Origin: Sulfurospirillaceae bacterium
GTDB taxonomy: Bacteria > Campylobacterota > Campylobacteria > Campylobacterales > Sulfurospirillaceae
Assembly (NCBI GenBank): GCA_028692875.1
Contig: JAQUWL010000018.1
Location: 1-43,724, forward strand
DNA: 43,724 nt
Reading direction: 5' to 3'
Positions within the stretch are counted from its first letter, which is position 1. Each line of letters opens with the position of its first letter. Below, in pieces: positions 1 to 43,724 of the stretch. Position numbers and translations under genes: made by a program. The notes under the pieces were generated by a model. It worked only from the letters and a program-made list of their open reading frames with translations. It was not told the DNA's origin and did no database searches.

Positions 1-76
1 AATCAACCGCATTGTCAATATAGCCCTTGATAGAGTCTGTTAAGTCAAATTGTTTGCCTACTATACTTGTGTTCAT
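1..76 (-). CDS. hpf: Ribosome hibernation promoting factor (HPF/RaiA family), N-terminal part
   Basis: Only the first 25 codons lie in the window; the rest is beyond position 1. The reading begins MNTSIVGKQFDLTDSIKGYI, which is the start of the S30AE (HPF/YfiA) fold: a first beta strand, the G-x-x-F-x-L-T-D turn, then helix 1. These proteins bind the 30S decoding centre and drive inactive 70S or 100S ribosomes under stress. The ATG at 74-76 is preceded on the minus strand by a strong AAGGAGA-type ribosome binding site at about 80-88. The leader carries a perfect inverted repeat (93-111). The call rests on a short stretch, but the family start is characteristic. Confidence 0.75.
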   Translation of the reverse strand, partial: MNTSIVGKQFDLTDSIKGYIDNAVD

Positions 77-92
77 AGTATCTCCTTTCCTT

Positions 93-124
93 GTCTTAGT
101 TGACCTAAGACTTATCAAAGTATA
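93..124 (-). promoter_or_regulatory. hpf leader: inverted repeat and possible -10
   Basis: A perfect 7-bp inverted repeat (GTCTTAG at 93-99, CTAAGAC at 105-111, 5-bp spacer) lies immediately upstream of the hpf ribosome binding site. A -10-like TATACT on the minus strand covers 119-124, so the repeat would be in the 5' untranslated leader or just downstream of the start of transcription. It could be an operator or an RNA hairpin; the sequence alone does not decide. Confidence 0.4.
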
Positions 125-134
125 ACGAAAGGTT

Positions 135-162
135 GCTTAAAAAAATAGTCTTATTTTTAAGC
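135..162 (-). terminator. Terminator-like hairpin after the prepilin operon
   Basis: On the minus strand the arms GCTTAAAAATA and TATTTTTTTAAGC enclose a 4-nt loop, directly after the stop codon of the prepilin gene at 167. The stem is AT-rich, and one arm has two extra bases that would bulge. It separates the prepilin operon from hpf. Confidence 0.5.
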
Positions 163-166
163 TATT

Positions 167-607
167 TTATGGCTTTTGGATAGTGCGTCTGTGAAGGCGA
201 ATGGGCTCATTTGAGATAGCAGGATTGGTGCTTACAAGCGTGTCGATAATCACAGTTCTATTTGAGTCCGCAGTGGCTATATCACCACCAAGTTGTACAC
301 ATCCAGCAGGAAGTCCGCTACCGATATACATGATAGAGATATTGGCTTCATGCGTCCAATTTGCAAGCTCTGGATAATACAAATTGATACTATTTAGACA
401 ACCTGTAGTTGCATTGACTTCGTGTCCGCTACTTGCAAGAAGTGCGTATTCGGTGGCACTTTTTGCAAGTAGTTCTGCTTGAGATTTAAGGAAAATATCT
501 CCTGTTTGTTTTGCTGTTTGTGAGGACAATGCTATGGATAGTGCCGAGATGGTTGCCACCAAAATCAAAAAAACCATCGCCGTAATGAGTGAAAAACCTT
601 TTCGCAT
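167..607 (-). CDS. Prepilin-like protein (PilX/GspK/MshP-like), lacks Glu5
   Basis: A 146-residue protein with a type IV prepilin leader: a short basic MRKG followed by FSLITAMVFLILVATISALS, the site where prepilin peptidase would cut after Gly4. The mature protein has Thr rather than Glu at position 5, a feature of minor pseudopilins of the GspK/PilX class that sit at the pilus tip. The hydrophobic helix is followed by an about 100-residue periplasmic domain with a likely Cys pair. It is the last gene of the prepilin operon, and its ATG overlaps the previous stop (TAATG at 605-609), implying translational coupling. Probable role: minor pilin in a type IV pilus or MSHA-like system. The subtype is inferred from gene position and the missing Glu5, not from clear domain similarity. 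Confidence 0.7.
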   Translation of the reverse strand: MRKGFSLITAMVFLILVATISALSIALSSQTAKQTGDIFLKSQAELLAKSATEYALLASSGHEVNATTGCLNSINLYYPELANWTHEANISIMYIGSGLPAGCVQLGGDIATADSNRTVIIDTLVSTNPAISNEPIRLHRRTIQKP

Positions 608-1530
608 TAGTAGACCACCTTTTCTTTACAAAACGAAAAATCAGAATCCGTCGCAGTGTTGAAATTGCTACGATTTGCATCACTAATGCAGAGTTTTAGA
701 CGAATCGTATCGCCTATTTGGGTAAAGCGAAAAGTACTGACATGTTCTGCCAAAATAGATGTTGTGCCATCATTGAAAGTTTCATTTTCCCAAGGCTGGT
801 AGTTATAAACAAGTGTCAAGTTAAAATCATCTGCACCACCAACAGGAACGATAGCGTAAGCACTCCATGCAAGGTTGTATTGCTCGTAAATCTCATTTAT
901 ATCGACATTTGCGGTTGGCTCTATAAACTCCAGCACATCTACGCCGTTTAGCTGAACTGCATGTGTATAGTTGCCATCTGCACCACTCCAGCCGTATTGA
1001 GCGATGTCGTAAGAGCTTTTGCCTTTAAAGATGAGTGCGGGGCTTTGAGCTCCAGCGTTGAGTGATACAGCTCCATCCGAGAGTGCATTGATAGTATTTT
1101 CAGCAAAATCTAGTCTGCTTCCTGGTGTGCTTATGCGAGGAGGCACAGCAGTCCTATCCGTGTTGGCACTATCCAAATCCACAAATCCGCTCCATCCAGG
1201 AAGTCCATTTTCTCCTAAAAACCCGTCATTGTCTTTGCCTATCCACTCAAGTATCTGATAGGTTGCATCTGCGTTTGGAAGCGGAACGTAGTGCAAGATG
1301 TTTCCATCGTTTATCCTGCCTATAACACTATCTTTTATGCGATGTTGAAGGCGGTTGGCTATTTGGTCAAGAACAAGTTCTGTTTGGGATTGAAGACGCT
1401 CAATCGAGCGAGCTTTCATATAGTTTTCATATAGTTTAACGATGATATCCGCACCTATACTTGCAACTATGCCAAGTACGACGATAACCATCACTAGCTC
1501 TATCATTGTAAATGCTTTTTTCATTACCAT
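607..1530 (-). CDS. Prepilin-like protein (PilW/GspJ/MshO-like)
   Basis: A 307-residue protein with a clear class III prepilin signal: MKKA then FTMIELVMVIVVLGIVASIG, with Glu5 of the mature sequence and the usual hydrophobic helix. The processed residue before the cut is Ala rather than Gly, which prepilin peptidases tolerate. The long C-terminal domain (residues about 40-307) is rich in Asn, Asp and Gly, as in PilW/GspJ-type minor pilins. The annotated start gives MVMKK; the internal ATG two codons later would leave the leader intact. The start overlaps the end of the preceding prepilin gene by 7 bp and the stop overlaps the next ATG, so all three prepilin genes are coupled. Confidence 0.75.
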   Translation of the reverse strand: MVMKKAFTMIELVMVIVVLGIVASIGADIIVKLYENYMKARSIERLQSQTELVLDQIANRLQHRIKDSVIGRINDGNILHYVPLPNADATYQILEWIGKDNDGFLGENGLPGWSGFVDLDSANTDRTAVPPRISTPGSRLDFAENTINALSDGAVSLNAGAQSPALIFKGKSSYDIAQYGWSGADGNYTHAVQLNGVDVLEFIEPTANVDINEIYEQYNLAWSAYAIVPVGGADDFNLTLVYNYQPWENETFNDGTTSILAEHVSTFRFTQIGDTIRLKLCISDANRSNFNTATDSDFSFCKEKVVY

Positions 1531-2207
1531 GCCCCCTCTCGCTTCAAGAGTTCACTCTCTCCGATGTTGCAACTGTATGCTCTAAGAACAAAGTTGCTTG
1601 CGTTGAGAGCAGGGTTTGTTGCGTTAACTTCCACCATTTTGATATTTGTTCGAGTACCCGCATTTACAGTGCCCAAAACAAAGTTGGTAATATTGTTGTC
1701 GCCATAGTTTGCATAAGCGTCCGATACGTATACCACTGTTGGTGTAAGTGATAGGTCTGAAAATTTATAATCAAAACCAGTATCTGCTGCTTCTGTATTT
1801 GCAAAAAGTGTTTGGGCGACATTGTGAAAATCGTCTATGTCATCCAAGTCTCCGCCATCAGCACCTAAAACAGTGCTGGAGGTGGCGAGGTTTGGAAAAA
1901 ACTTTCTTCGTTTGTCAGCGTTTACATGACCCGCTCTTTGAGTGGTGTTTACCTCTACATTTAGCTCCGCATCGCCAGTTGTAACCAAAACAGCACTTCT
2001 GTCGTTTTGAAGTGAGTTCTCATCCCACTCGTACGTCAATATATCGCCTATTTTGGTACGTGTTGCCAAGATAGCTTCTTGCTCCATCGCAAACTCAAGA
2101 TTGCTTTGGGTTTGAGTAAGCATCAAAGGTAGTGCCATAACAGCGATACCCATAACGACGATAGCCACGATGAGTTCTAGCAATGAAGAGCCGTTTCGCA
2201 TTACCAT
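1524..2207 (-). CDS. Prepilin-like protein (PilV/GspI/MshD-like)
   Basis: A 227-residue prepilin-like protein. The N-terminus MVMRNG precedes SSLLELIVAIVVMGIAVMAL, so cleavage after Gly would leave Glu at mature position 5, the residue needed for assembly into a pilus helix. The remaining about 190 residues form a periplasmic domain with no motif I recognise. It overlaps the 3' end of the giant secreted protein gene by 7 bp and the next prepilin gene by 7 bp. The likely role is as a minor pilin initiating or decorating a type IV-like pilus; assignment to PilV/GspI is by size and order only. Confidence 0.72.
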   Translation of the reverse strand: MVMRNGSSLLELIVAIVVMGIAVMALPLMLTQTQSNLEFAMEQEAILATRTKIGDILTYEWDENSLQNDRSAVLVTTGDAELNVEVNTTQRAGHVNADKRRKFFPNLATSSTVLGADGGDLDDIDDFHNVAQTLFANTEAADTGFDYKFSDLSLTPTVVYVSDAYANYGDNNITNFVLGTVNAGTRTNIKMVEVNATNPALNASNFVLRAYSCNIGESELLKREGAW

Positions 2208-5200
2208 TCCAACCTTCTGTTGCTTCGTTTTGATACGCTAGTGTTTGTATCGTCAATCGTTTGTCCTAGCTTGCCTTGTCCTGCCCAGTTTCCACTTTGT
2301 ATAAATTCAACCGTAAAATCATTGGTTGTCGCAAGCGGGTTGAATTGATTGAAAAGTAGATACTGTGCTGATGGTGTCATTTCAATCCTGTCGACATATG
2401 GCAAGGTTGGCGCATGTACGATCTGACTTTCGCTACCTGTTGTGATTACTGCCGTTGTTGATGTGTTGGCTCCACCACCTGCTCCAAATTCAACCAATGC
2501 TCTTGAGTTAAATGTTTGCACACTTCCTTCATTGAGCAATGTATGAAGAGTGTTTCTGTACCAATAGATGGAATCAATACTTTCTTGTGCTCCAGTAAAA
2601 TTTAGAGGAGTGTTTGTACTACAGTTTCTACAATACACTTCATAATATACTGTAGCAGTGCCTTCGTTTCCTTGAAAACGATAATCTGGCGCATGAACTC
2701 GACCATAATAGTGCGTCAAATTAGCATCAATCATCGTTAGATTGCCCTCTGTTGTATGATTATTCTTTAAATCTGCCTGCATCGTGCAATCTGCCGTTTT
2801 GTTGCTACATGTAGAGTTCAAATCGTTATATGAAACGATAATAGGATTTATCATAGTTGATATATTTCTATCAAAGTTGATGTTCAAGTCTATTCTCGTT
2901 GCACCATTCATTGTTTTTGTAAAATCTGCTTGAGGGATAACAATAGAGGTGTTTATGTCTCCTGGATTGTTTAAAGTCGGTGGAATTGTATCAATAATAT
3001 CATTGCTAGCGTTTCTATCAAAAAGGCGATATTGGTATGCTATCTCAGGAGTTCTTGAGAAGTTATGGTCAAGTGAAATATTGATATCTTTGGCAAAACA
3101 GTTTGTCACAAAGTTGGTTGTTGCTACATTGTTAAATCCCGCAGCAAAGATATCTCCTCTGAAGTGCATTGAGTGGTTTATATCCGCACTGTTGTTGATA
3201 TCGTTCATATATAGCCAGCCGTTATTGAAATTTATGTTTTGTGCAACCCCAAAAGATGGTGTAACTAGGTTCATAAATTTGTATGGATGTACAGTAACAT
3301 TGTAGTCACGGTATTTTAGATTTGAATCAAGATTGTTATGGTTATTTGAGGTAATGATACATCCATTTATGTTGGCAAGATTTGCTCCAGAGATAGAAGG
3401 AAGTGTTGCTGTTTGCTGAACGATTGAGCTATTTGATAGACAATCAAGCGCATTGCCAGAGCCTACAAAATAGTTTGTTACATTTGTGTATGAGCCATTT
3501 ATAAATGCACTTTTATGATGTGTCATCCTTGCTGGGTCATAGTCTACTACATTCCACTCTTTGTCTATCATTCCAAGCATATACTCTCCAACATTGCTAA
3601 TGTTTGCCTCTCCTGAAACAGTGCCATTTATCATGCTAAAAAGCAATGCTTTGCTGGTTAAATCATTACATGTGGCTGTTGGATTTATTATTGTAAGTGG
3701 TGGCGACCAGTTAAAAGAAATATTTCTATCATTTGTTAAAATCGGAGAGAAAAATGCGGTATAGCCAGAAGTTTTGTTATTGTCGTCGTGGTTGGTTGCG
3801 TTGATGTCAAATCTATAATCATACCCAGAGGCGATATTGACTTTTGCTGTATTTGGCGTGATAACGCCTGTTCTATCGTCCGCAAAACGACTTTGTTTTG
3901 TTTTGTCAGTTTGGTTTTGGTCTGTCAGCTTGATGTTAAAGCTTTCTGGTCTTGTCGCAAAGTTGTCGCGAGAACAGATGTTTATTGTGCTATAGCCCAA
4001 AATACACTCATGGCATGTGCTAAGAGTAAAAAAATCAACACCCGTTGTTCCTGCATTTCCACAAGCCACGGCAACTTGCATGGTTGTGCCATTGTTGTTA
4101 TGACCATAAGGAAACATTCGTACAGGCTGTTTGCATGTGCCGTAATCTTGTATAAGATTTGTAAAGTTAAGCATTTTATACTTGCCATTTGCTAATTTCT
4201 GATATTGGATAATACTGTCGTTTCCATCATTTCCAACATTTACTTGAATTCTAAAAGCAGTATTTTGGCGAGCTTCATCAAAATAATCTTTTTTGTTTTT
4301 TATTGAGATAGAACCCTCGGTAATGGCAGTTTGAAGTGCTGTTTCAAAATCCACTTGTGATTTTGCACCACTTGCGTCCATAAAAGGAACCCAAAATTTT
4401 TCGCTGATAGCACTGGAGGGCTCATCACAACTAGCTTTTGTGCTATGAAATTTTCCAGCATCTATAAGCTCAACTCCTACAACAGTAGATATGTTCATCT
4501 CTCTTATGTATGGAACTGGCGTACTATTGGCGTCATGTGCGGTTATCCAAAACTCTCCTGGTCTTCGTACAACTTGTGTGGGAATATTAAATTTTGGATA
4601 AGTGTCAGAACTATTGTAAATGCCTTTTGCGGAGACGTTAAAAATACCCCATTCTGGTTCGTATTTTTTGTTGTCGCCAGAACACATCGGTAGTTTTGTG
4701 CTTCCAATGTTGTGTGTATATGGAAGCGAGCCACCAGTCGAGAGAACAAGTGTATAGCTTATGTTTGCATCAAGTACCATGTCGATATTGCCAATGGATT
4801 GAGGTGTTAGAGCATAGTAGGTGTAAAAATACTCTTTTCCATAAATATTGCCGTGCGAAATATTTGATATATAAGAATCACTAACACTTAAGCTTGTGTC
4901 GGGAACATGTACTGGGATAACCTCGTTTGGATGTGTAAGATAGACACTGTTTCTCTTGTAAATAGCTTGAGATGTGTTGATGTCTTTTATATTTAAAATC
5001 AAATTTTGTGCTTGAACGTCAGAGTCTTCTTCGTTTCTAATGTATAGAGTTACGTTGATATCGTCTGTTGGTGTTATTGTTCCTGTTATGCGTGGTTGTG
5101 AAGAGCCGTTATTGTCTGCTGTAAAATATCTTCCATTTTGTGAATAGGCGTAGTCATAGCAAAATTTTGGATCGTATAGTTCTGTTGAAAAGGCTATAAC

Positions 5201-6424
5201 TCCAGGGGTCGATTGGTCGCCGTTACTGTTGCTAAATGTAGCTTCTAACTTTATCGAGGTTGTTGTTTGTCTGTTTGTCATATAAGAAGATACATCGTAG
5301 ATATCCAAATCCATTCCAGGGTAGTATGTGATGGCACCGTTGAGTGCAACGCCCTTATCTGAAACTGTGCCATTAAATGGATTGTTTACTGGATTTAATC
5401 CATTGGAAACAGCTGTGTAGGTGTAGCTATTGTTTGCATTTTGTATGTAAAATGCATCTCTTTCTATCTTTTTTTCTCCACCTGAAGCATAAAAAAGCAT
5501 CTGAGAATTTACAGAATTGCTATTTGGAGTGAGAAAATTAGTTATAGGAACAGTTACGTTAAAGATTTCATATCCTGCTATTGGCAATGGAAACATCGCA
5601 TCAAAACCGTGATTTACTTGAATATTTTTTAATTTTGCAGTTACTGGAATATTATTATCAGGATATTTGTAGACAACAACCAAAGACCAGTTTCCCCAAA
5701 AACCAATTTTTAAACCATTGTACTCAGCTCCAGGCCCTAAATAAAAATAGGAGTACCAATCAGCTCCATTGTTGGCTTTTATGTTTCCAACGGTTACTGA
5801 CTGAGAAACACCAGCCACAAGATGGCTTTTGAGAAGTGTCGTGACATTTTTAAAGCCTTGATAAAAAGAGCGATATCCTCCGCCATTTCCTGTTCCGTCT
5901 CCCCAAAAATCGTGATACCAAACAGTATCTGCTGTTATGGCACTTGAATTTCCATCTGGCCATATTGCATTGATTTGATTTCTGTTCGCAATCATAGTTG
6001 ATGTGCCGTAGTTTGCAGCGTTAGTTCCAGCAATATGTCCTTGCCAGTAAAGCCCAGCCCAAATAATCTCATTTGAAGAGACGCCAGATGGGAGTGTTAG
6101 TGTTGCTGAGGCTGAATTTAGTGCGATGGATGCAGCTTCGTTTTTATATATAAGGTTCGAGTCGTATAGATATCCCGTGTAGTTGTTGTTGCATGCTCCA
6201 CCATTGTTTTCACAAAGAACTGAGTTTCCAGTCGCAATAAAATCTCCATAAAGATTGAGGGAATTTCCAGAGGGAAGTGCTGAAACAAATGGATTTTGAT
6301 GACTTAAACTGCTACCTTTGCCAAAAGCTAAAGTTGTAAAAAAAAGAGCAAAAACAACAACAAAAGCAAAAGGAGACAGGTTACTTTTTAAATTGGTTTT
6401 AAATTGATTTAGTAAGCTATACAT
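2201..6424 (-). CDS. Giant secreted protein at head of prepilin operon (possible pilus-associated adhesin)
   Basis: A 1407-residue protein with a long N-terminal signal region (about residues 17-36, PFAFVVVFALFFTTLAFG) and no later membrane span that I can see. The rest is rich in Asn, Thr, Ser and Asp, with scattered Cys pairs and beta-strand-like segments, as in extracellular adhesins. No catalytic motif is visible. Size and partners recall the large tip or surface proteins encoded with minor pilins (PilY1 with PilV/W/X, MshQ with MshO/P). That comparison is by architecture; I do not recognise the domain. The start codon lies inside a TACATGTA word (6420-6427), and a purine-rich AAAGGGGGC follows the upstream hepT stop by a few bases. 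The gene is only 33 bp from hepT, so it may be read from upstream. Confidence 0.65.
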   Translation of the reverse strand: MYSLLNQFKTNLKSNLSPFAFVVVFALFFTTLAFGKGSSLSHQNPFVSALPSGNSLNLYGDFIATGNSVLCENNGGACNNNYTGYLYDSNLIYKNEAASIALNSASATLTLPSGVSSNEIIWAGLYWQGHIAGTNAANYGTSTMIANRNQINAIWPDGNSSAITADTVWYHDFWGDGTGNGGGYRSFYQGFKNVTTLLKSHLVAGVSQSVTVGNIKANNGADWYSYFYLGPGAEYNGLKIGFWGNWSLVVVYKYPDNNIPVTAKLKNIQVNHGFDAMFPLPIAGYEIFNVTVPITNFLTPNSNSVNSQMLFYASGGEKKIERDAFYIQNANNSYTYTAVSNGLNPVNNPFNGTVSDKGVALNGAITYYPGMDLDIYDVSSYMTNRQTTTSIKLEATFSNSNGDQSTPGVIAFSTELYDPKFCYDYAYSQNGRYFTADNNGSSQPRITGTITPTDDINVTLYIRNEEDSDVQAQNLILNIKDINTSQAIYKRNSVYLTHPNEVIPVHVPDTSLSVSDSYISNISHGNIYGKEYFYTYYALTPQSIGNIDMVLDANISYTLVLSTGGSLPYTHNIGSTKLPMCSGDNKKYEPEWGIFNVSAKGIYNSSDTYPKFNIPTQVVRRPGEFWITAHDANSTPVPYIREMNISTVVGVELIDAGKFHSTKASCDEPSSAISEKFWVPFMDASGAKSQVDFETALQTAITEGSISIKNKKDYFDEARQNTAFRIQVNVGNDGNDSIIQYQKLANGKYKMLNFTNLIQDYGTCKQPVRMFPYGHNNNGTTMQVAVACGNAGTTGVDFFTLSTCHECILGYSTINICSRDNFATRPESFNIKLTDQNQTDKTKQSRFADDRTGVITPNTAKVNIASGYDYRFDINATNHDDNNKTSGYTAFFSPILTNDRNISFNWSPPLTIINPTATCNDLTSKALLFSMINGTVSGEANISNVGEYMLGMIDKEWNVVDYDPARMTHHKSAFINGSYTNVTNYFVGSGNALDCLSNSSIVQQTATLPSISGANLANINGCIITSNNHNNLDSNLKYRDYNVTVHPYKFMNLVTPSFGVAQNINFNNGWLYMNDINNSADINHSMHFRGDIFAAGFNNVATTNFVTNCFAKDINISLDHNFSRTPEIAYQYRLFDRNASNDIIDTIPPTLNNPGDINTSIVIPQADFTKTMNGATRIDLNINFDRNISTMINPIIVSYNDLNSTCSNKTADCTMQADLKNNHTTEGNLTMIDANLTHYYGRVHAPDYRFQGNEGTATVYYEVYCRNCSTNTPLNFTGAQESIDSIYWYRNTLHTLLNEGSVQTFNSRALVEFGAGGGANTSTTAVITTGSESQIVHAPTLPYVDRIEMTPSAQYLLFNQFNPLATTNDFTVEFIQSGNWAGQGKLGQTIDDTNTSVSKRSNRRLEW

Positions 6425-6457
6425 GTAAGCCCCCTTTTGGTTTTCCCATTTTTTCCG

Positions 6458-6799
6458 TTAATTCTTAGTTTCTAAAGATTTAACAGCTGTAATTAGAGCT
6501 TCTAACTCTAATTGTGTTAAGTCCCAAATTATTTTAGAATCGACCCCAAAATACTCATGAATAATAAAATTTCTAAAATCTTTTATCATCCTCCAGGGAT
6601 ATTTTGGATTTTCTTCTTCCAGTAATTCTATCACATGTGAAACAGCTTCTCCTATGATAATATATTCTCGAATTGTTGCACTGTATGTTTTTCTATCGTT
6701 GCAAAATGTTTCAAAATCCATATCGCTAACAAATTCTTGAATAGCACAAGCTGAATCGAGAATATCATCTAAATAAAGTTTCGCATCTCTTTTAGGCAT
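6458..6799 (-). CDS. hepT: HepT-like HEPN ribonuclease toxin
   Basis: A 113-residue all-alpha protein of the HepT/DUF86 family. The HEPN ribonuclease motif R-X4-H-X-Y is intact: Arg76, His81 and Tyr83 in RNFIIHEYFG. Known HepT toxins cleave RNA and are silenced when the partner MntA adds AMP groups to the Tyr of this motif. The gene overlaps mntA by 8 bp, with the antitoxin gene first, and follows fliW in the same direction. The toxin-antitoxin role follows from family knowledge. With all active residues present, nothing suggests decay. Confidence 0.85.
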   Translation of the reverse strand: MPKRDAKLYLDDILDSACAIQEFVSDMDFETFCNDRKTYSATIREYIIIGEAVSHVIELLEEENPKYPWRMIKDFRNFIIHEYFGVDSKIIWDLTQLELEALITAVKSLETKN

Positions 6800-7082
6800 A
6801 AATAATTTCTTGTTGTATATATTTTCTAGCTACCGGTTTAAGATGACTTTCTATTCCTAAATCGACATTTTTATGAAGATGGTCTTCAATAAAATACTTT
6901 AAGCCAAAAAAACTTCTAAATTTATTACTACTTTCTATTTCTACTGCTATATCTATGTCGCTATCGTCGCGTTGTTCGTTTCTTGCATAACTACCAAATA
7001 GACCTATTTTTGTTACACCATATTTTTCTTGAATCTCTTGTTTATGTTGTTTTAAAAAGTCTAAAATCATAGTTTTTGTCAT
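6792..7082 (-). CDS. mntA: MntA-like minimal nucleotidyltransferase antitoxin
   Basis: A 96-residue minimal nucleotidyltransferase. The signature GS-X10-D-X-D is complete: Gly30-Ser31 and Asp42/Asp44 in GSYARNEQRDDSDIDIAVE, with a further acidic residue near NVDLGIE as the third metal ligand. Proteins of this type adenylylate HepT and neutralise it. It starts 3 bp after the fliW stop and overlaps hepT by 8 bp, so the pair is translated together. The TA cassette appears inserted just downstream of fliW. Function by family; not distinguishable from other MNT-domain proteins except through its HEPN neighbour. Confidence 0.85.
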   Translation of the reverse strand: MTKTMILDFLKQHKQEIQEKYGVTKIGLFGSYARNEQRDDSDIDIAVEIESSNKFRSFFGLKYFIEDHLHKNVDLGIESHLKPVARKYIQQEIIYA

Positions 7083-7085
7083 TTT

Positions 7086-7472
7086 TTATTCTTTGTTCAA
7101 ATAATTTGAAATATTCTCCATTAAACCAAAATCAGCATACTTTCCACTGTCTAAAATAACTTGAGCCACGGTGCCGTTGTCTGTGTTGAAAATCAGAGGG
7201 GCTATAAAGTTAACAGTCGATGCTTCAATAGGGGTTGCAATAATCATGATGTTAAGGATGAGAATATTCGTTTTTTCATTAATCTCCAAAAGAGCTTTAA
7301 AATATTCTGGGATTTCAAAGGCATAATTGCGAATCATGAAAGGGTTGATGAGTGTAAAGGTTGTACTGTCTGATTTGGAGACCAATCTTACAAAAAATTC
7401 ATCAATCTTTTCAACTTCAACCTCTTTTATAGCTTCAAATCCTAGGATGGGTGTCTTCACGCTGAAAACCAT
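7086..7472 (-). CDS. fliW: Flagellar assembly factor FliW
   Basis: A 128-residue protein matching epsilonproteobacterial FliW: the N-terminal VKTPILGFE segment, the FTLINPF strand in the middle, and the NFIAPLIFN motif near residue 90. FliW binds flagellin and relieves CsrA repression of flagellin translation, coupling export to synthesis. No csrA is adjacent. The ATG at 7470-7472 follows an AAAGGA site on the minus strand. It is the first gene of the minus-strand run that continues into mntA-hepT, and is divergent from bamD. Confidence 0.88.
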   Translation of the reverse strand: MVFSVKTPILGFEAIKEVEVEKIDEFFVRLVSKSDSTTFTLINPFMIRNYAFEIPEYFKALLEINEKTNILILNIMIIATPIEASTVNFIAPLIFNTDNGTVAQVILDSGKYADFGLMENISNYLNKE

Positions 7473-7507
7473 AATATTCCTTTAATATTTAATATGTTTT
7501 ATACAGT

Positions 7508-7513
7508 ATTGTA
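7508..7513 (-). promoter_or_regulatory. Putative -10 element for fliW
   Basis: TACAAT on the minus strand about 35 bp upstream of the fliW ATG, in the 172-bp divergent region with bamD. There is no convincing -35 hexamer, as is usual for Campylobacterota sigma-70 promoters. Confidence 0.35.
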
Positions 7514-7608
7514 GCATTTTGTCTATAAAATGCAATAAAGTATACACTTACTAAATCGACATAAAACTAAAAAAATGGAATTTTATTTTCTGATAACAAA
7601 AAAGAAGA

Positions 7609-7614
7609 TACAAT
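7609..7614 (+). promoter_or_regulatory. Putative -10 element for bamD
   Basis: GATACAAT on the plus strand about 30 bp before the bamD ATG, followed by an AAGGAA ribosome binding site at 7632-7637. A T-rich stretch sits upstream (7580-7590) rather than a clear -35. Confidence 0.4.
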
Positions 7615-7644
7615 AACTCTTTTAACAAATTAAGGAAATTCTTG

Positions 7645-8289
7645 ATGAAGATTGTTCAAATTTTGGCTACGTTTATTTTATTGGCTTTGATTGGCGGTTG
7701 CTCCACGAAAGAAGTAGAAGTCTACAACAAGCCAGATATCTATTGGTATGAGCAGATAGCAAAAGAGCTTAAAAATCAAGACTTAGAAAAAGCAGATGAT
7801 TATTACACCTCCTTGTCAAGCGAACACGTTGAGTCGCCATTGCTTAAGGAAGCGATGATAGTTCTCGCAAATGCTCACATGCAAGATGAAGAGTACATCT
7901 TGGCAAATTTTTATCTTGATGAGTATATCAAGCGATACGGCAACAAGGAAAATATAGAACATGCAAGATTTTTGAAATTGATGGCAAATTTTAATGCGTT
8001 TCCAAATCCAAATAGAAATCAACAGTTATTGATTGATACTATTGAGCAGACAAAAGAGTTTATGAAAAAATATCCAACATCAAAATACCGTCCGATAATA
8101 GACACAATGCTTGTTAAGATGAGGCTAGGAGAGTATTTTTTGGATAAAAATATTGCGGAGTTGTATGCTAGAACAGACAAGGCAAAATCCGCCAAAATAT
8201 ACAAAGACAAACTGAAAAAATCATCCCTTAAAGATGCAGATATGGTGGAGCCAGATATACCTTGGTATCGCTCTTGGTTTGAAAAATAA
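7645..8289 (+). CDS. bamD: Outer membrane assembly lipoprotein BamD
   Basis: A 214-residue lipoprotein: signal sequence MKIVQILATFILLALIGGC with lipobox IGGC (Cys19), then TPR-like helices typical of BamD/YfiO (DDYYTSLSSEHVESP, LANFYLDEYIKRYG, AEHAR-type pairs). It acts at the outer membrane in beta-barrel insertion with BamA. An in-frame TTG one codon earlier could start it, but ATG at 7645 sits 7 bp after AAGGAA and was preferred. It lies before lon, an order I recall from other Campylobacterota; a hairpin lies between the two. Confidence 0.88.
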   Translation: MKIVQILATFILLALIGGCSTKEVEVYNKPDIYWYEQIAKELKNQDLEKADDYYTSLSSEHVESPLLKEAMIVLANAHMQDEEYILANFYLDEYIKRYGNKENIEHARFLKLMANFNAFPNPNRNQQLLIDTIEQTKEFMKKYPTSKYRPIIDTMLVKMRLGEYFLDKNIAELYARTDKAKSAKIYKDKLKKSSLKDADMVEPDIPWYRSWFEK

Positions 8290-8306
8290 AAATCCAATTT
8301 AACATT

Positions 8307-8327
8307 AAGGCGGAGATACCCCGCCTT
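8307..8327 (+). terminator. Hairpin between bamD and lon
   Basis: Arms AAGGCGG (8307-8313) and CCGCCTT (8321-8327) with a 7-nt loop, followed by TTCT and then a TACATGTA word (8330-8337). The T-tract is short, so termination may be partial, allowing some bamD-lon read-through. Confidence 0.55.
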
Positions 8328-8359
8328 TCTACATGTAACAATTATCACGGAGATTTACT

Positions 8360-10786
8360 ATGAAATTTAGCGATTATAACTCTTTTCCAACAGAAGTGCC
8401 TATTGTTGTTGAAGATAATCTTTTTTTGTACCCTTTTATGATTTCGCCACTTTTTTTGGCAGATCAAGAAAATATCAATGCTGTAAATAGTGCACTAGAG
8501 AAGAACTCTTTGGTTATGGTTTGTACTGCCATAAGTGGAAAAGAGGGTGGAAGAGATTTTAACTCTATCTATGACGTGGGCGTTATAGGCTCTATTATGC
8601 GAAAAGTTGATTTGCCTGATGGTCGCATTAAGATACTTTTTCAAGGCATGAAGCGAGGCAAAATAGTTAGCTCGTTGCACGTTGCTCCTTTAAGTGCCAT
8701 GGTTGATGTTATACGCTCTGTTTCAACTAAAACTTCAAAAAGCGATGCCGCACTATCGGTTTTAAAAGAGAAGATGGCGATTTTGGCAAATGTTGGAAAT
8801 CAGTTTCCGACAGATTTGCTAAAAACCATAGAGGATAACAACGACACAAATCGGATTTGCGATCTTATAGCTAGCACTATAAGACTCAAAAAAGATCAAG
8901 CATACAGTCTTTTTGTTGAGGATAATGACGTGAAAAGACTTTTTTTGCTTATAGATTATGTGAGCGAAGAGATAGAGTCAAGCAAGCTTAAAAAAGAGAT
9001 TAAGACAAAAGTTCATTCCCAAATAGAAAAGGTCAATAAAGAGTATTTTCTAAAAGAGCAGTTGAGACAGATTCAAAAAGAGCTTGGAACCGACAACCAA
9101 AGGGAAGAGGAGATAGAGGAGTATCGAAAAAAACTTGAAGCAAAGAAAAATCATATGGACGAAGATGCTTCAAAAGAGATAAAAAAACAGATAGACAAGC
9201 TTTCAAGAATGCATCCTGATTCTGCGGATGCAAATTTGATACAAAGCTATTTGGATTGGGTTATTGACATTCCTTTTGGTAAATTTTCAAAAAAAACACT
9301 TGATATTACTGAGGTAAAGTCGCAACTTGACAAAGACCACTATGCGCTTGAAAAAGCCAAAGAGCGAATCGAGGAGTTTTTTGCAGTAAAGGAGCTTTTG
9401 GCAAAAAGGGGCATAGAGGACAAATCCTCAAAAGGTGCTATTTTATGTTTTATGGGGCCTCCAGGTGTAGGAAAAACTTCACTTGCAAACTCTATCGCCA
9501 AAGCACTTAAGCGAGAGCTTGTGCGTATTGCTTTGGGAGGGTTGGAAGATGTAAATGAGTTAAGAGGTCATAGAAGAACTTATATTGGGGCGATGCCAGG
9601 GCGAATTGTTCAAGGAATCATTGAAGCAAAAGAGATGAATCCTGTTGTAGTGCTTGATGAGATAGACAAAGTGGCAAGAAGTTTCAAGGGTGATCCGACT
9701 GCGGTTTTGCTTGAAGTGCTTGACCCAGAACAAAACAATAAATTTAGAGACTACTATTTAAATTTCAATATTGACTTGAGCAAAGTGATATTTATAGCAA
9801 CGGCAAATGACATAAGTACTATCCCAGCACCTCTTAGAGATAGAATGGAGTTCATTTTTCTAAGCTCATATACGCCACAAGAGAAGTATGAGATAGCCAA
9901 AAAATATCTTATACCGCAAGAGTTGAAAAAACACGGACTGAAACCTAGTGAAATTTCTATAACAAAGCCAACATTGCAGTTGATTATCTCAAATTATACA
10001 AGAGAGTCTGGCGTGCGAAATCTAAGACGCCGAATTGCTGAGATTTTGCGTAAAGTGGCAAAGCAGATTTTGATAGATAGTACACTCTCTAAGGTTTCGA
10101 TAACTCAGCATAACCTTAAAGAGTATCTGCCAAAGAGTGTTTTTGAGATTGAAGAGACAGATAAAGAAAATTTTGTAGGGCAGGTTAATGGTCTGGCGTG
10201 GACAAGCGTTGGCGGAGATGTGCTTAAGATAGAGGCCATCAAGATACAAGGAAAAGGTGCAATTCAGCTAACAGGCTCTTTGGGTGATGTTATGAAAGAG
10301 TCCGCAAAGATAGCTCTAAGTGTGGTAAAAGTTCTAATAGATGAGAAAAAATTGGATGTGCCTTTGGCGTTGATTCCAAATGCTCCGTCAAGCAAAGACG
10401 AGCCTTTTAGTGCAACTACTGAGCCAAGCGATATGTATAGACGAAATGATTTGCATATTCACGTTCCTGAAGGTGCTACGCCAAAGGATGGCCCAAGTGC
10501 TGGAATTACAATGGCAACAGCTATCGCATCTGTTTTTTCAGGCAAGAAGGTAAGAAGTGACGTTGCCATGACTGGCGAGCTAACATTGAGTGGAAAGGTT
10601 TTGCCAATAGGTGGACTCAAAGAAAAACTTATAGCTGCCTACAAAGCTAAAATTAAAACTGCTTTGGTGCCTACTAAAAATTATGAAAAAGATTTGGATG
10701 AAATTCCTGATGAGGTTAAAGAAAAACTAAAAATTATACCTGTTGCAAGGATTGAAGAAGTTTTGACTTTGGCGTTGGAAAAATAA
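8360..10786 (+). CDS. lon: ATP-dependent protease Lon
   Basis: An 808-residue Lon protease. The N-terminal substrate-binding domain (1-200) begins FPTEVPIVVEDNLFLYPFM. A coiled-coil region follows. The AAA+ module has Walker A GPPGVGKT (366-373) and Walker B VVVLDEIDK, and the C-terminal protease has Ser713 in PKDGPSAGITM and Lys756 in GGLKEKL. The 43-residue spacing of the dyad equals that of E. coli Ser679/Lys722. It degrades misfolded and regulatory proteins in the cytoplasm. The ATG at 8360 follows CGGAG. It is preceded by a hairpin and followed by a strong one, so it is probably its own unit or partly read from bamD. Confidence 0.97.
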   Translation: MKFSDYNSFPTEVPIVVEDNLFLYPFMISPLFLADQENINAVNSALEKNSLVMVCTAISGKEGGRDFNSIYDVGVIGSIMRKVDLPDGRIKILFQGMKRGKIVSSLHVAPLSAMVDVIRSVSTKTSKSDAALSVLKEKMAILANVGNQFPTDLLKTIEDNNDTNRICDLIASTIRLKKDQAYSLFVEDNDVKRLFLLIDYVSEEIESSKLKKEIKTKVHSQIEKVNKEYFLKEQLRQIQKELGTDNQREEEIEEYRKKLEAKKNHMDEDASKEIKKQIDKLSRMHPDSADANLIQSYLDWVIDIPFGKFSKKTLDITEVKSQLDKDHYALEKAKERIEEFFAVKELLAKRGIEDKSSKGAILCFMGPPGVGKTSLANSIAKALKRELVRIALGGLEDVNELRGHRRTYIGAMPGRIVQGIIEAKEMNPVVVLDEIDKVARSFKGDPTAVLLEVLDPEQNNKFRDYYLNFNIDLSKVIFIATANDISTIPAPLRDRMEFIFLSSYTPQEKYEIAKKYLIPQELKKHGLKPSEISITKPTLQLIISNYTRESGVRNLRRRIAEILRKVAKQILIDSTLSKVSITQHNLKEYLPKSVFEIEETDKENFVGQVNGLAWTSVGGDVLKIEAIKIQGKGAIQLTGSLGDVMKESAKIALSVVKVLIDEKKLDVPLALIPNAPSSKDEPFSATTEPSDMYRRNDLHIHVPEGATPKDGPSAGITMATAIASVFSGKKVRSDVAMTGELTLSGKVLPIGGLKEKLIAAYKAKIKTALVPTKNYEKDLDEIPDEVKEKLKIIPVARIEEVLTLALEK

Positions 10787-10802
10787 TTTTTGGAAGATTG
10801 GA

Positions 10803-10829
10803 GTAAGGAGAGATTTTGTCTCTCCTTAC
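10803..10829 (+). terminator. Strong hairpin after lon
   Basis: A perfect 11-bp stem, GTAAGGAGAGA (10803-10813) and TCTCTCCTTAC (10819-10829), with a 5-nt loop TTTTG. The 3' arm runs directly into TACATGTA (10827-10834). It lies between the convergent lon and rpsR and can serve both strands. There is no T-run of note. Confidence 0.7.
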
Positions 10830-10847
10830 ATGTAAGTCTAAAAAGGC

Positions 10848-11114
10848 TTATTGTTGGATTTGCTCGAAAGGAACAGCGACCACTTTTCTTGTGTCGATGA
10901 TGTAAGGGATAACTGCTGTGTGACGTGCACGTTTGATGGCAAGTTCTACCATCTCTTGATGTCTTTTGCAGTTGCCTGTTAAACGACGTGGCATAATTTT
11001 ATAACGCTCTGAAAGTGAGTGTCTTAAAATTTTTGCATCTTTATAATCAATATACTCAATTTTTGCTTCGCAGTATTTGCAATATTTGCGTGCATATTTT
11101 CTTTTCTCTGCCAT
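10848..11114 (-). CDS. rpsR: 30S ribosomal protein S18
   Basis: An 88-residue S18. The N-terminus carries C-x2-C (KYCKYCEAK), as in zinc-binding S18 variants, and the core contains [21 protein letters not shown] and the NCKRHQ motif, with [12 protein letters not shown] at the C-terminus. S18 pairs with S6 on the 30S platform. It is the last gene of rpsF-ssb-rpsR, an order conserved widely. A 126-bp gap with two small inverted repeats separates it from ssb. Confidence 0.95.
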
Positions 11115-11214
11115 TTTTTCTTCCTTATACTTATTTTAATTAACGGCTCTTAAGCAAAGCTTAACAACCTACGCTAGCCGCTTTGGCGCTAAAGCTTACC
11201 TTTTTCAAGGTAGA

Positions 11215-11236
11215 TTTTTTTCACAAGTGAAAAAAA
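11215..11236 (-). terminator. AT-rich hairpin between ssb and rpsR
   Basis: A perfect 10-bp inverted repeat (TTTTTTTCAC and GTGAAAAAAA, 2-bp centre) just after the ssb stop. It could attenuate transcription into rpsR or protect the ssb mRNA end. A smaller imperfect repeat (TAGCCGC/GGCGCTA, 11175-11191) follows. rpsR has a TTCCTT-complement ribosome binding site (AAGGAA) close to its ATG. Confidence 0.45.
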
Positions 11237-11240
11237 TATT

Positions 11241-11702
11241 CTAAAACGGTATTTCGTCATCGTTAATATCGATAACGGGTATATCGTGACCACTTTGCTC
11301 AGAAACATTAGCTCTAGAAGATGGATTGTTTTTGTAGCCTTGCTCGTTTGATTCGCCGTAAGATGTGTTGCCATCTGATTTTGTATCAATCATCTGAAGA
11401 GTCTCTACTGTAATAGAGTGTTTACTTCTTTTGGCTCCACTTTGGTCGTTCCATTGGTCAAGCTTCAATCTTCCCTCTACTAGGACTTTTTTGCCTTTGC
11501 TGAGGTATTGATTGGCGATTTCGGCTGTACGTCCAAAGAAGGTAATGTCTACAAAGCAGACCTCCTCGCCTTGACTCCCGTCTTGCTTTTTAAACTTTCT
11601 ATTTGTAGCAAGCCCAGTAGTGCAAACCGCACCGCCACTAGGAAGATAGCGAAGTTCGCAATCCCTTGTTAAATTTCCAAGCATAATGACTCTGTTAAAC
11701 AT
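11241..11702 (-). CDS. ssb: Single-stranded DNA-binding protein
   Basis: A 153-residue SSB: an OB fold at residues 1-105 (MFNRVIMLGNLTRDCELRY at the start, then TFFGRTAEIANQYLSKGKKV), a glycine/asparagine/serine linker, and the acidic tip DINDDEIPF that recruits partner proteins. It coats single-stranded DNA in replication, repair and recombination. It lies between rpsF and rpsR, the classical arrangement. The start ATG at 11700-11702 has GGAGC upstream. Confidence 0.96.
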   Translation of the reverse strand: MFNRVIMLGNLTRDCELRYLPSGGAVCTTGLATNRKFKKQDGSQGEEVCFVDITFFGRTAEIANQYLSKGKKVLVEGRLKLDQWNDQSGAKRSKHSITVETLQMIDTKSDGNTSYGESNEQGYKNNPSSRANVSEQSGHDIPVIDINDDEIPF

Positions 11703-11715
11703 TGTGGCTCCTTAA

Positions 11716-12123
11716 TTAGGCTTCTTCTGTCTCTTCAGTTTCAGCTAAAGCAGCTGGAATTTCTGGCTCTTGCTCAACGACAGGAGTTTTTTTAGTCAAT
11801 TTATCGACTTGTTTGTTCCAGTGTCTAATCTCTTTTTGATTTTCAAATTTAACCGTCATAAAACGAATAAACTCTTCAGTTATTCTGATGATACGCTCAA
11901 CCTCTGCGATAGCCGCAGTAGGAGCTGTAAAGTAGTATACTACGTAGATGCCACGTTCAAATTTATTGATTTGGTATGCAAGTTTTCGGCTACCAATGTG
12001 GTTTTTTGCGGCAATAACCGCACCATTTTTCTCTAGAATGTCGCTTAGAAAGCTCAATTTTGCCTGTAGTTCTTCCTCGTTTAACGTAGGTTTTGCTACT
12101 ACAAGCAACTCATAATGTCGCAT
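11716..12123 (-). CDS. rpsF: 30S ribosomal protein S6
   Basis: A 135-residue S6: MRHYELLVVAKPTLNEEE start, the GSRKLAYQI strand near residue 44, and GIYVVYYFTA. An acidic Glu-rich tail (residues 108-135) extends beyond the minimal S6 fold. It binds S18 on the small subunit. It is the first gene of a ribosomal/SSB trio; an AAAAGGAG site precedes the ATG. The 59-bp leader carries a TATAAT promoter element and a small hairpin with a GCAA loop, so the trio can be transcribed separately from holA. Confidence 0.95.
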   Translation of the reverse strand: MRHYELLVVAKPTLNEEELQAKLSFLSDILEKNGAVIAAKNHIGSRKLAYQINKFERGIYVVYYFTAPTAAIAEVERIIRITEEFIRFMTVKFENQKEIRHWNKQVDKLTKKTPVVEQEPEIPAALAETEETEEA

Positions 12124-12140
12124 TATTTCTCCTTTTGGAT

Positions 12141-12182
12141 TTCACTCTTGCGAGTAAGGATTTAGAATAGGGGTGGATTATA
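12141..12182 (-). promoter_or_regulatory. rpsF promoter and leader hairpin
   Basis: A consensus TATAAT on the minus strand (12177-12182) starts just after the holA stop codon. The transcript would begin about 40 nt before the rpsF ATG and contain a small hairpin (TTACTC, loop GCAA, GAGTGAA, about 12141-12157). In many bacteria an S6-S18 complex represses its own leader; whether this hairpin is that site cannot be told here. Confidence 0.5.
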
Positions 12183-13169
12183 CTACAAATAACTTTGAAA
12201 TTTTATTAAGCTAGATAGCAAAAAGGCATTCTTGTCCAAAAAAGAGGATTTTTTAAGTTTAAATTCTGTATCCACAAGAGTATGAAATAAATTTTTGTAT
12301 GTTTTCAAATCTATCTTTTTGCTTAATTGCAGTTTTTGGTTGATGACATTGGCAGGAGGAGAATATCCTAGTATTTTTTGGGCATCAAGTTGTCCATTGA
12401 GTCTAATATAGGCATTGAATAGAAAAAGCTGGGATACGTAACTTGATAGTGCGTTTATAATCTCAACTTCATTGTCGCCTTGTTCGTCAATAACTTTAGT
12501 AAAGATATCTCGCAAATCATCTTTTTTGAAGATTTTTTCGATAAATTCTTCAAGTGATACATTGCCAAGACCGTAAACCATTTTGTCGATATCTGCGGGG
12601 GTAATGTTTTTGTCCAAAATGGCTAATTTTTCAAATTCATTTGCACATAAAGCGATATCTTCTGAGTGTGCCAAATAGAGACGATGTAACGATGGTTGGT
12701 CGATTTTTAAACCCACGCTTTGTGCTTTCTCAAGAAGTAGTGCCATAGCCTCGTTGTGTTCTGGCTTAAAAAAACGCACAAAAAAAGCACTACTTTTAGC
12801 AACAAAAGCATTAGCGATTGTTTTTGCTTTTTTTTCATCTCCAAAGTATTGGTAAAGCATATAGCTTGAGTCGTTTTTGTGGCAAAGCTCAATCAAAACA
12901 GATAGTTCTTTAGAAGGTATTGTTTTGTCGGTTTTAATAACAAGAATATTTCTATCCTCAAAAAGCGATGATTGTGAAAGAAAGCTTTTAGCACTTGAAA
13001 AATCATAATCATCAAAATGCAAAAGAAGTTTTTCCTCATTTTTGGCATTTATGCTTTGGAGAGTTTTTTGTGCATAAAGGTTATTTTGGTATGGGCACAA
13101 ACCATGAAAAAAAATTGACTTGAAGGGTTTTTTGGAGTTTAAAAAAACATCAAACTCTCTTTTATACAT
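12183..13169 (-). CDS. holA: DNA polymerase III subunit delta
   Basis: A 328-residue HolA-like protein: MYKREFDVFLNSKKPFKSIFFHGL start, an AAA+-like fold without a working Walker A, and a helical C-terminal collar region (LQLSKKIDLKTYKNLFHTLVDTEFKLKKS). It opens the sliding clamp within the clamp loader. Sequence conservation of HolA is low; the call also rests on length and on the characteristic SLEEFIEKIFKKDD and ALSSYVSQLFLFNAYI segments. It overlaps rnr by 8 bp downstream of it and is co-transcribed. Confidence 0.85.
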   Translation of the reverse strand: MYKREFDVFLNSKKPFKSIFFHGLCPYQNNLYAQKTLQSINAKNEEKLLLHFDDYDFSSAKSFLSQSSLFEDRNILVIKTDKTIPSKELSVLIELCHKNDSSYMLYQYFGDEKKAKTIANAFVAKSSAFFVRFFKPEHNEAMALLLEKAQSVGLKIDQPSLHRLYLAHSEDIALCANEFEKLAILDKNITPADIDKMVYGLGNVSLEEFIEKIFKKDDLRDIFTKVIDEQGDNEVEIINALSSYVSQLFLFNAYIRLNGQLDAQKILGYSPPANVINQKLQLSKKIDLKTYKNLFHTLVDTEFKLKKSSFLDKNAFLLSSLIKFQSYL

Positions 13170-15108
13170 GACTTCTTCTTACGATTTTGCCATAAATTCG
13201 AGTGGTAGCAATATTGCTCTCGACTATTTTTACCTCAACTCTCTCTAGAAGCGAAACCTCTGAGTCTAGCAAAAATATACGAGCACCTATGATGGTATCC
13301 TCGAGTTTTGCGATAGGATTTTGCTCAACATCAGTAACAATAGCTTTAAAATTTTCTCCTACATGTAGACTTGCCCATCTCGCAAATTTTCTATCCATGT
13401 AGTCCCAAGCCACCTTGTCGCTCTCTCGCTCAAGCTTACTTATCTCTTCGCACAAGGCGTGTATGTTGCTAAGCAAAAATTTAAATCCCTTTGCATCTCC
13501 TCTTAACTCAGCTTTTAAAAGCCTATGAAGTGTTAAGTCGCTGTATCTTCTTATTGGTGATGTAAAGTGCGTATAAGTACTAAATCCAAGTCCAAAATGA
13601 CCTTTATTCTCTGGCTCATAAATCGCCTTTTTTTGGCTCTTAATGATGAGCTTATCCACCTCTTCTCTGAGATTTGCCTCATCTGCTTTGGTCTGGATTG
13701 ATTTGATGAGTGTTGGCAAATCAGGATGAGATTTGACACTTATACCGATGAGAGCAAGGTCATTTAAAAGAGATTCAAGTTTTTCGTTTGTCGGGCTTTC
13801 GTGCGTTCTAAATATGCCGTATTGTATTCGTTTGGCAGCTGCCTTGTTTGCCAAAAGCATACAATCTTCAATAAGTCCGTGCGAAGGCGTTTCAACTTCA
13901 ACTTTGGTTGAGATAAGGTTTTGATGCTCATCAACGCTCATTCTGATTTCACTGGAGCGAAACTCGAAGGCATTTTTGAGTCTTTTTTCTTTTGATTTTT
14001 TCATCAATGATGCCAAAGGAAGAAGAAATTTTAAAACCTCTTTGTCGGTTTCATCAGCACTGCTTAAATCGTTACTCAAGAAAAGGTCTATCTTGTCATA
14101 AGTGTATCTTTTGCATGAATGGATGATGCTTTGCATCAACTCCTCTTTGAGTGGCTCAAGCGTATTTGGGTCAAGTGTTATTTTAAATGTAAAAGCTAGT
14201 CTGTCCTCATTTGGCTTAAGCGAGCATATATTTTCGCTTAAAGAGCGTGGTAACATCGGAATAGATTTGTGAGGAAAATATATAGAAAAACCTCTCTCTT
14301 TTGCTTCTTTGTCGATAGGTCCTAGGTGAAAAACATACTCACTAACATCGGCTATAGCAACATAAAGTATTGAGTTTTGGATGTCAAAATAGATAGCATC
14401 ATCAAAATCTTTTGCGTCAGGTGGATCGATTGTGCAAAAAGGAAGATGTGTTAAGTCCACTCGGTGCGGATAATAGCCTTTATCCACAGAGTCTCCGTGA
14501 CTTTTTGCTTCGTCTTCAGCATCTTTGGAAAAATCCTCTTTTTTTTCAAAAAGCTCTAGTGAGATTTTTTCATCAACAGCTGGGTCGTCTAGTGTGCCTA
14601 AAACTTTATCTATCGTTCCTTTGTCGTTGCTGATTTTTAAAACGGTTCTATCTGGTAGTTGTTTAAGCGATTTTTGAGAAGCCACAATCTCTTGTGAAAG
14701 AGCTGTTTTGATATTTATGCCTACAACTCTGCCTTGTTGTGTTTTGGTGTATACGATACTTGTGCTAAACGCTCTTTTGGCGATATATATAACAGTTGCT
14801 TTGGCTCGACCACGACTTTTAGAAGAGACTCTTTTTACTATCACTATGTCGCCTCTTGAGGCTCCAAAAAGCTGATTTGGCTCTATAAGTAGGTCTTTGG
14901 AGTTTGCGTTGTCAAAGATTTCAAGAAAACCAGTTCCATTAAAGGAGATGTCTATTTTTCCAGCTTTGTAATTTTGGTTAAATTCGTAAAAATCTCTGGA
15001 ACTCTTTATGGCTCTTAATTTTATAAGGTCATTTAAGGTGCGTTCAAACTCTCGTGGAATATCTTTTTTGGATACTCCACGAGTTAGTGCAGTAAGAAAT
15101 TCTTTCAC
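13162..15108 (-). CDS. rnr: Ribonuclease R (RNB family exoribonuclease)
   Basis: A 648-residue 3'-5' exoribonuclease, shorter than E. coli RNase R (about 813) as is usual in Campylobacterota. The RNB catalytic centre is present: CTIDPPDAKDFDDAIYF carries the clustered Asp residues that bind Mg2+, followed by YVAIADVSEYV, FPHKSIPMLPRSLSENICSL and HFTSPIRRYSDLTLHRLL. A C-terminal S1-like domain begins near residue 570. The basic N-terminal region is reduced. It degrades structured RNA. It overlaps the HDOD gene by 4 bp and holA by 8 bp. Confidence 0.94.
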   Translation of the reverse strand: MKEFLTALTRGVSKKDIPREFERTLNDLIKLRAIKSSRDFYEFNQNYKAGKIDISFNGTGFLEIFDNANSKDLLIEPNQLFGASRGDIVIVKRVSSKSRGRAKATVIYIAKRAFSTSIVYTKTQQGRVVGINIKTALSQEIVASQKSLKQLPDRTVLKISNDKGTIDKVLGTLDDPAVDEKISLELFEKKEDFSKDAEDEAKSHGDSVDKGYYPHRVDLTHLPFCTIDPPDAKDFDDAIYFDIQNSILYVAIADVSEYVFHLGPIDKEAKERGFSIYFPHKSIPMLPRSLSENICSLKPNEDRLAFTFKITLDPNTLEPLKEELMQSIIHSCKRYTYDKIDLFLSNDLSSADETDKEVLKFLLPLASLMKKSKEKRLKNAFEFRSSEIRMSVDEHQNLISTKVEVETPSHGLIEDCMLLANKAAAKRIQYGIFRTHESPTNEKLESLLNDLALIGISVKSHPDLPTLIKSIQTKADEANLREEVDKLIIKSQKKAIYEPENKGHFGLGFSTYTHFTSPIRRYSDLTLHRLLKAELRGDAKGFKFLLSNIHALCEEISKLERESDKVAWDYMDRKFARWASLHVGENFKAIVTDVEQNPIAKLEDTIIGARIFLLDSEVSLLERVEVKIVESNIATTRIYGKIVRRSHV

Positions 15109-15917
15109 TGGTTAAACTGTTCCACTGTCTTTAGATAAAGGTCTTGGTCAAGGTTGTATTTAGAGACAATATTAATAGTGTTGGATACATTGTTTTCACT
15201 AAATTGTCCAAAAATATTAATTGTGTTTTTGACCACGTTTAGAGCTTGAGCAAATTCCACAATATGCTCAGGTGCATTGTTTGGGTAATTTGAAAATTGT
15301 ATTGATTCGACTAATTCTATCTCCATATTCCACTGCTCAAATACTTTTGCCGTAATCTCTTCGTTTGAAAAACCTATAATTTCACACTCAATTGCGGATA
15401 ACTCTTTCGGTGTGCTAATATTTTGTATAGCTGTTTTAAATTCTTCATCTTTCTTTTGCTCAACTAGTTCATTTGCGATAATGATTTTGCCAACCTCCAT
15501 CATAAATGAAGCAGGTTGAAGAATATCAAGCATTTCACGATTTATGTGTGAATACCATTTGAACATAAATGCACTTTGCATAGTGCTAACATCCAGAAAT
15601 TGTGCATTTGTTACACCATAAGGTTGTAAGTTTATCTTGATATTTTGCTTGATGGAACTTGAAAGTGCGAAACCTCTAATGGTTGCCATTCCAAAAAGAG
15701 ATATTGCATGTGAGATATTTTTAATTTCTCTGCTAAACCCATAAAGAGGTGAGTTGGACGATTTTAAAATATTTGCTGTTAGCATAGGGTCTTTCTCAAC
15801 CACTTTTACTAGGTCTGTTAGTGAGCTGTTTTTATCCAAGCATATTCGCTGAATATTCATAATAGTATCGTCTAGTGGTGGAAGTGCTTTTATCTTCTTT
15901 AAAATTGTATTATCCAT
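15105..15917 (-). CDS. HDOD domain protein
   Basis: A 270-residue protein consisting mainly of one HDOD domain (a relative of HD phosphohydrolases lacking full catalytic residues). Typical segments are LPPLDDTIMNIQRICLDKNSSL, PMLTANILKSSNSPLYGF and ISHAISLFGMATIRGFAL at residues 12-90. HDOD proteins act in signalling, often regulating motility or stress. No receiver or other domain is fused. It is first in the operon HDOD-rnr-holA and overlaps rnr by 4 bp. Confidence 0.85.
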   Translation of the reverse strand: MDNTILKKIKALPPLDDTIMNIQRICLDKNSSLTDLVKVVEKDPMLTANILKSSNSPLYGFSREIKNISHAISLFGMATIRGFALSSSIKQNIKINLQPYGVTNAQFLDVSTMQSAFMFKWYSHINREMLDILQPASFMMEVGKIIIANELVEQKKDEEFKTAIQNISTPKELSAIECEIIGFSNEEITAKVFEQWNMEIELVESIQFSNYPNNAPEHIVEFAQALNVVKNTINIFGQFSENNVSNTINIVSKYNLDQDLYLKTVEQFNQ

Positions 15918-16027
15918 AATCTTATCCTAAGCAAGTCAAATTTATCTGCTACATTTTATCCATACTCAGTTTATAGTTTCCTTTTTTGGAGCGATACTCC
16001 TTTTTATAGGTTACTAAGTAAGATTAC

Positions 16028-17090
<1,063 letters not shown>

Positions 17091-17091
<1 letters not shown>

Positions 17092-17900
17092 TGGGTATAG
17101 TTATTACAGTAACGTCTGGTAAGGGTGGGGTTGGGAAATCAACCACCACCGCCAACTTGGCAGTAGGTTTGGCAAATTTGGGACAAAGAGTAGTTGCTAT
17201 TGATTTTGATATTGGGCTTAGAAATCTTGATATGATTTTGGGGCTTGAAAACCGTATTGTGTACGATGTGGTTGATGTTATGGAAGGTCGTTGTAACCTT
17301 ACTCAAGCACTCATTAATGACAAAAAATCAAAATCACTATATTTTCTACCAGCGAGTCAAACGAAAGACAAAGATATCCTAAGTAAAGAGAAAGTCAAGA
17401 AGTTGATTGACACTCTTAAAGAGAGTTTTGATATCGTGATGATAGACTCCCCTGCTGGTATTGAGAGTGGTTTTGAGCACTCTATATTTTTGGCGGACAA
17501 GGCGATGATAGTCTCTACTCCAGATGTAAGTTCTGTGCGAGATGCTGATAGAGTTATTGGGATTATTGATGCAAAAAGTGAAAAAGCAAAAAATGGCGAA
17601 GAGGTCGAAAAATACGTTATTATAAATAGGCTAAAGCCTGAGATGGTTGAAGCTGGAAATATGTTAAGTATTGATGATGTATTGAGTATTTTGGCACTTC
17701 CTTTAATCGGTGTTGTTCCGGATGATGAGGATATTATAACTTCAACAAATATTGGAACGCCTATTATAAATAAAGACAAATCACTTTCGGCCGAGAGTTA
17801 TCGCAGAATCGCTCGCCGTATCTTAGGAGAAGAAGTTGAATTTATGGATTTTACTGCTAAAAAAGGATTGCTAGCCTCTTTGAAAGGACTTTTTAAATGA
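17091..17900 (+). CDS. minD: Septum site-determining protein MinD
   Basis: A 269-residue MinD ATPase with the deviant Walker [10 protein letters not shown] (residues 10-18, signature Lys11), the [11 protein letters not shown] switch I, and DSPAGIE switch II. The C-terminal amphipathic helix ([16 protein letters not shown]) targets the membrane. With MinC and MinE it blocks septation at poles. minC is not nearby. It overlaps ilvC by 1 bp and minE by 4 bp. Confidence 0.96.
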
Positions 17901-18139
17901 GTTTTTTTGCAAAATTATTTGGCATTAAAAAGTCCAATAGTGCAAAAATCGCCAAAAACAGACTTAAAGTAATGCTTTCACACGAGAGAGTGGATTGCAA
18001 GTTGCCATATTTGGACGATTTGAGAAACGATATTATTCAAGTTATTAAAAAATATACAAAAGTTGAAGACGTTAGGATTTCAACTCAGAACAACAAAAAT
18101 GTTGATCTGCTAGAAGTAGAGATTATTTTAGGCAAGTAG
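17897..18139 (+). CDS. minE: Cell division topological specificity factor MinE
   Basis: An 80-residue MinE: an N-terminal amphipathic membrane-targeting segment ([16 protein letters not shown]), the anti-MinCD helix ([16 protein letters not shown]), and the dimerisation strand with [16 protein letters not shown]. It stimulates MinD ATPase and drives pole-to-pole oscillation. The ATGA overlap with minD shows coupled translation. Confidence 0.95.
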
Positions 18140-18152
18140 TGTATTTTAGGAG

Positions 18153-19298
18153 ATGGTAAAGAAACAAAAAACCAAAAGAGTTAAAAAGCCATACTCTGCT
18201 CGTAAAGCACGAAGTAGGATTGTTTTTGTTAAAAAAATGATTTTTTTTCTTTTGCTCTTTTTTGTTTTGCCCGCAGTTATCGTCGGCTCATATTTGTATT
18301 ATGTTAATGTAATAGAGCCGACACCTACTCATAAAAAACAAAAGACCCAAGCACAAGAGCAACATATTGCCTCGGAAGAGCTTATGCAGAAAATGAAAGA
18401 GATGCTTGAGACCGAAAAGAAAAGGCTTTCCACTCTAACGCTAACACCTCAAGTGCCAAAAGAAGAAAAACCAGCCATCACAGAAAAACCTGAACAGATA
18501 CCTCTGCCACAGGAGGAGCAATACGCTCAGCCAGAAGATGATACCAAAGTGAATGGCTCATATTTGTCTGAGATAAATGACTATAAAAGTAGCATCAAAG
18601 ATAAAAGCGAGAGTGTTAAAAAAAAAGTTATTAAGAAAATAGTCCATGGAGAAATGCCTAAACTTGCTATTATCATTGATGATGTTTCGTTTGATTGGCA
18701 AGCAAAAATGATAAAAAAAATCCCCTTTAAAGTAAATCCATCTTTTTTTCCTCCGACTTCAAAACATCCAAATACTCCAATTTTGTCAAAAGAGTTTGAG
18801 TTTTCGATGGTTCATTTGCCATTGGAAGCTTTGAGCTATGCACATCCTGAAGTGGGAACGCTTAAGGTTGGGGATTCTGTTGAGGTTATAACACGAAAGA
18901 TACAAGAGCTTAAAAAACTTTTCCCAGCTACCTCCTACTATAATAATCATACAGGAAGTCGTTTTACTTCTAGTTACGATGCGATGGATAAACTTGTGTC
19001 GGTTATGAAAAATGAGAATTTGCATTTTGTTGATAGCAGAACTAGTGGCGATAGCAAAGCCCCAGATGTATTTAAAAAATATCAGCTAAACCTTCTGTCT
19101 AGAGATATCTTTTTAGATAATTCCATTGAAAAAAGTGCCATCAAGGAGCAGTTAAAAAGAGCTATCTCAATGGCTCAAAAAAATGGTTATGCCATTGCCA
19201 TAGGGCATCCGCATAAAAACACACTAGAGGTACTACGAGATGCTAAACCTATGCTTAAAGACATCAATCTTGTGTACGTAAAAGAGCTTGAAAAATAA
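18153..19298 (+). CDS. Divergent polysaccharide deacetylase family protein (YibQ-like)
   Basis: A 381-residue protein with one N-terminal membrane span (about residues 28-51) after a strongly basic stretch, a charged Pro/Glu/Lys-rich linker (55-160), and a C-terminal deacetylase-like domain. The domain has LAIIIDDVSFD, HLPLEA, NNHTGSRFTS, FVDSRTSG and AIAIGHPHKNTLEVL, the divergent polysaccharide deacetylase pattern. The substrate is unknown; a periplasmic envelope role is likely. It lies 13 bp after minE with a TTAGGAG ribosome binding site, and is followed by dprA. Confidence 0.85.
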   Translation: MVKKQKTKRVKKPYSARKARSRIVFVKKMIFFLLLFFVLPAVIVGSYLYYVNVIEPTPTHKKQKTQAQEQHIASEELMQKMKEMLETEKKRLSTLTLTPQVPKEEKPAITEKPEQIPLPQEEQYAQPEDDTKVNGSYLSEINDYKSSIKDKSESVKKKVIKKIVHGEMPKLAIIIDDVSFDWQAKMIKKIPFKVNPSFFPPTSKHPNTPILSKEFEFSMVHLPLEALSYAHPEVGTLKVGDSVEVITRKIQELKKLFPATSYYNNHTGSRFTSSYDAMDKLVSVMKNENLHFVDSRTSGDSKAPDVFKKYQLNLLSRDIFLDNSIEKSAIKEQLKRAISMAQKNGYAIAIGHPHKNTLEVLRDAKPMLKDINLVYVKELEK

Positions 19299-19316
19299 AA
19301 AATAGGGCGTGTCACA

Positions 19317-20087
19317 ATGATTTCAACTGTTGATATACATGTAGAAGAGCTTGAAATTATGAAAGAGTATCCCAAAATGCTTTTTTATATTGGCAATCTC
19401 TCATTGATTCAAAAACCAAAAATAGCCATTGTTGGGACTCGTAAACCGATAAACTACACCAAAAGTTTAACCTATGAGATAGCTCAAAAACTCTCACATG
19501 TAGGAGTTTGTATAGTGAGTGGAGGTGCGATGGGTGTTGATGCGATAGCCCATCAAGGTTCTGGATTTGCCAATACAATTATGGTTTCAGGTACAGGTTT
19601 GGATATACGCTATCCAGCGGTAAACCAAAACCTTATAAAAGAGATTGAAACACAAGGGCTTGTGTTGAGTCAGTTTCCTGAAAATACTCCTTCGGCAAAG
19701 TGGAATTTTCCACTAAGAAATGAAGTGGTAGTGGCTTTATCGCAAGTGCTTGTTATAACACAAGCAGACCTTAAAAGTGGAAGTATGCGAAGTGCCGAGT
19801 TTGCTATGAAGATGGGAAAGCCAATTTATGTATTGCCACATCGTATCGGCGATAGCGATGGTACAAATATGCTTTTAAAACAAAATCTTGCAACACCTAT
19901 TTATGATATCGATACTTTTGTATCACAGTTTGGAACGCTTCAAGATGAGGCAGAAGATACCTTTTTGCAATACTGTAAATCAAATCCGCTCTACAATGAT
20001 GCTACTCAAAAATATGGTGAAAAAGTTTTTGAATACGAATTTTTGGGCAAAATAGTCATTGAAAACGGAAGGCTTAAGCTTGCCTAA
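19317..20087 (+). CDS. dprA: DNA processing protein DprA
   Basis: A 256-residue DprA consisting of the Rossmann-like core only, as in other epsilonproteobacteria (no C-terminal winged helix is apparent). The core has IAIVGTRKP (near residue 37), IVSGGAMGVDAIAH (about 64-77), VSGTGLDIRYPA and SGSMRSAEFAMKMGKPIYVLP. DprA loads RecA on incoming single strands in natural transformation. A TACATGTA word lies in its fifth to eighth codons (19336-19343). It follows the deacetylase by 18 bp. Confidence 0.94.
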   Translation: MISTVDIHVEELEIMKEYPKMLFYIGNLSLIQKPKIAIVGTRKPINYTKSLTYEIAQKLSHVGVCIVSGGAMGVDAIAHQGSGFANTIMVSGTGLDIRYPAVNQNLIKEIETQGLVLSQFPENTPSAKWNFPLRNEVVVALSQVLVITQADLKSGSMRSAEFAMKMGKPIYVLPHRIGDSDGTNMLLKQNLATPIYDIDTFVSQFGTLQDEAEDTFLQYCKSNPLYNDATQKYGEKVFEYEFLGKIVIENGRLKLA

Positions 20088-20154
20088 AAGAGCGATTTAA
20101 CGTAAGATTGGATAAAATTAGGACGCACTGTATTGATAAAAAGGTCTGCTCTAA

Positions 20155-20556
20155 ATGAAGAAAATAGCTTGTATTGATGTTGGGCTAAAGAGAATCGGTG
20201 TTGCACTTTGTATGCATGGCGATATCGTATCTCCGCAAGAGGCAATTTTGCGTAAAAATAGAGAACAAGCCTCTAGTGAAGTTGATGCATTTTTAAAAGA
20301 GTGGGACATAGAGCTTTTAGTAGTAGGACTACCAAAAAGCGGTGGTAGTTGCGAAGAGATGCAAAGGCGTATCAGTCATTTTGTTGGATTGTTGAGTTTT
20401 GATAAAGAGATAGTGTATCAAGATGAGTATGGCTCAAGCGTAGAGGCTAAGGAGATGATGCAAGGCATTACTCGTCAAAAAAGAGATGGCAAGATTGATT
20501 CTATGGCGGCAAAAGTGATTTTAGAGCGTTATTTGTTAGCACAAAAAGAGGATTGA
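20155..20556 (+). CDS. ruvX: Holliday junction resolvase-like protein RuvX/YqgF
   Basis: A 133-residue YqgF-family RNase H fold protein: N-terminal CIDVGLKRIGVALC with the first catalytic Asp, VVGLPKSGGS, and VYQDEYGSSVEA with acidic residues, ending KIDSMAAKVILERYL. The family is implicated in 16S rRNA 5' end processing. It follows dprA by 67 bp, with a GATAAAAT-like -10 in the gap near 20111. It overlaps the next gene by 1 bp (TGATG). Confidence 0.9.
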   Translation: MKKIACIDVGLKRIGVALCMHGDIVSPQEAILRKNREQASSEVDAFLKEWDIELLVVGLPKSGGSCEEMQRRISHFVGLLSFDKEIVYQDEYGSSVEAKEMMQGITRQKRDGKIDSMAAKVILERYLLAQKED

Positions 20557-21164
20557 TGGTAGGACTAGAAACAGCAGAGATTATCGGCACAATAGCGTTT
20601 GCACTTAGTGGCTTTTATGTTGCGGTCAAGGATAGGTTGGACTTGCTTGGCGTTTTTATCGCCTCTTTTTTAACTGCTCTTGGTGGCGGAATCGTGCGTG
20701 ATACTATTGCCTCTAGGGCGCCATATACATTTACACATCTTTTGCCATCTATTTTGGTAATCGGAGTTTTAGTGTTAAGTATTTTTTTAAAATTGCACAA
20801 AAAAGACGAGATTGAAAAAAAATTTTATTTTATCGTGAGTGATACTTTGGGGTTGGTATCTTTTTCTATCTCTGGTGCTTTGGTGGGCTTACATGTAGGG
20901 TTTAATTTTTTTGGTGTTATTTTGCTGGCACTTTTAACTGCCGTTGGCGGAGGTGTTATGCGTGATATATTGCTTAATCGAGTGCCTATACTTTTAACAA
21001 GTGAATTTTACGGAACTGTTTCGCTTTTGATAGGAGCGATTTTGTTTGCGCTAAACAAAATGAATATCGATGGATTTTTACCACTTTCGGTGGTTTTTGT
21101 GTTTGGTGTGGCTATTCGTTTGATAGCCTATTACAAATCTTGGCATTTGCCAAAAATCGGTTAG
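20556..21164 (+). CDS. TRIC-like (UPF0126/YicG) membrane protein
   Basis: A 202-residue protein with about seven hydrophobic segments arranged as two repeats, each with a glycine-rich kink: ALGGGIVRDT and AVGGGVMRDI. These are hallmarks of the bacterial TRIC/UPF0126 family, which form trimeric cation channels. A TTG one codon earlier is in frame; ATG at 20556, overlapping the ruvX stop, is preferred. A TACATGTA word encodes Leu-His-Val (20890-20897). Physiological role unknown. Confidence 0.85.
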   Translation: MVGLETAEIIGTIAFALSGFYVAVKDRLDLLGVFIASFLTALGGGIVRDTIASRAPYTFTHLLPSILVIGVLVLSIFLKLHKKDEIEKKFYFIVSDTLGLVSFSISGALVGLHVGFNFFGVILLALLTAVGGGVMRDILLNRVPILLTSEFYGTVSLLIGAILFALNKMNIDGFLPLSVVFVFGVAIRLIAYYKSWHLPKIG

Positions 21165-21189
21165 ATTATCAAGTTAAAAAGGTTTGAAG

Positions 21190-22377
21190 ATGACTTACTC
21201 TGAGATGGATAAACAGTTTGTACTAAATACATATGCAAGAAATAATATAAATTTTAAGCAAGGCTCTAATGCAACTCTTTTTGATGATGCAGGTAAAGAT
21301 TTTATAGATTTTACAAGCGGTATTGGTGTTGTAAGTGTGGGACATGGCAATCAACGCCTAGCAGATGCAATATGCGATCAAGCTAGAAATCTTATTCATA
21401 CATCAAATATTTTTCTGATAGAACCACAGGCAAAACTTGCGAAAAAAATAGTTGAACTAAGTGGTTTTGATATGGCAGTTTTTTTTGGAAATAGTGGTGC
21501 AGAAGCAAATGAGGGAGCCATTAAAATAGCTAGAAAATATGGCGAAAAAAAATTTGAAAATAAAAAATACAAAGTAATAACTTTAGAAAACTCTTTTCAC
21601 GGCAGAACCATTACTACCGTTAAAGCCACAGGTCAAGAGAGTTTCCATAAATCCTTTTTTAGCCCATATCCAGATGGTTTTTCGTACCATAAAAATATTC
21701 AAGCTATTTATGAATCTATTGATGATGAGACGATAGCAGTTTTGATAGAGCTTGTGCAAGGCGAGGGTGGAGTAAATCCTTTTGAGAAAAAAGAGATTCA
21801 AGAACTTAGTGTATTTTTAAAAGACAAAGGGCTTTTGCTAATAGTTGATGAGGTGCAAACAGGAGTTTATCGAAGCGGAGAGTTTTTGGCTACCAATTTG
21901 TATGAGATAGAACCAGACATCATAACTTTGGCTAAAGGCTTAGGTGGTGGAGTGCCTATCGGGGCGGTAATGACAAAACACAAAGATATCTTTGAACCAG
22001 GCGACCATGGTAGTACTTTCGGGGGTAATTTTCTCTCTGCCCGTGCAGGATGCGAAGTTTTAGATATCCTAGAGAGCTATAAAAATAGTGGCGCACTAGA
22101 TGAAGCATTTTTGTATTTCGAGACAAAACTAAAAGAGATAGCTCAAAAATACGATAATCTATTTGATGGTGTTGTAGGTCTTGGTCTAATGCGAGGTTTA
22201 CGATGCAAGAAAAGCGAACACCAGTCTGTAGCAATTCAAAAAGCTTTTGAGCATGGAGTCTTGATACTTAAAGCTGGCAAAAATACATTGCGTTTACTAC
22301 CTCCTTTGACTATAAATAAAGATGAGATAGATGAGGGTTTTAAAAGGATGGACAGTGCGTTTAGTACGCTATGTTAG
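21190..22377 (+). CDS. argD: Acetylornithine aminotransferase (ArgD family)
   Basis: A 395-residue class III PLP aminotransferase. Key segments are VSVGHGN, GNSGAEANEGAIKIARKY, the FHGRT loop, VDEVQTGVYRSGEFLA with the cofactor Asp, and ITLAKGLGGGVPIGA with the Schiff-base Lys. It makes N-acetylornithine in arginine synthesis and may also act in lysine synthesis. A TTG two codons earlier is in frame, but ATG at 21190 is 8 bp downstream of AAGG and preferred. The 3' end overlaps the start of the TolC-like gene. Confidence 0.92.
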   Translation: MTYSEMDKQFVLNTYARNNINFKQGSNATLFDDAGKDFIDFTSGIGVVSVGHGNQRLADAICDQARNLIHTSNIFLIEPQAKLAKKIVELSGFDMAVFFGNSGAEANEGAIKIARKYGEKKFENKKYKVITLENSFHGRTITTVKATGQESFHKSFFSPYPDGFSYHKNIQAIYESIDDETIAVLIELVQGEGGVNPFEKKEIQELSVFLKDKGLLLIVDEVQTGVYRSGEFLATNLYEIEPDIITLAKGLGGGVPIGAVMTKHKDIFEPGDHGSTFGGNFLSARAGCEVLDILESYKNSGALDEAFLYFETKLKEIAQKYDNLFDGVVGLGLMRGLRCKKSEHQSVAIQKAFEHGVLILKAGKNTLRLLPPLTINKDEIDEGFKRMDSAFSTLC

Positions 22378-23533
22378 TCTTTTTTTAGTGCTTTATAGCT
22401 TTTTGTTTGCGGGCGAAACTAAAGATTTACTCTCAGGCTTAAGGCAAGAAAAACTTCGTCTTGAATCCGAAAAAAACGAGCTCGAGAGCGACAACCTCAA
22501 GTATGATTGGTTAAATCAAATCGTTGCTTCATTTTCTCGCACAAATAGTGACCGAAGAGGAATGGATGGCACAATGGATACTTTTTCTGTTGTGATTGAC
22601 CAGCCTATCTTTAAGAGCGGTGGTATCTATTATGCTGTCAAATATGCAAATGCCAGTCGTGAGTATCTTCGCATAACATCTCGTCTTAGTGAGCAAAGCG
22701 AAATCAAAAGCGTTGTCTCCACACTGCTTAATCTAAAAAAGATTGACCTTCAAATACTTAGGCAAAATTTTCTTATCGACAATGCCAAGATTGATATTGT
22801 GCGTAAAAAAGAGCAATATGACAGCGGTTTTTTGGATAGTAGTTATCTTGATCAAGCGATACTGACAAAGAGTGCTTTGCAAAAAACTTTGTTAGATATG
22901 GAGTCTAGCAAAAATGAATTGCTAAACACTTTTAAAACTATTAGCGATGCGGATTATTTAAAGGTTGTTCCACCTGTTTTTGGGATGATTGATAAACAAA
23001 AATATATCTCAAGCTCACTTTTGGTAAGCGAGAAACAAAAAGAGACTCAGCGCAATGAATATCTTAAGAAAATGACTATCGCCAACTTTTTGCCGACACT
23101 CTCTCTTGTAGCTGGATATTATGATACAAACGACATATTTCAAGAAAATTATAAAACTTATGGACTTAAACTCTCTATGCCAATTTTTGACGTCAATCGA
23201 GGAAGAGATATACAGATGCAAAAATTGGATGTTTTAAAGTCCAAAGTAGCTCTTGAGGACACCAAAAGAAGCGAAGAGAATCTTTACGAAAATAGCATAA
23301 AAAAAATCTCCTTTTTAGAGCAAAAAATAGACCTTGCACGTCAAGATGTTGAGCTTTATAGTTCACTTTTGGTGACCACTACTGATGCGTTTAAGGCCGG
23401 AGAAAAGACTATTTATGACGTTGATACTTTGACAAACTCGAAACAGACTATGGCGTTGGATGCTGATATTTTTGGAGTAGATGTTCAGCTCTTACTGCTT
23501 GATTTATACGCAAAGATGAACGGTGAAATTTAG
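22355..23533 (+). CDS. TolC-like outer membrane protein
   Basis: About 392 residues. The signal peptide is MRLVRYVSLFLVLYSFLFAG, then helical segments with the heptad-like pattern of outer-membrane efflux (OEP) proteins, for example KKEQYDSGFLDSSYLDQAIL and DAFKAGEKTIYDVDTLTNSKQ, and beta-type LSLVAGYYDTND. I chose GTG at 22355 because AAGGA lies 6 bp upstream and the signal peptide begins directly; an ATG at 22331 adds 8 residues. It overlaps argD by 23 bp. No inner-membrane pump partner is adjacent, so its transport partner is unknown. Confidence 0.78.
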   Translation: MRLVRYVSLFLVLYSFLFAGETKDLLSGLRQEKLRLESEKNELESDNLKYDWLNQIVASFSRTNSDRRGMDGTMDTFSVVIDQPIFKSGGIYYAVKYANASREYLRITSRLSEQSEIKSVVSTLLNLKKIDLQILRQNFLIDNAKIDIVRKKEQYDSGFLDSSYLDQAILTKSALQKTLLDMESSKNELLNTFKTISDADYLKVVPPVFGMIDKQKYISSSLLVSEKQKETQRNEYLKKMTIANFLPTLSLVAGYYDTNDIFQENYKTYGLKLSMPIFDVNRGRDIQMQKLDVLKSKVALEDTKRSEENLYENSIKKISFLEQKIDLARQDVELYSSLLVTTTDAFKAGEKTIYDVDTLTNSKQTMALDADIFGVDVQLLLLDLYAKMNGEI

Positions 23534-24542
23534 CACATACATGCAAGAGTGGCTCTATGGAGAGGAGGGCTACTATAAAAAACATTTAGAGATAGGCAAA
23601 AAAGGTGATTTTTATACCGCAGTTAGTACTAGTATGTTTTTTGGTGGATGTATCGCAAAACGCTTGATAGACACTATAAAAGAGGGATTTTTATCCAAGG
23701 ATAGTTTTGTGGTTGAGATAGGTGCACACAAAGGGTATCTGCTCGCCGATATGATACAGTTTATATATACCCTTGAGCCAGAGCTTCTTAAAACATTAAG
23801 ATTTGTTATCGTAGAGCCATTTGTAGAAAATAAAAAAATGCAAAAGGAGTATTTTCAAGACTCTTTTAACGGCGAAATAGAACTCTTACATGTAAACTCC
23901 CTAGAAGAGTTGCGATGCGAAAGTGCATTTTTTGTTGCCAATGAGATTTTTGATGCGTTTTCTTGTGAGGTTATTAATGACAAGCAGATGCTACATGTAG
24001 AGGGGAAAAAGCTTGTTTTTAAAGAGGCAAATAGAGACATTTTGGATATGGCCTCTAGCTATGGCATTAAAAAAGGTGAAGTTGCTATTGGTTATGAGGA
24101 TTTTGCAAAAACGATGAAAAATGCCTCAAAGCGATGTGAATTTGTTACGTTTGATTATGGCGACAAAGACTCAAGGGGCGATTTTTCTATTCGTGTGTAT
24201 GATAAACACAATGTCTATCCATTTTTTGCATTAAGCGATTTTGTGGAAGAGGAGAGCTTGAGAGAAAAAGGCAATTTTTATGACTATTTTGGTCGTTGCG
24301 ATATCACTTACGATGTCAATTTTTCACATCTTGCAGGAGCCTTTAAAGGTGTTGGATTTAAAGAACATTTATATCTAACTCAGATGAGTGCTTTGGTTGA
24401 GTTTGGATTGAGTGAGTTGTTGGAGATACTAAATGAAAAAGCGCCAAAAGAGCTATATTTGCAAGAGCTTAATAAAGCAAGAGTGCTGATAGACCCTTCT
24501 TTTATGGGCGAACGCTTTAAGATGATAAGTTTTAGAAAATAG
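23523..24542 (+). CDS. SAM-dependent methyltransferase, COG1565/MidA (NDUFAF7-like) family
   Basis: A 339-residue protein with the features of the MidA family: GDFYTAVSTSMFFGG at residues 28-42, the SAM-binding VVEIGAHKGYLLADM (about 64-78), VANEIFDAFSCEV, and FDYGDKDSRGDFSIRVY. The mitochondrial homologue methylates an arginine in complex I subunit NDUFS2. A GTG start at 23523 overlaps the TolC-like gene by 11 bp. Two TACATGTA words fall inside (23887, 23992). The target in this organism is not shown by the sequence. Confidence 0.85.
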   Translation: MKFSTYMQEWLYGEEGYYKKHLEIGKKGDFYTAVSTSMFFGGCIAKRLIDTIKEGFLSKDSFVVEIGAHKGYLLADMIQFIYTLEPELLKTLRFVIVEPFVENKKMQKEYFQDSFNGEIELLHVNSLEELRCESAFFVANEIFDAFSCEVINDKQMLHVEGKKLVFKEANRDILDMASSYGIKKGEVAIGYEDFAKTMKNASKRCEFVTFDYGDKDSRGDFSIRVYDKHNVYPFFALSDFVEEESLREKGNFYDYFGRCDITYDVNFSHLAGAFKGVGFKEHLYLTQMSALVEFGLSELLEILNEKAPKELYLQELNKARVLIDPSFMGERFKMISFRK

Positions 24543-24556
24543 TAAAAGAGGCTGAT

Positions 24557-24754
24557 ATGATTTTAGTGGTTAATGGTGAGGAAAAAGAGGTTTTGTCGCA
24601 AAATGTTTATGATTTAATGGTTGAGCTTGGCATAGAAGAAAAAGTGATGGCAGTAGCTGTAAATATGGATATTGTTAAAAAAGAGAATTGGAAAACATTT
24701 GAGCTTAACGCAAATGACAGAGTTGAGTTTTTACAGTTTGTTGGCGGTGGTTAA
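24557..24754 (+). CDS. thiS: Sulfur carrier protein ThiS
   Basis: A 65-residue ubiquitin-like protein ending FVGGG, with the C-terminal Gly-Gly that is adenylated and thiocarboxylated for thiazole synthesis in thiamine formation. The start MILVVNGEEKEV is typical. No other thi genes are near, so its enzymes are elsewhere. Its stop codon overlaps that of the convergent acpS in a shared TTAA. Confidence 0.9.
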   Translation: MILVVNGEEKEVLSQNVYDLMVELGIEEKVMAVAVNMDIVKKENWKTFELNANDRVEFLQFVGGG

Positions 24755-25128
24755 TGCCAAAGTTTTTTGACTACCGCTTTTTCGGTTGTTAAAACTGCTA
24801 CCGCGATAGCAAAGCCACCATCGTGAGTGATGGATAGTGCGGTATCTACTATTTGAAAAGTATCTATCAGTTTTTTGGAGAGCGTAAAATATGGGGCATT
24901 TTGGGAGTCTTTGTGGATTTTGATATCAAAAAAACCACATTTTTCGCTTATCCCAACCCCTAAAGCTTTTGAGACGGCCTCTTTAGCGGCAAAAAAACCT
25001 GCTGCAGTAGTTGGACTTTTTGCAAGTAAAAATTCATCTTTGTCAAGATACTTTTTGAGCGCCTTGTCTCCAAAACGCTCTTGCATTTTTATAATTCTCT
25101 CTACGCTGATAATGTCGATGCCAATCAT
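24751..25128 (-). CDS. acpS: Holo-[acyl-carrier-protein] synthase
   Basis: A 125-residue AcpS: MIGIDIISVERI start with the Mg2+-binding Asp5, and FFAAKEAVSKALG with the catalytic/metal Glu. It transfers phosphopantetheine from CoA to apo-ACP in fatty acid synthesis. It overlaps fliL by 4 bp and is translated after it. The stop overlaps thiS head-to-head. Confidence 0.95.
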   Translation of the reverse strand: MIGIDIISVERIIKMQERFGDKALKKYLDKDEFLLAKSPTTAAGFFAAKEAVSKALGVGISEKCGFFDIKIHKDSQNAPYFTLSKKLIDTFQIVDTALSITHDGGFAIAVAVLTTEKAVVKKLWH

Positions 25129-25664
25129 TGAACCACAAAATCAGTAAAGAACATATTTTTAACGTAACCATCAGATAAGATGTCGTTTATTTTTTCTACT
25201 ACCTCATCTTTAAGTCTATCCTTGCCCTTTATAGTGCTAATATCTTCAAATGTTTTAGACGAAAATGATCTTATTATAATGTCTCTTATTAAAGATTTTT
25301 TATGATCCATTTCAGAGGCAAGTTTAGCATCGCTAAGCTCAAAATCCAAAGACACTTTTAAAAATCGACTTCCGCTTTCGCTCAGCAAGTTGACGATAAA
25401 CTCTTTCATGGGATACATTGGTCCGACTGTAATAAGGTCGGTTGAGCGTTTGCTTGTCTTTTTTTTGTCTGATTTTACACTTTGTGCTTGAGGGGATTTT
25501 GGGTTATCTGCAACCACTTCACTATCTCCACCCAATATAAAATAAGCAGCTGCTCCGCCACCCAAAAGAAGTAAAACTAAAAGGGCTATTACGAGGATAA
25601 GTATCATATTGCCTTTTGGCTTTTTGGTCTCTTCCTCTTTTTCTTCCGTTTTTCTCTCCGCCAT
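25125..25664 (-). CDS. fliL: Flagellar basal body-associated protein FliL
   Basis: A 179-residue FliL: charged cytoplasmic N-terminus (1-18), one membrane span (about 20-46, MILILVIALLVLLLLGGGAA), a Lys/Ser linker, and a periplasmic FliL domain (about 82-179) with VGPMYPMKEFIVNLLSE and LKVSLDFEL. It surrounds the stator and supports torque. It is followed by acpS with a 4-bp overlap, a pairing seen in Campylobacterota. A -10-like TATAAA lies in the 113-bp upstream gap. Confidence 0.93.
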   Translation of the reverse strand: MAERKTEEKEEETKKPKGNMILILVIALLVLLLLGGGAAAYFILGGDSEVVADNPKSPQAQSVKSDKKKTSKRSTDLITVGPMYPMKEFIVNLLSESGSRFLKVSLDFELSDAKLASEMDHKKSLIRDIIIRSFSSKTFEDISTIKGKDRLKDEVVEKINDILSDGYVKNMFFTDFVVQ

Positions 25665-25777
25665 TATATATCCTTATGTGTTGATTTTGTTTGCCATGCT
25701 TTTATAAAATATCATGGACGTTATATTTCGAATAATTTTACTGACAATTATCTAAAAGATACTATAAAAAACTAAAG

Positions 25778-27139
25778 CTACATCCACTCAATTAGTTTTG
25801 AGACTTCATCAATAGCATAGCATTTAACGCCAGAAATAGCCTCTATCGGTAGTGATGCCACAACAGCTTTTTCAAAATGTTGCGACTTCGCCTCTTTTAG
25901 TCTAGTGTCTAAATTGAACGTATCTCTTACATCCCCAACCAGTGAAACCTCGCCTATAAAAACCGTATCTTTACTAATAGGTCTATTTCTATAACTACTA
26001 ATAATAGATGCTATAATGGCTAAATCGGCAGAAGTCTCGGTTATTTTTATACCACCTGCTATATTTATGAAAACATCATATCGATTTAGTGGTAAATCAA
26101 GTTTTCGCTCTAAAAGTGCCAAAAGCATTGTTAGTCTGTTGGATTCGTAGCCTGTTGCACTTCTTTTTGGGTTTGGATTGCCGGCTTCAGAAACAAGGGC
26201 TTGAACCTCCAATACAATAGGTCTTGTGCCTTCCATAAGTACTGTTATGGCTGAGCCTGCTTGTGCACGACCACGAGTGAAAAATTTTTTAGATATATCT
26301 TTGGCACTCATAAGACCATTTTTTGTCATCTCGAAAATACCAACTTCACTAGTGGAGCCAAAACGATTTTTGAAGCCTCGAAGAAGTCGCAGTTCTCTTG
26401 AGCTATCGCCCTCAAAATAAAGCACAATATCTACCATATGCTCAAGCACTCTAGGGCCTGCGATTGAACCCTCTTTTGTGATGTGCCCTATGATAAAAAT
26501 AGCAATATTTCGCTCTTTTCCATATCGCATCAACTCAAAAGTTATCTCCCTAACTTGCGAAACACTTCCAGGAGAGGCAGTCAATTTTTCACTGTAAATC
26601 GTCTGAATAGAGTCAATAATCAATACATCAAAACTATTTTTCTCAAGCTCTGAAAAGATAATATCAAGTCTAATTTCTGATAAAAGATAGACATTATCAT
26701 AACTGCTTTGAAGCCTATCGGCTCTTAGTTTAATTTGTCCAACAGACTCTTCGCCACTTACATAGAGTACTTTTTTCCCCTCTTTGGCAAGGTTTCCAGC
26801 GATTTTTAACAACAACGTTGATTTGCCAACACCAGGGCTACCACCTATAAGTGTTAAGCTTCCTTGAACAATTCCCCCGCCCATAACTAGGTCAAATTCT
26901 GTATCGCCTGAGCCAAATCTTTCAACTTTGTCGCATGCTATTTGTGTGATAGGTGTTGCTCCAACGTAACATGTAGTAGTAGAAGAGGGTGTACTTGAAG
27001 TCTCTTTGAGTATCTCTATCTGTTTTGCATTAAGCTCTATAAACTCATCCCATGTACCGCAACCCGGACATTTTCCTAGCCACTTACTGCTTTGATAGCC
27101 ACAAGCTTGGCACTCAAAAAGAGTCTGTTTTTTAGCCAT
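25778..27139 (-). CDS. radA: DNA repair protein RadA
   Basis: A 453-residue RadA/Sms: zinc finger with Cys10, Cys13, Cys24 and Cys27; RecA-like core with Walker A GGSPGVGKST; the RadA-specific KNRFGST motif; and a Lon-like C-terminal domain (SADLAIIASIISSY and VFIGEVSLVGDVR). It is a branch-migration helicase in recombination, including transformation. It overlaps ftsY by 8 bp. Confidence 0.96.
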   Translation of the reverse strand: MAKKQTLFECQACGYQSSKWLGKCPGCGTWDEFIELNAKQIEILKETSSTPSSTTTCYVGATPITQIACDKVERFGSGDTEFDLVMGGGIVQGSLTLIGGSPGVGKSTLLLKIAGNLAKEGKKVLYVSGEESVGQIKLRADRLQSSYDNVYLLSEIRLDIIFSELEKNSFDVLIIDSIQTIYSEKLTASPGSVSQVREITFELMRYGKERNIAIFIIGHITKEGSIAGPRVLEHMVDIVLYFEGDSSRELRLLRGFKNRFGSTSEVGIFEMTKNGLMSAKDISKKFFTRGRAQAGSAITVLMEGTRPIVLEVQALVSEAGNPNPKRSATGYESNRLTMLLALLERKLDLPLNRYDVFINIAGGIKITETSADLAIIASIISSYRNRPISKDTVFIGEVSLVGDVRDTFNLDTRLKEAKSQHFEKAVVASLPIEAISGVKCYAIDEVSKLIEWM

Positions 27140-28022
27140 TGTTGCTTACAAACATAGCATCAAGTATGGTGTCTATAAATTCATCAGCACTAAAAGGAAT
27201 AAGGTCATCTCGTCCCTCTCCAACGCCTACATATAGTATCGGTAGTTTTAGTTCTCGTGCGATACCAAAAAGAGAACCACCCTTTGCTGTGCCGTCCAAT
27301 TTTGTAATAATAAGTGCATCAATACCAACAATCTCATTAAAGGCTTTAGCCTGATTTACGCAGGAGTTTCCCTGAGTTCCATCAAGCACTAAAATTTTTC
27401 TATGAGGTGCTCCCTCGTAAGCTTTGTTGCAAATACGAGCAATTTTCTTAAGCTCGTTGGACAGATTGGCGTGGTTGTGAAGGCGACCAGCGGTATCGAT
27501 AATTACATGGTCGATTTTTTTTGCTATCGCAGAACAGATGGTATCGTATGCAACTGCCGAAGGGTCATGTCCTTGTTGCGTGTAGACAATGGGAACATCT
27601 ATCTTTTCTGACCATATTTTTAACTGCTCTATCGCAGCTGCTCTAAATGTATCAGATGCACCCAGCATAACGCTTTTTCCATCTTTTTTATAGTTGTTTG
27701 CTAGTTTGGCGATAGTTGTTGTTTTGCCAGCACCATTTACGCCAATAATAAGCTCCACAAAAGGAGGTTTTATCGCTTCTGCTTTGGTTGCGTTATTGTC
27801 GTATGCAAAATAGGACTTTAAAACTCTTTTAACGTCCTCTCTGCCAACACTTTTTTGTGGCGGAAGATAGTATATAATCTCCTCAATCGTATCATAAGGC
27901 ACGTCTGATTCAAGCAAAACCTCTTCTAGTATCTGCTTGTCTATCTTTTGTACTTTTTCCGGCAATGTTTCTTTGATGGCACCTAATGTCTTTTCTAAAC
28001 CCTTTTTGATAAATCCAAGCAT
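27132..28022 (-). CDS. ftsY: Signal recognition particle receptor FtsY
   Basis: A 296-residue FtsY with NG domain only (short N-terminus, no long acidic A domain). G motifs: GVNGAGKTTTIAKLA, the insertion-box DTFRAAAIEQL, DTAGR, and TKLDGTAKGG. It docks SRP-ribosome complexes at the membrane. It lies between a TlpA-like lipoprotein gene (9 bp gap) and radA (8-bp overlap). Confidence 0.96.
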   Translation of the reverse strand: MLGFIKKGLEKTLGAIKETLPEKVQKIDKQILEEVLLESDVPYDTIEEIIYYLPPQKSVGREDVKRVLKSYFAYDNNATKAEAIKPPFVELIIGVNGAGKTTTIAKLANNYKKDGKSVMLGASDTFRAAAIEQLKIWSEKIDVPIVYTQQGHDPSAVAYDTICSAIAKKIDHVIIDTAGRLHNHANLSNELKKIARICNKAYEGAPHRKILVLDGTQGNSCVNQAKAFNEIVGIDALIITKLDGTAKGGSLFGIARELKLPILYVGVGEGRDDLIPFSADEFIDTILDAMFVSNNG

Positions 28023-28031
28023 CGACTCTCT

Positions 28032-28592
28032 TTATAAAATTTTATTGATATCTGAATCTATCATCTCTTCTGGAACGACACCAACGTAGTGTGTGGAGTA
28101 TTTTCCGTTTTTATCATAAAGCATCATTAAAGGGATGTTATTAACACCTCCAACACCATCAGCAAGCTTGAAGTTGCCAGCACCATTTGTGACAGTGTAG
28201 TTTATATTATTATATTTCATGAAGCTAATTATTTCCTCGTTTGGCTTACCATCTTCTAGCAAAACGCTAATGATTTTAAATTTATCTTTGTATTTTTCTT
28301 GCAAGTTGTTAAGATGAGGTATCTCTGCCTTGCATGGCGGGCACCATGTGGCAAAAAAGTTAACGAGTACAACCTTGTTTTCTGAATCTGAAAATTTAAA
28401 ACCCTTATCTACAGGCGTTGCTATAATTTGTTTGCCATTGACATCGTTGAGTGTAATTGGTTTGGAGATTTCGTTTTTCGAGATTGGAGCTTGACTTGAA
28501 GTTGCCTCCTCCTCTTTTTTGTTTTTTTTGTCTGAACAGCCGGCAAAAAGTAACGCTAAAGTAGTAGCTAAGGTCGTAATATAAAGTTTCAT
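28032..28592 (-). CDS. TlpA-family thiol:disulfide lipoprotein
   Basis: A 186-residue lipoprotein: signal MKLYITTLATTLALLFAGC with lipobox FAGC (Cys19), a short Lys/Glu linker, then a thioredoxin fold with NFFATWCPPCKAEIPHL (active CPPC) and the cis-Pro region NNIPLMMLYDKNGK. It is likely a periplasmic disulfide reductase, perhaps in cytochrome c maturation or general redox. First gene of the tlpA-ftsY-radA operon, divergent from the cyclo-ligase with only 23 bp between annotated starts. Confidence 0.9.
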   Translation of the reverse strand: MKLYITTLATTLALLFAGCSDKKNKKEEEATSSQAPISKNEISKPITLNDVNGKQIIATPVDKGFKFSDSENKVVLVNFFATWCPPCKAEIPHLNNLQEKYKDKFKIISVLLEDGKPNEEIISFMKYNNINYTVTNGAGNFKLADGVGGVNNIPLMMLYDKNGKYSTHYVGVVPEEMIDSDINKIL

Positions 28593-28615
28593 AATGATGT
28601 AGTCCTTTTAGGGTA

Positions 28616-29326
28616 ATGATATTTTATAAGGTGTATGATTGTAATCAAAAATGGCTTAAAGTGAAAGCAGTGAAAAAAATTATATTTGAAAATAAGTCTG
28701 AGTTTCGGAATTTTTGTAAGCAAAAACTTTTGAAAAAAACCAACTCATATCAAAAAGATAAGGCTACATGTAAAGAGCTATTGAATCTTCTAAAAAAGAG
28801 AAAACCTCATTCTATTTTGGCATATATTCCCTTAGCATGTGAGGTTAGTATTGTGCCTATTTTAAATGCAATGAGAAGGAAGTCTAGAGTTTATGTTCCG
28901 TTTATGGAATGTGTCAGCTTCAAAATGGTACCATTTAGACTGCCCTTGCATACAAAAGAATTTGGCATTCGTGAGCCGAATAACTCTTTTACATGTAAGA
29001 AAAAAATTGACTTAGCAATTGTGCCTGTCCTTGGGGTGGACGGGGCATTTAAACGCATAGGCTTCGGAAAAGGTATGTACGATAGATTTTTTGAGTCTTT
29101 GCGTTATAGACCTGAGATATTGTTTGTTCAGCGACAAGAGTGTTTTACAAAAGAGATTTTGTCGCAAGAGCATGATATAGAAGCAGATATTTATTTAACC
29201 CCACACAAAACTATAATAAAAAGAGGGAAATATGGTAGTAGAATCAGCAATAGTTGGAGCAACTGCGGTGGTAAGCGTCGCCGTAGGATTTTTTGTAGCA
29301 AAAAAAATGGAATCAGCAAACTATGA
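28616..29326 (+). CDS. 5-formyltetrahydrofolate cyclo-ligase
   Basis: The core shows ILAYIPLACEVS, PFRLPLHTKEFGIREP and the family signature GFGKGMYDRFF. The enzyme converts 5-formyl-THF to methenyl-THF. The start is uncertain: the ATG at 28616 has a poorly spaced AGGG, and GTG codons at 28661 or 28670 would fit the family length (about 190-210) and leave room for a promoter opposite tlpA. The frame runs 95 bp into rny and ends in a basic tail (GGKRRRRIF) that is simply rny read in another frame, so the native end may have been nearer 29230. Two TACATGTA words occur inside. Confidence 0.85.
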   Translation: MIFYKVYDCNQKWLKVKAVKKIIFENKSEFRNFCKQKLLKKTNSYQKDKATCKELLNLLKKRKPHSILAYIPLACEVSIVPILNAMRRKSRVYVPFMECVSFKMVPFRLPLHTKEFGIREPNNSFTCKKKIDLAIVPVLGVDGAFKRIGFGKGMYDRFFESLRYRPEILFVQRQECFTKEILSQEHDIEADIYLTPHKTIIKRGKYGSRISNSWSNCGGKRRRRIFCSKKNGISKL

Positions 29327-30788
29327 AGTACATGTAGCTCAAGCTAGAGCTAAAGCAAAGGCGATAGAACATGAGGCGGAGTTGATTTTAAGCAATAGCA
29401 ATATAAAAGTAAAAGAAGCAGAACTAGAGGCAAGAAGACGCTATGAAGATAAGGCTATTTCGTTAAAAAAAGAGCACTCTGACAAGATGGGTGAGCTTGA
29501 GAAAAAAGAGCGAAGCTACAAAGAAGAGTTCAAGAAAATCACAAAAGAGAGAGAAGATATTCAAGCCCTTCAAGAAGAGACCGCTCTTCTTTTTGATGAG
29601 GGTACTCAGTTAAAAGCTGAGTATGAGGTAAAGGTCAAAGAGGCACTCTCCGTTCTTGAGAGATCAGCTGGATTAACGCAAGATGAAGCAAAAGATTTGG
29701 TTTTGAAAAAGGTTGAAGAGCAATCTCGTGCAGATATAGCACATATTGTAAGAAAGAGCGAAGAAGAGGCAAAACAAGATATAAAGCGTAAGGTAAACTA
29801 TATCTTAGCTCAAGCAACGACACGTTTTGCGGGCGAGTTTGCGGCTGAGCGTTTGATAAATGTAGTAAACATTAAAGATGATGAGCTAAAGGGTCGCATT
29901 ATCGGCAAAGAGGGAAGAAATATTAAAACTCTCGAGATGCTTTTGGGTGTTGATATCATTATTGATGATACGCCAAATGCTATTATTTTAAGTAGTTTCA
30001 ACCTTTATAGAAGAGCTATTGCAACAAAAGTTATAGAGCTTTTGGTGCAAGATGGCAGGATTCAGCCAGCACGTATCGAGGGGATTTATGAGAAGGTAAA
30101 AGATGAGTTTGACCAAGGCTTAATAGAAGAGGGCGAAAATATTATTATTGATTTGGGTATAACCAAAGTTCATCCAGAGATTGTTAAGCTTATTGGTCGT
30201 TTGAAATTTAGAGCAAGCTATGGTCAAAATGCATTGGGACACTCACTAGAAGTTGCACATTTAGCGGGTATTATTGCAGCTGAGACTGGTGGCGATGTGC
30301 TTTTGGCAAGACGAGCAGGAATACTTCACGATATCGGCAAAGCCTTAACTCATGAGACAGCAGGTAGCCATGTTGATTTGGGTGCGGATATTTGCAGAAG
30401 ATATAAAGAGCATCCAGTTGTTATTAATGCTATTTTTGCACATCATGGACACGAAGAGCCAACTTCAGTTGAGTCCGCTGCCGTTTGTGCGGCCGATACG
30501 CTCTCGGCTGCTCGACCAGGGGCAAGAAGAGAGGTTCTTGAGAGTTTCTTGAAGCGTGTTCAAGAGATTGAAGATATTGCTAAAAGCAAGAATGGTATAA
30601 AACAAGCTTACGCTATCAATGCAGGACGTGAAATACGAGTTATCGCCAATGCAAAATTGGTCAATGACGATGAGGCGGTATTGCTCTCTAAGGAGATTGC
30701 TAAAGAGATTGAAGACAAAGTTCAATATCCTGGCGAAATCAAAGTCAATGTTATTCGAGAGATGCGTGCAGTTGATTTTGCACGATAA
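29232..30788 (+). CDS. rny: Ribonuclease Y
   Basis: A 518-residue RNase Y: N-terminal membrane anchor (about 5-24), long coiled coil (25-200), KH domain with GRIIGKEGRNIKTLE (about 220-235), and HD domain with the ILHDIGKAL metal motif and FAHHGHEE. It starts mRNA decay at the membrane. The ATG follows AGAGGGAAAT. It overlaps the cyclo-ligase frame by 95 bp. A TACATGTA word encodes Val-His-Val in the coiled coil (29329-29336). Confidence 0.96.
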   Translation: MVVESAIVGATAVVSVAVGFFVAKKMESANYEVHVAQARAKAKAIEHEAELILSNSNIKVKEAELEARRRYEDKAISLKKEHSDKMGELEKKERSYKEEFKKITKEREDIQALQEETALLFDEGTQLKAEYEVKVKEALSVLERSAGLTQDEAKDLVLKKVEEQSRADIAHIVRKSEEEAKQDIKRKVNYILAQATTRFAGEFAAERLINVVNIKDDELKGRIIGKEGRNIKTLEMLLGVDIIIDDTPNAIILSSFNLYRRAIATKVIELLVQDGRIQPARIEGIYEKVKDEFDQGLIEEGENIIIDLGITKVHPEIVKLIGRLKFRASYGQNALGHSLEVAHLAGIIAAETGGDVLLARRAGILHDIGKALTHETAGSHVDLGADICRRYKEHPVVINAIFAHHGHEEPTSVESAAVCAADTLSAARPGARREVLESFLKRVQEIEDIAKSKNGIKQAYAINAGREIRVIANAKLVNDDEAVLLSKEIAKEIEDKVQYPGEIKVNVIREMRAVDFAR

Positions 30789-30803
30789 ATTTGTTTATAT
30801 TTG

Positions 30804-30828
30804 GGCGTGAAGATATGCTTTTTACGCC
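30804..30828 (+). terminator. Hairpin between rny and the ABC exporter
   Basis: Arms GGCGTGAA (30804-30811) and TTTACGCC (30821-30828), one G-T pair, 9-nt loop, followed by TTCTAC. The poor T-tract suggests partial termination. Confidence 0.5.
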
Positions 30829-30847
30829 TTCTACATTTGGTATATAA

Positions 30848-32647
30848 ATGCATACACTATACACTTTTTCAGTTCTTTTGAGTCAAGCAAGACTTTATAA
30901 AAAAGAGTTAATCTTAGCCAACACTCTAGCCATACTTGCGGTAATAGTAAGTATACCAACGCCACTTTTGATGCCTATTTTGGTTGATGAGGTTTTGTTA
31001 AATAAGCCAGGTTTTGTTGTTAGTATGGTCGATGCTTTTATAAGCGGTAGAAATGAGCCTTATGTTTATGTTTTAGTAATGCTTTTTTTGGCTTTATTGA
31101 CACGTGGACTTTTTTATATTTTTAGCTACTATCAGACCAAGTTTTTTACCATTGTTTCTAAAAATATAGCTTATAAATTGCGAAAAGATGCACTAAATCA
31201 TTTAAGCAAAGTTTCTACAAATGCGTTTGAGTTGATGGGAAGCGGAAAAATATCTTCTTTATTGGTGGTTGATATTGATACGATTGACAATTTTTTAGGT
31301 AGTTTTATTAGTCGTTTTATCGTGTCAGTTTTAACAATGCTCGGCGTGGGCGCAGTTTTATTATGGATACATGCAGGATTGGCTGTTTTTATACTTTTGG
31401 TAAATCCGATAGTTGTAGTTTTTACAACAAAGCTTGCCAAAAGAGTTTCGGTATTAAAAAAAGAGCAAAATAGTGCTTTTGAGATTTTTCAAGATACTCT
31501 TAGCGAAACATTGGATTTGTTTGTGCAGGTACGCTCGCTCAATAAGGAGAAGAGCTTTTTTTCAAAAACAATAAACAATGCCAAAAACATAAAAGATACT
31601 TCGATAGCGTTTGGCTATAAGAGTGAAGGGGCGAGTAAGCTCTCTTTTTTGGTATTTTTATCAGGATTTGAGATTTTCAGGGGTGCTAGTATTTTAGTGG
31701 TGGCATATTCTGATTTGACTATCGGACTTATGCTTGCAATTTTTGGCTATTTGTGGGTTATGATGACGCCCATACAGGATATCTTAAATATCCAATATGC
31801 CTATCACAACGCCCAAAAAGCACTTGAGCGCATAAACGGTATTTTTGCACTTAAACTTGAAGATGGCTATGCTCACGCTAAAAATCCATTTGAAAACACC
31901 TCAACCAATGCAATAGAAGTTCGTCATCTAAGTTTTGGATATGAAACCGACAAGAGCGTTTTAAATGATATTAGCTTGAGTATTCCAAAAGGGAAAAAAG
32001 TGGCTATTGTTGGTGCGAGCGGAAGCGGTAAAACAACTTTAGCACACTTGCTTGTTGGTCTTTATCCTATGGATTGCGGGGATATTTTGTTTGATAATGT
32101 TTCCATCAAAGAGATAGGGTTGGATGTGGTTCGTGAAAATGTTTTCTTAGTTTTGCAAAATCCCCAGCTTTTCAATACCACTATCGCACAAAATCTTATG
32201 ATAGATAAGCAGACAGATAAACAGTTGGTGGAAAATGCACTAAAGATAGCACAACTTGAGACGTTTGTGTCAGAGCTTAAAGATGGTATTGGTGCAAAAA
32301 TAGGCAAAAACGGCATCAGACTTTCAGGTGGACAGAGGCAAAGACTATCTATCGCAAGAATGGTTTTGCAAAATCCAAATATCGTTATCCTAGATGAGTC
32401 TACTTCGGCACTTGATGTTCATACAGAGTCACGTCTTTTTGATGCACTTGAGAGGTATTTGGATGATAAAACGACGGTTATTATCGCACATCGTTTGAGC
32501 ACCATACGAAAAGCAGACTATATTTATGTTTTAGATAAAGGTTTGGTTGTGGAGCAGGGTACGCACGAGGAGCTTATAAAAAGTGAGGGTGTATTTTTTG
32601 GGTATGTCTCAAAAAATAGCGAAAAATTATTAAAGGATATACTATGA
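30848..32647 (+). CDS. ABC exporter (fused membrane and ATPase domains)
   Basis: A 599-residue half-transporter: six-span ABC exporter membrane domain (residues about 20-320) and C-terminal ATPase with Walker A GASGSGKT (389-396), signature RLSGGQRQRLS, Walker B IVILDESTSALD and the switch His in IIAHRLST. It probably acts as a homodimer, exporting lipid, peptide or drug (MsbA/lipid A exporter-like). The substrate is not shown. It is coupled to the SYLF gene by a 4-bp overlap. Confidence 0.9.
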   Translation: MHTLYTFSVLLSQARLYKKELILANTLAILAVIVSIPTPLLMPILVDEVLLNKPGFVVSMVDAFISGRNEPYVYVLVMLFLALLTRGLFYIFSYYQTKFFTIVSKNIAYKLRKDALNHLSKVSTNAFELMGSGKISSLLVVDIDTIDNFLGSFISRFIVSVLTMLGVGAVLLWIHAGLAVFILLVNPIVVVFTTKLAKRVSVLKKEQNSAFEIFQDTLSETLDLFVQVRSLNKEKSFFSKTINNAKNIKDTSIAFGYKSEGASKLSFLVFLSGFEIFRGASILVVAYSDLTIGLMLAIFGYLWVMMTPIQDILNIQYAYHNAQKALERINGIFALKLEDGYAHAKNPFENTSTNAIEVRHLSFGYETDKSVLNDISLSIPKGKKVAIVGASGSGKTTLAHLLVGLYPMDCGDILFDNVSIKEIGLDVVRENVFLVLQNPQLFNTTIAQNLMIDKQTDKQLVENALKIAQLETFVSELKDGIGAKIGKNGIRLSGGQRQRLSIARMVLQNPNIVILDESTSALDVHTESRLFDALERYLDDKTTVIIAHRLSTIRKADYIYVLDKGLVVEQGTHEELIKSEGVFFGYVSKNSEKLLKDIL

Positions 32648-33306
32648 AAAAAATATTATCAATTTTGGCAATATCGTTATGGTTTTCAACTTCGGCTTTT
32701 GCAACAGCAGAGGAAAAGCTTTTTGACTCAGCAAACTCTTTGCGAAACATCTTGCGAGATACAAAAGGCATAACCCCAAAAATCATCAACTCCGCTCATG
32801 CCATAGCCATCTTCCCAAGTTCAATCAGGCTAGGTTTTTACGTGGGTGGAAAGACAGGCAAAGGCGTTATGGTTGCAAGAAGAGGTGATGGCACGTGGAG
32901 CAATCCGTTTTTTGTTGTAATGGGTGGCGGAAGTTTTGGATTTCAATTTGGAGTTGAGGTAAATGATACGCTGTTGATTTTTAAAAATAAAGAGATTATT
33001 CAAAAGATTGCACAAGGCAAAATAACTTTAGGTGCAGATGCGTCAATTACGGCAGTGACGTTTGACAAATCAAAAAATGCTACCGCCGAAGCAACCTTTG
33101 GTCCGCAAGTGTTGGTTTATGAACATGGAAAAGGGCTTTATGCTGGCGTTTCACTGGAAGGCTCTATGATAAGTTGCGATGAAGAGCTTAACGCTGAGCT
33201 TTATGGATCTGTTGTGACACCAGAGAAGATTATATCTTCGCAGCCACTTAGCTCATCTTATGCGATTGGCGAATTTTTGCACGCATTAGAAGTTTTGGAA
33301 AAATAA
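32644..33306 (+). CDS. SYLF (Ysc84) domain protein, exported
   Basis: A 220-residue protein with signal peptide (MKKILSILAISLWFSTSAFA) and the SYLF/Ysc84 fold: AIAIFPSSIRLGFYVGGKTGKGVMVAR, FFVVMGGGSFGFQFGVE and GKGLYAGVSLEGS. SYLF proteins bind lipids; the bacterial role is unclear. The operon with an ABC exporter and a DedA protein suggests envelope lipid handling (inference). Confidence 0.88.
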   Translation: MKKILSILAISLWFSTSAFATAEEKLFDSANSLRNILRDTKGITPKIINSAHAIAIFPSSIRLGFYVGGKTGKGVMVARRGDGTWSNPFFVVMGGGSFGFQFGVEVNDTLLIFKNKEIIQKIAQGKITLGADASITAVTFDKSKNATAEATFGPQVLVYEHGKGLYAGVSLEGSMISCDEELNAELYGSVVTPEKIISSQPLSSSYAIGEFLHALEVLEK

Positions 33307-33315
33307 GGAAAAGCA

Positions 33316-33906
33316 TTGGAAGATATTTTAAGTTCGTTATCTACGTATGGATATATTGTTTTATTTTTATACTCTATTGGTGGAGGGATGGTAGCGTTGA
33401 TAGCTGCTGGAGTTCTTTCTTACACTGGGAAAATGGATTTAACAACTTGCTTGGTTGTGGCAACTGTTGCAAATACTTTGGGGGATTCTCTGCTTTTTTA
33501 TATGGGCAGATATAACAAATCTGTTATGATGCCATATCTTAAAAAACATCGCCGAAAAGTAGCTTTAGCACATCTTTTGCTTAAAAAATATGGCGACAAA
33601 ATCATCTTTATTAAGAAATTTATATATGGCGCAAAAACACTGATACCCGTTGTAGCCGGCTTAACTAAGTATAATATCGTAAAATTTAATATCATAAATG
33701 CCATATCTGCCGCATTGTGGGCACTCATCATAGGCGGAGGTAGCTATATGGCGGGCGAATTTTTAATAGAGCTAACAAAGTCCATATCTTCAAAACCATG
33801 GATTGCCCCTTTGACGCTTTTTAGTGTAGTTGGGCTTTTATGGTGGTATATGAGTTATGCAACTAAGTCTAAAAAATCAAATCGCAAAAATACCTTAGAA
33901 GAGTAG
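33316..33906 (+). CDS. DedA-family membrane protein
   Basis: A 196-residue protein with about five hydrophobic segments and the DedA/SNARE-associated (VTT) core: NTLGDSLLFYMGRY, KYGDKIIFIKKFIYGAKTLIPVVAGL (the F-x-R/K...G motif) and a Gly-rich C-terminal span. Family members flip undecaprenyl phosphate or phospholipids. A TTG start at 33316, preceded by AAGGAAAA, was used; no better ATG lies near. Confidence 0.85.
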   Translation: MEDILSSLSTYGYIVLFLYSIGGGMVALIAAGVLSYTGKMDLTTCLVVATVANTLGDSLLFYMGRYNKSVMMPYLKKHRRKVALAHLLLKKYGDKIIFIKKFIYGAKTLIPVVAGLTKYNIVKFNIINAISAALWALIIGGGSYMAGEFLIELTKSISSKPWIAPLTLFSVVGLLWWYMSYATKSKKSNRKNTLEE

Positions 33907-33914
33907 ATTGCTGA

Positions 33915-33937
33915 GTTTGAGCATTTTTTGCTCAAAC
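33915..33937 (+). terminator. Hairpin after the DedA gene
   Basis: A perfect 9-bp stem GTTTGAGCA (33915-33923) and TGCTCAAAC (33929-33937) with a T5 loop, 9 bp after the stop. No T-run follows. It ends the rny-ABC-SYLF-DedA transcription run before the repressor promoter. Confidence 0.55.
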
Positions 33938-34025
33938 CTATCCATCATAACATCGTAAATTCTCAAAGAAATGTTTATTTTTTCTATAACATTTTGCATT
34001 TTATCCCCTTTTATTTCAAATTAAA

Positions 34026-34088
34026 TTGACATATTGTAATAAAATGGTAGAATACATTATAATTTTATTTCATTTTGCAATAAAAAGG
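34026..34088 (+). promoter_or_regulatory. Promoter and probable operators of the S24 repressor gene
   Basis: A full -35 TTGACA (34026-34031), 16-bp spacer and -10 TAGAAT (34048-34053). Two direct repeats of TTGYAATAAAAWGG occur at 34034-34047, exactly filling the spacer, and at 34075-34088, ending 7 bp before the ATG (12 of 14 bases shared). The arrangement is what autorepression would need. Confidence 0.6.
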
Positions 34089-34095
34089 ATTTTTT

Positions 34096-34755
34096 ATGCC
34101 AAATATATTTGATATTTTGGGAAAGATTAAAGATATCTTATCTCAAGAGGTGGGCGAGAGAAAAGTTTTTGACAAGGATGTAGCAGAGGCTTTGTCGATT
34201 AACCAAATCAGCCTTGCAACAATGAAAACACGCAATAAAATTCCATACAAAGAGGTTTTGGAATTTTGTGCTAAACGCAAGATATCTATAAATTGGCTTT
34301 TGTTTGATCAGTTTGCCGAGAGTGTTTTGAGTGAAACAGAAAAATATTCTAAAATACACTATTTTAAAGATATTTATGCTTCCGCTGGTGGTGGAGGGTT
34401 GAGTGAAGATGAGGGCTTTGAATCAATACTGTTGGATGAGAAGATAATTCAAAAGATTGGTGGAAATACTCAAGTTAAGCATATTCAAGCCATCAATGTT
34501 ATGGGTGATTCTATGGAGCCAACGCTCAATAGTGGGGATGTTGTGTTTATAAATAGAGAGCTAATAAATCCAAGCAAAGGTGGTATTTATGTTGTTTCAA
34601 CGCCAGCCGGACTTTTTATAAAACGTCTTCAACTACGCTCGGATGGAACCGTTGCACTTGTTTCAGACAATGAATCTTATAGTGATGAGATAGTTTTAGC
34701 TTCAAATGTTGATGTTTTGGGCAAGGTTGTCGGAAAGCTATCTTCAAGTATTTAG
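34096..34755 (+). CDS. LexA/CI-like repressor with S24 self-cleavage domain
   Basis: A 219-residue regulator: N-terminal CI-type HTH (about 5-70; KDVAEALSINQISLATMKTRNKIPY), then an S24 peptidase-like domain. Ser139 in GDSMEP and Lys176 in FIKRL form the dyad with the 37-residue spacing of LexA (Ser119/Lys156). An Ala97-Gly98 bond in ASAGGGG is a good cleavage site. Such proteins are inactivated by RecA filaments or by stress. Its own promoter has repeat operators, and no phage genes are adjacent, so it looks like a chromosomal regulator. Targets are unknown. Confidence 0.88.
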   Translation: MPNIFDILGKIKDILSQEVGERKVFDKDVAEALSINQISLATMKTRNKIPYKEVLEFCAKRKISINWLLFDQFAESVLSETEKYSKIHYFKDIYASAGGGGLSEDEGFESILLDEKIIQKIGGNTQVKHIQAINVMGDSMEPTLNSGDVVFINRELINPSKGGIYVVSTPAGLFIKRLQLRSDGTVALVSDNESYSDEIVLASNVDVLGKVVGKLSSSI

Positions 34756-34758
34756 GCT

Positions 34759-34789
34759 CTACATGTGAGGATTTTACTCTCACATGTAG
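34759..34789. terminator. Bidirectional hairpin built from ACATGT words
   Basis: A perfect 11-bp inverted repeat, CTACATGTGAG (34759-34769) and CTCACATGTAG (34779-34789), 9-nt loop, between the convergent repressor gene and cyclophilin gene. Both arms contain ACATGT, close to the genome-wide TACATGTA word. Confidence 0.65.
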
Positions 34790-34795
34790 GAAGTT

Positions 34796-35296
34796 TTATA
34801 GAGACTCTTTGATGGTAATGCTTAAAATCTTGTCGTTTTGCTTGATGCTATCAAGAACTTTGAAGCTCTCTTCGTCTTTTGGCTCAATGCCACCAAAAAC
34901 GGTATGGACTTTATCCAAATGTGGAAAGCTTGCAAAACAGATAAAAAACTGACTTCCGCCTGTATTTGGACCAGCGTGCGCCATAGATAGTCTTCCTCTT
35001 TCGTGTTTGCTGCTATTTTTTTTGCATTCACACTCTATTGCCCAGTCTGGACCACCCGTTCCTGTGCCATTAGGGCATCCGCCTTGAGCCATAAAACCTG
35101 CGATTACACGATGAAAAGTCAGACCATTATAAAAGCCATCATTTGCAAGTGTAGCAAAGTTTGCAACGGTATTTGGTGTCTCTTGAGGATAAAGTTTTAA
35201 GGTCATATCGCCTTTTTCGGTAGAGATGATAGCGTATTGAAATTTTGCTAACTCTTCGGGTGTATAGTCATATTTTTTGAGTTTTTTTCCAAACAT
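34796..35296 (-). CDS. Peptidyl-prolyl cis-trans isomerase (cyclophilin)
   Basis: A 166-residue cytoplasmic cyclophilin without signal peptide. Active-site segments FHRVIAGFMAQGG, GRLSMAHAGPNTGGSQFFICF and LDKVHTVFGGI are intact. It speeds prolyl isomerisation in folding. It has its own promoter (TATAAT, minus strand, 35329-35334). Convergent with the repressor gene across the ACATGT hairpin. Confidence 0.93.
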   Translation of the reverse strand: MFGKKLKKYDYTPEELAKFQYAIISTEKGDMTLKLYPQETPNTVANFATLANDGFYNGLTFHRVIAGFMAQGGCPNGTGTGGPDWAIECECKKNSSKHERGRLSMAHAGPNTGGSQFFICFASFPHLDKVHTVFGGIEPKDEESFKVLDSIKQNDKILSITIKESL

Positions 35297-35328
35297 TTGG
35301 TTTGTTCCTTGTGTAAAAATAAAGGTGG

Positions 35329-35334
35329 ATTATA
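35329..35334 (-). promoter_or_regulatory. -10 element of the cyclophilin gene
   Basis: TATAAT on the minus strand 33 bp before the ATG. The 11-base stretch TATAATCCACC is the same as at the rpsF promoter (12172-12182). Confidence 0.5.
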
Positions 35335-35371
35335 GCAGATAAAAAATAAACAAAAAGAGTGAAGTTTTAAA

Positions 35372-35776
35372 CTAGGCTTTTGAGTTAAGCCATGCAAAAA
35401 TCTTTTTATCCTCCTCTTTGATATGGTTGATTATCCATTGTTGAACAAAGTACGCCAACTCTCTTTCGATTTCGCCGATTTTCATTGTTGGAATTTTTTT
35501 GATAAGAAGACTTAGTTGAGATACGATATGTGTATGAATTTTGCGATGTTCTTCTAGTTTTGGATATTTGATAGATGTCATATATTGCTCTTCGTCGCTA
35601 AAATGTGTTCCTGTGTATTGGCTGAGCAGAAGGATAGTTTTTTTAATTTTATCAAGTTTTTTACTAGGCTCAACGACCGAAAAAGTACTGTTTGCTGTGG
35701 TAAAAAGTTTTTTATGCTGTGTATCTATAGCTTCGTTGCCAGTGGAGTATTCCACCTTCCATTTAAAGTCTTTCAA
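35372..35776 (-). CDS. Bacteriohemerythrin
   Basis: A 134-residue single-domain hemerythrin. All seven di-iron ligands can be placed: His21, His58, Glu62, His77, His81, His118 and Asp123. It binds oxygen for sensing, storage or delivery, which is common in microaerophilic Campylobacterota. It has two overlapping TATAAT-like boxes upstream on the minus strand (about 35808-35820) and is divergent from metH. Confidence 0.93.
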   Translation of the reverse strand: MKDFKWKVEYSTGNEAIDTQHKKLFTTANSTFSVVEPSKKLDKIKKTILLLSQYTGTHFSDEEQYMTSIKYPKLEEHRKIHTHIVSQLSLLIKKIPTMKIGEIERELAYFVQQWIINHIKEEDKKIFAWLNSKA

Positions 35777-35807
35777 TGGCTTTCCTTTGGCTTAAAAACA
35801 TCCCTTT

Positions 35808-35840
35808 ATTATACCATTATAAGAGTTTTGATACTATAAC
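35808..35840. promoter_or_regulatory. Divergent promoters of bacteriohemerythrin and metH
   Basis: TATAAT on the minus strand (35808-35813) faces the hemerythrin gene, with a second TATAAT just upstream of it. A plus-strand TATAAC (35835-35840) lies 27 bp before the metH GTG. The whole intergenic region is 91 bp. Confidence 0.45.
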
Positions 35841-35867
35841 AGATGTATCAATTTTCAGGAAAACTAA

Positions 35868-38800
35868 GTGATAAATATCAAAGAACTAATCAAAGAAAAA
35901 ATTTTAATTATTGACGGTGCGATGGGTACGCAAATACAATCCCTTACGCTTTCAAACGATGTGTGGCAAGGGCTTGAGGGTTGCAATGAGCTTTTGAATC
36001 TTACATGTAAGGATGAGATTGCAAAAATTCATCGTGCCTATCTTTTGGCAGGTGCTGATATCATAAAGACGAATACCTTTGGTGCTTTGCCGTGGGTTCT
36101 TGAGGACTATGGCATTGCTGGAAAAACGTATGAGTTGGCGTATGCAGGAGCGAAACTTGCCAAGGAAGTGTGTGAGTCGTTTTCAACACCTCAAAAACCT
36201 CGCTTTGTTGCGGGGGCGATGGGGCCGGGTACAAAATTGCCATCACTTGGGCATATCGGTTATGACGAGATGTATGAGGGCTATGTGCTGTGCGTGAAAG
36301 GTTTGATTGACGGTGGAGCAGATGTTTTGTTGATTGAGACAGCACAAGACCCTTTGCAGATAAAAACTGCACTTCACGCAATAGAAGATGTACAAAATGA
36401 GCTACATGTAAAGATTTCAGTGATGGTTTCGGTTACAATTGAGCTTAGTGGAACGATGCTTATCGGAACGGATGCTGCGACAATAGCGACTATTTTGGAG
36501 CCTTTTGATATCTTAAGTCTTGGCTTTAACTGTGGCACTGGTCCTCAGCAGGTCGAAAAACATGTGAAGACATTGAGCGATATGTGGGATAGACCTATCA
36601 GCGTACACGCTAACGCTGGACTTCCTCAAAATAGGGGTGGTTATACCTTTTATCCGATGGGACCTCGTGAGTTTGCACAGCTTCAAGAGGGATTTACGCA
36701 GATTGACGGAGTGGCGATTTTGGGCGGATGTTGCGGAACAACACCTCAGCATATATTGGAACTTTCCAAAAAAGTTGAGGGCAAAAAACCATTGCCTCCA
36801 GTTGGTGTTATAACACCGTCATTGGCTTCTTTGTTTGAAACAAGAGCCCTAAAGCAAAATCCAGCACCATTTCTAATCGGCGAGCGAAGTAATGCCACGG
36901 GTTCAAAAGCATTTCGTGAGCTACTTTTGGCAGAAGATTATGATGGAACTTTGAGTGTTGCACAACAGCAAGTAAGAAGTGGAGCACACGGTATTGATGT
37001 GAGTGTGGGATTTGCGGGACGTGATGAGAGTGTCGATATGCTACGAGTTGTGAGTCGTTATGCCCAAAAGATAACCCTTCCACTTATGCCAGATTCTACT
37101 CAATACAACGCACTATTAACAGCTTTGAAGCATATTGGCGGAAAACCTATCATCAACTCTGTAAATCTTGAGGACGGAGAGGAAAAATTTGACAAAGTTT
37201 GTGCTTTGGCGAAGCGTTTTGGAACAGCACTTGTCTGTTTGAGTATCGACGAGAAGGGTATGGCAAAAACAAAAGAGGATAAGATACGCATCGCTCAGAG
37301 GATTTACGAAAGGGCTACATGTAAGCACGGCATAAAGTCTACGGATTTGGTGTTTGACTTGCTGACGTTTACAGTGGGCAGTGGAGATGTGCAGTATAAA
37401 GATTGTGCCATTCAAACGATTGAAGCGATTAGAGAGTTTTCAAAAATGCACCCAGAAGTGAGTTTTGTGCTAGGCGTTTCAAATATCTCTTTTGGTTTGG
37501 CAAAACATGCGAGGGAGTATCTAAACTCTGTATTTTTACACCACTGCGTCGAGGCTGGGTTAAGTATGGCGATAGTCAATGTTAAAAATACGATTCCAAT
37601 GCACAAAATAAGCGAAATTGATAAAAAAGTTTGTGAAGATTTGCTTTTTTGCAGGGGTGATGGAAATGAGCTTTTTGCGTTTATTGACCATTTTGCAGAT
37701 GCAAAAGAGCTTAGCAAAGAGGATGACGAGCAATTTAATCGTCTAAGCACTCGTGAAAAACTCTCTAAACTTTTGATAGATGGCGACAAGGAGCGTATGC
37801 TGGCTCTTTTAACAAGTGCAAAAGATGAGATAGCCCCAGAAATTATTATAAACGAGGTTTTGATTGATGCGATGAAGGTTGTCGGAGAGTATTTTGGAAG
37901 TGGAAAAATGCAACTCCCTTTTGTACTTCAATCAGCTGAAGTCATGAAAGCTTCGGTGGATTTTCTTCAGCCGTATTTACCAAAAAGCCAAAAGAGTAGC
38001 ACGACAACATTGGTTTTGGGAACGGTCAAGGGCGATGTGCATGATGTGGGTAAAAACCTTGTGGATATCATTTTTAGCAACAACGGTTTCAGGGTTATAA
38101 ACATCGGCATCAAAGCAGAAATTGAGCAGTTTGTGGAGGCTTTAAAGACGCATAATGCTGATGCTATCGGAATGAGTGGTCTTTTGGTCAAATCGACAAA
38201 TGTTATGAAAGAAAATCTTGAAACATTGCAAAAGTTGGGTATCAAAATTCCTGTTATTTTGGGCGGAGCAGCACTTACGGATAACTTTGTGGAGGATTTT
38301 TGCCGACCGATTTATGATGGACCTATTTTTTATTGTAAAGATGCGTTTGAGGGGCTTGAGGCGATGAGTCGCATTGAGGCGAAAAATCACAATACGGCTT
38401 TTGGCAAAGTTGTGGATAAAAATCTGAAAAAGATAGAAAAAAAAGAGCCTGAAAATATACCGCCTCTAAGTGATATCTCAATGCCTAGTCGTGATATAAA
38501 TATGCCGATTCCTCCATTTTGGGGCAGAAGAGTACTAAAAAGTGATGTTAAGGAACTAGCGTATTCGTGGATAAATCATAAGATTTTGTTTGCACAGCGT
38601 TGGGGATACAGCGGTAAAGGGCAAAGCAAAGAACAGAAACAAAAACAGCTTGATGAGGTTTTGTGGCCAGCTTATGAGCGGATTAAAGCTGACATTGAGC
38701 GTTTGGGGCTTTTTGAGCCGACCATCATCTACGGCTACTATCCAGCGCGCTCTAGTGAAAACACTCTTTATCTTTTTGATGAGAGCGAGGGGTATTTTAG

Positions 38801-39335
38801 TGAAGAACAGGTCAATAATGAGCCTATTGAGCTTGTAAAGAACAGGGCGATAAAGAAGTTTGATTTTCCACGTCAGATAAAAGCACCTTTTCGATGTTTG
38901 AGCGATTTTATCGCCTCTTCTTCTCATGATGTAGTGGCTTTGACATGTGTGAGTGCGGGAAGTAAGTTTTCGCAGTATGAGAAAACGCTTTATGATGCGG
39001 GCAATTTTAGCGAATACTACTTTGTTCACGGTCTTGGCGTTGAGTTAGCCGAGGCGTTGGCAGAGATAGTGCATAAACAGATACGTTTGGATTTGGGTAT
39101 CGCAAAAAACGAGGGCAATAGCTTGAGGGATGTGAAGATGAAAGGCTATGTTGGTTGTCGCTACTCTTTTGGGTATCCAGCTTGTCCTCATCTGGACGAT
39201 ACGAGAGTGATTTTTGATTTGCTTAAACCTGAAGAGTTTGGTATCACGTTGAGTGAGACGTTTCAAATCCATCCAGAGCAAAGCACAACAGCCATTGTGA
39301 TGCACCACGGCGAGGCACTTTACTTTAACGTCTAA
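35868..39335 (+). CDS. metH: Cobalamin-dependent methionine synthase MetH
   Basis: An 1155-residue four-module MetH (E. coli 1227). Homocysteine/zinc module (about 1-320) with IDGAMGTQIQ, NCGTGP and GGCCGTTPQH; folate module (about 335-610) with IGERSNATGSKAF; cobalamin module (about 640-860) with DVHDVGKNL, His725 being the axial ligand; and activation module (about 890-1155) with GYVGCRYSFGYPACP. It methylates homocysteine from methyl-THF. The GTG start has AGGA 7 bp upstream. Three TACATGTA words fall in it (36002, 36403, 37316). No riboswitch is visible upstream. Confidence 0.97.
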   Translation: MINIKELIKEKILIIDGAMGTQIQSLTLSNDVWQGLEGCNELLNLTCKDEIAKIHRAYLLAGADIIKTNTFGALPWVLEDYGIAGKTYELAYAGAKLAKEVCESFSTPQKPRFVAGAMGPGTKLPSLGHIGYDEMYEGYVLCVKGLIDGGADVLLIETAQDPLQIKTALHAIEDVQNELHVKISVMVSVTIELSGTMLIGTDAATIATILEPFDILSLGFNCGTGPQQVEKHVKTLSDMWDRPISVHANAGLPQNRGGYTFYPMGPREFAQLQEGFTQIDGVAILGGCCGTTPQHILELSKKVEGKKPLPPVGVITPSLASLFETRALKQNPAPFLIGERSNATGSKAFRELLLAEDYDGTLSVAQQQVRSGAHGIDVSVGFAGRDESVDMLRVVSRYAQKITLPLMPDSTQYNALLTALKHIGGKPIINSVNLEDGEEKFDKVCALAKRFGTALVCLSIDEKGMAKTKEDKIRIAQRIYERATCKHGIKSTDLVFDLLTFTVGSGDVQYKDCAIQTIEAIREFSKMHPEVSFVLGVSNISFGLAKHAREYLNSVFLHHCVEAGLSMAIVNVKNTIPMHKISEIDKKVCEDLLFCRGDGNELFAFIDHFADAKELSKEDDEQFNRLSTREKLSKLLIDGDKERMLALLTSAKDEIAPEIIINEVLIDAMKVVGEYFGSGKMQLPFVLQSAEVMKASVDFLQPYLPKSQKSSTTTLVLGTVKGDVHDVGKNLVDIIFSNNGFRVINIGIKAEIEQFVEALKTHNADAIGMSGLLVKSTNVMKENLETLQKLGIKIPVILGGAALTDNFVEDFCRPIYDGPIFYCKDAFEGLEAMSRIEAKNHNTAFGKVVDKNLKKIEKKEPENIPPLSDISMPSRDINMPIPPFWGRRVLKSDVKELAYSWINHKILFAQRWGYSGKGQSKEQKQKQLDEVLWPAYERIKADIERLGLFEPTIIYGYYPARSSENTLYLFDESEGYFSEEQVNNEPIELVKNRAIKKFDFPRQIKAPFRCLSDFIASSSHDVVALTCVSAGSKFSQYEKTLYDAGNFSEYYFVHGLGVELAEALAEIVHKQIRLDLGIAKNEGNSLRDVKMKGYVGCRYSFGYPACPHLDDTRVIFDLLKPEEFGITLSETFQIHPEQSTTAIVMHHGEALYFNV

Positions 39336-39344
39336 GGAGTTTTT

Positions 39345-39551
39345 ATGCCTTTTATCAATGTGAAAATGACCCATGAAGATGGTGGAGCCACAAAGGAGCA
39401 AAAAGAAGCCCTTGCAAAAGAGCTTACAAGTGCATTTGTGCGTATCTTTGGACGTGGAGAGAAAAGTACGGTCGTTATTATCGAGGAAGTATCGACAGAT
39501 AACTATGTTATAGGTGGCAAGAGCGTTAGCCGTATCCGAGAGGGAAAATAG
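39345..39551 (+). CDS. 4-oxalocrotonate tautomerase family protein
   Basis: A 68-residue small tautomerase with catalytic Pro2 (MPFINVKMTHEDGGATKEQK), which becomes the N-terminus after Met removal, and IEEVSTDNYVIGGKSV near the end. Substrate unknown. It follows metH by 9 bp and is the last core gene before the transposase remnant, which begins about 10 bp after the stop. Confidence 0.9.
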   Translation: MPFINVKMTHEDGGATKEQKEALAKELTSAFVRIFGRGEKSTVVIIEEVSTDNYVIGGKSVSRIREGK

Positions 39552-39561
39552 AAAATATTTC

Positions 39562-39909
39562 ACCACCATCTAAGTGATTGGTCGTATTTGGGATTTTAAA
39601 TTCTTTGTGATTTTTGTACGTGAACAGATAGGGAAGATTTGTTTTCAAGCTTCTATGGGCTGCTACTAATCTAGCATGCGTTGGTGTCGGTCTATTGGTT
39701 TTAACATTCAAAGTTTTTTTCTTCAAGAAATGATTTGTATTTTAAATGCCATAGTTTTAAAGCATCTGTAAATCTCTCTTGAGTTAAAAAGTAAGTTTAC
39801 GACAGATTTTCAATAAGTCAATTGAAGCTTATAATTTTGGTTTATTGGTTAAATATCTCTTGATAATAGCAGTCTGATGAAAGTGACACATTTGCACTGG
39901 AATATCTCC
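39562..39909 (-). pseudogene. C-terminal fragment of an IS transposase
   Basis: Reading the minus strand from 39909 gives GDIPVQMCHFHQTAIIKRYL, then SIDLLKICRKLTF, QERFTDALKLWHLKYKSFLE, AHRSLKTNLPYLFTYKNH and IPNTTNHLDGG. This is the C-terminal half of a DDE transposase (mutator-like type). It is broken by an in-frame TAA (near 39829), by a lost T in a T-run (near 39785) and by an extra A in an A-run (near 39718). The end after LDGG is missing, cut off beside the tautomerase gene. The rest of the IS is gone. The subfamily is inferred from memory. Confidence 0.75.
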
Positions 39910-40262
39910 AAATGCAGAGCAAGCACTGCTTGAGCAAAAGAAACTCACATTTGATGCAACATACATATTCTTAAATCAATCAAATGAATCTTTTTATGGT
40001 CATGACATCATAGGAAAGAGATTTAGAGAGATTATAAAACAAAGCGGTGTGAAAGAGAGACCCATTGTATAATTTAAGATATACTTTTGCTTCACAGATG
40101 ATAAGCCGAGGTGCAGATATTGTTTGGGTGTCTAATATGCTTGGACATAAAGATGTCTCAATTACATTTTCAACATATACAAAATTTATCAAAGAAGATG
40201 ATGAAGTAAGAATAAGAAATATTGAAAAAATGGGCACGATTATGGGCACTTTCTCTGAATGA
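39908..40262 (+). pseudogene. C-terminal fragment of a tyrosine recombinase (integrase)
   Basis: Frame one reads NAEQALLEQKKLTFDATYIF and YGHDIIGKRFREIIKQ to KERP, then hits TAA at about 40073. Dropping one base of CCCA near 40061 joins it to LYNLRYTFASQMISRGADIV, VWVSNMLGHKDVSITFSTYT and KFIKEDDE, ending at TGA 40262. This covers the catalytic C-terminal core (Arg of the NLRY box, LGHKD box, Tyr in TYTKF). The usual His of the HxLR box is Asn. The N-terminal two-thirds is absent and abuts the transposase fragment. It is the trace of an integrated element. Confidence 0.85.
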
Positions 40263-40303
40263 GAAGTGCTAAAGCCCTAAAAATAGGTGGTTACAAGGTG
40301 CAG

Positions 40304-40506
40304 ATACGAGTTTATTACGATGATATTTTTTGACTTAAAAAAACAAGTAATAACCCCTTTATTGGGGGGGTTTAATCAAAAAATATTTTTTAAAAATCAT
40401 TGCTTTTTTAGAATTAATAGACAAGTTTATGGTCAAGTTTGATAATTAGTATATTTAAAGTAACGATTTTAAGGGGTTTATGAATGAAAATACGAGTCTA
40501 TTATGA
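40304..40506 (+). repeat. Two copies of ATACGAGTYTATTAYGA, each like a truncated gene start
   Basis: Copies at 40304-40320 and 40490-40506 match at 15 of 17 bases. Each follows a start-like codon (GTG at 40299; ATG at 40484 after AAGGGG) and would encode (K/Q)IRVYY(E/D), then ends within a few codons. The peptide resembles the start of YbgC-type thioesterases, so they may be gene 5' ends left by insertion or deletion events, or attachment-site duplicates. Confidence 0.45.
40364..40380 (+). terminator. C4/G7 hairpin
   Basis: CCCC (40364-40367), loop TTTATT, GGGG within a run of seven G (40374-40380), followed by TTTAAT. It looks like a terminator, and the G-run is unusual in such AT-rich DNA. 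Confidence 0.4.
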
Positions 40507-40604
40507 AAACACATATTTTCTGTAAATTTCCGAAATAATACCACGAAAACAAGGGGCTTTCATTTTTCATTTCTCTAAAAATACTAAAATTTAAGAAATT
40601 TTTG

Positions 40605-40625
40605 GAGCGAATTTAGAGCGAATTT
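40605..40625 (+). repeat. Tandem GAGCGAATTT repeats
   Basis: GAGCGAATTT at 40605-40614 and again at 40616-40625, one base apart. With a period of 11 bp, both would face the same side of the helix. Function unknown. Confidence 0.5.
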
Positions 40626-40672
40626 GAAGCCTAAAATATCCTCTTTTTGTATATAAAAATATATCTCAAATA

Positions 40673-40700
40673 TTGCATATCTTTTTTTTGGATGTATAAT
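40673..40700 (+). promoter_or_regulatory. Promoter-like site upstream of the accessory operon
   Basis: TTGCAT (40673-40678), 16-bp spacer, TATAAT (40695-40700). It lies 257 bp before the first gene. A second -10-like TATGATAAAAT is nearer (40909-40919), 38 bp from the ATG. Confidence 0.45.
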
Positions 40701-40720
40701 CACTTTAGCAAGTACAAATT

Positions 40721-40862
40721 CCTTAAAATAGGAGTTTGGCAAGTTTAGCACTTTGGCAACTTATCCGAGAGCTAAAAGACCTATTCTAAATCATCTCTCT
40801 TCCCTTAATAACCCTAAAATAGGACTTATCCGAAAATAAATTACTTATCTAACTTATCCGAG
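40721..40862 (+). repeat. Clustered CCTAAAATAGG and ACTTATCCGA words
   Basis: The palindrome-like CCT(T/A)AAAATAGG occurs at 40721-40732 and 40812-40823, with a variant at 40275-40287. ACTTATCCGA occurs at 40759, 40824 and 40852, and partly at 40843. The cluster lies between the two promoter-like sites of the accessory operon, which suits an operator or recombinase-binding array. Confidence 0.5.
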
Positions 40863-40956
40863 CAAGGTTTTTAAGGAGAAAAATATCAAATTATGATTGA
40901 AGTAGTTTTATGATAAAATGTAAATATTTAAGTCTTTATGAGAGGTAGTTTTATAT

Positions 40957-41148
40957 ATGCACGAAATAGTAACAAGTGATTGGTTTTTATTAATAACTGG
41001 ATTATGTAGTATAGTTGGTTTGCTATTAGCTATTTTTGCTACTACAAAAGTTATAAAGATTAGTCACAAACTTAATATTAAAAATCAAAATATTACTGTA
41101 AATGGAGATGGAAATTCTACTGCTGGTGGTAATAATGGCACTATTTAA
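40957..41148 (+). CDS. Single-span membrane protein with C-terminal QNI-TVNG/TAGG motif (candidate effector)
   Basis: A 63-residue protein: short N-terminus (MHEIVTSD), one hydrophobic span of about 24 residues (about 9-34; FLLITGLCSIVGLLLAIF), a basic stretch (KVIKISHKLNIK), and a polar tail QNITVNGDGNSTAGGNNGTI. I recognise no enzyme domain. The tail motif is repeated at the start of the next protein. In bacterial immune operons, small membrane proteins that carry a short motif shared with a neighbouring sensor often act as membrane-permeabilising effectors; that function is inferred. An AGAGG site lies 11 bp before the ATG. It overlaps the next gene by 14 bp. Confidence 0.6.
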   Translation: MHEIVTSDWFLLITGLCSIVGLLLAIFATTKVIKISHKLNIKNQNITVNGDGNSTAGGNNGTI

Positions 41149-41175
41149 TGATGAACAAAATATTTCTGTAAATGG
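41086..41175 (+). repeat. 20-bp direct repeat encoding the shared motif
   Basis: CAAAATATTWCTGTAAATGG occurs at 41086-41105 and 41156-41175 (19 of 20 bases identical, offset 70 bp). Each copy is read in the frame of its own gene as QNI(T/S)VNG. Outside this core the DNA diverges, although the protein motif continues (N-S/K-TAGG). Confidence 0.85.
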
Positions 41176-41680
41176 TTCAAATAACAAAACAGCGGGCGGA
41201 GATTTATTTGATTTATCTTCTGTTTATATGATTGAATCTATAAAACACGAGTCAGCAATTGGAAATGTTTTATTGGGACTTTCTCATTTTACAACTGACA
41301 TTCAATATGAAAAACCTGATACAATAGAATATACAATTGAAGATAAAATAGATCATAATAAATTATCAAAATATAAAGATTTCTTTGATGATTATATGGA
41401 AAATTATAATCTTGTAAAGAATAAAGTAAATATTATCATCGAAGAGGACTTAACTTTTGAAAAGCGTTTGATAACATATATTAAAAATAAATATATAAAA
41501 CATTATTCAAAAGATAGTGATACAAATATAGTTTTAGATAATATATTAGAAGATATAGAACAAGAGTTGAAAATGCACTCAAAACTAAATTTGGATGATA
41601 TTAGTGGTGTTCACTATATTGTATTTTATGTATTTGCTCAATGCAAAATATATCAAAAACCGCCAAGGATTAATTTATGA
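41135..41680 (+). CDS. Likely ABC-3C first component with N-terminal QNI-SVNG/TAGG motif
   Basis: A 181-residue protein, taking ATG 41135, which has GGTGGT upstream; an ATG at 41102 in the same frame would add a hydrophobic but implausible MEMEILLLVVI. Residues 8-23 are the motif EQNISVNGSNNKTAGG; the remainder is mainly helical, with charged central helices and a C-terminal region GVHYIVFYVFAQCKIYQKP. Its place immediately before an MC6-like gene and a DUF2326 ATPase gene fits the ABC-3C component that carries the C-terminal partner domain. I do not recognise the domain by motif alone. It overlaps the next gene by 4 bp. Confidence 0.6.
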   Translation: MALFNDEQNISVNGSNNKTAGGDLFDLSSVYMIESIKHESAIGNVLLGLSHFTTDIQYEKPDTIEYTIEDKIDHNKLSKYKDFFDDYMENYNLVKNKVNIIIEEDLTFEKRLITYIKNKYIKHYSKDSDTNIVLDNILEDIEQELKMHSKLNLDDISGVHYIVFYVFAQCKIYQKPPRINL

Positions 41681-41904
41681 TCATTACAGAGAGAAATCCT
41701 CAAAAAAGTCTTTATTTTTTAGGTGGAAAATTACTTGAACTTTTGAAAAGAGAGAATATTAAATATACGCTTCTTGAGCTATATGAACAATTTAAAAAAT
41801 ATCAAAATATTGAATTTAAAAAATTTGTTTTGATTTTAGACTGGTTATATTTAATTAATTCTATAAAAATTACACAAGATGGATTTATAGTAAAATGTTC
41901 TTAA
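41677..41904 (+). CDS. ABC-three-component system middle component (MC6-like)
   Basis: A 75-residue protein, MIITERNPQKSLYFLGGKLL, then LELYEQFKKYQNIEFKKFVL, LDWLYLINSIKITQDGFI. This is the size and pattern of ABC-3C middle component 6: an opening MII...P.KSL..LG..LLELL, a small winged-helix-like body and a final LD.LY.L..I......G strand pair. It probably bridges the first component and the ATPase. It overlaps its neighbours by 4 and 10 bp, so all parts are made in fixed proportion. Confidence 0.75.
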   Translation: MIITERNPQKSLYFLGGKLLELLKRENIKYTLLELYEQFKKYQNIEFKKFVLILDWLYLINSIKITQDGFIVKCS

Positions 41905-43601
41905 GTCAATTAATTATTAGAGATTATCTTGATAATGAAGTACGAAAAGTAAATTTCAATCCTAAAGGCTTAAATCTTGTTGTAGGTATCAATAATGAAA
42001 GTGGAACAACAAATAATATAGGTAAAACAACATTAATTAGATGTATCGATTTTTGTTTAAATGGTAAACTTGAACAACTATACATAGATAAAGAATTTAA
42101 AAACTCAATAAATGAAGATATTTTTAATTTTTTTAAAAATAAACAACCTACTTTTCAAGTAATTTTTAAGGACAGCACCTCAGAAGCAATATATAAAGTT
42201 TCAAGAGAAGTTATTTATGAGCAAGAAAGATTTACATTTAATAATCAGATATTGATAAATGATTCAGTTGTAGAAGGAGATTTTGATACGGAATTAAAAA
42301 AAATATTTTTTAATAATCTGAGCAAAAAGCCATCTTTGAGACAATTAATACCTAAATTTATTAGAAAAGATGAACAACAAGTAAGTAATGTATTAAAATA
42401 TCTACACCCAACAACTTCAAGCAGTGAGTATGAAAAAATACATTTATTCTTATTTGGATTTAATGCAAAGACATTATTACAATCAAAAAGTGAATTGGAA
42501 CTTGATTTAAAACGAAAAAAGAAAGCAAAAGAAGCTCTTGGTTCAAGATTTAACGCAAAAGATTTAAAACAAATTTTAGAGATTACAAAAAAAGATCTAG
42601 AGAAACTTTATAAACAAAGAGAACAGTTCCAACTTGATGATAAATATGAAATGGAAGAAAAGGAATTAAAAAAGGTTCAATTAAATCTTATGGAAATAGA
42701 AAAAAAGATTTCTGACTTTAATTTAAAAAAGACTATCAATATAAATAAATTAAACGAACTTAATGATGGTATTTTTGAGGGTGATACCCAAACACTAAAA
42801 TTATTATATGATGAAGCAAAATTTTACTCAAGTGAATTACATAAAAGTTTTGATGATGTTGTAGCTTTTCATAATAAGATGATTAAAAATGAAATGGATT
42901 ATCTAAACAATAAAATAGAAAAATTTGAAATAGAAATATTGAAATTATCAAATAATAGAAATGAACTATCTGCTCAATATTCACAACTTATGGTGAAACT
43001 TTCAAAAACGGGTTCTTTGGCGGAATATACAAAATTAAATGAACAAATAGAAAAATTGGCAGAAAAAAAAGGACAAGATGAAAAACTGTTATATGAATTG
43101 GAAAAATTAGAAACAGAGATAAGCACTATTAAGGATAGTCTTTCAAAACTAAAGGAAGAGCTAGATGAAAATTTGCAAGATTTTGATAATAAATTGGCTA
43201 TTTTTAATGAGTCATTTAGTGCATACTCAAAACTTTTATATGATACTGAGTTTTTTGTTTCTTATAACCCAGAAGAAGATCCAATTAAATTTTACACTAA
43301 AAATGTAGGAGGAAATGAGGGGAGTGGTAAAAAACAAGCTATTGTTTCAGCTTTTGATTTAGCATACATAGACTTTATAAATAAGTTAAACTTTAATTTT
43401 CCACATTTTGTAGCCCACGACAAGGTTGAGCTAATTGATATTAATAAACTTGAAATGTTATTTAATATTTCAAATAATATCAACGGACAATTTATTGTAC
43501 CAATTATTTATGATAAAATTGAAATGATTTATTCAAAATATAAAACTAATGGTAATGTAATTCTTGAATTATCAGAAAACAATAAGTTCTTTAATATTTA
43601 G
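41895..43601 (+). CDS. DUF2326-type coiled-coil ABC ATPase of an ABC-three-component system
   Basis: A 568-residue ATPase of the SMC/RecN-like class. The P-loop at about 31-46 is GINNESGTTNNIGKTT, with GKT at 43-45. Long coiled coils follow (about 185-440). The C-terminal region (about 460-568) has GNEGSGKKQAIVSAFDLAYI, the signature-like turn, and FPHFVAHDKVELID, a Walker B-like strand ending in His-Asp, both typical of DUF2326 proteins. It probably senses or clamps nucleic acid or a foreign complex and licenses the other components. Its codon use is very AT-rich (many AAA, AAT, TTA), unlike the core genes, suggesting transfer. The start overlaps MC6 by 10 bp. Confidence 0.82.
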   Translation: MFLSQLIIRDYLDNEVRKVNFNPKGLNLVVGINNESGTTNNIGKTTLIRCIDFCLNGKLEQLYIDKEFKNSINEDIFNFFKNKQPTFQVIFKDSTSEAIYKVSREVIYEQERFTFNNQILINDSVVEGDFDTELKKIFFNNLSKKPSLRQLIPKFIRKDEQQVSNVLKYLHPTTSSSEYEKIHLFLFGFNAKTLLQSKSELELDLKRKKKAKEALGSRFNAKDLKQILEITKKDLEKLYKQREQFQLDDKYEMEEKELKKVQLNLMEIEKKISDFNLKKTININKLNELNDGIFEGDTQTLKLLYDEAKFYSSELHKSFDDVVAFHNKMIKNEMDYLNNKIEKFEIEILKLSNNRNELSAQYSQLMVKLSKTGSLAEYTKLNEQIEKLAEKKGQDEKLLYELEKLETEISTIKDSLSKLKEELDENLQDFDNKLAIFNESFSAYSKLLYDTEFFVSYNPEEDPIKFYTKNVGGNEGSGKKQAIVSAFDLAYIDFINKLNFNFPHFVAHDKVELIDINKLEMLFNISNNINGQFIVPIIYDKIEMIYSKYKTNGNVILELSENNKFFNI

Positions 43602-43602
43602 G

Positions 43603-43724
43603 TAGTGTCAAAATAACTGTGTAAATCCAAAAATTTAATTTATCAGGAAGGCTTGAAAGTTGCTTTATCTGGTAAATTTATTCAAAGGATTTACAAATGA
43701 ACATTTTAAATAAAGAAGAACTTC
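43603..43724 (+). mobile_element. Left end of an IS element (IS256-like), runs off the window
   Basis: Immediately after the ATPase stop, TAGTGTCAAAATAACTGTGTAAATCC-type sequence (in part, TAACTGTGTAAATCC) resembles the terminal inverted repeat of IS256-family elements. About 70 bp later a transposase-like reading frame begins. The other end is outside the window, so boundaries and family are provisional. Confidence 0.55.
43697..43724 (+). CDS. Start of a transposase gene (partial)
   Basis: ATG at 43697 preceded by AAAGGA (43684-43689) reads MNILNKEEL before the window ends. The start resembles mutator/IS256-type transposases, and the IS-like terminal sequence before it supports this. Too short for a firm call. 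Confidence 0.45.

Follow-up and report, generated by a model that had tools for sequence, protein, structure and literature searches.

A four-gene operon that encodes one very large secreted protein and three prepilin-like proteins raises the question of which surface structure these proteins build and what the large protein does there. The first-pass annotation read it as a tip-initiating module akin to PilV/W/X with PilY1 or to MshO/P/Q. Our results support this reading in part and point to an MSHA-like pilus tip with a putative adhesin.

A conserved four-gene operon

The window (the whole stretch of DNA analysed, 43,724 nt) carries four ORFs on the minus strand: a 1407 aa protein, hereafter the giant (2201–6424), followed by V (227 aa, 1524–2207), W (307 aa, 607–1530) and X (146 aa, 167–607). 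Neighbouring genes overlap by 7, 7 and 1 bp, which bears out the compact layout described at first. The conserved flanks are fliW upstream (7086–7472, minus strand) and, downstream, the start of a minus-strand ORF (1–76) that we take to be hpf, the ribosome hibernation factor gene. When we scanned for an operon promoter and terminator, such signals were no commoner than chance.

The order giant-V-W-X recurs across Campylobacterota, usually flanked by lon-bamD-(fliW) and hpf, with named loci in Sulfurospirillum, Sulfurimonas, Sulfurovum, Arcobacter and others. Where an ORF could be read upstream of V (69 named loci), it was the giant in 61. Within the family, all three prepilin orthologues followed the giant in 28 of 33 regions; four of the other five end at contig ends and the fifth (L057) is a stand-alone second giant. 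The four-gene arrangement is thus far beyond chance. The W prepilin profile matched (E≤1e-20) in 193 of the 397 Campylobacterota genomes, a count that includes a paralogous form, and the initial suggestion of a lineage-specific protein does not agree with this spread. Some lineages carry V-W-X without an adjoining giant. LVIVD beta-propeller genes lie upstream of V in L124, L128, L132 and L138. We considered them as PilY1-type replacements but treated them as a different operon, because in L124, L128 and L138 they follow a transporter gene that looks CusA-like by eye; the L132 region is cut.

The prepilin assignment held for V and W, and less clearly for X. Both V and W have Glu5 and matched N_methyl in a protein search (E 9e-4 and 8e-4, respectively) and, above the cut-off, in a genome search (22.4 and 23.3 bits); W also matched TIGR02532 (4.6e-6). 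X, which occupies a GspK/PilX/MshP-like position, is without the usual Glu5. Its N-terminus matched GspK and ComGF weakly, and its score with the curated GspK model was below the cut-off (16.9 vs 130). Neither the GspI nor the GspJ model was listed for V and W in the comparison with curated models.

The giant is related to MshQ and has an exchangeable head

The DUF6701 family includes Vibrio MshQ. No Pfam family matched the window giant, and its DUF6701 kinship rests on orthologues and profiles: the family matched an orthologue at the equivalent locus (5e-24) and the C-terminal parts of 2 of 28 relatives scanned, and a profile comparison with DUF6701 gave an E-value of 4e-34 (probability for the Lon control: 0.1). 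These sequence comparisons make the giant a divergent member of DUF6701. The C-terminal beta-propeller family of PilY1 (Neisseria_PilC) gave no Pfam match to the window giant or to any of the 28 C-terminal parts, and the first-pass annotation had likewise recognised no PilY1 domain in the giant. We set a PilY1 identity aside on these sequence grounds; the model of the C-terminal half is too poor to decide by fold.

The giant sequence had no match in the PDB, and Foldseek with the N-terminal half returned low TM-scores only. The VIA search identified an Ig-like adhesin-type domain at aa 417–574 (4703–5176, minus strand), similar to domains in the stalks of adhesins and pilins from Gram-positive bacteria (Z≤10.5, rmsd 2.8 over 131 residues; overall pLDDT of the model, 78). 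The same search gave no structural match for the head, and the best Z of the C-terminal half (7.8; pLDDT 65, a poor model) was within common background. The fold search thus yielded one domain and left most of the protein without a match.

We divided the giant (minus strand throughout) into a head (aa 1–425, 5150–6424), a middle (aa 426–1040, 3305–5149) and a C-terminal module (aa 1041–1407, 2204–3304). The head starts with a signal-peptide-like stretch (judged by eye, not by a prediction program) and is exchanged between close relatives. In the N-terminal parts of 42 relatives we detected modules of adhesin type: Calx-beta (11), DUF11 (8), choice-of-anchor L (3) and LamG, CUB and PPC (one each). 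The C-terminal module is the best conserved part and ends in Trp. This residue is not a by-product of the ATGGTAA overlap, because Trp is also the last residue in 18 of 19 giants lacking it. In Lon-controlled comparisons the C-terminal part covaried with W (r 0.26, p 0.0035) and X (r 0.35, p 0.0015), and not significantly with V, the nearest gene (r 0.15, p 0.058); head and middle showed no covariation at p<0.05. These correlations are modest, stem from 20 taxa and nine primary tests, and have physical linkage as a confounder.

The giant is rich in N-glycosylation sequons

The motif D/E-x-N-x-S/T is the PglB acceptor sequence in Campylobacter, as described in the available text of two studies (PMC4894442, PMC6478998). 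The window giant contains 25 such sequons vs 2.3 expected and no reversed motif. The half-motifs were not in excess (D/E-x-N without S/T: 7 vs 9.9; N-x-S/T without D/E: 20 vs 22.9). Twelve sequons each fall in the middle and the C-terminal module, and the head is nearly free of them (1/25). When 758 ORFs sampled from 44% of the genome were ranked by sequon excess, the module and its paralogue took seven of the top eight places. Fifty-six distinct giants together had 1213 sequons vs 172 expected (reversed motif: 103 vs 172), with observed/expected ratios rising from 2.1 in the head to 8.0 in the middle and 16.3 in the C-terminal part. W carries a conserved DFNLT sequon (candidate site N237 in A3 numbering), and two sequons of X (candidate sites N89 and N116 in A5 numbering) are kept in 14 of 14 orthologues. 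Seven of the 56 giants were low in sequons, six of them from Campylobacteraceae MAGs, and these lineages might lack PglB. A motif search over 49% of the genome did not detect PglB, and regular expressions for PglC- and PglF-like proteins (self-made, unvalidated) gave no matches in the stretches searched.

Pilus machines are encoded elsewhere in the genome

The first-pass annotation saw no major pilin, assembly ATPase or secretin. This is correct for the operon's contig (C25), where a profile search found no T2SSE, no secretin and no N_methyl genes besides V and W, but machine genes do exist elsewhere in the genome. Contig C30 encodes a secretin, an ATPase, PilC, PilM/N/P-like proteins, an ExeA-like ATPase and a TPR protein. 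The secretin scored above the MshL cut-off (TIGR02519; 262 vs 250.2 bits) and far below that of GspD (165 vs 351). The ATPase bears an MshEN domain (1.6e-15); its best score was with GspE, yet below the GspE cut-off. A prepilin peptidase and ComEC are also encoded in the genome, as are PilT-like ATPases on C10 and C29 (so named for their size and similarity rather than from a family test). For the major pilin, we have only candidates, namely two prepilin genes on C17. The genome also has a second pilus-type machine (C2/C18), and a giant and four prepilins of its own accompany the C2 machine.

The operon and the C30-type machine also lie apart in single-contig genomes, e.g. G012 and G021. Among 44 family genomes, 38 have a giant or W orthologue, 41 a C30-type machine and 16 a C2-type secretin; 22, eight of them single-contig, combine the operon with the C30-type machine and lack the C2 type. 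In the culturable relatives Sulfurospirillum cavolei and S. diekertiae, too, we found the operon and no C2-type secretin. Co-occurrence of the operon and the C30-type machine is not significant as such, because both are near-universal. In G008 (100% complete) and G039 (99%) we found the machine and no operon, and in the fragmented genomes G004 and G031 the operon and no machine.

Discussion

Taken together, the operon probably specifies an MSHA-like type IVa pilus tip made of three minor pilins and an adhesin, with assembly by the C30 machine and glycosylation by a PglB-type enzyme. We propose that V, W and X, processed by the prepilin peptidase encoded elsewhere, form the initiation complex, with the giant as the tip adhesin. 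The DUF6701-related C-terminal module of the giant, ending in Trp, would dock onto the minor pilins; the Ig-like stalk would come next, and the swappable head would bind. Filament assembly, and with it the outward push of the tip, would fall to the C30 machine, and the PilT-like ATPases could retract the filament. In the periplasm, the PglB-type enzyme would N-glycosylate the minor pilins as well as the giant's stalk and anchor, leaving the head bare. The broader proposal, to which we give even chances, is that N-linked glycosylation in free-living Campylobacterota has the tips of type IV pili as its foremost and perhaps its main clients, with an exceptionally heavily glycosylated adhesin, coated along anchor and stalk and bare at its swappable head, kept as a cassette at a fixed chromosomal locus.

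Other readings have to be weighed against this. A type II secretion system, in which the prepilins would form a pseudopilin tip and the giant would be a secreted substrate or cap, is highly improbable: the I/J/K-like layout, the weak GspK match of X, its lack of Glu5 and the GspE best score of the C30 ATPase fit it, but the secretin is of MshL type, the giant is DUF6701-related, and in G037 the Gsp-like cluster (L092) and the operon are at different places. The operon might instead serve the C2/C18 machine, or both, since the two machines share one genome and could share minor pilins. The 22 genomes with operon and C30-type machine but without a C2-type secretin, and the separate giant and prepilins of C2, make this quite improbable.

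The giant could also be the DNA receptor of a competence pilus. DNA binding by pilus tips is known from other species, and ComEC is present here. Moreover, C. jejuni competence drops when N-glycosylation is lost, according to the text available (PMC6478998). However, the head modules of relatives are of adhesin types, head exchange between close relatives is more in keeping with variable surface ligands than with DNA, and a second pilus-type machine is present, so that we regard a role in DNA uptake as unlikely. We give similarly little credence to the idea that the sequon excess stems not from N-glycosylation but from polar beta strands with one face turned outward, or from a Ca2+ motif. Residues i, i+2 and i+4 do lie on one strand face, the giant is beta-rich and PglB was not found in the part of the genome searched; but the reversed motif, which would occupy the same face, is depleted, the half-motifs are not in excess, and X keeps both sequons in every orthologue.

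An MSHA-like tip is also consistent with two outcomes on which the first-pass annotation had staked its interpretation: the giant was not placed in an unrelated family, although most of it had no fold match, and the search for machinery loci revealed type IV pilus-type genes. The mineral binding suggested at first found neither support nor counter-evidence in our results. The operon is a conserved candidate for surface attachment in environmental Campylobacterota and is open to deletion tests. The model also suggests what N-glycosylation may naturally serve in this phylum, where its purpose is ill-defined, and its predictions on glycosites, on the swapping of heads and on a pilus machine dedicated to this tip can be tested.

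The system resembles the Vibrio MSHA tip genes mshD/O/P/Q in combining minor prepilins with a large DUF6701-related secreted protein, and MSHA in the MshL-type secretin and MshEN ATPase of this genome. It differs in gene order: the giant comes first here, whereas mshQ stands last in Vibrio. MshQ is described as a putative adhesin whose loss lowers surface MSHA, in the text available (PMC7096442). MSH loci are almost always single, according to the accessible part of Denise et al. 2019 (PMC6668835), unlike the tip operon here, which lies apart from its proposed machine. The same text reports putative MSH systems in Epsilonproteobacteria, using a model with mshA, E, G, L and M as mandatory genes, and that part describes no remote tip module for them. 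Our literature searches found no description of exchangeable heads or a sequon excess. With PilVWX-PilY1 of type IVa pili the operon shares three minor pilins and a large tip protein, without a Neisseria_PilC match in the latter. Finally, the giant has the acceptor motif of Campylobacter PglB N-glycoproteins but far more copies of it, 25 compared with two each in CmeA, CmeB and CmeC as given in the available text (PMC6478998).

Operon and pilus machines

The first-pass annotation placed an operon of a 1407-aa secreted protein (the giant) and three minor prepilins (V, W and X) at positions 167-6424. Four minus-strand ORFs were confirmed there, overlapping by 7, 7 and 1 bp. Prepilin motifs were present in the 227-aa V and the 307-aa W, and the 146-aa X was without Glu5. 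The annotation had also noted the lack of a pilus ATPase and secretin; this held for the window contig, and a pilus machine turned out to be encoded elsewhere in the genome, on contig C30 (L033). There we found genes for two ATPases, one ExeA-like and one of the assembly type, beside those for a secretin, PilM/N/P-like proteins, a PilC-like protein and a TPR protein. The secretin scored 262 bits with the curated MshL model, whose cut-off is 250.2, an MshEN domain was found on the C30 ATPase, and a prepilin peptidase gene was located on contig C1.

Contigs C2 and C18, which we infer to join, encode a second, paralogous machine, to which a separate giant (1267 aa) and four prepilins belong. This pilus-type system occupies L030 7173-18335 and L032 1-3680; its giant has 15 potential N-glycosylation motifs (sequons, D/E-x-N-x-S/T) and ends in -FR, not -W.

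Among 44 genomes of the family, the giant was detected in 36, in some as fragments, and W-profile evidence from 11 genomes examined added G005 (fragment) and G036, giving operon evidence in 38/44. The C30-type secretin (matches of at least 55% identity) occurred in 36/44, two as fragments; the C30-type ATPase was found in five more (14 examined; of the five, one was partial and another had an internal stop), so that the machine was detected in 41/44. The C2-type secretin (at least 60% identity) was limited to 16/44, one as two fragments. Operon and C30 type occurred without the C2 type in 22 genomes, including the single-contig genomes G012, G013, G014, G016, G017, G020, G021 and G022. Against a pairing count five genomes with the machine in which the operon was not found (G007, G008, G023, G029, G039) and two with the operon in which the machine was not found (G004, G031); in G026 neither was found. 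Since operon and C30 machine are both near-universal, these data argue that the C2 type is dispensable and do not amount to a statistical association.

Conservation of the locus

The giant was followed by V, W and X in 28 of 33 fetched family regions; four of the others were cut by contig ends and one was a stand-alone second giant. When contigs of named genomes were scanned, among the best 80 of 316 related stretches V preceded W in 77 (the remaining three lay at contig starts) and X followed W in 78. An ORF abutted V in 69 of these 80, a giant in 61 cases and something else in eight, and 60 of the 61 giants had a terminal Trp. Recurrent flanks were lon, bamD, often fliW, and hpf. A W profile matched 193 of 397 genomes from the phylum at E≤1e-20, a count that takes in the paralogous C2 form.

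Several loci departed from this arrangement. Two tandem giants, 37-61% identical in aligned parts, stood ahead of one V-W-X set in L155, L156 and L160. In L124, L128, L132 and L138, an LVIVD beta-propeller gene (Pfam in three tested) and no giant preceded V-W-X, coming after a CusA-like gene in L124, L128 and L138. In L082, L083, L086 and L089 the giants stood alone, with no adjoining prepilins; they had 13 to 37 sequons and ended in Trp, and L083 carried three adjacent giant-related ORFs. In the window, a HepT-like and MntA-like toxin-antitoxin pair (6458-7082) was inserted between fliW and the giant; its antitoxin also matched PADLOC PDC-S09. At the same place, L063 had a pair of similar size, one member of which was an MntA relative, and two genes there in L053 gave short MntA-like matches.

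Family and architecture of the giant

A Pfam search of the window giant gave no match. In a search of 200 genomes of the phylum, eight had a match to DUF6701, a family that includes MshQ; one match was the giant at the same locus in G043 (E 5.2e-24). Of 28 C-terminal halves of giants, 2 matched this family. The window giant shared 29% identity with the DUF6701-positive L086 protein in an alignment of 1301 residues (E 1.7e-120). When a profile was built from the window giant and six close relatives, it matched DUF6701-positive proteins from other families with a probability of 99.9 (E 4e-34), compared with 0.1 for a control profile of Lon.

Complete giants of the named set (42 proteins) ranged from 711 to 2706 aa, and two family genomes had open frames of ~4000 aa (4065 in L054, 4024 in L061). 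The giants at L054 7167-17000 and L061 6693-17999 exceed 3200 and 3700 aa. We compared 107 pairs whose flanking Lon products, used as divergence control, had an identity of 85% or more. The head (aa 1-425 in the window giant) had a median relative score of 0.06, the C-terminal part (aa 1041-1407) one of 0.35. The heads of G020 and G011 (L048, L055; Lon 95.4%) had no detectable similarity. The C-terminal part varied too (L050 vs L067, Lon 98.4%: head 0.94, C-terminal 0.41). Across 42 giants, the N-terminal part contained Calx-beta (11), DUF11 (8), choice-of-anchor L (3), LamG, CUB and PPC (1 each) as well as cadherin-like and Ig-like domains. For the window giant, a predicted model of aa 45-596 (pLDDT 78) contained an Ig-like domain (aa 417-574) similar to domains of adhesins and pilins, with Z up to 10.5; aa 590-1407 gave a weak model (pLDDT 65), for which fold comparison returned no match above background.

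With Lon controlled (20 taxa), similarity of the C-terminal part followed W (r 0.26, p 0.0035) and X (r 0.35, p 0.0015) and, weakly, V (r 0.15, p 0.058). None of six tests of head or middle (aa 426-1040) against the prepilins reached p<0.05, the nearest being head and X (r 0.21, p 0.0575). This covariation, of which linkage is a confounder, is suggestive of a giant that may dock through its C-terminus.

Sequon enrichment

The window giant contains 25 sequons vs 2.3 in shuffles (head 1, middle 12, C-terminal part 12). The reversed motif (0 vs 2.2 expected), D/E-x-N without S/T (7 vs 9.9) and N-x-S/T without D/E (20 vs 22.9) were not enriched. V, W and X have three sequons each (0.1-0.4 expected), and W also has two reversed motifs (0.3 expected). 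Two sequons of X were kept in 14/14 orthologues and one of W in 12/14. In 56 distinct giants, 1213 sequons were observed vs 172 expected (reversed motif: 103 vs 172), with z >3 in 49 and observed/expected ratios of 2.1 in the head, 8.0 in the middle and 16.3 in the C-terminal part. Among 758 mechanical ORFs of at least 120 aa from 853,665 bases of the window's genome, seven of the top eight places by sequon excess went to giants and minor prepilins of the window operon and the second system; all ORFs outside the window operon together had 193 sequons vs 186 expected.

PMC4894442 and PMC6478998 describe D/E-x-N-x-S/T as the PglB acceptor motif. No PglB was seen in 953,665 bases of the window's genome, and the enzyme is therefore unproven there. 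Seven giants were without clear sequon excess (L137, L147, L148, L153, L156, L168, L169); PglB loss would be a simple prediction for them.

Comparison with known MSHA systems

We conclude that the operon is probably a tip module of an MSHA-like pilus, forming its own conserved locus in Campylobacterota. MSH systems in Epsilonproteobacteria were predicted earlier (PMC6668835); descriptions of the tip locus, head exchange and sequons were not found in the accessible parts of the open-licence literature. In Vibrio, according to PMC7096442, loss of the putative adhesin MshQ lowered surface MSHA, which agrees with a tip role.
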